A stretch of DNA of 62,533 nt from Candidatus Frackibacter sp. WG13 (GTDB lineage: Bacteria > Bacillota > Halanaerobiia > Halobacteroidales > Acetohalobiaceae). Made by a program: the position numbers and the translations under genes. The stretch spans positions 1 through 62,533 of the forward strand of contig NZ_FOTT01000017.1 in the NCBI RefSeq assembly GCF_900114655.1, read 5' to 3'. The notes under the pieces were generated by a model, which did no database searches, had not been told where the DNA came from, and saw only the letters and a list, made by a program, of their open reading frames with translations. Each line of letters opens with the position of its first letter. Positions within the stretch are counted from its first letter, which is position 1. Below, in pieces: positions 1 to 62,533 of the stretch.

Positions 1-119
1 CCATATAGTACCTGAAAGACAAATTTAGATTTAGGTTTAGATAACTTTTTAGTAATTTTTTTAGAAAAACTTGATAATTTCCTTTTCAATTGGTATATAA
101 GTTTGGTATAATTAATCAT
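1..119 (-). CDS. N-terminus of a probable transposase (runs off the window)
   Basis: An open frame reads leftward from an ATG at 119 to the window edge (39 codons) behind a strong AAGGAGGAA ribosome binding site at about 126-134. The residues are basic and start MINYTKLIYQLKRKLSSF, then a Lys/Ser-rich stretch ending KFVFQVLYG. This looks like the start of DDE transposases common in halophilic anaerobes, but only the first 39 residues are visible, with no catalytic residue, so the family is a recollection of sequence style and not a domain hit. If correct, the element extends left of the window, and its terminal sequence should lie in 120-190. Confidence 0.5.
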   Translation of the reverse strand, partial: MINYTKLIYQLKRKLSSFSKKITKKLSKPKSKFVFQVLY

Positions 120-423
120 AGGTGGAATTCCTCCTTTTTGGTTTTGGTGTCCAACCTAATTATACCAAAAAACGGAGGTAATTTCACCTTTTTTGCGTAA
201 TCTGTGGATAATCTATTTTAATCAATTGTTAAGGTTAATTGTCCACAATTTTAGGTGTTGATAATTTTCATATTATTTACTTTAAAAAATGGGGAAACTC
301 TATTATTATTTTGTAACTATGTAAGTTCCTTATGTAAGAGTTTTAACAACCTTTATTTGTAATTTTATCTTAATAGCTTGAATATTAATAATTATGAACT
401 ACATTCATCTAAGGAGGGTAGGT
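120..423. other. Divergent intergenic region
   Basis: AT-rich spacer between the transposase-like gene and the P-type ATPase. It holds the ribosome binding site of the minus-strand gene, a partial mirrored pair around 130-190 (ttccacc / ggtggaat-like stretches) that could belong to an insertion element end, and two DnaA-box-like nonamers facing each other at 203-211 (TTATCCACA on minus) and 239-247 (TTGTCCACA on plus). No small gene was recognised. Confidence 0.4.
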
Positions 424-3171
424 ATGAGTAAAGCAAACCAAAAGAAAGCATATCAATTATCAAACTCAGAAGTGATTGCCAAGTTAGATGTCGATTCTAA
501 GAATGGACTTAATAGTTCTGAAGTAAAAGGAAGACAGAGAAAATTTGGTCCTAATCAACTACCAGACCAGCAGCGTAGAACATTATTCAGTCTATTATTA
601 GAACAGTTCAAAGATTTCATGGTGTTGGTTTTAATTGGAGCAGTAATTATATCAGGTCTTTTAGGGCAGGTTGAAGATGCAATTGCGATTATTGCTATCG
701 TTATTTTGAATGCGATTATGGGATTTATACAGGAGTATCGAGCGGAGAAGTCTTTACAGGCCTTAAAGAAATTGGCAGCACCAGAGGCTACAGTATTAAG
801 AAATGGAGCTAAGAAGAAAGTGCCAACAGAAGAGTTAGTGCCTGGTGATATTATTTATTTAGAAAGTGGGGACAAGATTCCAGCCGATGTTAGATTGATA
901 GAACTTAGTAGCTTAGAGGTTAATGAAGCTTCATTAACAGGAGAATCAATTCCGGTTAAAAAGGAGACAGAAGCAATTAAAGATGAAGATATTGCACTAG
1001 GTGATCGTAAAAACATGGCTTATATGGGAACGACAGTAGTTAAAGGGAAGGCAAAGGCGGTAATTACTGATATTGGTTTAGATACTGAAATGGGAAGAAT
1101 TGCTGATATGCTACGTGATACCGAAGAAAGGGAGACTCCACTCCAACAGCGCTTGAAGGCTTTAGGACGCTGGTTAGTCTACCTCTGCTTTTTAGCTTGT
1201 GCAGCGGTAGTAGTTTTAGGAGTTTTAAAAGGAGAGCCACTCTATAGGATGTTTTTAGCGGGAGTTAGCTTAGCGGTAGCTGCTATTCCAGAAGGACTTC
1301 CAGCGATCGTTACTTTATCTTTAGCTATCGGTGTGCAAAGAATGATTAAGAGGCAAGCGATCGTTCGAAAACTGCCAGCTGTAGAGACTTTGGGCTGTGC
1401 AACGGTTATCTGTTCTGATAAAACGGGAACTCTGACTAAGAATGAGATGACTGTTAAGAAGCTCTATACTAATAGGAAGCTATATAGTGCAGAGCAAAAT
1501 TCCTTAAATAGAGCAGATGTTAAGGAAGTATTAAAGATAGGGGCCATATGTAATAATGCCGAAATTCGTCGCAATCATCAAGGCATCAAGGGTAAGATGA
1601 AGAAGTTAAAGGACCGTTTCAGTAGTGAAAGTAAGAGGTGGAAGGTTTTAGGTGACCCTACTGAAGGAGCTCTATTATTAGCGGCTCAGAAAGCAGGCTT
1701 AAAGAAGGAGGAGTTAAAGAGTAATTTTTCTCGATTTTGGGAGGTGCCATTCGATTCTAATCGTAAGCGAATGTCGGTAATTGGACAACAAGAAGGTGAG
1801 AATACTTTATATTTGAAAGGAGCACCAGACGTTGTACTAGATAGATGCAGTCATTACTTAATGAATGGAGAAGTAAAAAGATTAAATAGGAAGATGATAA
1901 AAAGATTAAAGAGACAGAATGAGAATTTAGCTTCTCAAGCTTTAAGGGTTTTAGCTGTAGCAACTCGAAAATTACCAAAGAATTTTAATCGAAACCGTTT
2001 AGAAAGGTATGAAAATAGATTAGTCTTTGTTGGATTAGTCGGAATGATAGACCCGCCAAGACCAGAAGCTCAGAAAGCGATCGCTCGCTGCAAACGAGCT
2101 GGAATTAGACCTGTTATGGTAACCGGAGATCATAAGAATACTGCTCAAGCAATTGCTAAAGAATTGAACCTATTAAATAAAGGTGATAGAGTAATTACTG
2201 GGACTGAATTAAAGGCTATGAGTGATGATGAACTTAGACAGGTTATAGATAAAATAAGTGTCTATGCCCGAGTTACGCCTGAAGATAAATTAAGAATTGT
2301 CCGAACTCTGAAGAGAAAAGGAGAAGTAGTTGCTATGACCGGGGACGGAGTTAATGACGCTCCGGCAGTAAAAGAAGCGGATATTGGTATCGCAATGGGG
2401 GAGAAGGGAACTGATGTAACAAAAGAAGCTTCATCATTAATCTTAGCCGATGATAACTTTCGGACTATAGTTGCTGCCGTAGAAGAAGGGCGAGCTATTT
2501 ATGATAATATTCGTAAGTTTATTCGGTATCTACTATCATGTAATATTGGTGAAATTCTAACAATGTTCTTAGCTTCTTTATTCGGTTTTCCACTGCCATT
2601 AGTGCCGATTCAGATATTATGGGTTAATTTAGTGACCGACGGCTTACCGGCTTTAGCTTTAGGAGTTGATCAAAGCGATGATGATATTATGGAAAGAACG
2701 CCTCGACCACCAAATGAAAGTATCTTTGCTCACGGTTTGAGAACGAGAATTATAACTCAAGGGATATTGATTGGTTTAAGTACTTTATTTGTTTTCATTT
2801 TAGGCTTGCGGGTAAGTAATGGAAACTTAGTCGAAGCAAGAACCATGGCTTTTACTAACTTAGTAATGGCTCAGCTATTCTTTGTTTTTAGTTGTCGTTC
2901 AGAAAGGTATAGTTTATTTGAAATGAATCCTTTTTCTAATCTTTATTTAGTGACTGCTGTTATTATTTCGTTTGTTATGCAACTAATTGTGCTTTATATA
3001 CCAGCATTAGAAGGTATATTTAAGACTACTTCCTTGAATCAAGTGGAATGGATTTTAATCTTAACTTCATCTGGGAGTGCTACTCTTTTAGTAGAATTTT
3101 TTGAAGGTGTTGTCAATAAAATCAGAGAAAGAATTAGGTATATTGTTGTTGAAAAAGAGTCATTAAATTAA
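424..3171 (+). CDS. Calcium-transporting P-type ATPase (P2A, PacL/SERCA-like)
   Basis: About 915 residues, the usual length for bacterial P2A ATPases. It couples ATP hydrolysis to Ca2+ export across the cytoplasmic membrane. In order: cation ATPase N-domain (residues 8-70), first membrane pair (57-100), actuator domain with TGES near 172, the M4 motif PEGLP with its ion-binding Glu near 290, phosphorylation motif DKTGTLT with Asp near 332, nucleotide-binding domain, GDGVNDAPA hinge and six C-terminal membrane helices with NLVTDGLPA. An ATG exists at 394, but AGGAGG at 412-417 sits inside that reading frame and serves the ATG at 424. It stands alone and ends at a terminator. Ca2+ specificity follows from PEGLP and family knowledge; Mn2+ is possible. 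Confidence 0.9.
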
Positions 3172-3207
3172 AATTATATATAATTATTGATTCATTAAAA
3201 TTGAGTT

Positions 3208-3243
3208 GTCAAGTAACTTTTAAAGTTGCTTGACTTTTCTTTT
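3208..3243 (+). terminator. Terminator after the Ca2+ ATPase
   Basis: Inverted repeat GTCAAGTAACTTT / AAAGTTGCTTGAC with one mismatch, followed by TTTTCTTTT. Confidence 0.75.
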
Positions 3244-3548
3244 GCTATATACTTTCTAATTATATAGGAGATTTTAAAGGTAATCATCTAAAAATGTATA
3301 ATTATATTAATATAAGATAAAAATTACAGCAATTAGTTAAATTGTGTTACATTTTAATCTTTCAATTATTTAAAAAACACCCTAATAAGTGAATGACCTC
3401 ACAAAAGTTATTTTTTACTTAAAATTGCAGGATTTTATTATTATAATCACGAAATATGTAGAATAAGAAATAAATATGTTTATTAAGTTATAATTATCAC
3501 TTTGCTCAATAATTTAGTTAGTAGTTAAACCGGAAGGAGGAAGTAATA
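3244..3548 (+). promoter_or_regulatory. Leader of the che operon with a possible sigma-H promoter
   Basis: About 300 bases without a gene. AGGATTT at 3429-3435, 15 nt, then GAAATA at 3451 resembles a sigma-H promoter (AGGAwTT then GAAT). A GAATA also occurs at 3461 but is too far away. The strong ribosome binding site GGAAGGAGG (3531-3539) belongs to cheW. No clear sigma-D (motility) promoter was seen. Confidence 0.3.
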
Positions 3549-4031
3549 ATGAGTAACGAAACGAAACAATTAATAGTTTTTGATTTAGGTGGTGAGGAGT
3601 TTGGGGTCAAGATTACTAAAGTACAAGAAATTATTAGGATGAAAGAGTTAACTCAACTACCAAATGCTTCAGAATTTATGGCGGGGATTATTAATCTTCG
3701 TGGAGATATCATTTCAGTTATCGATTTAAGAAAGAGATTTGGTGTAGAACAGAAAGAGACTAAGAAGACTCGGATTATTATTGTAGAAATGGACAACCAG
3801 GATGTTGGTCTAATTGTTGATTCAGTTTCGGAGGTTTTAAGAATTGAACCTGCTGATATTGAAGATGCACCAGAAAGAATTGCTGGAATTAAAGATGATT
3901 ACCTAAAAGGTATAGGTAAAGTTGATGATAGAATTATTATTCTTTTAGACTTAGATCAATTATTGACTACTGAAGAGAAGATTGAGTTGGAAAATGCAAG
4001 TCAGAATGTCAACGACGAAGATATAGCCTAA
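3549..4031 (+). CDS. cheW: Chemotaxis coupling protein CheW
   Basis: 160 residues of a single CheW (SH3-like) domain, which bridges chemoreceptors and CheA in the polar signalling array. Characteristic stretches are the opening strand QLIVFDLGGEEFGV, the LPNASEFMAGIINLRGDI core and VGLIVDSVSEVLRI. The start is fixed by GGAAGGAGG at 3531-3539. It is the first gene of a cheW-cheA-cheY-cheB operon with gaps of 20-50 nt. No cheR, cheC, cheD or receptor gene is present, so the pathway must be completed elsewhere in the genome. Confidence 0.95.
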   Translation: MSNETKQLIVFDLGGEEFGVKITKVQEIIRMKELTQLPNASEFMAGIINLRGDIISVIDLRKRFGVEQKETKKTRIIIVEMDNQDVGLIVDSVSEVLRIEPADIEDAPERIAGIKDDYLKGIGKVDDRIIILLDLDQLLTTEEKIELENASQNVNDEDIA

Positions 4032-4068
4032 TGGAATTTAGGATATAGTTTGTAGAGGAGGTTAAAAG

Positions 4069-6057
4069 ATGGATATAGAGGAGTTTCAAGATTTATATGC
4101 TACAGAAGCTCAGGAACATTTAGAGATACTAAATAATTCCCTTTTACAATTAGAGGATAATCCACATGATTTAGGGCTTGTAAAAGAACTATTTAGAGCA
4201 GCCCATACATTAAAAGGTATGGCTGGGACAATGGGGTTTGAAAAAGTAAGTAATTTAACTCATGCTATGGAAAATATTCTAGATAAATTACGTAATGAAG
4301 AGATGGCTGTTAGTACAGAAATTGTGAACCTCTTATTTAAATCGTTAGATACTTTAGAAATTTTAATTAATGATGGTGAAGAGGCTTTGTCTTTCGAATT
4401 AGAAGATATTATTTCCGAATTAAAGGGATATGCTTCTGGTGAGATTGAAGTTAGTAATGATTCTAATAATATTGATGAAGCTACTACAATCCATAATTTT
4501 AGTATAGAGTTATCTGACGGAGAGATTAAGTCGGCAAAAAATAAATTAACAGAAGGCTCAGTTGTATTTCTTTTAAGAGTTATTTTAGAAGATGACTGTG
4601 TCTTTGGTGCTTTAAGAGCTAAGATGGTTGGTGACGAATTAGAAAGCTATGGAGAAATAGTTAAGGCTAATCCGGCATTACAAGATATAGAGGGTGCTGA
4701 AGTTGATAGCGAATTCCAAGTTTTATTTATTAGTAATTTTGAGGATAAAGAGATCCTTGATGCTTTAGATCGAATTTCTGAGCTTAAAGAACTTGATTTA
4801 GAAGTGATTGATGACCTAAATGAATTAAAGAAAGCAGAAAGCAAGAAGAATAAGAATAGTAGCAAAAAGACTTCGGCTAAATCATTATCTAAACGGTTAA
4901 AATCTAGTAGTACAATTCGAGTAGATGTAGAACGTTTAGATGATTTAATGAATTTAGTAGCCGAATTAGTAATTAAGAGAACCCAGGTAGAGTCAATTGG
5001 TGAGAGTTACCAATTAGATGAATTAAACAAGAAATTAAAGTCATTAGGTAAAGTTACAAGTGAATTGCAGAATTCTGTCATGAATATGCGGATGGTGCCG
5101 ATTAATTTAGTCTTTAATCGTTTTCCAAGAATGGTGAGAGATTTAGCACAAGAAATGGAAAAAGAGATTAATTTAGAGATTGAGGGAGAAGATACAGAGT
5201 TAGATAGAACAATTATTGATGAAATTGGTGATCCATTAGTACATATTTTGCGTAATGCAGCTGACCATGGGATTGAAAGTCCAGAAGAACGAAAGAAGGC
5301 TGGCAAAGATCCAGCCGGAACAGTTAAGATGTCGGCTTTTCATGAAGGTAATAATGTAATAATTCAAATACAAGATGATGGTAAGGGAATTGATGCTGAG
5401 TTTATAAAACAGAAGGCTCTTTCTAAGGGAGTTATCTCTCAAGAGGAAGCGGAGATGCTTAGTGACCAGGAAACAATTAATTTAATCTTTGCATCAGGTT
5501 TTAGTACTTCCGAAGAGGTTAGCGATGTATCTGGTCGTGGTGTTGGGATGGATGTAGTTAAGAATAAGATTGAGTCTTTGAGTGGATCTGTTGATATCTA
5601 TTCTAAAGTAGGTGAAGGCTCTACATTTACAATTAAATTGCCATTAACTTTGGCTATTATTCAAGGTTTCTTAATTAATATTGCTGATCAAAAGTATGTT
5701 TTACCTTTGGAAACGATTCAAGAGATAGTTAAAATTTCGCCAGATGATATTAAGACTATTAGGCAACAGGAAGTGATTCAAAGAAGAGGTTCTGTTATTC
5801 CATTAATTTCATTACGAAAGGAACTTAATAAGCCTGAATATGAAGAGATACCAGAAGAACTTTCAATAGTAATTATTAAGATTGGTGAAGAAAGCTATGG
5901 TTTAAGTGTTGATTCGATCATTGGACAACAAGAAGTAGTGATTAAACGGATTAATGATCTATCAGATGGAGTAGAAAAGATAGCAGGAGCTACTATTTTA
6001 GGTGATGGTAGTGTAGCATTAATCATTGATATTGAGGAAGTTACGTTAGGGAAATAA
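4069..6057 (+). CDS. cheA: Chemotaxis histidine kinase CheA
   Basis: 662 residues with the classic five domains. P1 Hpt domain with phospho-acceptor His46 in AAHTLKGMAG; a P2 region (about 150-260) that docks CheY/CheB; a charged Ser/Lys linker (260-285); P3 dimerisation helices from RVDVERLDDLMNLVAELV; the P4 ATPase with N box HILRNAADHGIE, G1 box DDGKGID and G2 box GRGVGMDVV; and a CheW-like P5 domain from about 525. It phosphorylates CheY and CheB in response to receptor state. The start ATG at 4069 has GAGGAGG 9 nt upstream. All catalytic motifs are intact. Confidence 0.97.
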   Translation: MDIEEFQDLYATEAQEHLEILNNSLLQLEDNPHDLGLVKELFRAAHTLKGMAGTMGFEKVSNLTHAMENILDKLRNEEMAVSTEIVNLLFKSLDTLEILINDGEEALSFELEDIISELKGYASGEIEVSNDSNNIDEATTIHNFSIELSDGEIKSAKNKLTEGSVVFLLRVILEDDCVFGALRAKMVGDELESYGEIVKANPALQDIEGAEVDSEFQVLFISNFEDKEILDALDRISELKELDLEVIDDLNELKKAESKKNKNSSKKTSAKSLSKRLKSSSTIRVDVERLDDLMNLVAELVIKRTQVESIGESYQLDELNKKLKSLGKVTSELQNSVMNMRMVPINLVFNRFPRMVRDLAQEMEKEINLEIEGEDTELDRTIIDEIGDPLVHILRNAADHGIESPEERKKAGKDPAGTVKMSAFHEGNNVIIQIQDDGKGIDAEFIKQKALSKGVISQEEAEMLSDQETINLIFASGFSTSEEVSDVSGRGVGMDVVKNKIESLSGSVDIYSKVGEGSTFTIKLPLTLAIIQGFLINIADQKYVLPLETIQEIVKISPDDIKTIRQQEVIQRRGSVIPLISLRKELNKPEYEEIPEELSIVIIKIGEESYGLSVDSIIGQQEVVIKRINDLSDGVEKIAGATILGDGSVALIIDIEEVTLGK

Positions 6058-6079
6058 TTAATGGTTAGGAGGGTTATTG

Positions 6080-6439
6080 GTGGCTAAGATATTAATTGTT
6101 GATGATGCTCAATTTATGCGAACGATGTTGTCGAAATTGATAGAAGAAGAAGGTCATGAAGTAGCAGGGGAAGCAGTTAATGGAATAGATGCAGTGCAAA
6201 AATACAAAGAATTAAGTCCAGATATGGTAACGATGGATATTACTATGCCAGAAATGGATGGGATTGAAGCAATGAAGGAGATCAAAAAGGTGGACCCAGG
6301 AGCTAATATTATTGTTTGTAGTGCTATGGGGCAGAAGCCGATGGTAGTGGAAGCATTAGAGGCTGGGGCTAAGGATTTCATTGTTAAGCCAATTAAGCCG
6401 AAAAAAGTTAAAGAAGCTTTAGCAAATATACTAGGTTAA
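6080..6439 (+). CDS. cheY: Chemotaxis response regulator CheY
   Basis: A 119-residue stand-alone receiver domain. The acidic pair is in ILIVDDAQFMR (Asp8, Asp9), the phosphorylated Asp53 in TMDITMPEMDG, and the conserved Lys near 103 in FIVKPIKP. Phospho-CheY switches the flagellar motor. Both a TTG at 6077 and a GTG at 6080 are possible; GTG is preferred because it lies 6 nt after TAGGAGGG and gives the usual MAKILIVDD start. It lies between cheA and cheB in one operon. Confidence 0.95.
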   Translation: MAKILIVDDAQFMRTMLSKLIEEEGHEVAGEAVNGIDAVQKYKELSPDMVTMDITMPEMDGIEAMKEIKKVDPGANIIVCSAMGQKPMVVEALEAGAKDFIVKPIKPKKVKEALANILG

Positions 6440-6489
6440 TATACTAGTGGGGATTAGGTTTAGGGGATGAATAAGGGAGGGAAGGTACT

Positions 6490-7608
6490 TTGACCTCAGA
6501 AATAAAAGTATTAGTTGTTGATGATTCAGCTTTTATGCGTAAGATGATCTCTACTATGTTAGATACGAGGGGTATTAGGGTGGTAGCAACAGCTAGGAAT
6601 GGTAAGGATGCTCTAAAGAAGTTAGAAGAATATAAACCAGATGTTGTTACCTTAGATGTAGAGATGCCAGTTATGAGTGGATTAGATTTTTTACGAAAAG
6701 TAATGAAAGATAATCCTTTACCAGTAATTATGTTAAGTAGTTTAACTGAAAAGAATAGTGTGACTACAATTAAAGCTTTAGAACTAGGGGCAGTAGATTT
6801 TATTCCAAAACCTTCAGGAACTATATCTTTAGATATAGATAAAGTAGAAGCTGAATTAATTAAGAAGGTAAGAGTGGCTGCGAAGTCAAGTCCAAGTTTA
6901 TCTAAATCCTCTTTAAAGGATAATAAGAAGTTTAGTAGAAAATCAACTAGTAGTTCTAAAAATAAAAGAATAAATCAAAATAAATTTAAAAGCAAGAGCA
7001 AACCGATATCTAAAGCAGAGTCAAAATCTACTAGAGGTAAAAAGCTAGTAGTTATTGGTGCTTCAACTGGAGGGCCTAGGGCTTTAAAGGAAGTTATGAC
7101 TAGGATTAATGAGAATACTAATTGTGGTATATTAATAGTACAACATATGCCTCCTAATTTTACAGCATCGTTAGCTCATAGATTAGATAAATTAGCACCT
7201 ATTAAGGTTAAAGAGGCTGAAGATGGAGATCAGATCATGCCAGGTAGAGCCTTGTTAGCGCCAGGGGATTATCATATGTTAATTAATAGCGATGGTACTA
7301 AAGTTAAGTTAAATCAAGATGATAAAGTACATAATGTTCGTCCTGCTATTGATTTGACTATGGAATCTGCTGCTAGGTATTATGGAAGTAGAACATTAGG
7401 TGTCATTTTAACAGGGATGGGTAAAGATGGAACTCGCGGTTTAGAAGCGATTAAAAGTGTTGGTGGTTATACTATTGCCCAGGATGAAGAGACATCAGTA
7501 GTTTATGGTATGCCTAAGGCTGCTTATAGAGCTGGAGTAGTTGACAGTGTTAAGCCATTAAACTTTATCGGTAATGAAATTATGCAATATATTAAAAAAT
7601 TAAAATAG
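6490..7608 (+). CDS. cheB: Chemotaxis response regulator protein-glutamate methylesterase CheB
   Basis: 372 residues: receiver domain (1-125, phospho-Asp56 in TLDVEMPVM), a long Ser/Lys-rich linker (135-180), then the methylesterase domain with the triad Ser192 (GASTGG), His219 (QHMP) and Asp313 (GKDG). It removes methyl groups from, or deamidates, receptor glutamates and so provides adaptation. The start is TTG at 6490, preceded by AAGGGAGGGAAGG. The linker is longer and more basic than in the E. coli protein. Last gene of the che operon, ending at a strong bidirectional terminator. Confidence 0.95.
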   Translation: MTSEIKVLVVDDSAFMRKMISTMLDTRGIRVVATARNGKDALKKLEEYKPDVVTLDVEMPVMSGLDFLRKVMKDNPLPVIMLSSLTEKNSVTTIKALELGAVDFIPKPSGTISLDIDKVEAELIKKVRVAAKSSPSLSKSSLKDNKKFSRKSTSSSKNKRINQNKFKSKSKPISKAESKSTRGKKLVVIGASTGGPRALKEVMTRINENTNCGILIVQHMPPNFTASLAHRLDKLAPIKVKEAEDGDQIMPGRALLAPGDYHMLINSDGTKVKLNQDDKVHNVRPAIDLTMESAARYYGSRTLGVILTGMGKDGTRGLEAIKSVGGYTIAQDEETSVVYGMPKAAYRAGVVDSVKPLNFIGNEIMQYIKKLK

Positions 7609-7622
7609 ACGAAAGAAAATAA

Positions 7623-7654
7623 AAAGCCTTTAATCCCTGTGGATTAAAGGCTTT
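7623..7654. terminator. Bidirectional terminator between cheB and parC
   Basis: Perfect 14-bp stem AAAGCCTTTAATCC / GGATTAAAGGCTTT with a CTGT loop. T-rich sequence flanks both sides, so it can end cheB (plus) and parC (minus). Confidence 0.85.
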
Positions 7655-7721
7655 AATTAATTGTTGACGCTCCAAAATTTTATATTAATTATGCTTGAAA
7701 TCTAATTATGAAATTAGCTTG
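7655..7721 (+). repeat. Dispersed intergenic repeat, copy A
   Basis: About 65 bp beginning AATTAATTGTTGACGCTC and containing ATGCTTGAAAT. A copy of the same length with roughly 80% identity lies at 55848-55912, and a rearranged relative lies on the minus strand at 48377-48430. All three are intergenic. Nature unknown: a decayed miniature element or a shared regulatory sequence. Confidence 0.5.
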
Positions 7722-7732
7722 TAGTATAATTT

Positions 7733-10120
7733 TTATTCTCCATGCTCTAAATTTGGTAGTTTAATCACTTTTTCTAATTTATCGTCATCTAATTCAATTT
7801 GAGAATACATTCTGCCTACTCGTTGGGTATTAGTAATATCTTCTAATGGTATTTCTTTTAACGCACCACTTTTAGTAACAAAGAGTAGTCGTTCTTCTTC
7901 TTTAGCAGTAGTTACTTGGATTAATTCATAATCATCACTAGATAATGTCTGTAATCCTTTGCCGTTGCGTTTTTGTAGCTTATAAGCCTCGATTTGGGTT
8001 CGTTTTCCTTTACCTTCAGGGTCAATGACTACTACATAGCCATTCTCTTCAGTTAAGTTAAAGCTAATAACTTCGTCATCGTTAGCTAAATTTACACCCT
8101 TGCTTCCCTTAGTATTACGGCCGGTATCTGATACTTCTGATTCAGCAAAATGAATAGTTTGTCCATTCTTAGTACCTAGTAATAGGTTCTGATTACCATC
8201 GGTTACTTCAATTCCAATCACTTCGTCATCTTCATTAAGGTTAATCGCTTTAATTGAGGATACACTGGTATCATATTCTTTACCAATGGTCTTCTTAACT
8301 AATCCTCCTTTAGTGGCAATAGTAATGAATTTTTGCTTAGTTTCGTCGTCTAACATAATAATATCAACTATCTCTTCATCGATTGGAAGTTTTAAATAAT
8401 TATTTAATGGGTCGCCGGTAGATAAGCCATGGTGTTCTGGAATTTGATGAGTATTAAGGATATGAACTTGTCCAGTATTAGTAAAGAACAATAGATCATC
8501 CCGGGTGGTACCGGTAAAGACATGGGTGATATAATCTTTTTTTCCAGCTCTAACATTACTTAAATCATTAGTCCGTTTTAGATAGTTACGATGAGAAAAA
8601 GAGATAACGATATCTTCATTCTTAATTAGATCACTTTCGTCTAATTCTGCCTTAGATTCATCAGCTATAATTTTGGTCCTTCTCTGGTCGCCATATTCTT
8701 TTTGTACTTCATCTAACTCTTCTTCAATTAGATTATCCATTACTTCTTTTTGATTTAAGATTGAGTTTAGATATTTAATTTTCTCTTTTAGGTCAGTAAT
8801 TTCGTTAGTGATCTTCTTAATTTCTAAACTGACTAATCGTTGTAATTTCATATTTAAGATGGCTTCAGCTTGTCTTTCTGAAACGTTTAATTCTTTTTGC
8901 AAATTCTTTTTAGCAGTTCGTGGATAGCGGGATTTTCTAATAATAGCAATAACTTGGTCAAGATTATCAATAGCAGTCTTTAAGCCCATTAAGATATGCT
9001 TACGATCTTTAGCTTTATTAAGCTCAAACTGGGTTCTATTAGTAATAACATCCCTTCTAAAGTCTAAAAAGTGTTGTAAAATAGTCTTTAGATTCATAAC
9101 CTCTGGTCTTTTATCTACTAATGCCAACATATTAATCCGTTGGCTGGTCTGTAGAGAAGTATATTTATAGAGCCGATTGATTATTATATCTGCATTCGCT
9201 TTGCTTTTGAGGTCAATAACGATGCGTAATCCATCCTGATCTGACTCATCGCGAATATCAGAGACATTATCAACCTTGCCTTTCTTAACAGTATCGGCTA
9301 TTTCTTCTATTAATTTAGCTTTACTTAGTTGGTAAGGAATTTCGGTAATTACTATTCTTTCACTACGACTACTTCGCTTTTCAACTTCTACTTTAGCTCG
9401 AAGGACAATTCTACCTTTACCGGTGTGATATGCTTTTTTAATTTCGTCATTACCAACGATTTTACCACCGGTTGGAAAATCTGGTCCCGGGATATGTTTC
9501 ATTAAATCATCGATATTACATTTAGGATTATTTAATAGGTACTTTAGACCTGAGATAACTTCATTAATATTGTGTGGTGGGATATCTGTACTCATACCGA
9601 CAGCAATACCACTAGAACCATTGATTAAAAGGTTTGGAACTCGCGAGGGAAGAACAGCAGGTTCTTGTAATGACCCATCGAAGTTATCAATAAAATTAAC
9701 TGTCTCTTTCTTGATATCTTTAAGCAGTTTTTCGGATAAAGGAGCAAGTCTAGCCTCGGTATACCGCATAGCCGCGGCACTATCTCCATCTATTGACCCG
9801 AAATTACCATGTCCGTCGATTAGCTGGTATCTTTGACTAAAGTCCTGAGCCATACGTACCATAGCGTTATAAACTGCAGCATCACCATGAGGGTGATACT
9901 TACCTAATACCTCTCCAACGATTCTTGCTGACTTTTTATGTGGTTTATTCGGAGTTAATCCTAAATCTTTAGTTGCGTATAAAATTCTTCTATGTACTGG
10001 TTTTAAACCGTCACGAACGTCCGGTAGTGCTCTACTAATGATAACGCTTAATGAATAGCTTAAATATGATTCTTTCATTTTATCTTCAATTGCAACAGGG
10101 GTAACCTCTTGCTTGTCCAT
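7733..10120 (-). CDS. parC: Type II topoisomerase subunit A, probably topoisomerase IV ParC
   Basis: 795 residues of GyrA/ParC type: breakage-reunion domain with catalytic Tyr120 ([11 protein letters not shown]), coiled-coil gate, and a C-terminal beta-pinwheel (from about 490) with GRNTKGSKG in one blade. The GyrA box (QRRGGKG-like) expected after the first pinwheel strands is missing: the sequence reads [12 protein letters not shown] there. That favours decatenating Topo IV over gyrase. In the quinolone region [10 protein letters not shown], the usual Ser and Asp/Glu are Ala81 and Asn85. A TTG at 10129 is in frame, but AAGGAG lies 10 nt before the ATG at 10120. The partner subunit is at 11783 on the other strand. 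Confidence 0.85.
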
Positions 10121-10178
10121 ATATATCAAACTCCTTTCTAGAAATTAACAAATTCAAGTGAGATTAATAACAATACCT

Positions 10179-10206
10179 ATTATATCATTATTGATTGAAA
10201 TTGCAA
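10179..10206 (-). promoter_or_regulatory. Sigma-A promoter of parC
   Basis: On the minus strand TTGCAA (10206-10201), 16 nt, TATAAT (10184-10179), about 60 nt upstream of the parC start. Confidence 0.55.
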
Positions 10207-10332
10207 AAGTAAGCTAAGTTATATTTATTTTCACCAGTATAATCTTGAGAATATCAATATATATAAAATCATACATGAAAATCTTGTATTCTTCAAGCGC
10301 CTTTTGTAATTTAAAGATAAATATTTGAAGAA

Positions 10333-10375
10333 CATAAAACCTTTAAAGCTTTTGGTAAGCTTTAAAGGTTTTATG
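10333..10375 (-). terminator. Perfect inverted repeat overlapping the end of the small-gene operon
   Basis: 18-bp perfect stem (CATAAAACCTTTAAAGCT and its complement) with a 7-nt loop. It covers the stop codon and last codons of the 10343 gene. The following minus-strand sequence is T-rich but interrupted, so termination is likely, not certain. Confidence 0.6.
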
Positions 10376-10690
10376 TTTAATCTTCTCAGGATTTTGAATC
10401 CAATCTTTCCAGGTGGAGTCAGTTATTAAGTGGTTTAAAAACTTCCTCCATTTATCATTATTAATTTCTTTCCATGGAGCAAAAGGATTTATTGTTAATG
10501 ACCCTTGGTCACATGCTTGAAAGTGAGCCCAGAGAATAGCTAGAGCTAAGGAGTTAGGCTCAGAACTAGTGGTTTTAGATTTATTATCTGAACCGATATT
10601 GACTGAAATATCTTGTGGGTTGATTGGCTTGGAGGATTCAAGTACAATATTTTGCTTACAATGAAAGGTTGTAGTAACCTCATTAGACAT
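10343..10690 (-). CDS. Uncharacterised protein, short paralogue of its neighbour
   Basis: 115 residues, function not recognised. The first 45 residues (MSNEVTTTFHCKQNIVLES...) are nearly identical to those of the gene at 10702-11229, also at DNA level. The remainder is related (LALAILWAHF, then WIQNPEKI) but lacks that protein's C-terminal extension. There is no signal peptide or membrane helix, one Cys (residue 11), and a Trp-rich second half. A typical AGGAGG site precedes the ATG, and the gene follows its paralogue by 11 nt. The pair looks like a recent tandem duplication in a three-gene minus-strand operon. Confidence 0.8.
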   Translation of the reverse strand: MSNEVTTTFHCKQNIVLESSKPINPQDISVNIGSDNKSKTTSSEPNSLALAILWAHFQACDQGSLTINPFAPWKEINNDKWRKFLNHLITDSTWKDWIQNPEKIKHKTFKAYQKL

Positions 10691-10701
10691 GATTTTCCCT
10701 C

Positions 10702-11229
10702 CTATTTTTGATTATTAGAATTAGATAAGCAAGTAACAGACAAATTTTCAGTTTCTGCTTGAATATTGAGTTCAAGTTCAATGCTTAAAGGTTGTTTGAT
10801 AGAGAAACTTTCGGATTTTTCAATACTATTATCAGTTTCTACTTTATCATCAGATCTTATTTTATTATAAGCTTCAATACTTCGTTTGCGTAATTCTAAT
10901 GGATTTTGAATCCAGTTAGTCCAGCTGGCATCAGTTATAATATTTTCTAAAAATTGAAGCCAAAGTTCTTGGTTAGGAAATGATAGATCAGCATTTGTAT
11001 GTATTATTTCCCAAGGAACAGGTGAATCTACTTTTAGAACTCCCTGTTCATAAGCTTCAAAATGAGCCCAAAGAATAGCTAAAGCTAAGAAGTTAGGTTG
11101 TGAGTTAGTGGTTTTAGATTTATTATCTGAACCGATATTGACTGAAATATCCTGTGGATCAATTGGCTCGGAAGATTCAAGCACAATATTTTGCTTGCAG
11201 TGAAAGGTTGTAGTAACCTCATTAGACAT
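10702..11229 (-). CDS. Uncharacterised protein, long paralogue
   Basis: 175 residues, function not recognised. An upstream GTG/ATG extension to 11313 is in frame, but the ATG at 11229 has AGGAGG 7 nt before it and begins MSNEVTTTFHCKQ exactly like the downstream paralogue, so it is the start. The middle contains LALAILWAHFEAYEQG and WIQNPLELRKRS. The extra C-terminal 35 residues (LSIELELNIQAETENLSVTCL) alternate polar and hydrophobic residues as beta strands do, and resemble the end of the 47-residue protein encoded upstream (VEFDLVVTAKC). No membrane segments. Confidence 0.8.
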   Translation of the reverse strand: MSNEVTTTFHCKQNIVLESSEPIDPQDISVNIGSDNKSKTTNSQPNFLALAILWAHFEAYEQGVLKVDSPVPWEIIHTNADLSFPNQELWLQFLENIITDASWTNWIQNPLELRKRSIEAYNKIRSDDKVETDNSIEKSESFSIKQPLSIELELNIQAETENLSVTCLSNSNNQK

Positions 11230-11302
11230 AATCTTTCCTCCTGTTTTCATAAAATTCGAGTGTAGGGAAGAACCTACACTCGATAGAATTAATGTATTCT
11301 GT

Positions 11303-11446
11303 CTAGCAATCACATGGTTTGCATTTAATCTTTATATTATCACATTTGGCTGTGACTACTAAATCGAATTCGACACATAAATCTTGTTTAACGGGACACT
11401 TTTTAGTAGTTAATGGTGTGCACTTAGTGTTATTATCTGTTGACAA
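11303..11446 (-). CDS. Small cysteine-rich protein
   Basis: 47 residues from a TTG start at 11446, with AAGGGGTGA 5 nt upstream. It has six Cys, three of them in the last six residues (CKPCDC). The central VEFDLVVTAKCDNIKIKC alternates as a beta hairpin would. It is the first gene of the minus-strand trio with the two paralogous proteins. Metal binding or disulfide cross-linking (for instance in a spore surface layer) would fit the Cys pattern, but this is speculation. The coding call rests on the ribosome binding site, the open frame and the position. Confidence 0.6.
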   Translation of the reverse strand: MSTDNNTKCTPLTTKKCPVKQDLCVEFDLVVTAKCDNIKIKCKPCDC

Positions 11447-13702
<2,256 letters not shown>

Positions 13703-14045
13703 TGTAGGGATTCATAAAGTGTGCGACTTTGAGCATAAAGTTTGCAACTAAATTGCAGATAGATTGCAACTTGCATAAATATATAATATTGCGTATAATT
13801 ATAAATTAACTAAAAAATAATAAATTGATTGGATAAAATATCCTGTGTCTTTTTGTAAATTGAGGACACAGGATATTTTTGTTTTGCTCCTTGACTTTAA
13901 CTTTTAGACCAAAAAGCTGATTCTCAAAAGCATGCTATTTTTTACTTTCTTACAGGAAATTAACTACCTTTATAGTATTAATATAAGTAGTAGTTTAGTA
14001 ATGTAAGGAGAAGGTAACTATAATTATAAAAGAGAGGTAGAACAA
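13703..14045 (+). other. Intergenic region after parE
   Basis: About 340 bases. 13711-13790 contains short direct repeats (CATAAAGTgTGCgACTTT / CATAAAGTtTGCaACTAA, then further TTGCA and TTGCAACTTGCA). A terminator lies at 13835-13880. AGGAAAT at 13954 followed 14 nt later by GTATTAA is a poor sigma-H-like candidate for the next gene. Confidence 0.4.
13835..13880 (+). terminator. Terminator after parE
   Basis: Stem AAATATCCTGTGTC / GACACAGGATATTT followed by TTGTTTTG. The 14-nt loop is AT-rich. Confidence 0.8.
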
Positions 14046-14324
14046 GTGAGTAGAAAACCTAAAATAAAAATAACATTAGTAGATAAAAAAGAACAAGGAC
14101 ACTGTCATCGTGGTCATAAAATAGGTGATACTTTTGATTTTGACACAGAAAGAGGAGAACTATGTCCAATGGTCATGCATATTGCTTTTCCATATATAGA
14201 TATATTAAGGTATGGTGGTGAACTGCCTCAAAATAAAGACGGAGAAATATTATTCTGTTGTTCTGATGTTGATGTTATTAATGTATTTAAACTTGAGAAG
14301 ATAGAAAATACAGATAACAGATAA
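14046..14324 (+). CDS. TIGR04076 family protein
   Basis: 92 residues from a GTG start with an AGAGAGGT site upstream. The pattern GHKIGDTFDFD, then a Cys in GELCPMVMHIAFPYIDIL, then a conserved Gly pair (RYGGELP) and a CC pair near residue 74 matches the small TIGR04076 family found mainly in anaerobes. The biochemical role of that family is not known to me; the conserved Cys residues suggest metal binding or redox use. It lies 62 nt before a CopZ/BFD-like iron-sulfur protein. Confidence 0.7.
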   Translation: MSRKPKIKITLVDKKEQGHCHRGHKIGDTFDFDTERGELCPMVMHIAFPYIDILRYGGELPQNKDGEILFCCSDVDVINVFKLEKIENTDNR

Positions 14325-14386
14325 CAATACTTAAAACTGTCCTCTGTTATCTCGTAATTTGCTTATATGGAATAGGGGGTTTTTAT

Positions 14387-14806
14387 ATGAGGAATAAATC
14401 ATGTCCACAATGTAATGAAGTAGGAAGTGAAGTTGACCATATTGCAGTAGATAGTATAGTCAAAGCAGAAGTAAATGATGATGGCTATTTAGTCTGTCTT
14501 AATGAAGATTGTAAAGTAGTTTATTTTAATGAACTGAATAGCTATGATATTTCGGATTTAACAGTTCAAGTTTACTTTAAAAGCGCTTCTGATGAAGAAT
14601 GTCCAATCTGCTATTGTTCTGACTTAACAAGAAAGGAAATTAAAGAAGCGGTAGCTAAAGGCTATGAAACCATTGGCCAAATAAGAGAATATACTGGCAA
14701 AAAATCAACTGGAAATTGTAAAACTAAAAATCCGTTAGGAAAATGCTGTCACAAAATTTTTCAAAATGAAATCAATAAATATAAAAACAGCAAGAAGTCA
14801 AAGTAA
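14387..14806 (+). CDS. CopZ-N/BFD-like [2Fe-2S] protein
   Basis: 139 residues in two parts. The N-terminal part (1-60) has CPQC, then VCLNEDCKVVYF, a Cys4 zinc-ribbon-like pattern seen in the N-terminal half of the Archaeoglobus copper chaperone CopZ. The C-terminal part (70-125) has CPICYCSDLTRKEIKEAVAKG and a later Cys pair (KCC), the layout of bacterioferritin-associated-ferredoxin-like [2Fe-2S] domains. It probably handles electrons or metal in the cytoplasm; no HMA copper-binding domain and no copper ATPase are adjacent. Start ATG at 14387 after a GGGGG-containing site. Confidence 0.75.
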   Translation: MRNKSCPQCNEVGSEVDHIAVDSIVKAEVNDDGYLVCLNEDCKVVYFNELNSYDISDLTVQVYFKSASDEECPICYCSDLTRKEIKEAVAKGYETIGQIREYTGKKSTGNCKTKNPLGKCCHKIFQNEINKYKNSKKSK

Positions 14807-14898
14807 AGGCCGGAGTGAAGTTTATTATTAGGTTTTAACTGTTCTCTGTAATTTGTACTCTGCTTTTTTTAAAATTTCATCTTAAGATAAAAATATGG

Positions 14899-14904
14899 TA
14901 TAAT
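14899..14904 (+). promoter_or_regulatory. Extended -10 box before the MNT/HEPN pair
   Basis: TGgTATAAT, 31 nt before the MNT start. No good -35 is visible. Confidence 0.45.
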
Positions 14905-14934
14905 AAAAACATAATCTGGAAAGAAGGTGGTAAT

Positions 14935-15249
14935 ATGATTTCTGAAAAGGAATTGAGGTCATTGAGTAATGAGATATCACAAATAATAGATACAAAGAAA
15001 ATAATCTTATTTGGTTCGCATGCCACTGGTAATTCAGATGAAGAAAGCGATATTGATTTATGTATTATAACTGATGAAGAGAAAAGAAAGTTAGATATTA
15101 TGCGAGAAATAAGAAAGAATTTATTAGAGGTAACAGATTATTCACTTGATTTATTAGTATATAAAGAGGATGAATTTTATCAAAAAGCTAATTTAGAGAA
15201 TAGCTTTGAACATCAGATTATGGAGGAAGGGTCTGATTTGTATAGATAG
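14935..15249 (+). CDS. MNT nucleotidyltransferase, antitoxin of an MNT/HEPN pair
   Basis: 104 residues of the minimal nucleotidyltransferase fold, with FGSHATGNSDEESDIDL containing the GS motif and the metal-binding D-x-D. In type VII MntA/HepT-like systems, this protein neutralises the HEPN ribonuclease by transferring nucleotides to it. AAGAAGGTGG precedes the ATG by 4-5 nt. The HEPN gene starts 10 nt after the stop. The antitoxin motif is intact while its partner gene is frameshifted. Confidence 0.85.
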   Translation: MISEKELRSLSNEISQIIDTKKIILFGSHATGNSDEESDIDLCIITDEEKRKLDIMREIRKNLLEVTDYSLDLLVYKEDEFYQKANLENSFEHQIMEEGSDLYR

Positions 15250-15259
15250 AAAGGATATA

Positions 15260-15626
15260 ATGCAAGAATGGTTTACATTAGCAGAAAAAGACTTAAAATC
15301 TGCTCAGTTTCTAAAAGATATGCATCCGGCTTCATTAGGAATAATCTGTTATCATTGTCAGCAGAGTGCAGAAAAATATTTAAAAGGATATATGATTTTT
15401 CAAAATGAGAAGATAATTAGAACTCATGATTTGCTTGTTTTAAATAAAAAATGCAGACAATATAATAGTAATTTTTTTGGAAATTGAAGATGAATGTTTA
15501 AGATTGACTGATTATGGAGTTAATGTTAGATATCCTTTTTCTTTAGAGTTAACACTAGATGATATGGAATTAGCAATAAAAGATGCTATTAGTATTCAAA
15601 AATTTGTTTTAGATAAAGTAGAATAA
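15260..15626 (+). pseudogene. HEPN-domain toxin gene with a one-base frameshift
   Basis: From ATG 15260 the frame reads MQEWFTLAEKDLKSAQFL ... CYHCQQSAEKYLKGYM ... THDLLVL, typical of HEPN partners of MNT proteins, then stops at 15485-15487 after a run of seven T at 15472-15478. Dropping one T restores a reading NFLEIEDECLRLTDYGVNVR, YPFSLELTLDDMELAI, to a stop at 15624-15626, giving the normal length of about 121 residues. Total length is 3n+1, as expected for one inserted base. It could be an inactivating mutation, phase variation at the T tract, ribosomal slippage or a sequencing error. An upstream in-frame ATG at 15206 has no ribosome binding site and overlaps the MNT gene. Confidence 0.8.
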
Positions 15627-15634
15627 TTACTTTT

Positions 15635-15658
15635 AACTAACCTTCGGGTTGGTTTTGT
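15635..15658 (+). terminator. Terminator after the MNT/HEPN pair
   Basis: 8-bp stem AACTAACC / GGTTGGTT (one G-U pair) closed by a TTCG tetraloop, followed by TTGTTAATTTT. Confidence 0.7.
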
Positions 15659-15679
15659 TAATTTTCGAATGTTAATTAC

Positions 15680-15708
15680 TTGCAAAATAAAATAGATAGT
15701 GCTATAAT
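15680..15708 (+). promoter_or_regulatory. Sigma-A promoter of sdpRI
   Basis: TTGCAA (15680-15685), 17 nt, TATAAT (15703-15708), 52 nt before the sdpR ATG. Confidence 0.75.
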
Positions 15709-15716
15709 TATATTAT

Positions 15717-15740
15717 ATATTTAGATAATTATCTAAATAT
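15717..15740. promoter_or_regulatory. 24-bp palindromic operator for the SdpR-like repressor
   Basis: Perfect 24-bp palindrome with half-site ATATTTAGATAA, starting 8 nt after the -10 box, i.e. at the expected transcription start. ArsR/SdpR-family repressors bind such sites, so autorepression is likely. Confidence 0.75.
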
Positions 15741-15760
15741 CTAATGAAGGAGTGAATAAT

Positions 15761-16054
15761 ATGACACTAAACTTTGATCAGACTTTTAAAGCATTGGCAG
15801 ATAATAATCGTCGTAAGATCTTAATCCTACTTAAGGAAAAAGATTTAACAGCTGGAGAGATAGCCGAAGAATTTAACATTAGTAAACCTTCAATTTCGCA
15901 TCATCTTAAAATATTAAAGAATGCTGATTTGGTTGATGCTAGAAGGGAGGGGCAGAATATTTATTATTCTTTGAAGATGACTGTTTTTCAAGAGATCCTT
16001 AATGGGTTTATGGGACTATTTAAAGAGGAGGATGATGATAATGAAGATGTTTAA
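15761..16054 (+). CDS. sdpR: ArsR-family autorepressor, SdpR-like
   Basis: 97 residues of an ArsR-type winged helix: FKALADNNRRKILILLKE, helix-turn-helix AGEIAEEFNISKPSISHHLKI, wing DARREGQNIYYSL, and an acidic tail. It has no Cys metal site, as in SdpR. In Bacillus, SdpR represses its own operon until the membrane immunity protein SdpI sequesters it. A GTG at 15752 directly abuts AAGGAG; ATG at 15761 has the right spacing. It overlaps the sdpI start by 14 nt, implying translational coupling. Confidence 0.85.
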   Translation: MTLNFDQTFKALADNNRRKILILLKEKDLTAGEIAEEFNISKPSISHHLKILKNADLVDARREGQNIYYSLKMTVFQEILNGFMGLFKEEDDDNEDV

Positions 16055-16682
16055 TTGGAAAAGGGATATCTACTCTTTAATTATTTTACTAATAGGGATA
16101 TTAGCTGTTATTTGGAATTATCCAGAGCTACCTGCTAAGCTACCTATTCATTGGAACTTACATGGGGAAGTAGATAATTATATGAATAAGCCTTTGGGTG
16201 CATTCATAGGTTTAATAATTGGTTTAGCAATTTATATTGGTTTTTATGTACTGGCTTCAATTGACCCTTTAAAAGAAAATTATCAACGATTTAATAAAAT
16301 TTATAAGTTAATCAGAGATATTATGATTACATTTTTTGTAGTTATTAATTCAATACCAGTTTTAGTAGCATTAGGCTATATTGAGAACGTAAATAAGACT
16401 ATATTTATTTTAATGTCATTATTAATGATTATCTTCGGTAATTATACACCTACTTTTAAACGTAACTGGTCTTTAGGAATAAAGACTCCTTGGACATTAG
16501 CAAATGAAGAGGTATGGAATCGAACTCATCGTTTTGGAGGAAAGCTTTTTATGGTCGCAGGTATAGTTAGTTTAATTGGAACTTTGTTGACTAGCAATGC
16601 ATACTATCTTGGTATTTCGGTAGCGATAGCAGCTATTGGTAGTGTAGTCTATTCCTATTTGTCTTATAAGAAGATAACATAA
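16041..16682 (+). CDS. sdpI: SdpI family membrane protein (DUF1648)
   Basis: 213 residues with six likely membrane helices. The DUF1648 signature PAKLPIHWNLHGEVDNY lies between helix 1 and helix 2. The C-terminal SdpI part has FGNYTPTFKRNWSLGIKTPWTLANEEVW, then an RTHRFGGKLF motif. In Bacillus subtilis, SdpI confers immunity to the killing factor SdpC and controls SdpR. No sdpC-like gene is visible here, so it may protect against other strains' toxins or act in envelope stress. Several ATGs (16032, 16035, 16041) compete; 16041 is 9 nt after AAAGAGGAGG. Confidence 0.85.
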   Translation: MKMFNWKRDIYSLIILLIGILAVIWNYPELPAKLPIHWNLHGEVDNYMNKPLGAFIGLIIGLAIYIGFYVLASIDPLKENYQRFNKIYKLIRDIMITFFVVINSIPVLVALGYIENVNKTIFILMSLLMIIFGNYTPTFKRNWSLGIKTPWTLANEEVWNRTHRFGGKLFMVAGIVSLIGTLLTSNAYYLGISVAIAAIGSVVYSYLSYKKIT

Positions 16683-16833
16683 AGCAATTAAAATTATTCC
16701 TGAAGAAAAATTAATAAGATATACTAATCTTAATTTAGATTTGAATGGATATTATGAATATGATAAGTTAATAATTGCTACAGGGGTTAAACCAGTAGTT
16801 TTATTGATTCCCGGGAATGAGTGCATATTTTAA
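16681..16833 (+). pseudogene. Remnant of an NADH-oxidase-type flavoprotein
   Basis: A 50-codon open stretch without a start: KAIKIIPEEKLIRYTNL, then a short segment, then YDKLIIATGVKPVVLLIPG and a stop. The stretch YDKLIIATG followed by IPG is the hallmark of class-I pyridine nucleotide-disulfide oxidoreductases (NADH oxidase, CoA-disulfide reductase), normally around residues 95-120 of some 440. Everything before and after is gone. Its end overlaps the start of a permease that lacks its own N-terminus, so the two truncated genes probably met by one deletion. Confidence 0.75.
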
Positions 16834-17729
16834 TTGGTACTCTTATACTAATCTTTTTACGGTGGCAATTTTTATTTGCAGAAATTATTGGTGGTCTTGT
16901 TTTGGTAACTATCAGTAGTATTTTAATTAAGGTAAGTTATCCTGATAAATGGTTAAAGGAAGCACGAGAAAAAGTAAAGAAAGAAGGTCCTGAAATTGAA
17001 GAAGATTTTGACTGGAAAAAAAGAATTAAGAGTAAAAAAGGATGGAGAATGGTCGGTAATAGTTTTGTAAATGAGTGGAAGATGGTCTGGGAAGAAATTC
17101 TGATTGGTTTTACAATTGCAGGTTTTATTGCAGTATTTGTACCGACCGAATTCTGGAACAGAATATTTCTTATTGAAATTTCAAAGTCATTACCTGATTG
17201 GTTTGTTGCTCTTGAAAATGCTATGGTTGCCCCTTTGGTGGCAGCACTAACTTTCATAGGTTCTATGGGTAATATTCCATTAGCTACTGTTCTTAATACA
17301 AATGGTGTTTTATTCGCCGGAATCATGGGGTTTATTTACTCTGACTTGATGGTTCCACCACTTGTAGCAGTCAATTCCAAATATTATGGTAAAAAAGTGG
17401 CTCTATATATTGCTGTTATTATGTATATAAGCATTGTACTCACAGCGCTTATTTTAAATGGGCTTTTTGGTGCAATTGGTATATTGCCGGAAAGTAGCAA
17501 AGTTATAAATGAAGTAGCACGATTTAAAATTGATTATACCTTCTATTTTAACATATTGTTTGTTCTTCTTGCAGGCTGGTTAATCTATCTTAAAAAAGGA
17601 TATGTAGAAATGCACAGTAGCGAATCTAATGATATGAATATGGAAGGTAGCACTTCATTGAAAAGGAAGGTTGTCTATCTCTTTATTGCGATTCTTATTG
17701 GGGGATTAATTATCAATGCAGTTGTGTAG
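16821..17729 (+). CDS. Permease of the DUF318/YraQ type, apparently N-terminally truncated
   Basis: 302 residues from a GTG at 16821, about eight membrane helices. The C-terminal DUF318 repeat is clear: FIGSMGNIPLATVLNTNG, VLFAGIMGFIYSDLMVPPL, then a loop with NSKYYGKK. A cytoplasmic loop (50-90) is charged. Family members normally have another repeat with its own conserved residues at the N-terminus; here the protein starts within a helix and its first bases overlap the flavoprotein remnant. No ribosome binding site precedes the GTG. Such permeases are linked to metalloid or metal efflux, but this one may be non-functional. Confidence 0.65.
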   Translation: MHILIGTLILIFLRWQFLFAEIIGGLVLVTISSILIKVSYPDKWLKEAREKVKKEGPEIEEDFDWKKRIKSKKGWRMVGNSFVNEWKMVWEEILIGFTIAGFIAVFVPTEFWNRIFLIEISKSLPDWFVALENAMVAPLVAALTFIGSMGNIPLATVLNTNGVLFAGIMGFIYSDLMVPPLVAVNSKYYGKKVALYIAVIMYISIVLTALILNGLFGAIGILPESSKVINEVARFKIDYTFYFNILFVLLAGWLIYLKKGYVEMHSSESNDMNMEGSTSLKRKVVYLFIAILIGGLIINAVV

Positions 17730-17835
17730 ATATTTATATTAAAATTTCAACCTATGATTTATCTCTTATTCTTTCCCTGTTTAATTGATAATTCAATGTA
17801 GAGGTTGCGCTACAAGTTTAATGGTAATTGATTTA

Positions 17836-17874
17836 CCCCTCAATCTTGTGTTAAAGCTAGATTGAGGGGCTTTA
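17836..17874. terminator. Terminator between the permease and the P-type ATPase
   Basis: Perfect 11-bp stem CCCCTCAATCT / AGATTGAGGGG with a 12-nt loop, between converging genes; modest T-rich tail. Confidence 0.65.
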
Positions 17875-17887
17875 ATTGACTTTTAAA

Positions 17888-20746
17888 TCAAGATTCATCC
17901 TCAGTTGTTTCTTCTTTTATATCATCTTTCTTAGGAACTAATTCTTCACTTGTTTCTAAATTAACTTGTGGTTTTAAATTTTCAATTCCTTTTTTATTAG
18001 TTGATCTTTTTTCGCCAAAAGCCCTCTTTCTTTTATACCACTTTATTCCTTCAAAAGATAGCAAAAAGATTCCACCAGCTATTAGTATCCTCAGCCAATC
18101 CACTGCCGGCAGTGGAGCAAAATCCATATAAGAGTTAAGGCCTGGGACATAAACAACGGATAATACTAACCCAATGGAAATAACAATTGAATAGAGCATC
18201 TTCTTATTATTAAAAAAGTTTTTATTAAAAAGGCTGGTAAACTTATAACGTCGTGAAAGTATATTCAATAACTGACAAATAACAATAGTTAAATAGGTTA
18301 TAGTGGTAGCCCGAGGATATAAGGCATGATTATTAGTGAATACTCCTCCAATATTACTGACAAAAAGAGCATAATTTATAAAAGCTAATCCTCCCATCAT
18401 AATACCTAAAAAACTTACTTCAATAGCACTACTTTGATTAATAATATGCTCATCTCGGTCTCGGGGAGGAGTAGTCATTAATTCCTCAGAACCAGGATCA
18501 AAGGTTAATGCTGTTAAGGGGAGAATCTCTGCTAATAAGTCAATAGCAAGTATTTGAATAGCTAGTATCGGTATTGGCCAATTTAATAAAACTGCTCCAA
18601 TTAAGCCTAATAGTACAATTAATAGTTCAGCGGCATTACTGGTTAAAGTTCCAAGTACTGTCTTTTTAAGATTATTATAGATGGTTCGACCTTCTTTAAT
18701 AGCATGAACTAGAGTCGGATAACTATCATCTAGCAAAATCATTTCTGCTGTTTCTTTCGATACATCAGTTCCCATCTGTCCCATAGCAACACCGATATGA
18801 GCACTCTTTAGTGCTGGCGCATCATTGACACCATCTCCTGTTACTGCTACAATCTTATCTTCTTCCTTTAGATTTTGTACAATTCTTAATTTATTTTCTG
18901 GAGAAACACGAGAAAAGACTAAAGATCTATTCTCTTTCATTTTTTCTTTTAATTTTTCATCAGACAATTCTTCTAATTTTTGATTGGTGATTACTGGTGC
19001 TTCTTTATCACCGCCTAGATTAATTTCTTCTGCTATGGCTTTAGCTGTTATAGCATGGTCACCGGTCATGATATAGGTGTCGATATGGGCTTGATGAGCA
19101 TCGGCAATAGCTTCTTTTACTCCTTCCTTAGGCGGATCAATCATAGCTACTAATCCTAAGAAGACAACATCTCGTTCGATCTTATCTATCTCATAATCAG
19201 TCTCATCAGGTCCAAGCTCACGATGGGCAACGGCTAAAACTCGCAGAGCTTGATTTGAATACTTTTCATTTATATCATTTAATTTCTTTTTATCCTGCTC
19301 AGTGATCTCTACTTTTTCACCGTTCTTATAGATATATTTTGCTATTGAAAGTACACTATTTAAAGCTCCCTTCATAGTTAGAACTTTACTATCTTCAAAC
19401 TCTCTTATAGAACTCATTCTCTTACGTTCCGAATCAAAGCTAAATTCATGAATTTCAGGGTTTTCTTCGTCCTCTTTAGGAGATCGGATGCCTAGTTTAG
19501 TAGATAAAGTTATTAAAGCTGCTTCAGTAGGGTCTCCGATAGGGTACCAGCCGGCATGATCATCATCGGGAGGATGAACTTCGGCATTGGAAGACATAGT
19601 TGCAGCATCAAACATGCTTTCTAATTCTTCTTTTTCTTCTTCATCAACCGGAGTGTCATCTTGATGTAGTATGTCGCCTTCTGGTTCATAGCCAAGTCCA
19701 GTAATTTTATATTCTTGATCATTGAACCAGACAGTCTTAACGGTCATTTCATTTTTAGTCAGAGTACCGGTCTTATCTGTAGATATTACATTTGTAGACC
19801 CAAGTGTTTCAACAGAAGAAAGTTTCTTAACTATGGCATTTTTTTCAGACATCCTAGCTACTCCTTGAGAGAGAGAAACGGTAACCTGCATCGGTAATGC
19901 TTGGGGAACAATAGCAACGGTTATACCTAGACCATAAATCAGGGCATAATACAGATTAAGCCCTCGATAAATACTGACTCCAAATAGTAAGATACCTATT
20001 ATAACAGCAAGGATTGCTAATTGATTAGCAACTACTCTTAACTCTTCCTGTAAAGGTGATTCAGATTTCTCTTCTTCCTGTGTCAAAGAAGCAATCTTAC
20101 CCATTTCAGTCTCTGTACCTGTAGATACGACTACACCTTTAGCTGATCCAGATGCAACATTAGTGCCCATATAAGCCATACTACTACGATCGCCAAGAGG
20201 ACTTTCTTCATTAATTGGATTACTTTGCTTTTCTTGCGGCATTGATTCTCCTGTTAATGCTACTTCATTAGTCCTAAGATTATTAGATTCTATTATTCTT
20301 ATATCCGCAGGGACTTTATCTCCTTCCTCTAGACTAATTACGTCACCAGGGACTAGGTTTTTTTGCTCTATTTCTTTGAGCCCTCCATCTCTATAAACTT
20401 TAGCAGGAGATTGGATTAACTTTTTTAGAGAAGACATTATCTTTTCAGCTTTAAACTCTTGAAAGAATCCAATTACTACATTAATAACAACTATTGCTAA
20501 CATTACAATAGCATCACGATAATTCTGGATTAGCAAAGACATTCCAGCAGCTACTACTAACATTATAGTTAATACATCTTTAAACTGTAATAAGAACAAG
20601 AGCCATTTTGGTGTACCTTGAGAGACTTCTAGCTTATTCTCACCGTATTTTTTTAATCTCTTTTTAGCCTCCTTTTCAGAAATACCTTTCTGACTAGTAC
20701 TAAGTTCTTTAAATACATCTTTAATCTGTTGTTGATAAAAATTAAT
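17888..20746 (-). CDS. P-type cation ATPase with an atypical ion-site motif and probable ATT start
   Basis: About 952 residues. The first ATG/GTG/TTG in frame is a TTG at 20599, but the frame is open and conserved 49 codons further up, encoding the cation ATPase N-domain (KGISEKEAKKRLKKYGENKL). The only plausible start is ATT at 20746, 9 nt after AGGAGG. Motifs: TGESMP, M4 motif PQALP at residues 281-285 where Ca2+ pumps have PEGLP, DKTGTLT with Asp324, [12 protein letters not shown]. The C-terminus adds about 50 charged residues. The Glu-to-Gln change makes the ion uncertain. Single gene, between a terminator and a divergent YIEGIA gene. Confidence 0.8.
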   Translation of the reverse strand: MNFYQQQIKDVFKELSTSQKGISEKEAKKRLKKYGENKLEVSQGTPKWLLFLLQFKDVLTIMLVVAAGMSLLIQNYRDAIVMLAIVVINVVIGFFQEFKAEKIMSSLKKLIQSPAKVYRDGGLKEIEQKNLVPGDVISLEEGDKVPADIRIIESNNLRTNEVALTGESMPQEKQSNPINEESPLGDRSSMAYMGTNVASGSAKGVVVSTGTETEMGKIASLTQEEEKSESPLQEELRVVANQLAILAVIIGILLFGVSIYRGLNLYYALIYGLGITVAIVPQALPMQVTVSLSQGVARMSEKNAIVKKLSSVETLGSTNVISTDKTGTLTKNEMTVKTVWFNDQEYKITGLGYEPEGDILHQDDTPVDEEEKEELESMFDAATMSSNAEVHPPDDDHAGWYPIGDPTEAALITLSTKLGIRSPKEDEENPEIHEFSFDSERKRMSSIREFEDSKVLTMKGALNSVLSIAKYIYKNGEKVEITEQDKKKLNDINEKYSNQALRVLAVAHRELGPDETDYEIDKIERDVVFLGLVAMIDPPKEGVKEAIADAHQAHIDTYIMTGDHAITAKAIAEEINLGGDKEAPVITNQKLEELSDEKLKEKMKENRSLVFSRVSPENKLRIVQNLKEEDKIVAVTGDGVNDAPALKSAHIGVAMGQMGTDVSKETAEMILLDDSYPTLVHAIKEGRTIYNNLKKTVLGTLTSNAAELLIVLLGLIGAVLLNWPIPILAIQILAIDLLAEILPLTALTFDPGSEELMTTPPRDRDEHIINQSSAIEVSFLGIMMGGLAFINYALFVSNIGGVFTNNHALYPRATTITYLTIVICQLLNILSRRYKFTSLFNKNFFNNKKMLYSIVISIGLVLSVVYVPGLNSYMDFAPLPAVDWLRILIAGGIFLLSFEGIKWYKRKRAFGEKRSTNKKGIENLKPQVNLETSEELVPKKDDIKEETTEDES

Positions 20747-20956
20747 TTTCTCACACCTCCTATTTGCAATGACTAATTTTATTTTGTCATGTTCTATTAT
20801 TATTTATACTTTTTACTTAAGTTAATTTTATATAATTAAATGGATAGTCAGATGATTTTAATGTAAAAAGTTAATAAATTAATTACTGTAGATGAATATG
20901 TAAATTGATGTTATCAAATCATAATAAGAAAAGTAACTTTAAGGAGCATTAATAAT

Positions 20957-21868
20957 ATGAATACAGAGTTTTTATCACAACAAAATATAGTATTGATAAC
21001 AACTGCAGTAATTACAGGTACATCGGCTCGTTTACTTGTTCTTAAACAAGATTATCGGCAGTATCCAAGTTATCCTAATGGGTATTTGATTCATATAGTT
21101 ACTGCAATTATAGCGGCTTTCTTAGGGGCAGTAGCAATTCCTGCTTTATTAACTAAAAATTTTGTGGCGGTTACATTTCTTTCTCTAGCTATCCAACAGT
21201 TTAGGGATATCAGAAAAATGGAAAGAGATAGTCTTAAGGATTTAGAAAATACAGAGTATACCTACAGAGGAAACGCTTATATTGATGGAATAGCTAAGAC
21301 GTTTGAATCAAGAAATTACTTTGCATTAGTTGTTTCATTTCTAACTGCTTTAACTATTCAACTACTTAATTATAAAATCATATGGGTAAATGTAGTAAGT
21401 GGTGTTATTGCAGGTGCTATAAGTACATATTTACTAAAAAGGTTTTCAAAAGGGAAAACAATTGGAGATATAGCTGATGTTGAGATGGCTGAAGTTCAAG
21501 TTAAAGGTTCAGAACTATATGTTAATGATATCTATGTAAGCAATCTATTAGGTAGTGAAAATGCAAGTAAGATGTATCAAGAAGAAGGTATAGCAGCTAT
21601 TATTTATCCTCGGGAAGAACATTTTAGAATAACTCTTGATAATTTTGGGCAACGACAAGCAGCTCTCTTTGAAACTACTAGGGCTATGGGAGTAAAACGT
21701 TATAGTTTCACCAGAAAGGATTATAAGCAAGGAAGAGTAGTTATTACTCTTGTTCCTATAATAAAAGATACGGATGCTTTTATTGAGGCAATTAAGAAAA
21801 CGCCATTATTGGAGAATGTTAAAAAGAGTCATAGTGTAATGGAAACTAATCTAATAGGGAGGGAATAA
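20957..21868 (+). CDS. YIEGIA family protein (sporulation-associated membrane protein)
   Basis: 303 residues. The signature appears as YIDGIAKTFESRNYFA near residue 102. N-terminal membrane helices (10-28, 45-85) precede it, another pair follows (110-155), then a soluble C-terminal half with repeated beta-like segments (AEVQVKGSELYVNDIYV, KRYSFTRKDYKQGRVVITL). The family is confined to spore-forming Firmicutes and is associated with spore envelope assembly; the molecular role is unclear. ATG at 20957 follows AAGGAG. The next gene, 2 nt downstream, encodes the small partner protein usually found with it. Confidence 0.8.
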   Translation: MNTEFLSQQNIVLITTAVITGTSARLLVLKQDYRQYPSYPNGYLIHIVTAIIAAFLGAVAIPALLTKNFVAVTFLSLAIQQFRDIRKMERDSLKDLENTEYTYRGNAYIDGIAKTFESRNYFALVVSFLTALTIQLLNYKIIWVNVVSGVIAGAISTYLLKRFSKGKTIGDIADVEMAEVQVKGSELYVNDIYVSNLLGSENASKMYQEEGIAAIIYPREEHFRITLDNFGQRQAALFETTRAMGVKRYSFTRKDYKQGRVVITLVPIIKDTDAFIEAIKKTPLLENVKKSHSVMETNLIGRE

Positions 21869-21870
21869 AA

Positions 21871-22077
21871 TTGGGTAGAGAGGCAACTATGAAACCAGAT
21901 TATGAAATTTTAGCCTATATAACAATGAATTCCAAAAGAGTTTTAGGTGGGAAAGCCCAAGCATTGTTAGCTAAAAATGAAGAAGAGCAGAGAATAATAG
22001 CTCAGGACATAGCTAAAGCACTTAAGGCTGATACGGTCAAACTTAAATGTGGTGACTACATGGTTATACGCGTTTAA
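21871..22077 (+). CDS. Capping complex subunit for YIEGIA (small partner)
   Basis: 68 residues, starting at TTG 21871, 6 nt after GGGAGGG. It is a compact alpha/beta sequence (YEILAYITMNSKRVLGGKAQ, then an Ala-rich helix and TVKLKCGDYMVIRV). Proteins of this size and pattern routinely follow YIEGIA genes. Only 2 nt separate the two, so they are cotranscribed and probably translationally coupled. A later in-frame ATG at 21889 would remove only six residues. Confidence 0.7.
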   Translation: MGREATMKPDYEILAYITMNSKRVLGGKAQALLAKNEEEQRIIAQDIAKALKADTVKLKCGDYMVIRV

Positions 22078-22144
22078 TCAAGTGTGCTTTAAAGGTAATT
22101 AGCACCGTTATAAAGAATAATACTCAATAGATTATTGTCTTAAG

Positions 22145-22183
22145 AGCAAAGGTGGCTATTTGGCTAATCTTTGCTTTTATTTA
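22145..22183 (+). terminator. Terminator after the YIEGIA operon
   Basis: AGCAAAG / CTTTGCT with a 17-nt partly paired loop, followed by TTTATTTATT. Confidence 0.6.
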
Positions 22184-22286
22184 TTGTAAAGGTTAAAAGC
22201 GTATAACATTATAACTGAATAAACATAATTTGAACTAAAAGCGAAATAATAAAACAAATTATAATAAAAAAGGGAGGTTAAGGTAA

Positions 22287-23153
22287 ATGGGAGAGGTTAT
22301 TCCGATTAAGGTGTTATATAAATATCTTGATTTTTCTAAAGAACCTATTAAGGAGTGGAATGATAGTACTGATCTACTAAGGTTTCTTTACAGATTACAT
22401 GATAAGAATGAATCAATAATTATCGATAATCAAGTAGAGATTAGTGCAAATCAGATGAGTTATGGCAAGAAAGTTTATGACCGTGGTACAAAAAGACTTT
22501 TAGATAGGAGTAAAAAGTTAAAGGAAGTAGCTAAACAGAATAATATTTTATTCTCAGGGGGAGCAGAAGATAAGTCTGAAATTATTAAATTTTCAGAAGA
22601 CCCCATATTTGGTTGGGCAGCAAAATATATTATAGCTTGGGATGGAGTAATGGGAGTGGTATTATCAGAAGATGCCTTCTTTTCAATAACACATATTCTT
22701 GAAGCAGAATCTGATCTTAAATGTTCTATAGAACTAACAACTCAACTATATTACAAACAAGCATGTCAGGTTTTGATAAATTTCTTGAAAGACCTTATCT
22801 TACCACTTTATTTTTGCGATGATTTAGACTTTTTTGAGAAGTGGAAGAATGGTAACTATAAGATACCACCAATTAAGGGTGAAGGAGGTATTCTTTATAG
22901 ATTAAGGAATAATGGTGTATTACCCGATAAAACGTCTGATTATATTGAAAAACTGTATGATGCTCTATACGTTTATGTGGAGGGGAGTGAAGAATACTTA
23001 ATTAATAGAGGAATGCACTCAGATGATTGGCTAGGACATTCGTTCAAAAAGCAAGATTTTTATAATTGGTGTGAACTTATCGTTGAAACTATTTCTATTG
23101 GTATACATTTAACTAGGTTAAATATTAATCAAAATAATGATTTATGTAGTTGA
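22287..23153 (+). CDS. Uncharacterised protein
   Basis: 288 residues, no family recognised. It is soluble, mostly helical and rich in Trp/Tyr/acidic residues. The N-terminal 110 residues are polar and charged; the middle (GWAAKYIIAWDGVMGVVL) is hydrophobic but short; the C-terminal helices (LYRLRNNGVLPDKTSDYIEK and RGMHSDDWLGHSF) faintly recall HEPN-like helical bundles, without a convincing R-x4-6-H motif. Start ATG at 22287 has AGGGAGG 9-10 nt upstream. It stands alone with its own leader, 105 nt before a sensor kinase on the same strand. Confidence 0.75.
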   Translation: MGEVIPIKVLYKYLDFSKEPIKEWNDSTDLLRFLYRLHDKNESIIIDNQVEISANQMSYGKKVYDRGTKRLLDRSKKLKEVAKQNNILFSGGAEDKSEIIKFSEDPIFGWAAKYIIAWDGVMGVVLSEDAFFSITHILEAESDLKCSIELTTQLYYKQACQVLINFLKDLILPLYFCDDLDFFEKWKNGNYKIPPIKGEGGILYRLRNNGVLPDKTSDYIEKLYDALYVYVEGSEEYLINRGMHSDDWLGHSFKKQDFYNWCELIVETISIGIHLTRLNINQNNDLCS

Positions 23154-23258
23154 TGCGAAAAAGAATATAAATCATTGTTAATATGGAGGGATTTATAGGA
23201 TATATATCGAAATATTAGATTAAATGACAAATGAATATGTATGAAAGGGATGTTCCAT

Positions 23259-24785
23259 ATGGAGAATTTTAAAGAAAGCGGTCTTGAAAGAGATATTTAT
23301 AATAAGTTAGTTATTGAGCTATTATCTTTGCTTAATATTGATGAAGATGAAGATATCTTAGAAAGAATGATTAATTTAGTAAAAGAGCATACTGGATTCG
23401 GAGCAGTTGGTATTCGATTTAAGCAAGGAGAGAACTTCCCTTATCATTATCATTTAGGTTTTTCTAATTCCTTCATTGAAAAAGAGAATAGCTTATTTGT
23501 GAGTGACCAGTCGAGAGGAGTCATAAGAGATTGTAATAATGATATAAAATTAGCTTGTTTATGTGGTGCTGTATTAAATGAAGAGACTAATCCATCTTTG
23601 CCTTTTTATAATGAGCACGGCAGCTTCTTCACAAATAGCACTTCAGAACTCGTAGCTAAATTTAAAGACGATTTACCATCTTCGGCAAGGGCACATTGTG
23701 CTAATGAAGGCTATAAAACAATTGCTATAGTACCTATTCGTACAGAAAATGAAACTATCGGCACGCTTCAATTAAATGATAAACAAGAAGGGCTTTTAAA
23801 TCCTAATAAAATTAAGAATCTTGAAGCGGTTGGCAATATTTTAGGGATTATCTATCAAAGAAGGCAGTATGAGAATGATCTACGAAAAAGCCAGAAAGAA
23901 TTGAAAACAGCTTTAGTTAAGCAAAATCAAGAGTTCTTAAAGCGAAAAAGAAACGAAAAGAAACTAGAGCGCAAAAAAGAAGAATTAGAGTATAATAAAT
24001 TAAAGACTAAATTTTTTGCTAATATGTCCCATGAATTAAAGACACCATTAAACCTAATTTTTTCTTCTCTTCAAATGTTAAATCTGTATCAAGAGAAGAA
24101 TTTAAACCAAGAGCATCAAGATAATTTAACTAAGTATACAAAGACAATTAAACAGAATGCTAATCGGCTTTTAAGGTTAGCAAATAATATTTTAGATATA
24201 ACTAAGATTGATATAGGTGCTTTCAACCTTAAATTACAGAATATTAATATTATTAATGTAGTTAAAAGAGTAAGTGATTCAGTCAAAGACTATATCGAAA
24301 GTAATGGAAAAGTGTTAAAAGTTAATTTAGATATAGAAGAAAAGATTATAGCTTGTGATCCAATTAAGATCGAACGAATTTTATTAAATCTTCTCTCAAA
24401 CGCGGTGAAATTTACAGATCAAGGTGATACAATAACGGTTTCGACTTCTCTTGGTGAGGAAGGCGATAATGTAATTATTTCTGTAAAGGATACCGGTATT
24501 GGAATGAAAGAAGATAAGCAACAAGTAATCTTTGAAGAATTTAGACAAATAGATGAGACCTTTTCTAGAAATGTTGAGGGGACAGGGATAGGATTATCTA
24601 TCGTAAAATCACTTGTTGAATTACACGATGGTCAAATTAGTCTTAATAGTGAGGTTAATAAAGGTAGTGAATTTACTATTAAACTTTCAAATAGAACTCT
24701 TTCGGCAGAAGAAAGCGATCAATATTATAATTATGAAGATAGTCTTGATAGAGTTGAAATAGAGTTTTCAGATATTTATGATTAA
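23259..24785 (+). CDS. GAF-domain sensor histidine kinase
   Basis: About 508 residues, no membrane segment. GAF domain (30-200) with Cys- and His-containing loops (IKLACLCGAVLNEE, ARAHCANEGYKTIAIVPI), a coiled coil (210-250), HisKA with phospho-His258 in ANMSHELKTPLN, and HATPase_c with LLSNAVKFTDQG, DTGIGM and GTGIGLSIVKSLVE. It would sense a cytosolic signal and phosphorylate a response regulator; none is adjacent, so it is an orphan kinase, conceivably feeding the sporulation phosphorelay. ATG at 23241 is in frame but lacks a ribosome binding site; 23259 is 8 nt after AAAGGGA. Confidence 0.9.
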   Translation: MENFKESGLERDIYNKLVIELLSLLNIDEDEDILERMINLVKEHTGFGAVGIRFKQGENFPYHYHLGFSNSFIEKENSLFVSDQSRGVIRDCNNDIKLACLCGAVLNEETNPSLPFYNEHGSFFTNSTSELVAKFKDDLPSSARAHCANEGYKTIAIVPIRTENETIGTLQLNDKQEGLLNPNKIKNLEAVGNILGIIYQRRQYENDLRKSQKELKTALVKQNQEFLKRKRNEKKLERKKEELEYNKLKTKFFANMSHELKTPLNLIFSSLQMLNLYQEKNLNQEHQDNLTKYTKTIKQNANRLLRLANNILDITKIDIGAFNLKLQNINIINVVKRVSDSVKDYIESNGKVLKVNLDIEEKIIACDPIKIERILLNLLSNAVKFTDQGDTITVSTSLGEEGDNVIISVKDTGIGMKEDKQQVIFEEFRQIDETFSRNVEGTGIGLSIVKSLVELHDGQISLNSEVNKGSEFTIKLSNRTLSAEESDQYYNYEDSLDRVEIEFSDIYD

Positions 24786-24879
24786 TAAAAATTAGAAATT
24801 AAATTATGTTGAATTTAAATGTAATATAATATATAATATATAATATCAATTAATTAAAATATAGGGAGGATTTGTCGTT

Positions 24880-25263
24880 ATGAATACTACAGAATTTGTA
24901 ACAACAATCAATTGTATGGATGGAAGAGTACAAGAACCAGTGATTCAATGGTTAAAAAAGAAATTTAATAGTAAGTATGTAGATACAATTACAGAGCCAG
25001 GACCTAATTTAATTCTAGCCCAAGATGAAGATACGGATAGAATAAAATCGATTAAAGAAAGAGTTGATATTTCAGTTAATGGCCATGGTTCAGAGACAAT
25101 AGCAATAGTAGGGCACTACGATTGTGCTGGGAACCTAGCAGAAAAAGAAGAACAGATAGAACATATCAAAGCTTCCATTGTAAAAGTTAAAGATTGGGAT
25201 TTTGGAGTGAAGGTTATAGGATTATGGGTTAATCAAGAATGGGAAGTTGAGCCGATAGCATAA
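24880..25263 (+). CDS. Carbonic-anhydrase-like protein
   Basis: 127 residues. CMDGR at residues 12-16 (C-x-D-x-R) and GHYDCAGN with His79 and Cys82 reproduce the zinc ligands and Asp/Arg dyad of beta carbonic anhydrases in a much shorter protein (beta enzymes have about 200 residues). It belongs to the small carbonic-anhydrase-like family frequent in anaerobes. Whether it hydrates CO2 is untested as far as I know. GGGAGG lies 10-11 nt before the ATG. It ends in a strong terminator and has no partner genes. Confidence 0.75.
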   Translation: MNTTEFVTTINCMDGRVQEPVIQWLKKKFNSKYVDTITEPGPNLILAQDEDTDRIKSIKERVDISVNGHGSETIAIVGHYDCAGNLAEKEEQIEHIKASIVKVKDWDFGVKVIGLWVNQEWEVEPIA

Positions 25264-25267
25264 ATAT

Positions 25268-25309
25268 AGGTCAAGCTACTCTTTTAAAAGTAGCTTGACC
25301 TTTGTTTTT
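25268..25309. terminator. Strong terminator between the carbonic-anhydrase-like gene and the ABC operon
   Basis: Perfect 13-bp stem AGGTCAAGCTACT / AGTAGCTTGACCT with an 8-nt loop, then TTGTTTTT; converging genes on both sides. Confidence 0.85.
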
Positions 25310-25313
25310 CTAC

Positions 25314-26078
25314 TTAATCTTTAATTTTATAGCCAATCTTAAATAGATAAGTAGTTAAGCCAAATAAGATTATAAATAAGGAACTAATAACCCCTAAAGA
25401 AAAGAATGGGTTAATATCAGAGTGATTAACAAAGGCATACCTTACTATATCAACCATATAGAAAACCGGATTAAATAATGATACCTGACTCCAAATACCT
25501 GGGAGTGACTTGACCGAATAAAAGACTCCGCTTAAAAATGTCAAAGGTGTAATAAAGAAGTTAGAAAAGATAGAGACATGGTCAAACTTTTCTGCCCACA
25601 GACCAGCGATTAGTCCTAGAAGTGAAAAGATTCCAGCTACTAAAGTCGCTGTAAATAGTAGCAATAAAGGATTAGCTATCTGCCCACTAGCGAATAAGAT
25701 AGAGACTAGGTAAATAGAAGTTCCTACGGCTAAGCCTCTAGCTATTCCACCGATCATCATACCTAAACTTAATTCCATATGTGAAAGAGGAGCCAATAAT
25801 AGATCAACAATAGTACCTTGATATTTTGAAATTATTAATGAAGAAGAAGTATTGGCAAAAGAGTTTTGAATAATCCCCATAATTACTAGTCCCGGAATAA
25901 TAAATTGAATATAAGGGACTCCATAGCCAGCAATCTCTTTGCTCTTAAATGAATAAGAAAATATAATTAAGTAAAGAGAAGTAGAGATTAAAGGAGCAAA
26001 GATAGTTTGAATAGAGACTTTAATAAATCGTAATACCTCTTTTTTAACTAAAGCAAAAAATGAAGTGTAATTATTCAT
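25314..26078 (-). CDS. ABC-2 type transporter permease
   Basis: 254 residues with six membrane helices and the ABC-2 layout (FALVKKEVLRFIKVSIQTIF at the start, SGVFYSVKSLPGIW before the last helices). It forms the membrane part of an exporter with the ATPase encoded just upstream, whose 3' end it overlaps by 8 nt. Substrate unknown; ABC-2 exporters carry drugs, polysaccharides or lipids. Confidence 0.85.
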   Translation of the reverse strand: MNNYTSFFALVKKEVLRFIKVSIQTIFAPLISTSLYLIIFSYSFKSKEIAGYGVPYIQFIIPGLVIMGIIQNSFANTSSSLIISKYQGTIVDLLLAPLSHMELSLGMMIGGIARGLAVGTSIYLVSILFASGQIANPLLLLFTATLVAGIFSLLGLIAGLWAEKFDHVSIFSNFFITPLTFLSGVFYSVKSLPGIWSQVSLFNPVFYMVDIVRYAFVNHSDINPFFSLGVISSLFIILFGLTTYLFKIGYKIKD

Positions 26079-26994
26079 CTTTATCTCCTCCTAAATTAGT
26101 CAACCTTAAGAAGACATCTTCTAATTTCGCACTAGCAATATCTATATCCTCAATTACAAGTTCAGATTGGTATACTTCATTTATGAACTTAATCAGATTA
26201 TCTTTAGTAAGCTCAATGTTTATCTCTTTTCTTTCTTTATTAAATTCATATGGGTATTTATTAAAGAAAGTTGGTAGTTCATCTATATCTTGCGTTAAAT
26301 TTAACTCTACTATCTTTTTATCGATAGAGTTTACTAAATTTTCTTTAGTATCGATAGTAATGATTTCTCCTTTATCCATAATAGCTATTCGGTCACAGAG
26401 TGTTTCAGCCTCCTCAAGGTAGTGAGTAGTTAATATAATAGTCTTTCCTTCTCGATTTAACTTTCTAATATAATCCCAAAGGCTATTTCTTAACTCTACA
26501 TCAACTCCTGCTGTTGGTTCATCCAAAACTATTATTTCGGGGTCGTGTACTAATGCTTTAGCAATCAATAACCTACGCTTCATCCCACCGGATAAATTTC
26601 TAGAGTAAGCTTCGGCTTTATCTTGTAGGTCAAGAGCAGTTAATAATTCATCGATCTTTTCTTCATTATTATTAATGCCAAAGTAGCCTGATTGTAATCT
26701 TAAAGCTTCCTTTGGATTAAAGTAAGGATCAATAACGACTTCTTGTGGAACTATACCTAAAGCTTTTTTTGTCAATTTAGGTTCTTTCACTACATCGTTA
26801 CCTAAGACAGTTATTGAACCAGAATCTTTGTGAGCTAAACCAGCCATAATCTTAATTAAAGTACTCTTTCCAGCGCCATTTGGTCCTAATAAACCAAAGA
26901 ACTCTCCTTTTTTAATTTCTAAGTTTACATTTGATAATGCTTGTAAATTTCCATAACTTTTGTTAATATCTTTTATTTTGATGGCAGTTGTCAT
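26071..26994 (-). CDS. ABC transporter ATP-binding protein (multidrug/ABC-2 exporter type)
   Basis: 307 residues. Walker A GPNGAGKST (about 38-46), Q loop VPQEV, signature LSGGMKRRL, Walker B IIVLDEPTAGVD, switch His in LTTHYLEEAETLCD, and a C-terminal DUF4162-like extension typical of CcmA/DrrA-type exporter ATPases. It powers the permease at 25314-26078. AAAGGAG precedes the ATG by 6-7 nt. The promoter is at 27033-27061. Confidence 0.92.
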   Translation of the reverse strand: MTTAIKIKDINKSYGNLQALSNVNLEIKKGEFFGLLGPNGAGKSTLIKIMAGLAHKDSGSITVLGNDVVKEPKLTKKALGIVPQEVVIDPYFNPKEALRLQSGYFGINNNEEKIDELLTALDLQDKAEAYSRNLSGGMKRRLLIAKALVHDPEIIVLDEPTAGVDVELRNSLWDYIRKLNREGKTIILTTHYLEEAETLCDRIAIMDKGEIITIDTKENLVNSIDKKIVELNLTQDIDELPTFFNKYPYEFNKERKEINIELTKDNLIKFINEVYQSELVIEDIDIASAKLEDVFLRLTNLGGDKDE

Positions 26995-27032
26995 ATGTAA
27001 CTCCTTTCCTGAATTTAATTTGTCTAAGGTTT

Positions 27033-27061
27033 ATTATAGTACTTTTGCTATTAATAATCAA
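27033..27061 (-). promoter_or_regulatory. Sigma-A promoter of the ABC exporter operon
   Basis: Minus strand TTGATT (27061-27056), 17 nt, TATAAT (27038-27033), about 40 nt before the start codon. Confidence 0.7.
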
Positions 27062-27133
27062 ACGTTTTATTATTAGTAAAGCATATAAAGAAGAATTAAT
27101 ATAAAATAGTATATTTTCAATAGAATATATAGT

Positions 27134-27162
27134 TTGAATTAATTAATATTATTTGTTACAAT
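27134..27162 (+). promoter_or_regulatory. Sigma-A promoter of the flavoprotein gene
   Basis: TTGAAT (27134-27139), 17 nt, TACAAT (27157-27162). The operator at 27167 follows directly. Confidence 0.65.
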
Positions 27163-27166
27163 ATAG

Positions 27167-27183
27167 TTAGTAATCATTACTAA
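27167..27183. promoter_or_regulatory. Redox operator, copy 1 (TAGTAA-N3-TTACTA)
   Basis: Perfect inverted repeat TTAGTAAT-C-ATTACTAA. The core TAGTAA begins 5 nt after the -10 box; a further half-site ATTAGTAAT follows at 27185-27193. The same core at the same distance occurs before rubredoxin (28465-28487). Confidence 0.7.
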
Positions 27184-27240
27184 TATTAGTAATTTTAGAA
27201 CTGAAGCTTAGAAACTTTCTTAGGGAAGCAGGTGGGAAAA

Positions 27241-27828
27241 ATGATTAGAGTGTTAGGAATTAAAGGGAGTCCAAGAGTTAAAAGTAATAGCAATTTAATG
27301 CTAGATAAAGTAGTAGAAGGTATTAAAGATACTAGTAAAGAACCTGATATCAAGATTATTTCACCGACTAAGATGGATATTAGTCCATGTCAGGGCTGTT
27401 ATAATTGTGAGGAGAGTGGAGAATGTATCTTTAATGATGATATGGAAGAATTATATCAAGATTTTGATCAAGCGGATATTATATTAATTTCTACGCCAGT
27501 ATTTTTTAATGGAGTTTCGGCTCAGTTAAAGACAATGATTGATAGATGTCAGGCAATTTGGAGTAGTAAGTATAGGGCTAAAGGATCTATTATTGATAGA
27601 GATAAGAAAAGGTTTGGTTTTCTTTTGGGTTCTGGAGGAGCTCCTGCTTATGAAGGGCAGTTTAAAGGGATTTATAAAGTAATTGATATGTTCTTTAAAG
27701 TAACTAATACTGAGTGGAGAGGGGAATTATTGATTTCTAATAGTGATGAAGTGCCTATAAAGGAAAGAAGTCATGTTTTAGAAGAAGCCTATGGAATAGG
27801 TAAGGAATTAGTTTGTGATTTTAATTAG
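27241..27828 (+). CDS. NAD(P)H-dependent FMN reductase / iron-sulfur flavoprotein family
   Basis: 195 residues of flavodoxin-like fold: GIKGSPRVKSNSNLML (phosphate-binding loop), then SPCQGCYNCEESGECIF with four closely spaced Cys suited to a 4Fe-4S cluster, and STPVFFNGVSAQLKTMIDR for the flavin. These proteins reduce FMN or pass electrons to O2/H2O2-reducing systems in anaerobes. GTG at 27232 is in frame, but ATG 27241 lies 4 nt after AGGTGGG. The shared operator links it to the rubredoxin operon 1.2 kb downstream. Confidence 0.85.
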   Translation: MIRVLGIKGSPRVKSNSNLMLDKVVEGIKDTSKEPDIKIISPTKMDISPCQGCYNCEESGECIFNDDMEELYQDFDQADIILISTPVFFNGVSAQLKTMIDRCQAIWSSKYRAKGSIIDRDKKRFGFLLGSGGAPAYEGQFKGIYKVIDMFFKVTNTEWRGELLISNSDEVPIKERSHVLEEAYGIGKELVCDFN

Positions 27829-27843
27829 TTTAGGGGTGGGGAT

Positions 27844-28416
27844 ATGATTAAGTCTGCTAATTTAGAAGAAGAATATTTTGTAGTCTTAACTTTTAATTAT
27901 AGTGATTTAAAGCCAGTCTTAGAAATTCAAAAAGCTATAGCAGAACATTATAATTTATATAAAAGGGAGGAATATCCTGAGCTTCATATAACAATAGATA
28001 GGATCAAAAAAGATTCTTTTATTGAAGCGAAGAAGGTTTTAGAGAAAGTAGTTGATGATGCTAAGAAAATTCAAGTTAAAGTTACTGATTTTAAATGTTT
28101 TCAATTAAGTAATAATTCCTTAACATTGCAAGTTGATAAAACAGAAGGATTAAAGAAGTTAAGTAATAAAATTCATGATAGATTAGGTAAAAATGGGATT
28201 TCTACTATTGACAAATATAATCAGTGGAATTTTCACATAACTCTTGTTAGTAACCATTTTGTAGAGACTTCTATTCCTAATGTTGATTTTGATAAGCTTT
28301 GTTACTTACTTGAGGGTAAAGAATATTCTTTATGTACTTCAGTTAAAGCAGTAGAAATTTGGCGTCCAGTACTTGATCCTAATAAAAAACAAGTTGCTTC
28401 TTTTGAACTATCTTAA
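27844..28416 (+). CDS. 2H phosphoesterase (2'-5' RNA ligase-like)
   Basis: 190 residues with two H-x-T/S motifs, LHITIDRI near residue 49 and NFHITLVSN near 134, about 85 residues apart, the spacing of the 2H phosphoesterase/LigT superfamily. Such enzymes open cyclic phosphodiesters in RNA or nucleotides. It starts 15 nt after the flavoprotein stop behind AGGGGTGGGGAT, so it is cotranscribed with it. The physiological substrate is not evident. Confidence 0.75.
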   Translation: MIKSANLEEEYFVVLTFNYSDLKPVLEIQKAIAEHYNLYKREEYPELHITIDRIKKDSFIEAKKVLEKVVDDAKKIQVKVTDFKCFQLSNNSLTLQVDKTEGLKKLSNKIHDRLGKNGISTIDKYNQWNFHITLVSNHFVETSIPNVDFDKLCYLLEGKEYSLCTSVKAVEIWRPVLDPNKKQVASFELS

Positions 28417-28434
28417 GCAGATTTACTCAAAGGC

Positions 28435-28463
28435 TTGACAAAGATATTATGTTTAGATATAAT
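28435..28463 (+). promoter_or_regulatory. Consensus sigma-A promoter of the rubredoxin operon
   Basis: TTGACA (28435-28440), 17 nt, TATAAT (28458-28463): a perfect consensus, therefore strong unless repressed. Confidence 0.9.
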
Positions 28464-28464
28464 A

Positions 28465-28487
28465 CTAATAGTAATTGTTACTATTAG
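28465..28487. promoter_or_regulatory. Redox operator, copy 2
   Basis: Perfect inverted repeat CTAATAGTAA-TTG-TTACTATTAG just downstream of the -10 box. Its core TAGTAA starts 5 nt after TATAAT, exactly as at the flavoprotein promoter. Placement suggests repression. A PerR/Fur-type regulator is plausible but not shown. Confidence 0.8.
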
Positions 28488-28538
28488 ATGAGAGTGGTTA
28501 TTGATTACATATCCTAAAATTCAAGGAGGTAAATAATT

Positions 28539-28700
28539 ATGGATAAGTATCGTTGTGTAGTTTGTGATTATGTCTATGACCCTGCAGAGGGTGATGCAGA
28601 CGCAGGAGTAGAACCAGGAACAGCTTTTGAAGATTTACCTGAGGATTGGGTTTGTCCGCTTTGTCATGTTGGTAAGGATCAATTTGATAAAGAAGAGTAA
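28539..28700 (+). CDS. rd: Rubredoxin
   Basis: 53 residues: two C-x2-C knuckles ([10 protein letters not shown] and CPLCHVGKD) binding one iron, with the conserved [15 protein letters not shown] between them. It is a one-electron carrier, here the probable donor to the superoxide reductase and rubrerythrin encoded downstream. CAAGGAGG lies 8 nt before the ATG. It is the first gene of a three-gene operon; the gap to dfx is 17 nt. Confidence 0.97.
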
Positions 28701-28717
28701 AAAGGAGGCGGTCACAT

Positions 28718-29092
28718 ATGCAAATAAGAGAAATTTTCAAATGTAATGTTTGTGGTAATGTAGTAGAATTATTACAGGCAGGAGCACCAGCCTTAGTCTG
28801 TTGTGGACAAGATATGGAGAAATTAGAGGCTCAAACAGAAGATGCTGCTAATGAAAAACATGTTCCTATTGTTAAAGAAGTTAATAGTGGCATTGAGGTT
28901 ACAGTAGGAAGCACATTGCATCCAATGGAAGAGGACCATTTAATTAGGTTTATTGAAGTACTGACTGAAGATAAAGTGTTGAGAACAGAATTGGAAGCAG
29001 GTCAGAAACCGATAGCCAAATTTAATATTGATAAGTCGGAAGTAGTAGAGGTTAGAGAGTTTTGTAACGTGCATGGTCTTTGGAAAGTATAA
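28718..29092 (+). CDS. dfx: Desulfoferrodoxin (superoxide reductase, 2Fe type)
   Basis: 124 residues. N-terminal desulforedoxin centre with Cys9, Cys12, Cys28, Cys29; catalytic centre with His48, His68, His74, His119 and Cys116 (FCNVHGLWK). The usual Glu/Lys pair appears as EKHVP. It reduces superoxide to peroxide without releasing O2, which suits an anaerobe; rubredoxin supplies electrons and rubrerythrin removes the peroxide. AAAGGAGG precedes the ATG. Confidence 0.96.
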   Translation: MQIREIFKCNVCGNVVELLQAGAPALVCCGQDMEKLEAQTEDAANEKHVPIVKEVNSGIEVTVGSTLHPMEEDHLIRFIEVLTEDKVLRTELEAGQKPIAKFNIDKSEVVEVREFCNVHGLWKV

Positions 29093-29131
29093 TATTATTG
29101 AGTTTAAAATAAATTTTAAGAGGTGATATTT

Positions 29132-29707
29132 ATGTCAAAATTAAAAGGAACAGAAACTGAAAAGAACTTATTAAAAGCTTTTGCTGGTGAGTCTCAAGCT
29201 AGAAATAGATATGATTATTTTGCTTCTAAAGCTAAAAAAGAGGGCTATGTACAGATTGCTGATATCTTCAAAGAAACTGCTAGAAACGAAAAAGAACATG
29301 CTAAAAGACTATTTAAGTTTTTAGAAGGTGGCGAGGTAGAAGTAACTGCTTCTTTTCCAGCAGGAGTAATCGGTACTACAGCAGAGAACTTAGAAGCATC
29401 TGCTGGTGGAGAAAACCATGAATATACTGAAATGTATCCTGAATTTGCTGAAGTAGCTGAAGATGAAGGTTTTGAAGAGGTTGCTGAGGTATTTAGAAGT
29501 ATTGCTCAAGCAGAGGAAGCCCATGAAGAAAGATTCTTAACTTTACTTAATAATATCAAAGAAGGTAAAGTATTTGAACGAGAAGAAGAGGTAACATGGA
29601 AATGTGGCAACTGCGGTTATGTTTATGAGGGTAAAGAAGCTGTTGATAAGTGTCCAGCTTGTGCTCATCCTAAGAAATATTTTCAATTACGAGACGAAAA
29701 TTATTAA
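29132..29707 (+). CDS. rbr: Rubrerythrin
   Basis: 191 residues. A ferritin-like four-helix domain carries the diiron ligands (Glu20 in FAGESQARNRY, Glu53/His56 in NEKEHAKR, a Glu near 94-97, Glu128/His131 in AEEAHEERF), and a C-terminal rubredoxin domain has WKCGNCGYVYEG and CPACAHPKKYF. It reduces H2O2 to water. A GTG at 29123 is in frame, but ATG 29132 follows AAGAGGTGA at proper spacing. Last gene of the rd-dfx-rbr operon. Confidence 0.96.
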   Translation: MSKLKGTETEKNLLKAFAGESQARNRYDYFASKAKKEGYVQIADIFKETARNEKEHAKRLFKFLEGGEVEVTASFPAGVIGTTAENLEASAGGENHEYTEMYPEFAEVAEDEGFEEVAEVFRSIAQAEEAHEERFLTLLNNIKEGKVFEREEEVTWKCGNCGYVYEGKEAVDKCPACAHPKKYFQLRDENY

Positions 29708-29742
29708 TTAAGTCTATATTAAGGATAATTGAATAATCTTTG

Positions 29743-29788
29743 TTAATAGGAGGCTTTCTATATATGGAGTCTCCTATTAACTTTTTAT
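29743..29788 (+). terminator. Terminator of the rubredoxin operon
   Basis: 10-bp stem TTAATAGGAG / CTCCTATTAA with an 18-nt loop, then CTTTTTATG. Confidence 0.75.
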
Positions 29789-29829
29789 GTTACCCAACAC
29801 AACGAGTTAGTTTTAATAAAGCAGAGTTC

Positions 29830-29922
29830 TTAGATTAATTCTTTTTTAGATAAAATATACAGAATGACAAAGCCAATAACTATAAATAAGATAGTTAAGA
29901 TACTTTGCAAGGATAGACTCAT
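29830..29922 (-). CDS. Small single-helix membrane protein
   Basis: 30 residues: MSLSLQSILTI, a long hydrophobic run, then SKKELI. AAAGGAGATG ends 6 nt before the ATG. The hydrophobic core (about 9-24) with Lys residues on one side predicts one membrane helix. No homologue is recognised. The coding call rests on the ribosome binding site and amphipathic plausibility. Confidence 0.5.
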   Translation of the reverse strand: MSLSLQSILTILFIVIGFVILYILSKKELI

Positions 29923-29995
29923 ATCTTTTCATCTCCTTTAATAATAGTATTTACTTTTTTAGCGAAGAATAATCATACAGCTAAAGAAGATTGAA

Positions 29996-30742
29996 ATGAG
30001 AGGGACCATGACTATAACTGCAGTTATTGAAGTAACTATTCAGACATTTTTGGCCTTCTTTTCTATCCTATTCTTCACTAGACTCTTAGGTAAACAGCAG
30101 ATTGCCCAATTAAGTTTTCACGATTATGTTAATGGTATTACGTTTGGGTCTATTGCAGCAGTCTTAGCTACAGATTTATCCCAACGTACTTGGCAGCATT
30201 TAATCGGTCTATTTCTTTTTGCTTTATTAACCTTCCTGATGGAATGGATTACGATTAAAAGTCGTAAAGCTCGTAAGGTGATTGAAGGTGAACCATTAGT
30301 CTTAGTTCATAATGGTAAAATATTAGAGGATAATATGAAAAAAGCACGTTTTAACTTAAAAGAACTAGCTGCTCAATTACGAAAAAATAATCTTTTTGAT
30401 GTAGACCAAGTTGAATATGCTATTCTAGAAACCGATGGCAGCTTAAGTGTAATGCCTAAGCCAGAATATAGATCTCTTACTCCCCAAGATATGGGACTGA
30501 GTTTTGCTCCCGAAGCGATTCCGGCGACAATTATTATTGAAGGAAAATTATTAACTCCTAACCTTAAACAACATAACTTAAATCGCGTTTGGATAAAAGA
30601 ACAGTTACAAAGCCACGGAGTTGATGATATTCAAGATGTATTCATGGCTTCCTATGACCCTAGTAAGCAAAAACTGTACATTGACCTTTATGATGATGAG
30701 TTAGGTAAAGATAAGGTTGATATTAGTGAAGAAATGAATTAA
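29996..30742 (+). CDS. YetF-like membrane protein (DUF421)
   Basis: 248 residues: three N-terminal membrane helices with FFTRLLGKQQIAQLSFHDYVNGITFGSIAA, the DUF421 signature, then a soluble domain (90-235) with EGEPLVLVHNGKILEDN and SVMPKPEYR. Paralogues abound in spore formers; B. subtilis YetF has been linked to the membrane and spore envelope, mechanism unclear. Starts at 29996 or 30008 (second ATG after GAGAGGG) are both possible. The stop codon lies inside a 48-bp palindrome. Confidence 0.85.
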   Translation: MRGTMTITAVIEVTIQTFLAFFSILFFTRLLGKQQIAQLSFHDYVNGITFGSIAAVLATDLSQRTWQHLIGLFLFALLTFLMEWITIKSRKARKVIEGEPLVLVHNGKILEDNMKKARFNLKELAAQLRKNNLFDVDQVEYAILETDGSLSVMPKPEYRSLTPQDMGLSFAPEAIPATIIIEGKLLTPNLKQHNLNRVWIKEQLQSHGVDDIQDVFMASYDPSKQKLYIDLYDDELGKDKVDISEEMN

Positions 30743-30779
30743 TACTAAGGGTCAATTGACCCTTAGTATTAATTCATTT
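30732..30779. terminator. Perfect 48-bp palindrome between convergent genes
   Basis: An uninterrupted palindrome centred at 30755/30756; each half reads AAATGAATTAATACTAAGGG plus TCAA. It contains the yetF-like stop codon and ends next to the stop of the minus-strand small gene. As RNA it forms a near-loopless hairpin followed by T residues, so it can terminate both transcripts. Confidence 0.75.
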
Positions 30780-30956
30780 TTATGAATCTGTATCTTTACC
30801 TTTAGCAGGAGATAGAGATTTGCTGATTTCTACTAATTCTTTAGCCCTTTCACTTTGATAATCAATTGTCATCCATCCAAATAAAGCAGGCATACTCTGT
30901 GGCGGTGGTGAACCCATTTCGCGTTCTGGGTCATGATTTACTTTTTTATCAACCAT
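30780..30956 (-). CDS. Small uncharacterised protein
   Basis: 58 residues from ATG 30956 with AAGGAGGGA 6-7 nt upstream. Polar, beginning MVDKKVNHDPEREMGSPPPQ, then a short hydrophobic patch (MPALFGWMTI) and a Lys/Ser tail. Codon use resembles neighbouring genes. No family recognised; the clear ribosome binding site and the terminator directly after the stop support expression. Confidence 0.65.
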   Translation of the reverse strand: MVDKKVNHDPEREMGSPPPQSMPALFGWMTIDYQSERAKELVEISKSLSPAKGKDTDS

Positions 30957-31076
30957 TTTACTTCCCTCCTTACATTTTTCATAGTATAACCTTTTATTTG
31001 GTTTATAATTCTACTATTATGTGATATAATGATTGCTGGTTTTAATGACATAATTAAGAAAGGAGGAAGTAATCAA

Positions 31077-31826
31077 ATGGCCCAACAGAAGATTTTGCTT
31101 TTAGTTACTTTGATTGGAGAAATATTATTAAAGAATGGAGCTGAAACCTATCGGGTTGAGGAAACAGTTAGAAAGATAGGTGAGGCATATGAATTTGTTA
31201 AAACCGAAGTTTTTGCCTTGCCCACTGGAATCTTCATCTCTTTGGAAGATAAAGAGGGTAACTCTTGGACAAGAATCAAACGGATTAAGTATCAGACTAC
31301 AAATTTACAAAAAGTATCTTTAATAAATGATCTTTCAAGACAGATTACAGCTAAAAAAATTAACTTAGATCAGGCTTGGTTGAAATTAGAAGCAATTAAT
31401 GAAACTAAAAGTAGTTATTCAAGTCTTACATTTTATTTAGCTGGAGGCATTGGTAGTCTAACTTTCGCTTACATAGTAGCTGGTGTAGGGTGGGAGTTAC
31501 TTCCTACATTTTTAGGAGCTTTATTGCTACAGTTTTGGATGCGACATAGCAATATTAATAAATTTATGGCCGAAGTTGTAGGTGGTATTATAGCAGCGGT
31601 AGTAGGTGTTAGTACTAAATTTTTATTTCCAGAGCTAGATGCTAATTCTATTATCTTAGGAATTGTTATTCTATTAGTACCAGGAGTAGCAGTTACTAAT
31701 GCTGCCCGTGATATCATTGCTGGAGATTCTTTATCAGGAATTGTTAGAGGAATGAATGCTTTACTTACAGCTTTAGCAATTGCCTTAGGCGTAGCTTCAA
31801 TCTTAGGAGTAACAATTTTAATTTAA
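31077..31826 (+). CDS. Threonine/serine exporter, ThrE N-terminal component (YjjP-like)
   Basis: 249 residues. The first 110 are soluble and carry the ThrE signature (GEILLKNGAETYRVEETVRK, then LPTGIFISLED); five membrane helices follow (135-245). With the next gene it forms a two-subunit equivalent of the single-chain ThrE exporter of small amino acids. The frame is open from 31029, but AAAGGAGG at 31059-31066 serves ATG 31077. The 15-nt gap to the second subunit implies cotranscription. Confidence 0.85.
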   Translation: MAQQKILLLVTLIGEILLKNGAETYRVEETVRKIGEAYEFVKTEVFALPTGIFISLEDKEGNSWTRIKRIKYQTTNLQKVSLINDLSRQITAKKINLDQAWLKLEAINETKSSYSSLTFYLAGGIGSLTFAYIVAGVGWELLPTFLGALLLQFWMRHSNINKFMAEVVGGIIAAVVGVSTKFLFPELDANSIILGIVILLVPGVAVTNAARDIIAGDSLSGIVRGMNALLTALAIALGVASILGVTILI

Positions 31827-31841
31827 ATGAGGTGAGAATAG

Positions 31842-32273
31842 ATGATACTTGATAGTTTAGCAGTATTTTTAGCTACAATCTGTTTTGGGGTTATCTTTAA
31901 ATTGCCTAAACGGACTCTATTTAATAGTGGCCTAGCAGGATTATTAGGCTGGGGCGGTTATAACTTAGCATTAAACTATACAAATAATCAAATCTTTGCT
32001 AGTTTTTTAGGAGTAGTGGTTATTACCACTGTTGCTGAAATTAGTGCTAGATTATTAAAAGAACCAGCTACTTTATTTATAGTAGCTGGAATCATTCCCC
32101 TAGTTCCCGGTAGTCAGGCTTATTTTACTATGTTAAATTTAGTCAAAAAAGATTACCAAGCAGTCATAGAAACTGGAATTGAGACTCTATTAATTGCAGG
32201 TGCAATTTCTGCTGGAATAATCTTTGTAGGTGTCTTAGCTAGATTAAGAACAAATGAATCAAATTTGCAATAA
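31842..32273 (+). CDS. Threonine/serine exporter, ThrE C-terminal component (YjjB-like)
   Basis: 143 residues, about five membrane helices, matching the second half of ThrE (ThrE_2 family): FGVIFKLPKRTLFNSGLAGL near the start, and AGIIPLVPGSQAYFTML, the conserved Pro/Gly segment. It needs the partner encoded just upstream. GAGGTGAG precedes the ATG. The operon ends at a strong terminator. Confidence 0.85.
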   Translation: MILDSLAVFLATICFGVIFKLPKRTLFNSGLAGLLGWGGYNLALNYTNNQIFASFLGVVVITTVAEISARLLKEPATLFIVAGIIPLVPGSQAYFTMLNLVKKDYQAVIETGIETLLIAGAISAGIIFVGVLARLRTNESNLQ

Positions 32274-32308
32274 TAAGTAATTAAATTTAATATGCTCGTT
32301 TATTTTTT

Positions 32309-32367
32309 AATAGCTCTCATATCTCTTTGATTATTCTTTCAGAGATATGAGAGCTATTATTTTTTTA
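32309..32367 (+). terminator. Strong terminator after the ThrE pair
   Basis: Perfect 18-bp stem starting AATAGCTCTCATATCTCT with a 14-nt loop, followed by ATTTTTTTATT. Confidence 0.9.
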
Positions 32368-32504
32368 TTCTTTATGGGTATAATAAGATTGATTTAAAAG
32401 TAAAAATAGCTTCAGAATTGAGGTTTTCGCATAATTCTAAAGTTTGCATAAATAACTAAAAGAGAAATAATAAATCTAATTCTATATAATTAGGAGGCAT
32501 AATA

Positions 32505-34139
32505 ATGGAAACTAAAGATGTCTTAGCTTCAGGGCTAACTTATGAAGATGAAATAAGATATATGAATTTAAGTCCTTTTGAGGTGACAAATATCTTAAGG
32601 AAGATAGCACAAGATGGCTGTGAAAGATTGAAGGCACAAGGTAAAGATTGTAGAGTCTTAAATGCTGGGCGAGGAAATCCAAACTTTCTTAATATAATAG
32701 GACGAAAAGCTTTTGCCAAACTTATGTTATTTGCTACTGAATTGGCAGCTAATGGTCAAGATTTAGGCTGGAGACCAGAAAGAAGGGATATCGCTAGAAA
32801 ATTTAAAGCTTATCTGGCTGCTGATCGAAGTAAAGAAACTTTCTTTTTAAAGGAAGCGATTGATTATGCAGAAGAAGAGATTGGGTTAGATGTAGATGAA
32901 TTTGTTTTTGAATTAGTCGATGCTGCTTTAGGTGATTTTTATCCAGACCCACCCAGAATCTATCCTAATACAGGTGAAATAGTAAGAACCTATCTTGATG
33001 ATATCCTTATAGCAGATGATAAATCAAAAGATAAATTCGATATTTTTGCAACTGAAGGAGCAACCGAGGCAATGGTCTACTCCTTTAAGTCATTAAGAAG
33101 AAATCATCTTCTTAAAGCAGATGATCGAATTGCTACTGTTACCCCTATCTTTGCTCCTTACTTAGAGATCCCTAGTTTAAACGATTACGACCTAGTCAAT
33201 ATCGAAATTAAGCAGTCTGAAGCATTAGAATGGCAGATTCCGAGTGAAGAGCTTAAAAAATTAGAAGACGAAAGGATTAAAGTGCTATATTTAGTCAATC
33301 CTACTAACCCCACTTCAGTAGCTATATCTAGTAATACTATTGAAAAGATTGCAAAGTTAGTTAGAGATCAAAGACAAGACTTAATTATCTTAACTGACAC
33401 AGTTTATGCTACTTTTGTCGATAATTTTTATTCATTAATTGATGCTATCCCTGAAAATACATTATGTATATACTCTTATTCGAAGTATTTTGGAGTAACA
33501 GGGTGGCGTTTGGGGGTAATTATGCTTAATAAAGATAATGTAATTGATCGTTTAATCAGTGAACTACCTAATGATGTAAAAGAAGAGTTAAACGAACGCT
33601 ATGGCATCATCACTCCTGAACCAGAAAAGATAAAGTTCATAGATCGATTAGAGATGGATAGTCGTGAAGTAGCCCTTGCTCATACCGGAGGACTCTCTGG
33701 ACCACAACAAGCTATTATGTGTATCTTCTCATTATTTAATTTAATCGATAAAGAGAGAGTATATAAGAGTTTAGTTACTGAGACATTAGAGCGACGTATC
33801 AAAAATTTGTATGCTAGTTTTCCCGAAGATTATTCTTATTTAAAAGGCTCTAATAAGACTCATTATTATGCTTTAATTAATATCGCTATATTAGCTAAAG
33901 AACGATATAATGAAGAATTTGCTAATTACTTAACAGAAAACTTTTTAGCTCTTGACTTTCTTATTAAATTAGCAGCAGAAAAAGCAATTTTATGTTTACC
34001 AGGAGCAGGATTTTCAGGCCCTGAGTGGACATTGCGTGTTTCATTAGCCAATTTAAATGATCAAGACTACTTAATCATTGGTCAAGCGATAATTGAAGTC
34101 TTAGATGAGTATTATGATTATTATCAAGGAAATGAATAG
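32505..34139 (+). CDS. asdA: Aspartate 4-decarboxylase (bifunctional aspartate aminotransferase)
   Basis: 544 residues, the length of AsdA, longer than ordinary class I aminotransferases. It is a PLP enzyme with the Schiff-base Lys327 in SYSKYFGVTGWRLG; LNAGRGNPNFLN replaces the usual N-terminal arm, and TVTPIFAPY, LVNPTNPTS and LTDTVYATF line the active site. It converts L-aspartate to L-alanine and CO2. When paired with an aspartate/alanine antiporter this can generate a proton motive force, but no antiporter is adjacent. TAGGAGG lies 9 nt before the ATG. Confidence 0.92.
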   Translation: METKDVLASGLTYEDEIRYMNLSPFEVTNILRKIAQDGCERLKAQGKDCRVLNAGRGNPNFLNIIGRKAFAKLMLFATELAANGQDLGWRPERRDIARKFKAYLAADRSKETFFLKEAIDYAEEEIGLDVDEFVFELVDAALGDFYPDPPRIYPNTGEIVRTYLDDILIADDKSKDKFDIFATEGATEAMVYSFKSLRRNHLLKADDRIATVTPIFAPYLEIPSLNDYDLVNIEIKQSEALEWQIPSEELKKLEDERIKVLYLVNPTNPTSVAISSNTIEKIAKLVRDQRQDLIILTDTVYATFVDNFYSLIDAIPENTLCIYSYSKYFGVTGWRLGVIMLNKDNVIDRLISELPNDVKEELNERYGIITPEPEKIKFIDRLEMDSREVALAHTGGLSGPQQAIMCIFSLFNLIDKERVYKSLVTETLERRIKNLYASFPEDYSYLKGSNKTHYYALINIAILAKERYNEEFANYLTENFLALDFLIKLAAEKAILCLPGAGFSGPEWTLRVSLANLNDQDYLIIGQAIIEVLDEYYDYYQGNE

Positions 34140-34255
34140 TTATATGCAATAAAAACGTATCATAAGTATAATATTTACATAAAATTAAGATAATAGTAAT
34201 GCGGGGAGTTAAAAGTTTAGGTCAAGGCTAAGTTAAGATGAGGGAGGGGAAAATT

Positions 34256-35512
34256 ATGAACCAAGCAGAAGAGACTATTAAGCTTTATGAGGAAAGTATC
34301 AATCCAGCATTAGCTAGACTCTTTAGATTTATGGGATTAGATAGTATTGAAGTCAGAGCTGAGGGAATGAGGATTAAAGATGCGAAAGGGCGCGAGTATA
34401 TTGATTGTTTAGGTGGTTATGGAAGCCTTAACTTTGGTCATAGCCCAAGGGAGATAGTAGATGTGGTTAAAGATCAACTAGATAGGATGTCACTTTCTAG
34501 TAAGATTCTCTTTAATCATCAGTTAGCTGATTTTGCATCTGAATTAACTGAAGTAACACCAGGTGACCTGCAATATTCATTCGTATGTAATAGTGGTACA
34601 GAAGCAGTAGAAGGAGCATTAAAATTAGCAAGGTTATATACTGGAGAGAATGAGATAATTTCAACAGTTAATTCTTTTCATGGTAAGAGTATGGGGGCTT
34701 TAAGTGCTACTGGGAGAGAACAGTATAAAGAACCATTCGGTCCATTAATACCAGAATTTAAACATATTCCTTTTGGCGATTTGAAATCTTTTCTTAAAGC
34801 AATTACTCCTCGAACGGCGGCAATAATTTTGGAACCTTTACAAGGGGAAGGAGGAATCGTTCTACCTCCATCCGGATACTTAAAAGGAGTTAGAGAAATC
34901 TGTAATCAAAAAGATATTGTTATGATCGTTGATGAGGTTCAAACCGGACTAGGAAGAACCGGAACTAACTTTGCAGTAGAAGCAGAAGAGGTAGTGCCTG
35001 ATATAATGACTTTAGCTAAGTCATTAGGTGGGGGAGTAATGCCGGTAGGAGCTTTAATTGCAAGACCACATATTTGGGAGCCATTTATTGAATCACCATT
35101 AGTACATACATCTACTTTTGGTGGCAATCCTTTAGCAGCGGTTGCTGGTAAGAAAGCATTAGAAATTCTACAACGTGATAATTTAGCATCTAGAGCTAAA
35201 GAGGTTGGTGAATTACTGATTGGTAAGCTTAAAGAGTTAAGAGATAAATATCCAGAACTAATTAAAGAAGTCAGAGGGAAGGGCTTAATGATCGGTATAG
35301 AGTTAATGAATGAAGGTTTGGGTGGCATGTTAATTTCTGAATTAACGAATCGACGCCTTTTAGCTGCATACACCTTAAACCAACCAAAAGTAATTAGGGT
35401 TGAACCACCACTCATTATTAGTGAATCTGACATAAGAGAAGTAATAGATATCTTTGACGATGCTTTAGCAGCGGTAGCTAATCTCAACTCTATGGAAGCA
35501 AGTATAAGTTAG
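34256..35512 (+). CDS. Class III PLP aminotransferase (putrescine/acetylornithine type)
   Basis: 418 residues. YIDCLGGYGSLNFGH, CNSGTEAVEGALKLAR, FHGKSMGALSATG, VDEVQTGLGRTG and Lys255 in LAKSLGGGVMPVGA are class III motifs. The sequence is closest in style to putrescine aminotransferases (PatA/YgjG), but an ornithine, GABA or other amine substrate is possible. ATG 34238 is in frame but lies within GAGGGAGGGG; 34256 is the start. It follows asdA by 116 nt and is 12 nt upstream of an SRPBCC gene. Confidence 0.85.
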   Translation: MNQAEETIKLYEESINPALARLFRFMGLDSIEVRAEGMRIKDAKGREYIDCLGGYGSLNFGHSPREIVDVVKDQLDRMSLSSKILFNHQLADFASELTEVTPGDLQYSFVCNSGTEAVEGALKLARLYTGENEIISTVNSFHGKSMGALSATGREQYKEPFGPLIPEFKHIPFGDLKSFLKAITPRTAAIILEPLQGEGGIVLPPSGYLKGVREICNQKDIVMIVDEVQTGLGRTGTNFAVEAEEVVPDIMTLAKSLGGGVMPVGALIARPHIWEPFIESPLVHTSTFGGNPLAAVAGKKALEILQRDNLASRAKEVGELLIGKLKELRDKYPELIKEVRGKGLMIGIELMNEGLGGMLISELTNRRLLAAYTLNQPKVIRVEPPLIISESDIREVIDIFDDALAAVANLNSMEASIS

Positions 35513-35524
35513 GAGGATATAAAG

Positions 35525-35977
35525 ATGCCTTATGTAGAAAGTTCGATTATAATCAATGGAGATCCAGATGAGATTTATGAATTAGCTAAGGATATGGAAA
35601 GTTACCCACAATTTATGAAGGATGTAGTTAGTGTAGATGTGATTAAGAGAGAAAATAACCAAACAATCACTGCTTGGGTAACTGATATTGATGGAAGAAA
35701 ATTAGCATGGAAAGAAAGAGATACATTTAATCAGCAAAAGAAAAAAATTCATTATGAACAGATTGAAGGAGATCTTAAAAAGTTCACTGGTGAATGGAGA
35801 TTTGTAAAGGAAGCTAAAAAGACGAAAGTAACTTTAACTGTTGATTTTGAATTTGGTATCCCTATGTTAGCACCCATATTAAATCCTATTTTGAAAAAGA
35901 AAGTAGAAGCTAACAGTAAATCAATGTTAGAAGCTATGAAAGATAAGATGGAAAAGGGAGAGATAGCGGTTAGCTAA
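35525..35977 (+). CDS. SRPBCC (START/Coq10-like) protein
   Basis: 150 residues of the helix-grip fold: VESSIIINGDPDEIYELAKD, YPQFMKDVVSVDVI, and a long C-terminal helix (NPILKKKVEANSKSMLEAMK). The family binds hydrophobic small molecules; polyketide cyclases and CoQ10-binding proteins are relatives. AGGAGGATATAAAG precedes the ATG, and the 12-nt gap puts it in one unit with the aminotransferase. Any enzymatic role is unknown, and the pairing with an aminotransferase is unusual. Confidence 0.8.
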   Translation: MPYVESSIIINGDPDEIYELAKDMESYPQFMKDVVSVDVIKRENNQTITAWVTDIDGRKLAWKERDTFNQQKKKIHYEQIEGDLKKFTGEWRFVKEAKKTKVTLTVDFEFGIPMLAPILNPILKKKVEANSKSMLEAMKDKMEKGEIAVS

Positions 35978-36047
35978 ATATTTTGGTTATTATTTGCTTC
36001 TTTATTACATAGATTGTTAGTAGGATAAATTTAAAGGAGCAGGTAAT

Positions 36048-37445
36048 ATGAGTTCTATGGTATCAAAGTTTAAAAAAATTAAAGATAATTTAACCTCATC
36101 ACCGGCCTATCAAGCAATTATTTATGGTGGTAATCAAATTGGGTTGCAACTAGCAGATCAATTAACGAAGTTAGGCCGCGATGTAGTAATTATTGATGAA
36201 GATGATAGAGTGTTAAGGCAAGCTCAAGAAAAAGTAGATGTAATGGCTTTAGCAGGCAGTGGAGTAGATATAGCGACCCTTAAACAAGCTGGGATATCTA
36301 AAACTAAGTTAATGATAGCAGTATCTAATAATGATGAAAAGAATATTTTAACTTCTATTTATGCCAATAAATTAGGAGTGGATGAGATTGTAGCCAAGAT
36401 TAATGACTATCATGCTTTAAATAAGAGCAACTCTGTATTTAGTGAAAATTTAGGGATTGATTTAATAGTTAATCCTTGTCAAATAGTAGTAGAGCAGATT
36501 AAAGATTTAATTAGACCAACCATGAAGACAGAGATTGAAAGCTTTGTTGACGGAAGAGTTCAACTTTCAGAAGTGATGATTTCTCATCGTAGTCCTTTCG
36601 CTTTCAATCATATAGCTCAGATAGACCTTCCACCACAAACAATAATCATCTCTCTTTTAAGAAGAAATCGTTTATTCATTCCCCATGGCGAGCATAAAAT
36701 TTACCCAGGAGATACAGTTTATATCTTGGGTAAAAAAGTATTTAGAGCTAAGTTAGGTCAGTTACTTAGTAAATCACAGAATAATAAAGAGAAGATAGTC
36801 TTAGCTGGCGGAAGTAATATTAATTATCAGTTAGCAAAAGTTTTTAAGCGGAATCAAGCTATTTTAAGTCTAATTGAAGAAGATGAAGCTAGGTGTGAAG
36901 AGTTGGTAGAAGATCTTTCAGATATCTTAATCCTACATGGTAAGCCGACTAATATAGATTTATTAAAAGAAGAAGGAATAGACCAAGCCGATATCTTTGT
37001 AGCAGCTGGGGATAAAGATGAAGCCAATCTTTTAAGTGGCTTAGCAGCAAAAAAATTAGGTAGTAAGAAGGTTATTGCTATCGTTAATAGCTTAGAATAT
37101 AGTTATTTTAGTGAAATTGTTAATGTCGATACAATTCTTAGTCCTCAGGTCTTAGTTCTAGAAAGAATTTTAGACTTTTTACATCAGGGACAAGTAGAAT
37201 CTGAAAGCATCTTAAATGGTCAGATGCGTCTAGTACGCGTAGATGTACCGAAAAAGTTTGCTAGAAAAGGAATGGAAATAAAAGACTTAAATAACTCTTC
37301 TGATTTAATTATCGGTATAGTGATTCGTGGCAAAGAATTAATTATTCCAGATGGGGATTTAGAATTTAAAGAAGATGATCAATTATTAATCTTTACTCTA
37401 TCAGCTAAGAGCGATCTACAACGAGATCTGTTTGGTAATTATTAA
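36048..37445 (+). CDS. trkA: Trk potassium uptake regulatory subunit TrkA
   Basis: 465 residues: two RCK-N (Rossmann) plus RCK-C repeats. The first nucleotide-binding loop is YGGNQIGLQLADQL with the acidic end IIDEDD; the second half begins IVLAGGSNINYQLAK. Full-length duplicated TrkA binds NAD(H)/ATP and gates TrkH. AAAGGAG precedes the ATG. TrkH follows after 12 nt. Potassium uptake is central to salt-in osmoadaptation, consistent with a halophile. Confidence 0.93.
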   Translation: MSSMVSKFKKIKDNLTSSPAYQAIIYGGNQIGLQLADQLTKLGRDVVIIDEDDRVLRQAQEKVDVMALAGSGVDIATLKQAGISKTKLMIAVSNNDEKNILTSIYANKLGVDEIVAKINDYHALNKSNSVFSENLGIDLIVNPCQIVVEQIKDLIRPTMKTEIESFVDGRVQLSEVMISHRSPFAFNHIAQIDLPPQTIIISLLRRNRLFIPHGEHKIYPGDTVYILGKKVFRAKLGQLLSKSQNNKEKIVLAGGSNINYQLAKVFKRNQAILSLIEEDEARCEELVEDLSDILILHGKPTNIDLLKEEGIDQADIFVAAGDKDEANLLSGLAAKKLGSKKVIAIVNSLEYSYFSEIVNVDTILSPQVLVLERILDFLHQGQVESESILNGQMRLVRVDVPKKFARKGMEIKDLNNSSDLIIGIVIRGKELIIPDGDLEFKEDDQLLIFTLSAKSDLQRDLFGNY

Positions 37446-37457
37446 GGAGCGAATTAG

Positions 37458-38897
37458 ATGAGACTTAAGATTGTCTTTAATATGTTAGGGAAATTACTGA
37501 TATTTGTTGGTCTGTCTATGTTCTTACCTTTATTAGTAGCTTTATATTATCGTGAAATGGACGCCGTATCCTTCTTAGTTTCTATGGGCTTGACTGTGAG
37601 TATAGGCAAGATAATGCAACGTTTTTCTTTTTCGCAACAAGAGATTAGACACCGTGAAGGATTTGCAATTGTAACTTTAGGTTGGATCTTAATCTCAATC
37701 TTTGGATCAATTCCTTTTATGCTATCTGGAGTTTTTGATAATTTTATTGATGCTTTTTTCGAAAGTGTAAGTGGTTTTACTACCACTGGAGCCACGGTAA
37801 TCATGTCTTTAGAGAGCTTATCACATAGCATCCTATTTTGGCGGAGTCTCAGTCATTGGTTAGGTGGAATGGGGATTATTGTAATGTCAATTGCTATTTT
37901 ACCAGAATTAGCTGGGTCTATGCAGTTATTTAAGGCTGAAGTACCAGGACCAGTTCATGATCGACTAAGACCTCGAATCAAGGAGACCGCTAAGACTTTA
38001 TGGGTGATCTATTTATTACTAACAGTATCACAAATTATTCTCCTGTTTGTAAATGATGTACCTTTATTTGAAGCAGTTATTCATTCCTTTGGTACAGTTT
38101 CAACCGGTGGTTTCTCATCTCGAACTTTGAGTGTTAGGGCTTATGATAGCTTGATTATTGATGGTATTATGGTCTTCTTTATGTTCTTAGCAGGAACTAA
38201 CTTTACACTTCATTATCAGGTTTTGAGAGGAAATATTAAGGCTTTATTTAATAATAAAGAATTTAGATTCTATGTCTTCTTGGTAACAACAGCAATTATT
38301 TTAATCACTATTAATTTACGATTGCAGGTTTATAAGACGATAGTAGAGTCAATACGTTATGCTGCTTTTCAGACTCTGTCTATTATTAGTACTGCCGGTT
38401 TTGCTACAGTAAATTATGATATTTGGCCGCCTTTTTCAAGAGGTATCTTATTAGTATTAATGTTCATTGGTGGCTCGGCTGGGTCAACAGCAGGTGGTAT
38501 TAAGGTGATAAGAATCTATGCCTTAATGAAGAAAGGGTTTCAAGAACTATATAAATTAATTCATCCGCGGGCAGTAACTTCCTTAAAGATAGGAAATCGA
38601 GCCGTTTCTGAGGAAGTATCAACTAGCATTTTAGGTTTCTTCTTTCTATATATTATAGTCTTTGTAGTAGCAGCTATTACTTTGACTTCATTTGGTATAG
38701 ATATAGTTAGTTCGATTTCGGCAGTGGCAGCTACTCTTGGTAATATTGGACCAGGACTAGGCTTGATTGGGCCTTTAAAGACTTATGTACCTTTACCAAT
38801 AACAGGTAAATTGCTGTTGTCGTTTTGTATGTTACTAGGACGGTTAGAAATTTATACAGTATTAGTCTTTATGTTATCAGGGTTTTGGCGAAAATAA
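37458..38897 (+). CDS. trkH: Trk potassium uptake channel subunit TrkH
   Basis: 479 residues, about ten membrane helices, with the four selectivity-filter regions of the Trk/Ktr fold: SGFTTTGATV, FGTVSTGGFS, ISTAGFATVN and ATLGNIGPGLG, plus the arginine-bearing D3M2 region GGSAGSTAGGIK. It forms the K+ pore opened by TrkA. AAGGAGCG lies 8 nt before the ATG. Last gene of the trkAH pair. Confidence 0.95.
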   Translation: MRLKIVFNMLGKLLIFVGLSMFLPLLVALYYREMDAVSFLVSMGLTVSIGKIMQRFSFSQQEIRHREGFAIVTLGWILISIFGSIPFMLSGVFDNFIDAFFESVSGFTTTGATVIMSLESLSHSILFWRSLSHWLGGMGIIVMSIAILPELAGSMQLFKAEVPGPVHDRLRPRIKETAKTLWVIYLLLTVSQIILLFVNDVPLFEAVIHSFGTVSTGGFSSRTLSVRAYDSLIIDGIMVFFMFLAGTNFTLHYQVLRGNIKALFNNKEFRFYVFLVTTAIILITINLRLQVYKTIVESIRYAAFQTLSIISTAGFATVNYDIWPPFSRGILLVLMFIGGSAGSTAGGIKVIRIYALMKKGFQELYKLIHPRAVTSLKIGNRAVSEEVSTSILGFFFLYIIVFVVAAITLTSFGIDIVSSISAVAATLGNIGPGLGLIGPLKTYVPLPITGKLLLSFCMLLGRLEIYTVLVFMLSGFWRK

Positions 38898-38990
38898 CGG
38901 GTTTATTAAGTAAAAAGTCTAATATCTCCTTCCTGAATAGAACTTTTAAACTTGGAAATAATAAGTAAAAGTCAGATTATAGGAGGAGTT

Positions 38991-40091
38991 ATGCTAGAAC
39001 CTAATGATAAAATAAGTAGCTATCAATTATTTATGCTCATTGTAGGAGTAGTGATTGGAGTAGGGGTTGTAAGTTTACCTAGACCTGCTGCTAAAGCAGC
39101 AATGCAGAATGGTTGGGTTCTACCATTAATCGGTGGTGTAGTTGTTATTATAGATTCTTATTTTATAATTAAATTAGGCCAAGCATTTCCAAAACAGAAC
39201 TTTATTGAATATAGCGAAAAGATTGTGGGGAAGTTCTTGGGTAAGTTATTATCTCTTGGCTTACTATTCTATTTTTTATTATTGACTAGCACAATATTAC
39301 CAATTTTTTCTTTAGGAATTCAACCTTTATTACTTAATAAGACTCCTACTGAGGTAGTATATATTACTATGCTAAGCTTGTTGTTATATATTGCTAGACA
39401 TGGTATAGAGCCAATTGCTAGATTGAATCAAATCTTAACTCCAGTAGCAATCATAGTTCTTTTGGTCTTATTAGCAGCGGTAACGACAAATCCACATATA
39501 GATTATGGTCAATTACAGCCGGTATTAACTGATATACCAATTACAGGATTATTTAAAGAGGCACTATTAGGACCAGGATTTTTTGCCTTCTTAGGAATTG
39601 AATCACTTTATATTATTTTTCCGTATTTAAATAAAGAAACGCAGGCTAAAAGTTTTAAAGTTGTAACTTTAGCTTTAATATTTATAATTTTAACTTATTC
39701 TGTAGTTGTTTTACTATCTATAGCCCATTTTGGAGCAGAAGGTACACAAATGTTTGTTTTCCCGACCTTAACATTAATTCGGGAGATTCAGTTACCATTC
39801 TTTGAACGAATAATCGCTGCTTTTTTGGCGGGATGGCTAGTTGCTGGTTTCACTACAACGATGATTATTGTTTATGCGGGAGCCGGTTTAGGTTTAGCAA
39901 GTTTTTTAAATTTTAGAGAACCTAAGTTTTTAATTCCGTTAGCTATTATTCCACCTTATTTTATAGGATTAATTCCACAAAATATTATTCAAGTCTTTAA
40001 ATTTAGTGATATAGTCAATTATTTTGGAGTAGTTTATTTATTGATATTGCCCCCAGTTCTATTTGGGATTTATAAATTGAGGAATATCTAA
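38991..40091 (+). CDS. Spore germination permease, GerAB family (orphan)
   Basis: 366 residues, ten membrane helices of the APC-like endospore germination permease family: ISSYQLFMLIVGVVIGVGVVSLP, the NFIEYSEKIVGKFLGK segment, RHGIEPIARLNQIL and GPGFFAFLGIESLYII. GerAB subunits sense germinants with GerAA and GerAC partners, which are absent here. ATG 38952 is in frame, but ATAGGAGGAG directly precedes ATG 38991. A related orphan lies at 54623. Confidence 0.88.
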   Translation: MLEPNDKISSYQLFMLIVGVVIGVGVVSLPRPAAKAAMQNGWVLPLIGGVVVIIDSYFIIKLGQAFPKQNFIEYSEKIVGKFLGKLLSLGLLFYFLLLTSTILPIFSLGIQPLLLNKTPTEVVYITMLSLLLYIARHGIEPIARLNQILTPVAIIVLLVLLAAVTTNPHIDYGQLQPVLTDIPITGLFKEALLGPGFFAFLGIESLYIIFPYLNKETQAKSFKVVTLALIFIILTYSVVVLLSIAHFGAEGTQMFVFPTLTLIREIQLPFFERIIAAFLAGWLVAGFTTTMIIVYAGAGLGLASFLNFREPKFLIPLAIIPPYFIGLIPQNIIQVFKFSDIVNYFGVVYLLILPPVLFGIYKLRNI

Positions 40092-40131
40092 AGAATGGTA
40101 ATTTAGCACTTAAATAATGTGAATTTTTTCA

Positions 40132-40160
40132 TTTACAAATTATGTAATATGTGGTATAAT
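40132..40160 (+). promoter_or_regulatory. Sigma-A promoter of the 76-residue protein gene
   Basis: TTTACA (40132-40137), 17 nt, TATAAT (40155-40160), 44 nt before the GTG start. Confidence 0.75.
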
Positions 40161-40204
40161 GTATGTGTAGTGAAATGAAATAATTGAGAAAAGGTGGTAT
40201 AGGA

Positions 40205-40435
40205 GTGAAGGAACGAGGAATATTTAATGAAATAATCTCTATTCTTGAAGAGCTAAAGGAATTGTATAATCAGGCCGATGACCGGAGATGTCAGTTATTT
40301 ATTGAGCTTAAAATAAAAGAAATCTACTACAAAGCATTAACTAACGAAAAACATGAATTAGCTAAGATGAGCTATAAGATTTATCAAGACTTAGTTCAAG
40401 AACCGATTAACGAAGAAAAAATAGTATTAAATTAA
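40205..40435 (+). CDS. Small uncharacterised helical protein
   Basis: 76 residues, strongly charged, probably a helical hairpin (GIFNEIISILEELKELYNQA, then LFIELKIKEIYYKAL). No family recognised. The frame is open from TTG 40184, but AAAGGTGG at about 40190-40197 points to GTG 40205. It is monocistronic, with its own sigma-A promoter and a terminator touching the stop codon, so it is a genuine expressed gene. Confidence 0.75.
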   Translation: MKERGIFNEIISILEELKELYNQADDRRCQLFIELKIKEIYYKALTNEKHELAKMSYKIYQDLVQEPINEEKIVLN

Positions 40436-40470
40436 GACTCTACTAAATTTATTAGTAGAGTCTTTCTATT
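40434..40470 (+). terminator. Terminator after the 76-residue protein gene
   Basis: Perfect 13-bp stem AAGACTCTACTAA / TTAGTAGAGTCTT with a 5-nt loop, then TCTATTATATT. Confidence 0.8.
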
Positions 40471-40539
40471 ATATTAGGTAATTATAAATTTTATTTAACT
40501 ATCCATTCTCGACTAAATTATATTTTTTGTAAAATAAGC

Positions 40540-40564
40540 AGGAAAAAGATTGATTTTATAGAAG
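40540..40564 (+). promoter_or_regulatory. Sigma-H-like promoter candidate before acylphosphatase
   Basis: AGGAAAA (40540-40546), 14 nt, GAAG (40561). Compare AGGAwTT then GAAT. Confidence 0.3.
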
Positions 40565-40688
40565 TTTAACTAAAGGAAGCAAAGTTAATATTAATTATAG
40601 TAATTAATATTGTGCTTAATGGGAATAATAATTCTAGGTGCGTTAATTTTGTAAGTATTGTTGATTATTAGAAAGGTGGTAGTTAAAT

Positions 40689-40970
40689 ATGTCAGAGGAA
40701 AGTGCTGTTAGAGTTACAATTGAAGGAAGAGTACAAGGAGTTGGGTATCGAACTTTTACTCATCAAAAAGCGACCCAGTTAGGAATTACAGGTTATATTA
40801 GAAATCTAGGTGGAAATGAAGTTGAGGTAGTTGCTGAAGGAGAGAAGGGTTCGTTAGAAGAATTAGTAGAATATTTAGAAGATGGTCCAGCACGAGCAGA
40901 GATTGAAGATGTCAATTTAGAATGGATTGATTATACTGGTGACTATATTCGTTTTGCAATTAAATACTAA
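40689..40970 (+). CDS. acyP: Acylphosphatase
   Basis: 93 residues. The catalytic Arg21 is in RVQGVGYR and Asn39 in GYIRNLGGNEVEV, the two residues needed to hydrolyse acyl phosphates such as acetyl phosphate or carbamoyl phosphate. The length matches the family. AAAGGTGG precedes the ATG by 10-11 nt. It stands alone, with about 250 bases of AT-rich leader. Confidence 0.95.
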   Translation: MSEESAVRVTIEGRVQGVGYRTFTHQKATQLGITGYIRNLGGNEVEVVAEGEKGSLEELVEYLEDGPARAEIEDVNLEWIDYTGDYIRFAIKY

Positions 40971-41064
40971 CCTTCCTATAAATAGGAAATATTTTCATAA
41001 AGTATAATTTCTAAATAGAATAAATATAAATTGGTTAGGGGAGTAGAAGTAGGAGGAATTACAA

Positions 41065-41583
41065 ATGAATATAGCTAACCGCTTAACCTTCAGCAGAATT
41101 TTATTTATCCCTATATTTTTATTTGCTTTTTTTGTGCAGTTTAAGTATCATCTATTGATTGCCGGAATTATATTTTTCTTATCGGGATTAACTGATCTTT
41201 TTGATGGTTACATAGCTAGGACTTATAATCAAGTTTCTGAATTAGGGAGATTGCTGGACCCTTTAGCTGATAAATTAACAATGATTGCGGTTTTTATTGC
41301 CTTGGCTGTTAATCAATTAATTCCAATTTGGATTTTAATTGTAGTAATTACTAGGGAATTTATTATCTTGTTTGGTGCTATTTTAGTTTATTTAAACAAA
41401 GCAGACATAATTAGTCCTAGTAAGTTTGGTAAATACGCTACTTTTTTTCTTTACGTTACGGCTTTTGCTTATATAATTAAATGGCGATTATTCCAGTATG
41501 CTACTGTATTAGCTATACCGTTTACAGTGATTTCTGGAGTCGATTACTGCATAAAAGCATATAATAATTTTTCAAATGGGTAG
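41065..41583 (+). CDS. pgsA: CDP-diacylglycerol-glycerol-3-phosphate 3-phosphatidyltransferase
   Basis: 172 residues with five or six membrane helices. The CDP-alcohol phosphotransferase signature is complete: Asp44, Asp47-Gly48, Ala51-Arg52, Gly61, Asp65 and Asp69 (TDLFDGYIARTYNQ and GRLLDPLADK). It makes phosphatidylglycerol phosphate, the committed step to phosphatidylglycerol and cardiolipin. AGGAGG lies 9 nt before the ATG. A terminator follows. Confidence 0.92.
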   Translation: MNIANRLTFSRILFIPIFLFAFFVQFKYHLLIAGIIFFLSGLTDLFDGYIARTYNQVSELGRLLDPLADKLTMIAVFIALAVNQLIPIWILIVVITREFIILFGAILVYLNKADIISPSKFGKYATFFLYVTAFAYIIKWRLFQYATVLAIPFTVISGVDYCIKAYNNFSNG

Positions 41584-41611
41584 ATTATTTTACTTCTATC
41601 CATTTTTTTAT
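41575..41611 (+). terminator. Terminator after pgsA
   Basis: AATGGGTAGA / TCTATCCATT with a 13-nt loop, followed by TTTTTTATG; overlaps the stop codon. Confidence 0.75.
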
Positions 41612-41720
41612 GCTTGTTATTTCTAAAAAATTCTATTTAAAACAAAATAATGAAGGTGATTTACTTCTTAAGCGAGAAGTAAATATGTAGACAATAACTT
41701 TTAAATATGTTGGAGGTGCA

Positions 41721-42476
41721 ATGATGTCTGAGGCATATGATTTAACAGAAGTAATGACGATTTCGGACATGGCTTATACTATTCTTAAACAGAACCAAAA
41801 TCCTTTACATTATAAAGAAATATTTGATGAAATTAGTAATGTGAAGCAGGTTAAGAATTCTGGTTCGGTTCAGTCTTGCATTTATGCACAAGAACCGTTT
41901 ATTAGGATGGGTGATGGTTATTGGGGATTGACAGAATGGTTATTAAATGGATTGAGTTTTATTTACGTTTTAAGTCCTTTGGAGTATGAGAGGGGTGTTT
42001 TACGAGTAGACTATGATCATGAAATCTATTTTCCTGGTTATATTAAAAAGAGCGAAGCAAAGTTTAAGATACAAAATCGTGAACACAAAATCATTCGTAA
42101 AAACACACAGACTTTTATGGTAGAAGACCTTTATGAGATAGAAGAGATAGAACCTAATGACAAACTAGTAATTGAGATTTTAGATATTGATAATTTAGAA
42201 TATAAAATATATAAGTGGGATGAAGTAGTATCAGAATTAAAAGATAGAAGAGATAATTTCGATAAGAAAGTACGTGAGTTAGCATTTCAAGTTTTAAAAG
42301 AACAACGAGGAATTATGAGTAGTGCGAGGATATTAGAACAGATACTAATTAAAACTTTAGATAATGAAGATAATAATGACTTTAGAATATTACCATTACC
42401 ACCTATATCAGAAATTATAAGTGATGACCGCCGTTTTAAAGAAAGATTGCCAGGGATGTTTACTCTTAATTTATAA
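41721..42476 (+). CDS. HARE-HTH domain protein
   Basis: 251 residues. Residues 10-75 (ISDMAYTILKQNQNPLHYKE, a helix, SVQSCIYAQEPFIRMGDGYW) fit the HARE-HTH winged-helix module found in the RNA polymerase delta subunit and in chromatin and restriction proteins. Residues 80-165 look like an all-beta domain, and the last 80 residues repeat a weak HTH-like pattern (VRELAFQVLKEQRGIMSSAR), so it may hold two copies. No nuclease or methylase motif. Probably a DNA- or RNA-polymerase-associated regulator. AATG overlaps leave two ATGs (41721, 41724) after GGAGGTGC. Confidence 0.65.
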   Translation: MMSEAYDLTEVMTISDMAYTILKQNQNPLHYKEIFDEISNVKQVKNSGSVQSCIYAQEPFIRMGDGYWGLTEWLLNGLSFIYVLSPLEYERGVLRVDYDHEIYFPGYIKKSEAKFKIQNREHKIIRKNTQTFMVEDLYEIEEIEPNDKLVIEILDIDNLEYKIYKWDEVVSELKDRRDNFDKKVRELAFQVLKEQRGIMSSARILEQILIKTLDNEDNNDFRILPLPPISEIISDDRRFKERLPGMFTLNL

Positions 42477-42493
42477 TTTTATGTTGAAAAAGC

Positions 42494-42518
42494 AGGAGTC
42501 TTTAATTTAGTGTAGAAT
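42494..42518 (+). promoter_or_regulatory. Sigma-H-like promoter candidate
   Basis: AGGAGTC (42494-42500), 14 nt, GAATA (42515-42519), 64 nt before the next start codon. Best match of the series in its -10 element. Confidence 0.4.
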
Positions 42519-42582
42519 AGTAATAGCTAGCAGAAGAGAATAGCAATTTTTAGTAGAATATTAAATTTGAGGAGGAAAAAGC

Positions 42583-43269
42583 GTGGGCTGTAAAAATGCT
42601 TTAGATTTAAGTAAGGAAAGCTTGCGATGTGATTATTTGAACAAGCTTAATTTTACTAAAAATCTTTTAATTGATCTATTGCCTGAAGACCAACAAATCA
42701 GGTTAAAGATGAAATCGCTACATTCTACACTAGAACGCATCATTAATTTATTAAAGGTAGAAAAAGAAGGGCAGGATTTTGATCAGGCTTATGAAATTAT
42801 TGCTGAAGGTGATGATATTTTAGAGTTTATTTATCTTGCAGCTGAAAATGAGATTTACATAAAGGTGAAAGAACGTTTTCAGTTAAATCCAGATTATTCA
42901 TGGGAGCTATTCAATAAAGTTTATAAGAAACTACATAATATTTCTGATCAAATTCAGAATCTATCTGAGATTAATAATAATGATGTTTCTGAAATTCAGA
43001 AGGCATTGATGCAAGTTGCTATTATATTTAATAATAATTTAAATAAAGATTTAAGGGAAGATAAGTATTTAGCCCGCCGTTTAAATGCTATTTATCATTT
43101 TGTTCGAGGAGAATTAAATGAATCTCTACATATAAAAGGGAATCAAGTAGATACTGAATGGAATATATTACAAAAAGCTAAGAACGAATATGAACGAGCT
43201 TTAGAATATGATAATAATTTAATTAAAGCTAGGGATAAGTTAGCAGAAATTAAAAAATCAATAGTTTAA
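42583..43269 (+). CDS. Uncharacterised helical protein
   Basis: 228 residues from GTG 42583, 6-8 nt after GAGGAGGAAAA. Entirely helical in appearance, acidic, no membrane segment. The final 45 residues (ILQKAKNEYERALEYDNNLI) have the spacing of one tetratricopeptide unit. The first residues include two Cys (MGCKNALDLSKESLRCDY). No function recognised. Monocistronic, with a sigma-H-like promoter candidate and a palindromic terminator. Confidence 0.75.
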   Translation: MGCKNALDLSKESLRCDYLNKLNFTKNLLIDLLPEDQQIRLKMKSLHSTLERIINLLKVEKEGQDFDQAYEIIAEGDDILEFIYLAAENEIYIKVKERFQLNPDYSWELFNKVYKKLHNISDQIQNLSEINNNDVSEIQKALMQVAIIFNNNLNKDLREDKYLARRLNAIYHFVRGELNESLHIKGNQVDTEWNILQKAKNEYERALEYDNNLIKARDKLAEIKKSIV

Positions 43270-43276
43270 GTTAATT

Positions 43277-43306
43277 AAAAGTCTAGTCATTAATGACTAG
43301 ACTTTT
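43277..43306. terminator. Palindromic terminator
   Basis: Perfect 30-bp palindrome with half-site AAAAGTCTAGTCATT, so T-tracts exist on both strands. Confidence 0.75.
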
Positions 43307-43346
43307 AATATGGGATAAAACTAAGCGAAAAAATTCATTATTAAGC

Positions 43347-43372
43347 AGGAATTTCCTTTTATGTCTTGAAAT
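43347..43372 (+). promoter_or_regulatory. Sigma-H-like promoter candidate before the modE-like gene
   Basis: AGGAATT (43347-43353), 14 nt, GAAATA (43368-43373). Confidence 0.35.
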
Positions 43373-43387
43373 ATAGTTAATGGAAAC

Positions 43388-43405
43388 TATGTCATAGAAG
43401 ACATA
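43388..43405. promoter_or_regulatory. ModE-like operator, copy 1
   Basis: TATGTC (43388-43393), 6 nt, GACATA (43400-43405), followed by ACG so that the right arm reads AGACATAACG, the complement of the left arm at the tupA site. Confidence 0.6.
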
Positions 43406-43437
43406 ACGTTTCTGTTACTAGGAGGTGATAAAATAGT

Positions 43438-43776
43438 TTGGAGCCTAAGATAAAGATGTGGCTAGAGGTAGATGGTGAAGTAGTCTTTGGAGCGGGACGA
43501 CTATGTCTATTAGAGAGTATTGATCGTTTAGGCTCAATCAATAAGGCAGCTCAAGATTTAAATATGTCTTATCGAGCAGCTTGGGGGAAGATTAAAGCTA
43601 GTGAAGAAAGATTAGGTATTAAATTAGTAGAGACAAAGGTTGGTGGAAGTAGCGGAGGGGGGACCCAATTAACTTCTAAAGCTAAAGGAATCATAGAAAG
43701 ATATAAAGACTATGAGAATTTAGTTAACAAACATGCTAAGGAAATATTTGATGAAAATTTCACAGGGGAACTTTAA
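43438..43776 (+). CDS. ModE-like winged-helix regulator (DNA-binding domain only)
   Basis: 112 residues from TTG 43438, 7 nt after AGGAGGTGAT. The sequence GRLCLLESIDRLGSINKAAQ, then LNMSYRAAWGKIKASEERLG and VGGSSGGGTQLTSKAKGII is the N-terminal ModE/LysR-type winged helix. The C-terminal molybdate/tungstate-binding (MOP) domains of E. coli ModE are absent, so the ligand must be sensed otherwise or not at all. The next genes encode a tungstate transporter, the likely target. Similar inverted repeats precede both this gene and tupA. Confidence 0.85.
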   Translation: MEPKIKMWLEVDGEVVFGAGRLCLLESIDRLGSINKAAQDLNMSYRAAWGKIKASEERLGIKLVETKVGGSSGGGTQLTSKAKGIIERYKDYENLVNKHAKEIFDENFTGEL

Positions 43777-43826
43777 TTTTTTATGTTTTGATACTAAGTC
43801 CCAATTTATATTATTTAATTTAATGT

Positions 43827-43850
43827 CGTTATGTCTAATAAGACATTGCG
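43827..43850. promoter_or_regulatory. ModE-like operator, copy 2, before tupA
   Basis: CGTTATGTCT-AATA-AGACATTGCG, 8 of 10 positions symmetric; contains TATGTC-N6-GACAT as at 43388. The arm CGTTATGTC recalls the E. coli ModE box arm CGTTATATA. Confidence 0.6.
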
Positions 43851-43870
43851 AAAAATAGGAGGTTAAAATA

Positions 43871-44722
43871 ATGAATTTTATGAATAATAAGAAGAAGTTA
43901 ATATTGGTATTAGTTTTAACTGTATTAGTTAGTAGTTTTTCTTTTGTAGTAGTAGAGGCTAAAAGTGGTGACAGATTAATCTTGGCAACAACAACGAGTA
44001 CTGAAAATTCAGGCTTATTAAACGAATTGTTGCCACCTTTTGAAGAAAAGTTCGGGGTTAGAGTAGATGTAGTATCTGTAGGTACAGGTAAGGCAATTAG
44101 ATTAGCTGAGAATGGTGATGCAGATGTTATATTGGTTCATGCTCGAAAAGCAGAAGATAAGTTTGTTAATGAAGGATATGGTGTTAATCGGCGTAGTGTA
44201 ATGTATAATGATTTCATTATTTTAGGACCTAAGTCTGATCCAGCGGGGATTAAAGGGATGCAAGATGTGACTAAGGCTTTTCAAAAGATAGCAGAAAGCA
44301 ATAGTGAATTTGTTTCACGAGGTGATGACTCTGGTACAAATAAGAAAGAATTGTCTATCTGGAAGAAAGCAGGAATTAAACCAGATGATAGTTGGTATCT
44401 TGAAACTGGTCAAGGAATGGGAGCGAGTATAAATGTCGCTAATGAAAAGCAAGCTTATATTTTAGCAGACAGAGGAACATATTTAGCTTATAAAGGAAAG
44501 ATTGATTTGGCAATAGTAACAGAAGGAGATCCATTATTATATAACCCTTATGGAATTATTCCAGTTAACCCAGCACTTTATTCACATGTTAATTACCAGT
44601 TAGCTATGTCCTTAGTAGGTTATATTACTTCTCAGCAAGGACAGGGTATTATAAATGATTATACTAAATACGGTAAAAAATTATTTAAACCGTTAGCTAT
44701 TAAACCAGGTAATTTAGAGTAG
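43871..44722 (+). CDS. tupA: Tungstate-binding protein TupA (ABC transporter)
   Basis: 283 residues. A signal peptide (Lys-rich start, hydrophobic 12-27, cleavage after VEAKSG or nearby; no lipobox Cys seen) precedes LILATTTSTENSGLL, whose TTTS motif is diagnostic of TupA rather than ModA/WtpA. Later motifs GDDSGTNKKELSIWKKAG and GQGMGASINVANEKQAYILAD fit. It captures tungstate outside the membrane with high affinity. AGGAGG precedes ATG 43871 by about 9 nt. First gene of tupABC; presumably repressed through the site at 43827. Confidence 0.92.
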   Translation: MNFMNNKKKLILVLVLTVLVSSFSFVVVEAKSGDRLILATTTSTENSGLLNELLPPFEEKFGVRVDVVSVGTGKAIRLAENGDADVILVHARKAEDKFVNEGYGVNRRSVMYNDFIILGPKSDPAGIKGMQDVTKAFQKIAESNSEFVSRGDDSGTNKKELSIWKKAGIKPDDSWYLETGQGMGASINVANEKQAYILADRGTYLAYKGKIDLAIVTEGDPLLYNPYGIIPVNPALYSHVNYQLAMSLVGYITSQQGQGIINDYTKYGKKLFKPLAIKPGNLE

Positions 44723-44750
44723 TTTAGAGTAATTTAGGAGGAGAAAAGAT

Positions 44751-45446
44751 ATGGGATATATATGGGGAGGAATTAAACAAGCAATAGCGCTAATAATTCA
44801 GTTAGATCCAGAAGTGGTAGAGATAGTATGGACTTCAGTTAAATTATCAACTATTTCTACTTTATTAGCTTCTATTATTGGGATACCAGGTGGAATAGCA
44901 GTTAGCAAGATAGACTTCAAAGGTAAGTATTTATTTGACACTATATTGAATACTTTATTAAGTCTACCAACAGTAGTAGTTGGTTTAGCTGTATATTCTT
45001 TAATTTCATACCGGGGGCCTTTAGGGCAACTGGAGCTTTTATTTACTGGGAAAGGGATTATTTTAGGACAGGTTATCTTAATCCTACCGATTATAGTAGC
45101 TTTAGTAAGAAATGCTATTCATGAAATAGATGATAGAATATATGACACAGCCATATCTTTAGGAGCAACCGGAACTCAGAGGTTCCGGTTGCTCATCTCT
45201 GAAGCAAGGTATGGAATTATGGGAGCAGTTGTTGCTGGTTATGGGAGAGTTATAGGTGAAGTAGGAGTTTCCATGATGTTAGGTGGTAATATTAGACGAG
45301 TAACGAGAACGATTACTACAGCAATTGCTTTAGAAACTAATAAAGGTCGCTTTAGCTTTGGGATAGCCTTAGGGTTAATCTTATTATCGATTTCATTCAT
45401 AGTTAACTTTTTAATTTATTATTTACAGACAGGTGATAAAGAATGA
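44751..45446 (+). CDS. tupB: Tungstate ABC transporter permease TupB
   Basis: 231 residues, five or six membrane helices, with the EAA loop DTAISLGATGTQRFRLLISE that contacts the ATPase and SLPTVVVGLAVYSLIS in an early helix. It forms the pore of the TupABC importer. TTAGGAGGAG lies before the ATG. Its stop overlaps the tupC start (ATGA). Confidence 0.92.
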   Translation: MGYIWGGIKQAIALIIQLDPEVVEIVWTSVKLSTISTLLASIIGIPGGIAVSKIDFKGKYLFDTILNTLLSLPTVVVGLAVYSLISYRGPLGQLELLFTGKGIILGQVILILPIIVALVRNAIHEIDDRIYDTAISLGATGTQRFRLLISEARYGIMGAVVAGYGRVIGEVGVSMMLGGNIRRVTRTITTAIALETNKGRFSFGIALGLILLSISFIVNFLIYYLQTGDKE

Positions 45447-46183
45447 AAAAGAAAGAAATAATTTTAAAAGCAGAAAATGTAACCAAATATTATGGTCAAG
45501 AGAAAGTATTAGATATTGAACAATTTAACCTTTATCAAAATGCTTTTAATTTTCTTTTAGGTGCTAATGGTAGTGGGAAGACAACTTTATTAAGGATTTT
45601 AAGTCTAGTAGATAAAGATTATAATGGACAATTAAGTTATTGCGGCAAAGAGATTAATAAGCAAGAATCGGAACTATTAAATTTGAGAAGAAAATTCTCT
45701 GTTATCTGGCAAGAGCCTTATCTGTACAATAAATCAGTAGCTGATAATATTGGTTTACCACTAAAATTAAGAAAAAAGTCTAAAAATTGCATTAAGAACA
45801 AGGTTGCAGAATTAGCAAAAGAATTAAAGATTAGCCATTTATTAGATAAAAACAGCAAGCAATTATCCGGAGGAGAAAAACAAAAAGTTTCTATTGCTAG
45901 AGCACTGATTACTGAACCAGAAATTCTTTTTATAGATGAACCTACTACTAATCTTGATTATAAAAGTAATCAATTTTTTAATGAACTTTTTACTAAATTA
46001 GTAGCAAAAGGAGTAACAATTCTATTAATAACTCATGATTTATATCAAATTGAGAAATTAGCAGAATATATAACTATTTTAAAGCAAGGAAAGATAGTTA
46101 TTAATGAGCACAAAGAACAGGTGTTGAATGAAGGGGAACTAGAGGGGAATAATATTATTGGTCAAAAGTTAGTCTTTGCATAA
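45443..46183 (+). CDS. tupC: Tungstate ABC transporter ATPase TupC
   Basis: 246 residues: Walker A LGANGSGKTT, Q loop VIWQEPYLY, signature LSGGEKQKVSIA, Walker B ILFIDEPTTNLD, switch ITHD. It energises TupB. The 4-nt overlap with tupB implies coupling. No regulatory C-terminal domain. Tungsten would feed tungstopterin enzymes such as aldehyde ferredoxin oxidoreductase or formate dehydrogenase encoded elsewhere. Confidence 0.92.
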   Translation: MKKKEIILKAENVTKYYGQEKVLDIEQFNLYQNAFNFLLGANGSGKTTLLRILSLVDKDYNGQLSYCGKEINKQESELLNLRRKFSVIWQEPYLYNKSVADNIGLPLKLRKKSKNCIKNKVAELAKELKISHLLDKNSKQLSGGEKQKVSIARALITEPEILFIDEPTTNLDYKSNQFFNELFTKLVAKGVTILLITHDLYQIEKLAEYITILKQGKIVINEHKEQVLNEGELEGNNIIGQKLVFA

Positions 46184-46253
46184 TAAAACTATTATTGGGT
46201 AGGTTATTAAATAATATATTTATGATTAAAGCACAAAAGGGTTATTTAAAAGA

Positions 46254-46279
46254 AGGAATTATATAATTTTTAACGAAAG
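46254..46279 (+). promoter_or_regulatory. Sigma-H-like promoter candidate before mnmH
   Basis: AGGAATT (46254-46260), 14 nt, GAAAGA (46275-46280). Confidence 0.25.
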
Positions 46280-46323
46280 ACTGAAAGAAAGAAGAAATAA
46301 ATATAGTATAGGAGCATAATATT

Positions 46324-47388
46324 ATGGAACTAATAACCTATCAAGAGACTTTAAATAAAGAATCTGTAGTCTATGTTGATGTTAGATCGCCGGGGGAGTT
46401 TGAAGAGTCTACAATCCCAGGAGCAGTCAATATTCCGGCTTATAATAATCAAGAAAGATCTCAAATTGGAAAAGTATATACTCAGCAGAGTCCAGCAGCA
46501 GCTAAGATGTTAGGAGTAGAGTTAATAGCTCCTAAATTGCCTAAATTAGTAAAGCAGATTAAAAAATTAGCTAAAGAATATAAATATGTAGTTCTTTTTT
46601 GTGCTAGAGGAGGACTTAGGAGCGAAAGTGTCGGTGTAGTTAGCGAATTACTAGGAATGAAGTTATATAAATTAGAAGGTGGCTATAAGAATTATCGTCA
46701 TTATATTTTAAATCAGTTAGAAAACTATAATTTTAAGAGTAAACTATTGGTTATTCATGGCTATACTGGAGTTGGTAAGACAGATATACTTAAAGAATTA
46801 AAGAAAGAAGGAGTACCAGTCATTGACTTAGAGGGACTAGCTAATCATCGTGGTTCAGCATTTGGTGATATTGGTTTAGGAGAACCAACTAATCAGAAAT
46901 ATTTTGATTCATTGTTGTGGGAAAAATTAGATGAATTAAAGAATGAAGAATTAATTGCGATTGAGGCTGAAAGTAAACGAGTTGGAATGTCAGTGCTACC
47001 AGATTTCCTATTAGAAGCAATGGATGTGGGAGAGCATATATTAGTTAGGAGTTCATTAGAAAGAAGAGTTAATCGACTTCATAATGAGTATGTAGCAAGT
47101 TATAATAGTCAACCTCAAGAATTTATAAATAAAATATTAGAATCTTTAGATTCTATTAAAAAATATATAATAAAGAGAATCGGGAAAAATGGATATAAAG
47201 AGTTAGTTAATTATGCTAAAGAAGAGCAGTTAAAAGAGGTAATTAGAATTCTCTTAACCGAATACTATGATCCAATGTATAAATACTCGCAGGAGCAATG
47301 GGGAGATTTTTCTCTGACGATTAAATCAGATGAATTACAAGAGATAACTGTAGAAATAATTGAATATATCGATGATTTTGCTCTTTAG
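46324..47388 (+). CDS. mnmH: tRNA 2-selenouridine synthase (MnmH/SelU)
   Basis: 354 residues. N-terminal rhodanese domain with VDVRSPGEFEESTIPGAVNIP and catalytic Cys93 in LFCARGGLRSES; then a P-loop domain with GYTGVGKT at 146-153. It replaces the sulfur of 2-thiouridine at wobble position 34 of Lys, Glu and Gln tRNAs by selenium from selenophosphate, via geranylation. All key residues are present. The presence of mnmH implies selenophosphate synthesis in this organism; selD is not in the window. It follows tupABC by 140 nt. Confidence 0.92.
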   Translation: MELITYQETLNKESVVYVDVRSPGEFEESTIPGAVNIPAYNNQERSQIGKVYTQQSPAAAKMLGVELIAPKLPKLVKQIKKLAKEYKYVVLFCARGGLRSESVGVVSELLGMKLYKLEGGYKNYRHYILNQLENYNFKSKLLVIHGYTGVGKTDILKELKKEGVPVIDLEGLANHRGSAFGDIGLGEPTNQKYFDSLLWEKLDELKNEELIAIEAESKRVGMSVLPDFLLEAMDVGEHILVRSSLERRVNRLHNEYVASYNSQPQEFINKILESLDSIKKYIIKRIGKNGYKELVNYAKEEQLKEVIRILLTEYYDPMYKYSQEQWGDFSLTIKSDELQEITVEIIEYIDDFAL

Positions 47389-47412
47389 AATATGAGAAGG
47401 GAGCAGATAATT

Positions 47413-48366
47413 TTGCAAAAAAAATTGCTAAAAGAAAAGTTTATTGGCGCATTAGTTGGTACTTTTGTCGGTGATGCTTTAGGTATGGCGGTGGAAGGTT
47501 ATAGCTTAGAACGTATTAAAGCTGATTATGGGCAGATTGATCACATGTTAGAAGCAAGGTTAGGTTCTGGAACTTATACTGATGATACAGAAATGATGAT
47601 CGGTGTAGCAGAATCTTTGGCTAGTGTTGGTGGGTTTGATGGAGAAGATATGGCAAATAGGTTTATCGATAACTTTAATTTAGATCGCGGTTATGGTGGT
47701 GGAACTATTCAAGCTTTAAATAATATTAAAGCAGGTACCTCATGGCAAGAAGCAGGTAAGCATATCTTTGGTAATGGATCATTTGGGAATGGTTCAGCTA
47801 TGCGGGTAGCTCCTATTGGTCTCTATTATTATGATAAATACGAGGAATTAAAAGCAAAAGCTAAAAAATCAAGCTTAATTACCCATGCTCATCCTTTAGG
47901 GAAACTTGGAGCCGCCTTACAGGCTTTAGTTGTCGGCTATGTTATTAATCAAGATCCTAGGCAAAATTTATCACAAGGGGATTGCTTAAAATTTTTGGCG
48001 AATACTTTAGAGATAGAAGATACCGAGTTTAGTCATAAGCTAAAAATAACCAAAGAACTTTTAGCTAATAAACCAAAGCCAGAAGAGGTAGCAAGAAAAT
48101 TAGGTAATGATACTAGAGTATTTAGCTCTGTACCAACTGCTATCTATTCCTTTTTGGCTAATGTTAATAGTTTTAGCGAGGCAGTTATGTATGCCATAAC
48201 TTTAGGTGGGGATACAGATACATTAGGTGCAATGACCGGAGCAATAGCCGGAGCGTATCATGGTTTAAATGCTATTCCACAAAAGTGGCTCAAATCTTTA
48301 GAGAATAAGGAGAAAGGGTTGGATTACGTTATTGAATTAGGTGAAAAATTGTTTGAATTAAAATAA
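47413..48366 (+). CDS. ADP-ribosylglycohydrolase family protein (DraG-like)
   Basis: 317 residues: GTFVGDALGMAVEG at the N-terminus, GSGTYTDDTEMMIGVAESL with the metal-binding TDD, GNGSAMRVAPIGLYY, and GGDTDTLGAMTGAIAGAYHG at the C-terminus, all ligands of the dinuclear Mg/Mn site. The family removes ADP-ribose from arginine (DraG), or cleaves ADP-ribosyl-thymidine, O-acetyl-ADP-ribose and others; substrate unknown. ATG 47392 lies 3 nt after mnmH but lacks a ribosome binding site; TTG 47413 follows GAAGGGAG by 9 nt. Part of the mnmH transcript. Confidence 0.85.
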   Translation: MQKKLLKEKFIGALVGTFVGDALGMAVEGYSLERIKADYGQIDHMLEARLGSGTYTDDTEMMIGVAESLASVGGFDGEDMANRFIDNFNLDRGYGGGTIQALNNIKAGTSWQEAGKHIFGNGSFGNGSAMRVAPIGLYYYDKYEELKAKAKKSSLITHAHPLGKLGAALQALVVGYVINQDPRQNLSQGDCLKFLANTLEIEDTEFSHKLKITKELLANKPKPEEVARKLGNDTRVFSSVPTAIYSFLANVNSFSEAVMYAITLGGDTDTLGAMTGAIAGAYHGLNAIPQKWLKSLENKEKGLDYVIELGEKLFELK

Positions 48367-48376
48367 TTATAAATGA

Positions 48377-48430
48377 ATTTCATAATTAAGTGAATTCCAC
48401 AATTAAATTTCAGGCATAATTAATTATACA
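48377..48430 (-). repeat. Dispersed intergenic repeat, copy C (divergent)
   Basis: On the minus strand TGTATAATTAATTAT, then GCCTGAAATTTAATT and CTTAATTATGAAATT. It shares its opening with copy B (55848) and its body with copy A (7655), with an internal rearrangement. Confidence 0.35.
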
Positions 48431-48453
48431 AAATCCTTAGTTATATTTTTATT

Positions 48454-48490
48454 AAAAGAACTCATTGATGAGTTCTTTTTTTTATTTCTA
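48454..48490 (+). terminator. Terminator after the mnmH operon
   Basis: AAAAGAACTCAT / ATGAGTTCTTTT, tight loop, followed by a run of T (TTTTTTATTTC). Confidence 0.85.
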
Positions 48491-48594
48491 TTTCGTATAA
48501 TATAATAGGTCCAATAGGCATTAAAATATATGCTTAGAGCATCGAGACTTACTTATAGTGAATAAATCTTTTTTAGGTTATGGAGGATTAATTA

Positions 48595-48867
48595 ATGATC
48601 TTTATTAAGAACAAGATAGTTTCTAGTATGGCATTATTAAGGATAATTTCCGGAGTGATTGAGTTTACAGCTGCATTATTGATGTTAAAGTTTAATTCAG
48701 TAGAAAGAGCTATGCAGTTAAACTCAGTATTAGCTATAGTAGGACCTACTGTCTTAGTATTAGTAACAACATTAGGATTAATCGGGATTGCTGATAAAAT
48801 TTCAATCTTAAACTTTATAATTATTGGCTCTGGTGTAGCTCTCATTTTATTGGGGATTAAGATTTGA
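48595..48867 (+). CDS. YqhV family membrane protein (DUF2619)
   Basis: 90 residues, three membrane helices. SMALLRIISGVIEFTAALLM, then LKFNSVERAMQLNSVLAIVG and a PTVLVLVTTLGLIGIADK segment closely follow B. subtilis YqhV, a small membrane protein of spore formers encoded near spoIIIA in Bacillus. Function unknown. GGAGG lies 9-10 nt before the ATG. It is upstream of the sulfolactate genes, 51 nt before comA. Confidence 0.8.
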   Translation: MIFIKNKIVSSMALLRIISGVIEFTAALLMLKFNSVERAMQLNSVLAIVGPTVLVLVTTLGLIGIADKISILNFIIIGSGVALILLGIKI

Positions 48868-48918
48868 ATTGTATTAAAAAAGAATTAAATAAAATTTTGA
48901 GATAAGGAGTGATTAGTA

Positions 48919-49755
48919 ATGGAGACAAAAGACCTACAAAATGGCTGGGAAGTAGATATTAACTTCCCATTACAAGGACGCAAATTAAAACCTCGTGACA
49001 TTGGATTAACTATGATGTTGGATAAGGGGTTAGGATTACGTCAGACTGAAGATCTATTAGAATTAGCAGCTGATTATATTGATTTTCATAAATTAAGTTT
49101 TGGGACTTCAGCTCTTTATCAACCAGAAATTTTGCAGAAGAAGATAGAATTAGTAACCTCATATGGTATAGATATTTATCCAGGCGGGACATATTTAGAG
49201 ATAGCAGTTACTCAAGGAAAGTTAGAACAATATCTAACTAGAGCTAAAGAGTTAGGATTTACAGCTGTCGAAGTTTCAGATGGAACGATAGAGTTAACTT
49301 CTAATTTGCGTTCAGCAATCATTAGGCAAGCTGCTGAATATGATTTTAAAGTTTTAAGTGAAGTAGGTAAGAAAGATAAGAATAAGAAATTTAGATTATC
49401 GAAGATAGTTAAAAAATTAAAGCAAGATATAGATGATGGAGCTTATAAAGTTATAATCGAAGCTAGAGAATCAGGAAAAGGAATTTCAATTTATGACGAA
49501 GAAGGTGATATTGATGAATTTAAAATGGAGCAATTATTGTTAGGGGCCTATGACCAGGGTGATATTATTTGGGAGGCTCCACTTAAGAAGCAACAAGTGA
49601 TGTTCATCAATACATTAGGGCCAAATGTTAACTTAGGAAATATATCTCCAGATGAAATTTTAGCTTTGGAATCATTACGAGTAGGTGTTAGAGGAGATAC
49701 ATTTAAGACAGCACTTTTACAAGAAGATAAGAGGATAGGGGTGGAATCAAAATAA
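48919..49755 (+). CDS. comA: Phosphosulfolactate synthase ComA
   Basis: 278 residues, TIM-barrel enzyme joining phosphoenolpyruvate and sulfite to (R)-2-phospho-3-sulfolactate. Diagnostic stretches: GLTMMLDKGLGLRQTEDLLE, DFHKLSFGTSALYQ, YPGGTYLEIAVTQGK, EVSDGTIEL and VIIEARESGKGISIYD. In methanogens this starts coenzyme M synthesis; in spore formers the same step leads to 3-sulfolactate, a spore component in Bacillus. The next gene encodes step two and starts directly at its stop codon. Confidence 0.9.
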   Translation: METKDLQNGWEVDINFPLQGRKLKPRDIGLTMMLDKGLGLRQTEDLLELAADYIDFHKLSFGTSALYQPEILQKKIELVTSYGIDIYPGGTYLEIAVTQGKLEQYLTRAKELGFTAVEVSDGTIELTSNLRSAIIRQAAEYDFKVLSEVGKKDKNKKFRLSKIVKKLKQDIDDGAYKVIIEARESGKGISIYDEEGDIDEFKMEQLLLGAYDQGDIIWEAPLKKQQVMFINTLGPNVNLGNISPDEILALESLRVGVRGDTFKTALLQEDKRIGVESK

Positions 49756-50463
49756 ATGAAGGTAGATGTAGTATTAAATGCAAATCAAATAGTGAAAGAA
49801 AGAATAAAAGATAAATTAATAATTGCAATAGATACTTTTAGAGCAACTACTACAATCATAACTGCCCTGGCTAATGGTGCTAAAGAAGTAATTCCAGTTG
49901 AGAATAGTGCGAAGGCATTAAATTATCGTAGGTTAAGTCAAGATATAATTTTAGCTGGGGAACGCAATGGTAAAAAGATCTCTCAATTAGATTTAGGTAA
50001 TTCTCCTTTAAGCTATAATAAAGAGATAATCAAAGATAAGAAGATAGTCTTAACTACTACTAATGGAACCAAGCTTTTATTAAATTTGATAGGAGCTAAG
50101 AAGGTATATATAGCAGCATTCATAAACTTAATGGCTGCAGCTAAAAGAGTGCTTAAAGAAGACGAAATAATAATATGTTGTGCTGGTATGCGGGGAGATT
50201 TTTCTTTAGAAGACTTTATGACCGCCGGAGGTTTAGTGCATAAATTAAAAGAATTAGATATAGATTTAGAATTAACAGATGGAAGCTTAGCTGCTTATCA
50301 GAGTTATCTAATGAATAAAGATGATTTGATTAAGGTACTAAGCCAAAGTAGAAATGGAAGCCGGTTAATCTCTTTAGGTAAAGAAGGAGACGTCAATTAT
50401 GCACTAAAAGAGAATCTGTTTGATTTAGTTCCTATTTATAAAAAAGGTAGAATAATTATTTAA
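49756..50463 (+). CDS. comB: 2-phosphosulfolactate phosphatase ComB
   Basis: 235 residues. AIDTFRATTTIITALANGA, LAGERNGKKISQLDLGNSPL and TTTNGTKLL are ComB signatures. It removes phosphate to yield sulfolactate. The ATG immediately follows the comA stop (no gap), with GGATAGGGGTGG as its upstream site, so the genes are coupled. The third enzyme of coenzyme M synthesis, ComC, is not adjacent, favouring sulfolactate as the end product. Confidence 0.9.
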   Translation: MKVDVVLNANQIVKERIKDKLIIAIDTFRATTTIITALANGAKEVIPVENSAKALNYRRLSQDIILAGERNGKKISQLDLGNSPLSYNKEIIKDKKIVLTTTNGTKLLLNLIGAKKVYIAAFINLMAAAKRVLKEDEIIICCAGMRGDFSLEDFMTAGGLVHKLKELDIDLELTDGSLAAYQSYLMNKDDLIKVLSQSRNGSRLISLGKEGDVNYALKENLFDLVPIYKKGRIII

Positions 50464-50490
50464 AAAGTAAATTTTAAAGAGGTGTAGAGG

Positions 50491-50949
50491 TTGGGAAATG
50501 GCTATATATTAATCTTTATTATCTTTTTTTTAGGTATCTTAGCTAAATCTAATATACTTTCATTAGCAGCAGTTATCCTATTTTTGTTAAAAGTTTTAAA
50601 ACTTAAATTGGTCTTTCCTATTTTAGAGAAGCAAGGGTTAGATTTAGGGCTGTTATTCTTGATCCTGGCAGTCCTAGCGCCTTTAGTTACTGATGTAAAA
50701 GCTTTAACAGACTTGGTAAATATTTTTAAGTCTCCATTAGGCCTTTTAGCTTTAACAGGTGGTTTATTAGCTACTAAATTAAATGGAATGGGGCTTAATT
50801 TATTAGAAAATCAGCCCCAATTAATTGTAGGAATGGTTATTGGGTCTTTAATTGGAATTATATTTTTAGACGGTATACCGGTAGGTCCATTGATGGCCGG
50901 TGGCATTACTGCATTCTTTTTGAGAATAGTACAGATTATTATTAGTTAA
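50491..50949 (+). CDS. DUF441 family membrane protein (YtwI/YeaL-like)
   Basis: 152 residues, four or five membrane helices, with LGLLFLILAVLAPLVTDVKA and a Gly-rich end (GIIFLDGIPVGPLMAGGITA) typical of the UPF0756/DUF441 family. Function unknown. TTG start after AAAGAGGTGTAGAGG. Coming 27 nt after comB it may be cotranscribed, and an exporter role for sulfolactate is conceivable but unsupported. Confidence 0.8.
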   Translation: MGNGYILIFIIFFLGILAKSNILSLAAVILFLLKVLKLKLVFPILEKQGLDLGLLFLILAVLAPLVTDVKALTDLVNIFKSPLGLLALTGGLLATKLNGMGLNLLENQPQLIVGMVIGSLIGIIFLDGIPVGPLMAGGITAFFLRIVQIIIS

Positions 50950-50963
50950 AGGGGCGGTTAGGC

Positions 50964-51101
50964 TTGATTATTAGTTTTTGGTTTTTGATAGTTGGAATCT
51001 TAATCTGGCTTATAATTAAGCATCCAATTAAACATTCACAAAAAGATAAAGATAATTATGGTTATTTCTTCAATAATAAAAATAAAAGGGACGAAAATTG
51101 A
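50964..51101 (+). CDS. Small single-helix membrane protein
   Basis: 45 residues from TTG 50964, behind AAAGGGGCGG. An N-terminal membrane helix (ISFWFLIVGILIWLII) is followed by a polar tail rich in Lys, Asp and Asn. It begins 14 nt after the DUF441 gene and would be its cotranscribed partner. No homologue recognised. Confidence 0.5.
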   Translation: MIISFWFLIVGILIWLIIKHPIKHSQKDKDNYGYFFNNKNKRDEN

Positions 51102-51131
51102 TTCTATGATGAATCATTATTAGATTGCTGA

Positions 51132-52382
51132 TTATCTTGTTGATTTAGAGCCTTCGCTATTTGAACCTTGGCCATTATCTTCAGCTGAGATTATCTTTTT
51201 TTCATCCAAGAAAGTAAAGATTAACCCAGCACTTATTATTCCAATTCCTGCTCCTCCAAAGAACATAACTCTTTCGCTTATTCTATTTAATAGACTAAAA
51301 GTAGGAGGACCAAAGGCAACACCGATAAACCTAACACTTCCATATAACGATGTAATTCCTCCTCGCTCTTCACTAGGGGCAGAACTAGTGACTAATGTAT
51401 TAACTGATGGTAAGATTAAGCCACTACCAACTCCAAGAAGAGAAAGTATACTAATATATAGATAAAGATTACGAATAAAAGGCAATAAAGTCAAGATAAT
51501 AGCATTAATAGTTAATCCTAAAGCAAGAGCATGTTTAAAATATTTGCCTTTGTTCTTTAGATAAACCCCTGTAAAATACGATGTAGTAGACATAAAGGAG
51601 ATAGGAATTGCAATTACTAAACCTTTAATTAAACCTTTAACATTATATCTCGTTTCTAGAATATCAGATAGATAAGATAGTACTCCAAAGAGCAAGAAGA
51701 GAACGACCATCCCACCTAATAGACTGAATAATAAAGAGACACCTCTTTTTTTAAAGATCTCTTTAATATTACCCAAATATTCATTAATAGACTGTTGTTT
51801 AATATTATCTTCAGGTTCTTCAGCCAAGAACCAGATAGCAGCAGTAATCGGAATAGCTAAAAAAGCATAAGAAAAGAAGAGAGCATACCAAGAGATTAAA
51901 GCAATAGCTGCACCTAAAATAGGACTTAAAATCTTGCCTAATCCATTGGCTGATTCAATAATTCCTAGGGCTTCACTTCGTTGATTAGAAGTGAAGATAT
52001 CACCGACTAAAGCCATAATAATTGGGGCTGTGCCTGCTCCACCAATTCCTTGAATTACTCGACTAACTAAGATGACTTTATAAGCTTTTTCACCTAAAAA
52101 TATTGCTGCTAAACCAGCAATTAATCCTCCAAAACCATAAAGAATCAAAGATGGTATAACTATCTTTTTACGGCCGATTCGGTCAGATAGATAGCCTAAG
52201 AAAGGAATCGCTATTCCAGCTGAAGCAGAAAAGAGCGTAATTAAGAGTCCAACTTGAAATTGATTTATATTTAAAGCAGATTTAATTTTGGGGAATTCGG
52301 GAATTAACATAGAGTTACCTAAAACCATTAAAAACGGAACAGATGCAAATGCTGCTAGCATTTTTTTATATTTGTTGTCCAT
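51132..52382 (-). CDS. Major facilitator superfamily transporter
   Basis: 416 residues, twelve membrane helices. The MFS loop 2-3 motif is GYLSDRIGRKKIV, with a second partial motif ERGGITSLYGSVRFIGVAFG. The overall pattern is that of drug:proton antiporters, but substrate is undetermined. Its ATG shares its first base with the fixX stop codon (TAATG), so translation is coupled to the FixX-like ferredoxin, an unusual arrangement for a transporter. Confidence 0.9.
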   Translation of the reverse strand: MDNKYKKMLAAFASVPFLMVLGNSMLIPEFPKIKSALNINQFQVGLLITLFSASAGIAIPFLGYLSDRIGRKKIVIPSLILYGFGGLIAGLAAIFLGEKAYKVILVSRVIQGIGGAGTAPIIMALVGDIFTSNQRSEALGIIESANGLGKILSPILGAAIALISWYALFFSYAFLAIPITAAIWFLAEEPEDNIKQQSINEYLGNIKEIFKKRGVSLLFSLLGGMVVLFLLFGVLSYLSDILETRYNVKGLIKGLVIAIPISFMSTTSYFTGVYLKNKGKYFKHALALGLTINAIILTLLPFIRNLYLYISILSLLGVGSGLILPSVNTLVTSSAPSEERGGITSLYGSVRFIGVAFGPPTFSLLNRISERVMFFGGAGIGIISAGLIFTFLDEKKIISAEDNGQGSNSEGSKSTR

Positions 52383-52690
52383 TAACTTAAATCCTCCTGA
52401 TCACTATAATTAACTCCGTATCCACCTTTTGGAAAGTGCCACTCAATATTATTATGAGGGCATCCATAAGGACAAGCTAAACATTCAATACATCTAGTAT
52501 ATGAAACTTTAATTTGATTACTTTCTTCATCCCATGCAAAGACACGTGTAGGGCAGTAGTAAGTGCAAGGTTTATTTTCACATGCTTTTAGACAAGTCTT
52601 TCTATTCTTAATATCAATATGTGACTCATCATCTGGTTTAATCTTAATATAATCAAATGGAGATTCTTCAGCTTTTAAAAAGTTAGACAT
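52382..52690 (-). CDS. fixX: FixX-like ferredoxin
   Basis: 102 residues. The C-terminal CIECLACPYGCPHNNIEWHFP binds one 4Fe-4S cluster; the upstream Cys set (CLKACENKPCTYYCP) retains the fold but not a standard second cluster, as in other FixX proteins. It carries electrons to or from the FixC flavoprotein. A TTG at 52705 is in frame, but ATG 52690 lies 6-7 nt after GGGGGAT. Overlaps both neighbours through TAATG junctions. Confidence 0.9.
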   Translation of the reverse strand: MSNFLKAEESPFDYIKIKPDDESHIDIKNRKTCLKACENKPCTYYCPTRVFAWDEESNQIKVSYTRCIECLACPYGCPHNNIEWHFPKGGYGVNYSDQEDLS

Positions 52691-54000
52691 TAAAAGATCC
52701 CCCAATCTTGAATACCATAGTAAAGGTCAGTAAGTGTTTTTTTAGTAGGTTGCATACCAAAGATTTCATCTTTAATCTTTTTCATCTTAGTTTCAGATGC
52801 TTCAATACCAACTGTAAAGAAGCGATAAGCAGCATCATTAGCAGCTTTTGTTAATAAGAAATCAGCGTCAGGATGTTCTTTATAATATTGTTTTGAATTT
52901 TTACTCTTCTTAATACTCTTCATAAAGAAACTATCCATAATTCTTTTCTTATATCCTTTTAACACTTTAGCAGTATAATCTTGGGCAGCTCTAGCTTGAG
53001 CTATAGTTTCAGCAGCATAGAGCCCAGACAACATTGCTATATCAGTTCCGCGTCTTCCACTAACCATCATTGCTGCATCACCAGCTACTAGGATACCATC
53101 ATCATAAAGAGTAGGGATACTTTCATAACCACCTTTAGGAATGATATGTGACTTATAAGCAATAGGTTTAGCATCGCTAATTAATCTTTTGATTAACGGG
53201 TGTTCTTTAAATCGTGTAAGTAGTTGATAAGGACTAACTCCTTTACTATTAATTTGATTTAAATAACCACCGACGATTATTGAAATTGAGTCTTGATTAG
53301 TCCATAGACCGCCTTTGCCCACTACACTAGCAGTTGGATAACCAATCATACCAATATTACTTCCTTCACCTGGTTCTAGATTAAAACGAGATTCAATCTT
53401 TTTAGCTGGGAGGGCTAGTTCTTCTTTAACATAGAGAGTTAGACTCGATGCTTCGATACTTCCTCTTAATCCAGCCTTTTGAGTTAGGTTTGCACTTGCT
53501 CCTTCAGCTAATAATACTACATCAGCATAGATAACTTCTCCATTATCTAATTTTACCCCATCAACCTTCTTTTTAAGCAAGCCAATTTTTTCATAAACTA
53601 AGTCTACTGCTAAAGTTTCAGTCATAAGTTTTGCTCCAGCTTTTACTGCTTGATTAGCGAACCAAGGGTCAAACTTACTTCTAATAGCTGAAAATTTGTT
53701 ATATGGCTCTTCATTAAACTTTAAACCGGTAAAACCTGCTTTAACAGCAGAAGTTCTATCCATTAACCATAATTCATCAGTGATTATCGTTCTTTCAAGA
53801 GGAGCTTCTTTCCAAAAACCAGGAATGATTTTAGCAGTTGGCTTTCGATAAATGCTTCCACCAAACATATTTTTGCTTCCAGGCTTTTTTCCTCTTTCAA
53901 TAAGGGCTACTGATAGGTTATTTTGTGCTAAGAGAAGTGCTGCTGTTGAGCCAGCTGGTCCTGCACCAACAATGACTACATTATAACGATCATTTCCCAT
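52690..54000 (-). CDS. fixC: FixC-like electron transfer flavoprotein dehydrogenase
   Basis: 436 residues of the ETF-quinone oxidoreductase/FixC family: FAD-binding VVIVGAGPAGSTAALLLAQ with ERGKKPGSKNMFGGSIY, and the second FAD motif GILVAGDAAMMVSGRRGTDIAM. With FixX and an electron-transfer flavoprotein FixAB it can bifurcate electrons or oxidise acyl-CoA-derived carriers. FixA and FixB are missing from this locus. GGGGAGAAAA precedes the ATG. First gene of the fixC-fixX-MFS operon. Confidence 0.9.
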   Translation of the reverse strand: MGNDRYNVVIVGAGPAGSTAALLLAQNNLSVALIERGKKPGSKNMFGGSIYRKPTAKIIPGFWKEAPLERTIITDELWLMDRTSAVKAGFTGLKFNEEPYNKFSAIRSKFDPWFANQAVKAGAKLMTETLAVDLVYEKIGLLKKKVDGVKLDNGEVIYADVVLLAEGASANLTQKAGLRGSIEASSLTLYVKEELALPAKKIESRFNLEPGEGSNIGMIGYPTASVVGKGGLWTNQDSISIIVGGYLNQINSKGVSPYQLLTRFKEHPLIKRLISDAKPIAYKSHIIPKGGYESIPTLYDDGILVAGDAAMMVSGRRGTDIAMLSGLYAAETIAQARAAQDYTAKVLKGYKKRIMDSFFMKSIKKSKNSKQYYKEHPDADFLLTKAANDAAYRFFTVGIEASETKMKKIKDEIFGMQPTKKTLTDLYYGIQDWGIF

Positions 54001-54134
54001 ATTTTTCTCCCCTTCAATTAGGTTACTTAATACAACTTTAGTTTTAACGATTATTAATATTTTATTCTCAGTTGTGTATGATATCTCTAAAAAGAGTTTA
54101 AAATAAGATTGACAAGTTTTATGAGGTGATAATA

Positions 54135-54596
54135 ATGAATAAGAAGTTATTAATTGCTTATTTGAATTGGTTTTATACTTTAGAATTAGAACAAGTTACT
54201 CTCTATAAAGAGCAGGCTAGAGCAAGTAATGATGATTATATTAAAGAAGTTCTTAAGCATTTAGCGGCAATAGAGCAACGACATGTTGAAAATATTAGTA
54301 ATAGTCTTAAAAGATTAGGAACAAACCCTAGCAAAGTTGGAGAGATCATTGGACCAATTTTTGGTAAACCATTTAGTGAACTGACGACTATGTTTGGTAC
54401 AGTTAATCTATTTAGGGTTAATATTTTATTGGAGACGCGAGCAACTCGAGATTATCAAAATTTAATTGAACGAGTTGATGATAAAGAATTATTAAATGTT
54501 TTAATAGAAAATTCAATTGAAGAAGACCTACATCGTAGTTGGTTTATTGAACAGAAGCGTCAGTTAAACAAGCAAAAGCAGTCAAGAAAGAATTAA
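54135..54596 (+). CDS. Ferritin-like diiron protein
   Basis: 153 residues, four-helix bundle with candidate diiron ligands Glu17/Glu19, Glu47-x2-His50 (EQRHVE), a Glu in LLETRATRDY and Glu-x2-His in EEDLHRSW, the arrangement of rubrerythrin and demethoxyubiquinone hydroxylase relatives. No rubredoxin domain. Possibly peroxide or oxygen defence. GTG 54126 is in frame, but ATG 54135 is 6 nt after AGGTGA. It is followed after 26 nt by a germination permease. Confidence 0.75.
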   Translation: MNKKLLIAYLNWFYTLELEQVTLYKEQARASNDDYIKEVLKHLAAIEQRHVENISNSLKRLGTNPSKVGEIIGPIFGKPFSELTTMFGTVNLFRVNILLETRATRDYQNLIERVDDKELLNVLIENSIEEDLHRSWFIEQKRQLNKQKQSRKN

Positions 54597-54622
54597 TCAA
54601 TAGTTTAGTCGGGTAGGTGAAG

Positions 54623-55759
54623 ATGATGATTAATCCAGATGATAGGATTTCTACACGTCAATTATATATTATGGTAATTAGTATCTTAATCGGTGTTAAT
54701 ACATTGATTATACCGCGATTAATGACTAGTGTAGCAGGGGTAGATGGTTGGATTTTACCGATTACTAGTGGTATCGTAGTCATTATAAATATGTATTTAC
54801 TAATAAGAATAAATTCAGCATTCCCTAATTTGACTTTTATCGAATATAGTGAAATAATTTTAGGTAAATTTATAGGTAAAATACTGAGTTTAGGATTATT
54901 ATTATACTTTTTATTCTTAACTTCAATTAATATTAGACTATTTAGTTCAGCTATTAAGCCATTTTTAATACCTCAGACTCCAATTGAAGTATTATTACTC
55001 TCGACTTTAATAATGCCCACTTATCTAATCAGACATGGAGTCGAACCAATAGCTAGATTTAATGAATATATTACAATTCCAGCTTTGGCTTCATTAGCTA
55101 TGCCTTTATTTCTAATAATCTCTATACCATATTTTGACCTTGGCAAGTTATTGCCCTTCTTTAGTAGTGGGATTTATAAGATTGCTCAAGGTTCGTTAAT
55201 TGGTTATGGTGCTTCAGCATTTTTAGGTTTAGGAATGATGTATTTATTATATCCTTATATTAAATCATCAGAAAGAGATAATATTTATTCATCAGTAATC
55301 ATGGGCATTATAACAGTTATTGTGATCTTTGTTCTCTTTATAATCATGACTATAGCAGCCGTTGGAGCTGTAGAATTAAGTTATATGACTTGGCCAATAA
55401 TTAGTATTTTAGGGTCTATAGAAGTTCCGGTAGTAGAAAGAGTAGGTAGCCTCTTTATTGCTATTTGGGCTACAATATCTTTCACTACTACGTTAGTCTT
55501 AACTTTTGTTGGTAATGGCTTAGGTTTAGCCCATTTTTTAAATTACAGAGAATTTAAACATTTAATCTTACCTGGCATGGTGCCGCCTTACTTTCTAGCT
55601 TTGTTGCCAGGAACTATAGATGAAGTTTTAAAAGTAATGTATTATATAAATTATATTGGAAAGTTCTACTTGATTTTTTTACCACTAATCTTATTTGTAG
55701 TCTTTAAAATAAGAAATTTAGATAAATATGGGAGAAAATCAAACAAAAAAGAACAATAA
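54623..55759 (+). CDS. Spore germination permease, GerAB family (second orphan)
   Basis: 378 residues, ten membrane helices, clearly paralogous to the protein at 38991: ISTRQLYIMVISILIGVNTL, TFIEYSEIILGKFIGKILSLG, RHGVEPIARFNEYI. Again no GerAA or GerAC gene is adjacent. Three starts are possible (GTG 54617, ATG 54623, ATG 54626); GGTAGGTGA at 54612-54620 fits the ATGs. The Lys/Asn-rich tail ends RKSNKKEQ. Confidence 0.85.
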   Translation: MMINPDDRISTRQLYIMVISILIGVNTLIIPRLMTSVAGVDGWILPITSGIVVIINMYLLIRINSAFPNLTFIEYSEIILGKFIGKILSLGLLLYFLFLTSINIRLFSSAIKPFLIPQTPIEVLLLSTLIMPTYLIRHGVEPIARFNEYITIPALASLAMPLFLIISIPYFDLGKLLPFFSSGIYKIAQGSLIGYGASAFLGLGMMYLLYPYIKSSERDNIYSSVIMGIITVIVIFVLFIIMTIAAVGAVELSYMTWPIISILGSIEVPVVERVGSLFIAIWATISFTTTLVLTFVGNGLGLAHFLNYREFKHLILPGMVPPYFLALLPGTIDEVLKVMYYINYIGKFYLIFLPLILFVVFKIRNLDKYGRKSNKKEQ

Positions 55760-55847
55760 TCATAAAAAACTTTAAAAAGCAAGGTTATTATTATATAATT
55801 GAATTGGCAAATATATAACGCACATAAGTAATTAAGACTCTTGTATA

Positions 55848-55912
55848 ATTAATTATTGACGCTCAAAAAATTGGCGTTAAATATGCTTGAAATTTAATTA
55901 TAAAATTTGCTT
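55848..55912 (+). repeat. Dispersed intergenic repeat, copy B
   Basis: AATTAATTATTGACGCTCA to AAATTTGCTT, colinear with copy A at 7655. Lies 48 nt upstream of the thymidine kinase start. It contains a small ACGC...GCGT hairpin not conserved in copy A. Confidence 0.5.
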
Positions 55913-55959
55913 AACTATAGATTAACAAATAACATATAATATTTTGGGAGTTGATTTTA

Positions 55960-56553
55960 TTGCACGGTTATTATGGATCAGTTAATTCGGGATGGATAGA
56001 AGTGATTACTGGAGTGATGTATGCTGGTAAAAGTAATGAACTAATCAGAAGAATTGAAAGGGCAGTTATTGCTAAGCAAAGGGTTGTTGTCTTCAAACCA
56101 GATATTGATGATCGATATAGTGAAACAGAAGTTGTAGCACATAATGGAAATAAGATCGAAGCTAAAATTGTAAAACGCGCAGGTAAGATTAAAGAGAAGA
56201 TCAAAGAATTAGACAAAAAGCCAGATGTAATTGCAATTGATGAGGGTCAATTTTTTGATAATGGCTTAATTGAATTAGTAGAAGATTTAGCTAATCAAGG
56301 ATATCGAGTAATTGTAGCTGGATTAGATATGGATTTCGCTGGACGGGGGTTTGGTCCTATGCCTGAATTAATGGCAAGAGCAGAATATGTTACAAAGTTA
56401 CATGCGGTTTGTGTAAAATGTTCGAATCCAGCTACTCGGAACCAACGTTTAATTAATGGGGAGCCGGCTAGTATTAATGACCCAGTAATAGTAGTCGGAG
56501 CAGATGAGAAATATGAAGCTAGATGTAGAAATTGTCATCAAATTAAAGCATAA
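55960..56553 (+). CDS. tdk: Thymidine kinase (type II)
   Basis: 197 residues. Walker [14 protein letters not shown], Walker [12 protein letters not shown], lasso-loop substrate region [19 protein letters not shown], and a structural zinc site of CVKC and CRNC. It phosphorylates thymidine for salvage. TTG 55951 abuts GGGAG; TTG 55960, 9 nt away, gives the standard N-terminus ([18 protein letters not shown]). It stands alone, downstream of repeat copy B. Confidence 0.93.
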
Positions 56554-56624
56554 TTTTTTAGATTAATATCTTTGAATTAAGTCTTTGGAAGTGATATAAT
56601 TTACTGCAAAAGGAGTGATTAGTA

Positions 56625-57398
56625 TTGGAAAAACCAGTTCGGTTTGGTGAGAGTGGCGAGGAGATGTTTGGTGTTTTGCATATTCCAGAATGTAAAACTA
56701 GCTATCCCAAACCAGCAGTAATCTTTTGTCATGGTTTCAAAGGAGATAAGGTCGGACCACATAGACTTTTTGTAAAAATGGCGAGAAGATTAGCTAAGAA
56801 TGGGATTTTAGTTTTTAGGTTTGATTACCGTGGTTGTGGAGAAAGTTTAGGACGATTTGTAGATACTACAATCTCTAGTCAAATAGATGATACTTTAACT
56901 GCTATTAATTTTGTAAGCCAATTAAAGAGAGTAAACTCTTCACAGTTAGGTTTATTAGGTTTAAGTTTGGGAGGGGCAGTTGCTTCTTGTGCTGCAGCTA
57001 GGTCAAAACAAATTAAAGCTTTAGTCTTATGGTCAGCGGTAGCAGATATTCAAAAAGTATTTTTAAGTCAACGACCAGAAGATGGTTCTTTAGAACAGAT
57101 TAATGAAAAAGGATATATAGACTTAGAAGGATTTAGGTTAGGAAAAGAATTTGTTATGGAAGTTAACCAGATAAATCCATTGACAGAGATTAAAGAATAC
57201 AAAGATTTAGTTTTTTTAGCACATGGAAGTGAAGATGAAGTTGTACCTATAGAAAATATTGAAAGTTATTATGATACTGTAATAACTAAAAAATGTCAAA
57301 AGCATATAGTTGTAGGGGCAGACCATACATATAATAGTTATGAATGGGAAAAGGAAGTTATGGAAAAGACACAGCAATGGTTAATTGAAAACTTATAG
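56625..57398 (+). CDS. Alpha/beta hydrolase (serine aminopeptidase S33 type)
   Basis: 257 residues. HGFKGDKVGPHR forms the oxyanion region, FDYRGCGES a conserved strand, nucleophile Ser in LGLSLGGAVA (near residue 119), acid Asp in AHGSEDEVVP, and catalytic His in GADHTYN. Probably a cytosolic esterase or acylglycerol lipase; substrate unknown. Start TTG after AAAGGAGTGA. The endonuclease III gene follows by 31 nt, probably in the same transcript. Confidence 0.85.
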   Translation: MEKPVRFGESGEEMFGVLHIPECKTSYPKPAVIFCHGFKGDKVGPHRLFVKMARRLAKNGILVFRFDYRGCGESLGRFVDTTISSQIDDTLTAINFVSQLKRVNSSQLGLLGLSLGGAVASCAAARSKQIKALVLWSAVADIQKVFLSQRPEDGSLEQINEKGYIDLEGFRLGKEFVMEVNQINPLTEIKEYKDLVFLAHGSEDEVVPIENIESYYDTVITKKCQKHIVVGADHTYNSYEWEKEVMEKTQQWLIENL

Positions 57399-57429
57399 CG
57401 AATTATTGAAAATTGTGAGGTGAGTAATA

Positions 57430-58062
57430 ATTAAATCTAAAGCAGAGATTAAGGATATATTAGATATATTAGCAGATAAGTATCCGAATCCAGAAACTGA
57501 ATTAAATTATGAGACACCTTTTCAACTCTTAATTGCTACTATTTTATCGGCTCAATCTACTGATAAACAGGTAAATAAGGTAACAATTAAGTTATTTGAA
57601 AGATATAGAGAGCCAAAAGACTTTATCGATATGACTATTGAAGAATTAGCAAAGAAGATTCAAGGGGTTGGATTATATCGTAATAAAGCTAAATATATAA
57701 TTGATACGTGTCATAAATTAGTAGAAGAATATGATTCTCAAGTCCCAACAACTCGCAAAGAATTAATGAGGTTATCTGGAGTAGGAAGAAAGACTGCTAA
57801 TGTAGTTCTAAGCTGTGCTTTTGGTCATAATGCGATAGCTGTAGACACTCACGTCTTTAGAGTAGCGAATCGATTAGGAATAGCTAGTAGTAAGACGGTA
57901 GAAAAGACAGAAAAAGATTTAATGGAGAAGGTTCCAAAGAATTTATGGTCTGCTGCTCATCATTGGTTTATCTTTCATGGGCGAGAAGTCTGTAAAGCTA
58001 GAAAGCCTCGTTGTGAAGAGTGTTCATTACAAAAGCTATGTGACTATTACTTACAAACTTAA
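57430..58062 (+). CDS. nth: Endonuclease III, probable ATT start
   Basis: 210 residues if initiated at ATT 57430, which lies 6 nt after GAGGTGA. The frame is open only back to a TGA at 57421, and the first ATG, at 57625 or later, would delete the conserved LIATILSAQSTDKQVNKV segment. Helix-hairpin-helix LSGVGRKTANVV with catalytic Lys121, Asp139 in VDTHVFRV, and 4Fe-4S ligands Cys188, 195, 198, 204 (C-x6-C-x2-C-x5-C). It excises oxidised pyrimidines and nicks abasic sites. Length and residue numbers match E. coli Nth almost exactly, supporting this start. Confidence 0.9.
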   Translation: MKSKAEIKDILDILADKYPNPETELNYETPFQLLIATILSAQSTDKQVNKVTIKLFERYREPKDFIDMTIEELAKKIQGVGLYRNKAKYIIDTCHKLVEEYDSQVPTTRKELMRLSGVGRKTANVVLSCAFGHNAIAVDTHVFRVANRLGIASSKTVEKTEKDLMEKVPKNLWSAAHHWFIFHGREVCKARKPRCEECSLQKLCDYYLQT

Positions 58063-58083
58063 GTTAGGAGTTGGAGAAAAGGG

Positions 58084-58764
58084 ATGGATGATTTTTCTGT
58101 AGAAGGACAGGTTACTGAAGCTGAGGTATTGGAGCTATATGGCTATCAGTCAGTAGATGAAGTCAGTACTAAAATTCGTGAATCTGTTAATAAAATGATT
58201 GCTAAGGGCGAAGAATTAGCGGAGTATAGAGCTACTAATTGTGTAATAGACAATATAGAAATAGATGATGATAAAGGAATAATTATATTTAATGATTCTT
58301 ATCAGTCAGATTCTTCTTATCTAGCTAGTAAATTAAAAGGAGCTACTCAAGCCACTATAGGGCTAGTTAGTATAGGTTATGAAATAGAAGAGCAAATTAA
58401 TGAATATTTTGCTGAAAACAACTATTTGGCTGCTACAATCTTAGATTTAGTAGGCAATCGATTATTGGATAAATTGACTAAAGAAGTATGGCATATTGTA
58501 CGGAGTAGTAGTTTAGCAATGGATTTAGGAGTCAGTGGTTACTATAGTCCTGGGGAAGGTGATTGGGATCTAAAGTCTCAAGAATACTTATTTGACTTAG
58601 TAGATGGTAAGAAGATAGATGTTAACCTTACTAATAGTTATGCTTTAGTTCCACAGAAATCACTTTTGTTTATTATAGGACAGGGGCCGGACCTAGATAT
58701 TGAGGATTATGATCCTTGCTCAGATTGTACTAATGAAGAATGTCAATTTAAAAAGAATAGATAA
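58084..58764 (+). CDS. Free-standing cobalamin-dependent methionine synthase activation domain protein
   Basis: 226 residues. SGYYSPGEGDWDLKSQEYLF and SYALVPQKSLLFIIGQGPDL correspond to the SAM-binding activation domain of MetH (reductive methylation). A Cys-rich tail (PCSDCTNEECQFK) could hold an iron-sulfur cluster replacing flavodoxin as electron source, an inference. The N-terminal 60 residues are helical. It probably reactivates a split methionine synthase or a related corrinoid protein encoded elsewhere. It follows nth by 21 nt. Confidence 0.8.
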   Translation: MDDFSVEGQVTEAEVLELYGYQSVDEVSTKIRESVNKMIAKGEELAEYRATNCVIDNIEIDDDKGIIIFNDSYQSDSSYLASKLKGATQATIGLVSIGYEIEEQINEYFAENNYLAATILDLVGNRLLDKLTKEVWHIVRSSSLAMDLGVSGYYSPGEGDWDLKSQEYLFDLVDGKKIDVNLTNSYALVPQKSLLFIIGQGPDLDIEDYDPCSDCTNEECQFKKNR

Positions 58765-58765
58765 T

Positions 58766-59059
58766 TCACGAGTTGTCATTTAGTTGGTAGATAAAACTAA
58801 GAACTTCAGCTACTACTTGATAAAGTTCGTTAGGTATTTCTTTACCTAGGTCTAGTTGGATTAGATTTTCTATTAAATCTTTATCTTCATAGATGGGAAT
58901 ATCGTTCTCTTTTGCTTTAGTAATAATTTTTTTAGCAATTTCATGATCACCTTTGGCTATTATTTGTGGTGCTTCATTAGTTTCTGAATCATACTTTAAA
59001 GCAACAGCTCTTTCTTTTATTGTATTTTTATTCTTATTTTTAGGTTTTGAATCATTCAT
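58766..59059 (-). CDS. FlhB C-terminal-like protein (YlqH type)
   Basis: 97 residues matching the cytoplasmic domain of the flagellar export switch FlhB: AVALKYDSETNEAPQIIAKG, then IPIYEDKDLIENLIQLDLG and IPNELYQVVAEVLSFIY. The NPTH autocleavage site and membrane part are missing, as in B. subtilis YlqH. It may modulate flagellar protein export. Its stop is 1 nt from the stop of the opposing gene; it follows the FliK-like gene by 14 nt. Confidence 0.85.
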   Translation of the reverse strand: MNDSKPKNKNKNTIKERAVALKYDSETNEAPQIIAKGDHEIAKKIITKAKENDIPIYEDKDLIENLIQLDLGKEIPNELYQVVAEVLSFIYQLNDNS

Positions 59060-59073
59060 TAGAATTTCCTCCT

Positions 59074-60201
59074 TTAAATAGTGAAGTCAATATTATGCAA
59101 TATATCTTTAAAGTTAAGTGAATTAGTGTTTAAAATTTTTTCTTCTAAATCATTTTCAAAATCTAAATTAGGTTCAGCTTCAGCAGGCAATATTGAATAA
59201 TTTATGGTTTTTATTTTATAACCTAAATCTATGATTTTGCTCTTTAAAGTTGAAATTTCTTCTTTAAATCTATTTAGTACTTTTTCGGATTTAGTCTTAA
59301 TATTAATCATTAATTTTTGATTATTAAAGTTTAGTTCTACATTTATTAGTCCTAAATTTTCAGTCTCTAGTTTTAACACCAATTTCAAACTATTATTTTT
59401 ATGATTAGAATCTTTCTCTTTTCGTTGATTATAAATAGTTAAATGTCCGGTAGTTAAATCATTTTCATTAATTTGTAAAGGTAACTGTAAATAAAGGAAA
59501 TTAGTGTCATAACTTTCATTTTGATGCATAATTAATTTTTGACTGGTTAAATTATATGTAGCCTTATTAATGATGTGGTTTAATAAGGGGTTGTCACTGC
59601 TTTTAAGAGTATACAGAAATCCTTTTAATTTCGAATTTGGTTTAAAATTATTATTTAATAAGTTTTTTTCTAGATCTAATCCCAGATTTGATATTTTAGT
59701 CTTAAGTTCTTGAGTACTAAATTTATTATTATTCGGCTTTAGGATAAAACTATTTAACTTATGCAAACTTTTTTGCGAAATTTGTTTTTCTTCCATTATA
59801 TTTTGAAGATTATTAGCAATATTAGGTTTAGTTATTAGAAAGTTTGTTAATAATTTAATATTGGAAGTAGAAATATTGAGATTTGTTCTTTTCAAAAGAA
59901 CAATCGACTGAATAATAGAATTTAATTTTTTCTGTTCATTATTAGTTAAAGAATTAATATATAATAATAGATCTTTATCGAGAGGTAATTGATATTTGAT
60001 GAACTTTTGAATGAGTTCTTGGTTCAATTTATTTATTGGCAAATTTAGCTTTTGAAGAATATCACTTATAGTTTTAGAGTTTGAAGTTTGGGTACTAGAA
60101 TTAGAATATAATTTATGGGGTGCATTATTGATTAGTTTTTGTAATTTTTTTAGGGATTTAGAATCTAAACTTGATAATAAGATATTATTTGGAATTTTCA
60201 T
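59074..60201 (-). CDS. FliK/YlqG-like protein
   Basis: 375 residues, unusually rich in Asn, Leu, Lys and Ser, mostly helical for 230 residues, then a beta-rich C-terminal part (FLYLQLPLQINENDLTTGHL, LKLVLKLETENLGLINVELN) resembling the hook-length control FliK C-terminal domain. The gene order (this then a YlqH-like gene) equals B. subtilis ylqG-ylqH. Likely linked to flagellar export although no other flagellar gene is near. Function assignment is by context and faint similarity. Confidence 0.6.
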   Translation of the reverse strand: MKIPNNILLSSLDSKSLKKLQKLINNAPHKLYSNSSTQTSNSKTISDILQKLNLPINKLNQELIQKFIKYQLPLDKDLLLYINSLTNNEQKKLNSIIQSIVLLKRTNLNISTSNIKLLTNFLITKPNIANNLQNIMEEKQISQKSLHKLNSFILKPNNNKFSTQELKTKISNLGLDLEKNLLNNNFKPNSKLKGFLYTLKSSDNPLLNHIINKATYNLTSQKLIMHQNESYDTNFLYLQLPLQINENDLTTGHLTIYNQRKEKDSNHKNNSLKLVLKLETENLGLINVELNFNNQKLMINIKTKSEKVLNRFKEEISTLKSKIIDLGYKIKTINYSILPAEAEPNLDFENDLEEKILNTNSLNFKDILHNIDFTI

Positions 60202-60316
60202 GATATCACCTCATAACTTATAATTTCATATATTTTAAAAATTCTTGGTTAATTATCATTAATCCTTTAATAAAAAATATTATTTGTTGGAATTATAAAG
60301 GAATATTTTAGTATTT

Positions 60317-60323
60317 TGTCGAA
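60317..60323 (+). promoter_or_regulatory. Possible Spo0A box
   Basis: TGTCGAA in the divergent spacer between the FliK-like gene and the 172-residue gene. Single 7-mer, so chance occurrence is possible. Confidence 0.2.
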
Positions 60324-60399
60324 GTAATATGAAAGAAAGTATTATTTAAGAATTTAAAGTAAAATATAATCTAAGAAGTAATCAGGAGTTGATGTCTGG

Positions 60400-60918
60400 A
60401 TGTTCTTATTAGGAGATTGCCGAATAAGTGATTGTGAAATGAAGAATTTGTTAATTCTATTAGGTAAGTTAGTTATTAATAATTATCCAGTAATAATTTT
60501 AGAATATAATCATCAATTATCTACAGAATTAAAAGAATTAATGACTACAGTAATTAATAATTTACAAATTTGTAGTCAGCTTGAAAATAAAATATGTGAT
60601 TTACAAACCAAATTAGATGTTGATTTAGAGGATGAAATTTTGGACCAAAAACTAGAATTCTATACAAATTCTCTTTCGTTAAAAAGTAAAAGGTTAAAAG
60701 AATTACAAGTGGATAATTATCAACTCTTAGCTGAGATTGGAGAAAAAGTTTTCGGAAGAAGGATATTAAGTGAAAGAAATGAATTTACTAATATTTATTT
60801 AGAGTTAGAAGAACTCATAGAAAAGGGTGGATGTATTAAGGATATTAAAATGAGTTACAAGAATAAAGAAGTGACTAATCAATATTCAAAAAACAAATTA
60901 AACTATATTAATCTTTAA
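60400..60918 (+). CDS. Uncharacterised protein
   Basis: 172 residues, no family recognised. A mixed N-terminal part (MFLLGDCRISDCEMKNLLIL) is followed by long charged helices predicted as coiled coil (about 55-105: LENKICDLQTKLDVDLEDEI) and a helical, acidic segment. Two close Cys at 7 and 12. No membrane helix. The ribosome binding site is weak or distant (AGGAGTTGATG about 12 nt upstream). Divergently oriented from the FliK-like gene and terminated before the glycosylase gene. Confidence 0.65.
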   Translation: MFLLGDCRISDCEMKNLLILLGKLVINNYPVIILEYNHQLSTELKELMTTVINNLQICSQLENKICDLQTKLDVDLEDEILDQKLEFYTNSLSLKSKRLKELQVDNYQLLAEIGEKVFGRRILSERNEFTNIYLELEELIEKGGCIKDIKMSYKNKEVTNQYSKNKLNYINL

Positions 60919-60986
60919 AAAGGTTGTATAGAGCTTATTTAATTAAATTAATGCAAAAATTATAAATACATATACTAACTATTTAA

Positions 60987-61022
60987 AAGAAGAGCATGAT
61001 ATTATGTTCTTCTTTTATTTTT
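60987..61022 (+). terminator. Terminator before the uracil-DNA glycosylase gene
   Basis: AAGAAGAGCAT / ATGTTCTTCTT with one G-U pair and a 6-nt loop, then TTATTTTTT. Confidence 0.75.
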
Positions 61023-61039
61023 TAGCTTGAAAGATAAAC

Positions 61040-61065
61040 AGGAAAAGTAATAAAGTTTATAGAAT
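61040..61065 (+). promoter_or_regulatory. Sigma-H-like promoter candidate before the glycosylase gene
   Basis: AGGAAAA (61040-61046), 15 nt, GAATA (61062-61066). Confidence 0.35.
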
Positions 61066-61111
61066 ACTACTATCTGATGGTTAAATAGCGAGATATTAGG
61101 AGTGATTGCAG

Positions 61112-61762
61112 TTGTTATTTTATGAAGGAACTAAACAGAAGCAATTAGGATTATTTAATAAAAAGAATGCATCTAAAAGAAGATTTAGTGAATTAAGTGA
61201 GATCAAGAAAATTGCATCAAATTGTAAAAGGTGTAGCCTGCATGAAAAATGTAATCGATTAGTCTTTGGTGCTGGAAATCCTAAGGCAGGTTTAATGTTT
61301 GTAGGAGAAGGTCCTGGTAAAACTGAAGATGAAAAAGGTATCCCCTTTGTTGGTAAAGCTGGACAATTATTTAATAAAATATTAGAGGCTGCAGATATTA
61401 ATAGGACAGATGTCTATATTAGTAATGTAGTTAAATGTAGACCGCCTAATAATCGAAATCCTAAAATTAAGGAAATGAAAAGTTGTTTATGGTTTTTAGC
61501 TCAAGAAATTAAAGTAGTTCAACCAACTATTATTGTCCCTTTAGGGTCAGTAGCATTAAAAGGTTTGATAAATCCACAAGGTAGTATTACAAGATTACGA
61601 GGCAAATGGATAGAAAGATCAGGCTATTATTTTTTGCCTACGTTTCATCCAGCAGCATTACTGCATAATGAAAGTAGGAAAAAGCCTACATGGCATGATT
61701 TTTTAAAAATAAAGAAAGCATATGAGCGTTATCTTGAATTAAAATCAAAAGGTGAGTGGTGA
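61112..61762 (+). CDS. Uracil-DNA glycosylase, family 4 (iron-sulfur)
   Basis: 216 residues. The motif GEGPGKTEDEKGIPFVGKAGQLF is the family 4 active-site region; FHPAALLHN carries the second motif. Four Cys (C38, C41, then VKCRPP and KSCLWF) suit the 4Fe-4S cluster of family 4. It removes uracil from DNA. TTG at 61106 and TTG at 61112 are both in frame; the latter is 7 nt after AGGAGTGA. Last protein gene before the rRNA operon. Confidence 0.92.
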   Translation: MLFYEGTKQKQLGLFNKKNASKRRFSELSEIKKIASNCKRCSLHEKCNRLVFGAGNPKAGLMFVGEGPGKTEDEKGIPFVGKAGQLFNKILEAADINRTDVYISNVVKCRPPNNRNPKIKEMKSCLWFLAQEIKVVQPTIIVPLGSVALKGLINPQGSITRLRGKWIERSGYYFLPTFHPAALLHNESRKKPTWHDFLKIKKAYERYLELKSKGEW

Positions 61763-61776
61763 TATTAAATTTTCTC

Positions 61777-61805
61777 TTGACAAGTTTGAAGTGATTTGCT
61801 ATAAT
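61777..61805 (+). promoter_or_regulatory. rRNA promoter P1
   Basis: TTGACA (61777-61782), 17 nt, TATAAT (61800-61805), then 6 nt and TGTCGCT. Perfect consensus. Confidence 0.9.
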
Positions 61806-61940
61806 ATTTAATGTCGCTTAAATAATTGACAGTTGACTATTGACAATTTTAAAATCAAAAGATTGAAGATAGTTGTCAAGAGTTGTTGTCAATTATAAAT
61901 TGTTAGCGTGAGCGAGAGAAAAAACATTTTGAATTCTCTC

Positions 61941-61969
61941 TTGACACGTTTCTAAATATTTGTTACACT
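61941..61969 (+). promoter_or_regulatory. rRNA promoter P2
   Basis: TTGACA (61941-61946), 17 nt, TACACT (61964-61969), then 6 nt and TGTCGCT. Confidence 0.8.
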
Positions 61970-61989
61970 ATTACTTGTCGCTTGAGCAG

Positions 61990-62018
61990 TTGACGATTGA
62001 CAATTGACAATTGACAAT
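61990..62018 (+). repeat. TTGACAA microsatellite
   Basis: Roughly three and a half tandem ATTGACA units without matching -10 boxes, between P2 and P3. Each unit contains a consensus -35 hexamer. Confidence 0.7.
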
Positions 62019-62113
62019 TTTAAATTCAAAAGATTTAAAGATAGTTGTCAAGAGTTGTTGTTAATTATAAATTGTTAGCGTGAGTGAGAGAAAAAACATT
62101 TTGAATTTTTTTC

Positions 62114-62142
62114 TTGACAAGTTCCGAAAGTTTTGTTACACT
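62114..62142 (+). promoter_or_regulatory. rRNA promoter P3
   Basis: TTGACA (62114-62119), 17 nt, TACACT (62137-62142), then 6 nt and TGTCGCT, which pairs with a downstream GCGACA. Confidence 0.8.
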
Positions 62143-62209
62143 GTTAATTGTCGCTTGAAGAAATGCGACAGATTATAACTTGTCTAGCAAAATTATTTTT
62201 AAGTTTTTC

Positions 62210-62238
62210 TTGACAAGCTTTCGATGACATGATAGAAT
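62210..62238 (+). promoter_or_regulatory. rRNA promoter P4
   Basis: TTGACA (62210-62215), 17 nt, TAGAAT (62233-62238), then 6 nt and TGTCGCT, which pairs with AGTGACA a few bases on. Closest to 16S. Confidence 0.8.
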
Positions 62239-62340
62239 GATAAATGTCGCTGAAAAAGTGACAGCAAAATTTAAAGTTCATTTTAACAAGTCAAATCATT
62301 AAATCTTCATTTATATATTGATGATTTTGATTAACAAAAA

Positions 62341-62358
62341 AGTTGGTCTTTGAAAACT
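62341..62358 (+). promoter_or_regulatory. boxA-like antitermination site in the rRNA leader
   Basis: GGTCTTTGAAAACTAA resembles the TGTTCTTTGAAAACT sequence found before 16S genes in Firmicutes. Confidence 0.5.
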
Positions 62359-62421
62359 AAACATTGTCTGTACACATGAACGTCAATGCAAATGAGTAAT
62401 CTTAAGAGTCAGTTAAACTCG

Positions 62422-62446
62422 CGATTAAATCTGCTTTGCAGATTAA
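62422..62446 (+). other. Hairpin just upstream of 16S rRNA
   Basis: ATTAAATCTGC / GCAGATTAAT with a short TTT loop, likely part of the precursor processing region. Confidence 0.5.
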
Positions 62447-62456
62447 TCATATATTT

Positions 62457-62533
62457 TATTTGGAGAGTTTGATCCTGGCTCAGGACGAACGCTGGCGGCG
62501 TGCTTAACACATGCAAGTTGTGCGAGAAAGCTA
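62457..62533 (+). rRNA. rrs: 16S ribosomal RNA, 5' end (truncated by the window)
   Basis: AGAGTTTGATCCTGGCTCAG at 62464-62483 is the universal 16S start region, followed by GACGAACGCTGGCGGCGTGC and ACACATGCAAGTTGTGCGAG. The mature 5' end is placed 7 nt before AGAGTTTG by analogy with E. coli. Only about 77 bases are visible. Confidence 0.97.

Follow-up and report, generated by a model that had tools for sequence, protein, structure and literature searches.

We consider it highly likely that translation of the endonuclease III gene (nth) in the salt-loving anaerobe Candidatus Frackibacter sp. WG13 starts with initiator tRNA at the AUU codon at position 57430 of the window (the whole 62,533-nt stretch of DNA analyzed here), guided by the strong Shine-Dalgarno (SD) sequence GAGGTGA. 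By sequence comparison, nth appears to belong to a recurrent set of genes in this family that start at AUU, AUA, or AUC (AUH): infC, ccpN, two sigma factor genes, spoIID, and the genes for a P-type ATPase and a CBS protein.

The nth gene and its product

The nth frame covers 57424-58062 on the plus strand, directly behind an in-frame TGA (57421-57423) that shuts the frame upstream and makes a start further 5' impossible. The earliest in-frame ATG, GTG, or TTG is ATG 57631, which lies within the conserved fold; as an internal start it would cut off the first third of Nth, and it was rejected. The sequence-only reading had claimed that no such codon precedes the conserved residues and that an ATT 6 nt past GAGGTGA (57417-57423) gives a 210-residue product, and both claims hold when the sequence is read again. 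Measured as SD-to-start spacing, which has its mode at 7-9 in this genome, ATT 57430 lies at 9 and the preceding ATA 57427 at 6. The gene has the features of an AUH-initiated bacterial gene: past the upstream stop, no ATG, GTG, or TTG is usable ahead of the conserved part, and a strong SD stands at standard spacing. Local RNA folding of the leader does not exceed that of shuffled sequences (z 0.01), with partial pairing predicted between the SD and the AUU. The ORF upstream of nth is alpha/beta-hydrolase-like, a name that we assume from its sequence. Table 1 lists the features.

Table 1. Features of the nth and ATPase loci in the window, and positions of other candidate AUH starts (contig handle and position)
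Feature	Position	Strand	Remarks
nth, endonuclease III, 210 aa read from ATT	57430..58062	+	TIGR01083 283.1 bits; Lys121/Asp139; C-x6-C-x2-C-x5-C near end
Proposed AUU start codon of nth	57430..57432	+	ATG/GTG there in 4/4 family orthologues; spacing 9 from SD
SD GAGGTGA, 7-nt anti-SD match	57417..57423	+	GAGGTG also 5' of G002 GTG start
In-frame TGA closing the nth frame	57421..57423	+	sequence
ORF upstream of nth, TAG stop 57396-57398	56619..57398	+	stop 31 nt before ATT
P-type (Ca-type) ATPase, 952 aa from ATT	17888..20746	-	ATT in G002 and G004, ATC in G003 at site
Proposed AUU start codon of ATPase	20744..20746	-	spacing 9 from AGGAGGTG
SD AGGAGGTG of ATPase	20754..20761	-	sequence
WhiG-like sigma, ATA, without usable standard start	L103 4516	-	own genome
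RpoD-type sigma, ATT, without usable standard start	L100 3063	-	own genome
CcpN, ATT, without usable standard start	L035 5037	+	own genome
SpoIID, ATA, without usable standard start	L109 8264	+	own genome
CBS protein, ATC, without usable standard start	L108 9319	+	own genome
TrkH, GTG within SD, ATT/ATC three codons on	L040 7407	-	own genome
GTG within SD, ATT/ATC three codons on at apparent conserved protein start	L223 6802	-	
GTG within SD, ATT/ATC three codons on at apparent conserved protein start	L195 9842	+	
GTG within SD, ATT/ATC three codons on at apparent conserved protein start	L183 19710	-	
GTG within SD, ATT/ATC three codons on at apparent conserved protein start	L171 5403	+	

The product scores 283.1 bits against TIGR01083 (nth; cut-off 211.7), its residues 5-195 spanning positions 2-192 of the 192 in the profile, so no N-terminal part of Nth is missing. 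In an alignment with the E. coli structure 2abk, Lys121 and Asp139 fall on Lys120 and Asp138, as the sequence-only reading had it; we take these two to be the catalytic residues of endonuclease III in E. coli numbering. The four [4Fe-4S] cysteines of endonuclease III follow the pattern C-x6-C-x2-C-x5-C, and the same pattern is present in our protein (VCKARKPRCEECSLQKLC, aligned with 2abk). There are no stops or frameshifts, and the catalytic residues and cluster cysteines are kept. The gene is also the one match to PF00730 (HhH-GPD) in the whole 2.77-Mb genome. Compared with the orthologue in G002, dN is 0.184 and dS 1.32 (dN/dS about 0.14); dN to the outgroup G010 is 0.265, and that of the relatives to G010 is 0.253-0.315. 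The gene is an intact, complete, single-copy endonuclease III under purifying selection, with no acceleration of its rate.

The nth start in related genomes

Nth protein was found in 57 of the 61 genomes searched and loci were obtained for 30 of the 57; with one distant locus added by a contig scan, 31 start regions were read, our own included. The aligned start in all four other family genomes is exactly at our ATT, and the ATT itself is not conserved in them: the codon is ATG in G001, G003, and G004, and GTG in G002, where a GAGGTG SD identical to ours precedes it. A standard start is present at all 30 other loci, and ours is the only one without; ATT is therefore the derived state of this genome, a change known from one genome. 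ATT 57430 is very probably a derived and functional nth start.

The companion ATPase gene

The sequence-only reading had named the P-type ATPase as a second AUU case in the window, and this is borne out by ATT 20746 on the minus strand behind the SD AGGAGGTG (20754-20761), at the same spacing of 9 as in nth. Orthologues with 79-88% N-terminal identity have ATT (G002), ATC (G003), and ATT (G004) at this place and no standard start near; G010 has GTG and G030 ATG. A near-cognate start under selection would be expected to look like this, with ATT replaced by ATC and the remainder unchanged, and the pattern cannot stem from one sequencing error.

Further AUH starts in the genome and family

A search for more start-less AUH genes, proposed in the sequence-only reading as a check, was carried out on 815,240 bases (29%) of the genome, a non-random sample made up of the window, contig starts, and stretches taken from four long contigs. 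Genes were called (660 in total) and SDs scored with home-made programs. At least 8 of the 660 start with AUH and are backed by orthologues: nth, the ATPase, infC, a CcpN homologue, an RpoD-type sigma factor, a FliA/WhiG-family (WhiG-like) sigma factor, SpoIID, and a CBS protein. At this rate, two such genes among the roughly 60 of the window are not unusual (P 0.16). Five ambiguous genes, with GTG or ATG close by or with orthologues missing, were left out of the count: TrkH (L040 7398), MgtC (L102 7203), a CcsA-like gene (L106 6211), an unknown gene (L099 16274), and a metallo-hydrolase-like ORF (L105 255).

Several of these starts recur in other genomes. The infC codon is ATT in 13 of 13 genomes, and the CcpN homologue (NF053704, 286.8 bits, cut-off 260) has ATT in all eight found. 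The RpoD-type sigma factor has ATT here and in G002 and G003; in G004 an ATG stands just ahead of the ATT. ATA is found in 5/5 family genomes for the WhiG-like sigma factor (TIGR02479 above cut-off); the four sister-family cases found have ATG or GTG. SpoIID (TIGR02870 above cut-off) likewise has ATA in 5/5 family genomes, a count in which the G001 frame has two consecutive ATA and the G004 placement is based on likeness to G003; G005, G007, and G008 have ATG or TTG. The CBS protein has ATC here, ATT in G002, and GTG in G003. Together with the ATPase orthologues, these genes bear out the proposal of the sequence-only reading that AUU initiation is tolerated in this lineage.

Statistical tests of the AUH excess

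The test took SD matches of at least 6 nt that are followed by no in-frame standard start, and compared the codons found in frame at spacings of 7-9 with the out-of-frame triplets there. In our genome 19/74 in-frame codons are AUH vs 10/158 out of frame (p 7e-5), although some of the 19 are clearly no starts because a good ATG is near. The excess is also seen in G004 (7/29 vs 4/70, p 0.013) and G005 (9/35 vs 7/72, p 0.032), and is not significant in G019 (6/33 vs 6/68, p 0.15) or G030 (4/32 vs 8/74, p 0.52). Pooled, the five genomes give 45/203 vs 35/442 (p 8e-7); the individual counts are small and all five genomes come from one class. A stricter scan, with no standard codon allowed between the upstream stop and 12 codons beyond the candidate, gave AUH in 11/38 cases in our genome, 4/27 in G004, 4/20 in G005, 3/15 in G019, and 4/31 in G030, and it also passed sites that are clearly no starts. 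For five G004 and G005 candidates, a Pfam scan supplied names only, not start placement. A frame-blind count of GGAGGTGN6ATT in our genome is uninformative (11, vs 12 for the reversed control and 7 for TTA).

Starts probably masked by a GTG within the Shine-Dalgarno sequence

At a spacing of 8, the GTG of GGAGGTG itself falls in frame, three codons 5' of the start. Across the five sampled genomes, there are 14 cases in which the GTG of a GAGGTG lies in frame and the four codons after it include no standard start. Codon +3 is AUH in 11 of the 14, compared with a codon frequency of 0.08-0.09 (p 9e-10). Gene callers restricted to ATG, GTG, and TTG would therefore probably take the SD-internal GTG and hide the AUH start. 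TrkH of our genome fits the pattern, as the ATG of G001 lies exactly at our ATT. Further examples are two ORFs that, from their sequences, are presumably a low-molecular-weight phosphatase in G019 and a nucleoside diphosphate kinase in G005.

Alternative explanations and mechanism

Since the nth orthologues show ATG or GTG at the site, the real codon could be one of these and the draft alone could read ATT; in a 48-contig genome known from its assembly alone, a single wrong base would be enough. Each start-less gene would then need its own independent error, and the codons of the ATPase, infC, ccpN, WhiG-like sigma factor, and spoIID are AUH again in several separate genomes, so we regard such an error as unlikely. 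The sequence-only reading would have given way if no further such genes existed, or if orthologues had ATG here and the assembly were in error. Further genes do exist and orthologues do carry ATG at the site, but an assembly error is unsupported. It is somewhat less likely still that ATA 57427 is the start and ATT the second codon: this ATA has the same SD and frame and AUA starts occur in the family, but orthologue starts line up with ATT, and fewer standard starts in this genome have a spacing of 6 than of 9 (21 vs 66 genes).

A start codon unlike that of every orthologue examined might also mean that nth lost its start and is no longer translated. The intact frame with its catalytic residues and cysteines, the status as the genome's only HhH-GPD gene, and a dN/dS that speaks of a normal evolutionary rate make a dead gene very unlikely, though a loss that happened only very recently would not show; a pseudogene was rejected as unsupported. 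Least credible is a frameshift from the nearby mini-ORF at GTG 57420 (GTG AGT AAT AAT TAA), where a +1 shift at the stop would reach the nth frame. This GTG sits within the SD and has none of its own, the orthologues need no shift, and we consider the idea next to negligible and rejected it.

With initiation at AUU 57430, an ancestral ATG or GTG would have been replaced by ATT in this lineage. The strong SD GAGGTGA would keep the weak AUU codon in the P site, where initiator tRNA most likely reads it through the first two bases, and the protein would begin fMet-Lys-Ser-Lys. Nth would presumably be made at a reduced level, with a yield dependent on how strictly IF3 discriminates. IF3, whose inspection had been suggested in the sequence-only reading, is ordinary in sequence (E 3e-58 to a solved IF3). 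Three places carry a GGG...CCC initiator-type anticodon stem (three G-C pairs); the two tRNA-Met genes in the sample are elongator-like by our reading of their stems. An ordinary IF3 and the presence of initiator-type stems give no sign that the initiation machinery is relaxed, and this was rejected as the cause; the tolerance of AUU may simply rest on strong SD sequences.

Comparison with known systems

The sequence-only reading described AUU starts as known elsewhere mainly from infC and pcnB. Both are indeed known cases, but AUU and AUA starts are already documented past these two, in Borrelia pncA and in ccpN (PMC13398362, PMC13009471). The infC start is ATT in E. coli and ATC in Streptomyces (PMC5472188), and AUA in S. 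aureus (PMC13009471). Like infC in E. coli and elsewhere among bacteria, nth has a near-cognate AUH codon past a strong SD, presumably used by initiator tRNA, and our infC also has ATT. In infC the AUH codon serves the autoregulation of IF3; nth lacks a loop of this kind, and ATG or GTG takes its place in the relatives. The AUU start of E. coli pcnB, which reportedly limits expression (Binns and Masters 2002), is likewise on a gene other than infC, in a different gene and phylum from ours.

In the S. aureus report, ccpN and cvfC1 have conserved AUA and AUU starts with extended SDs, and reporter yields from non-canonical starts are about 10% of those from AUG, rising to as much as 30% in rich medium for ccpN (PMC13009471). 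Our CcpN homologue shares the AUH start, as ATT. Four non-canonical initiation sites are given for S. aureus (PMC13009471), whereas our count is at least 8 among 660 called genes, nth and the P-type ATPase included. Borrelia burgdorferi pncA (BBE22) resembles our case in being a metabolic enzyme whose annotation was wrong because AUU was not accepted as a start, but pncA is backed by biochemistry and a crystal structure (PMC13398362) and nth by sequence alone. Streptomyces sigR, a sigma factor gene whose GTC start follows AGGAGGTG and is repressed by IF3 (PMC5472188), parallels our two sigma factors with non-canonical starts (AUU and AUA); it differs in its codon and in that IF3 control is shown for sigR and only supposed here. 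In a reconstruction from annotated genomes, 1 of 61,358 ancestral AUG starts had switched to AUU (PMC5622118); set against the minimum of 8 AUH genes among our 660, this suggests either that our lineage is unusually rich in them or that they are generally under-counted. Judged by listing, we recognized nothing on AUU starts in nth or non-canonical starts in Halanaerobiales in the open-licence literature. AUU starts as such are known and nth adds a new gene; the interesting part is their density and family-level conservation.

We lean slightly toward a broader view, in which AUU, AUA, and AUC form a regular minor start class (at least about 1% of genes) in Halanaerobiia, clearest in this family. 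Several would be conserved at family-level divergence in regulators (WhiG-like sigma, RpoD-type sigma, CcpN, SpoIID), a conservation by which they may constitute an IF3-sensitive, translationally limited gene set, and many would be hidden by the in-frame GTG of GGAGGTG at spacing 8. With nth almost certainly starting at AUU, as one of several AUH genes in the family, the ordinary annotation rule hides real starts here; callers that accept ATG, GTG, and TTG alone would truncate such genes, drop them, or start them at the SD-internal GTG. The conserved AUA or AUU codons of SpoIID, CcpN, and two sigma factors open a direct way to test whether development and metabolism are under IF3-linked control.

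Other observations

A start-less 730-codon frame in our genome (L112 9328, plus strand) has ATG ATG with an SD just 5' in another frame, and a frameshift (real or in the assembly) or a programmed shift is possible there. The frame at L043 3923 (plus strand, own genome) begins GTCTRCGATIVKEIERAGIPVV behind an in-frame TGA, which we take to be like a selenocysteine site of the glycine-reductase type. Late-opening frames at L046 10459 and L113 1941 (both minus strand, own genome), presumably peroxiredoxin- and Hsp33-like pieces, are possibly broken genes or draft frame errors. In the window, two neighboring ORFs at 10343-11331 (minus strand) share near-identical stretches (VTTTFHCKQNIVLESS...ISVNIGSDNKSKTT) and seem to be tandem copies of an unknown protein.
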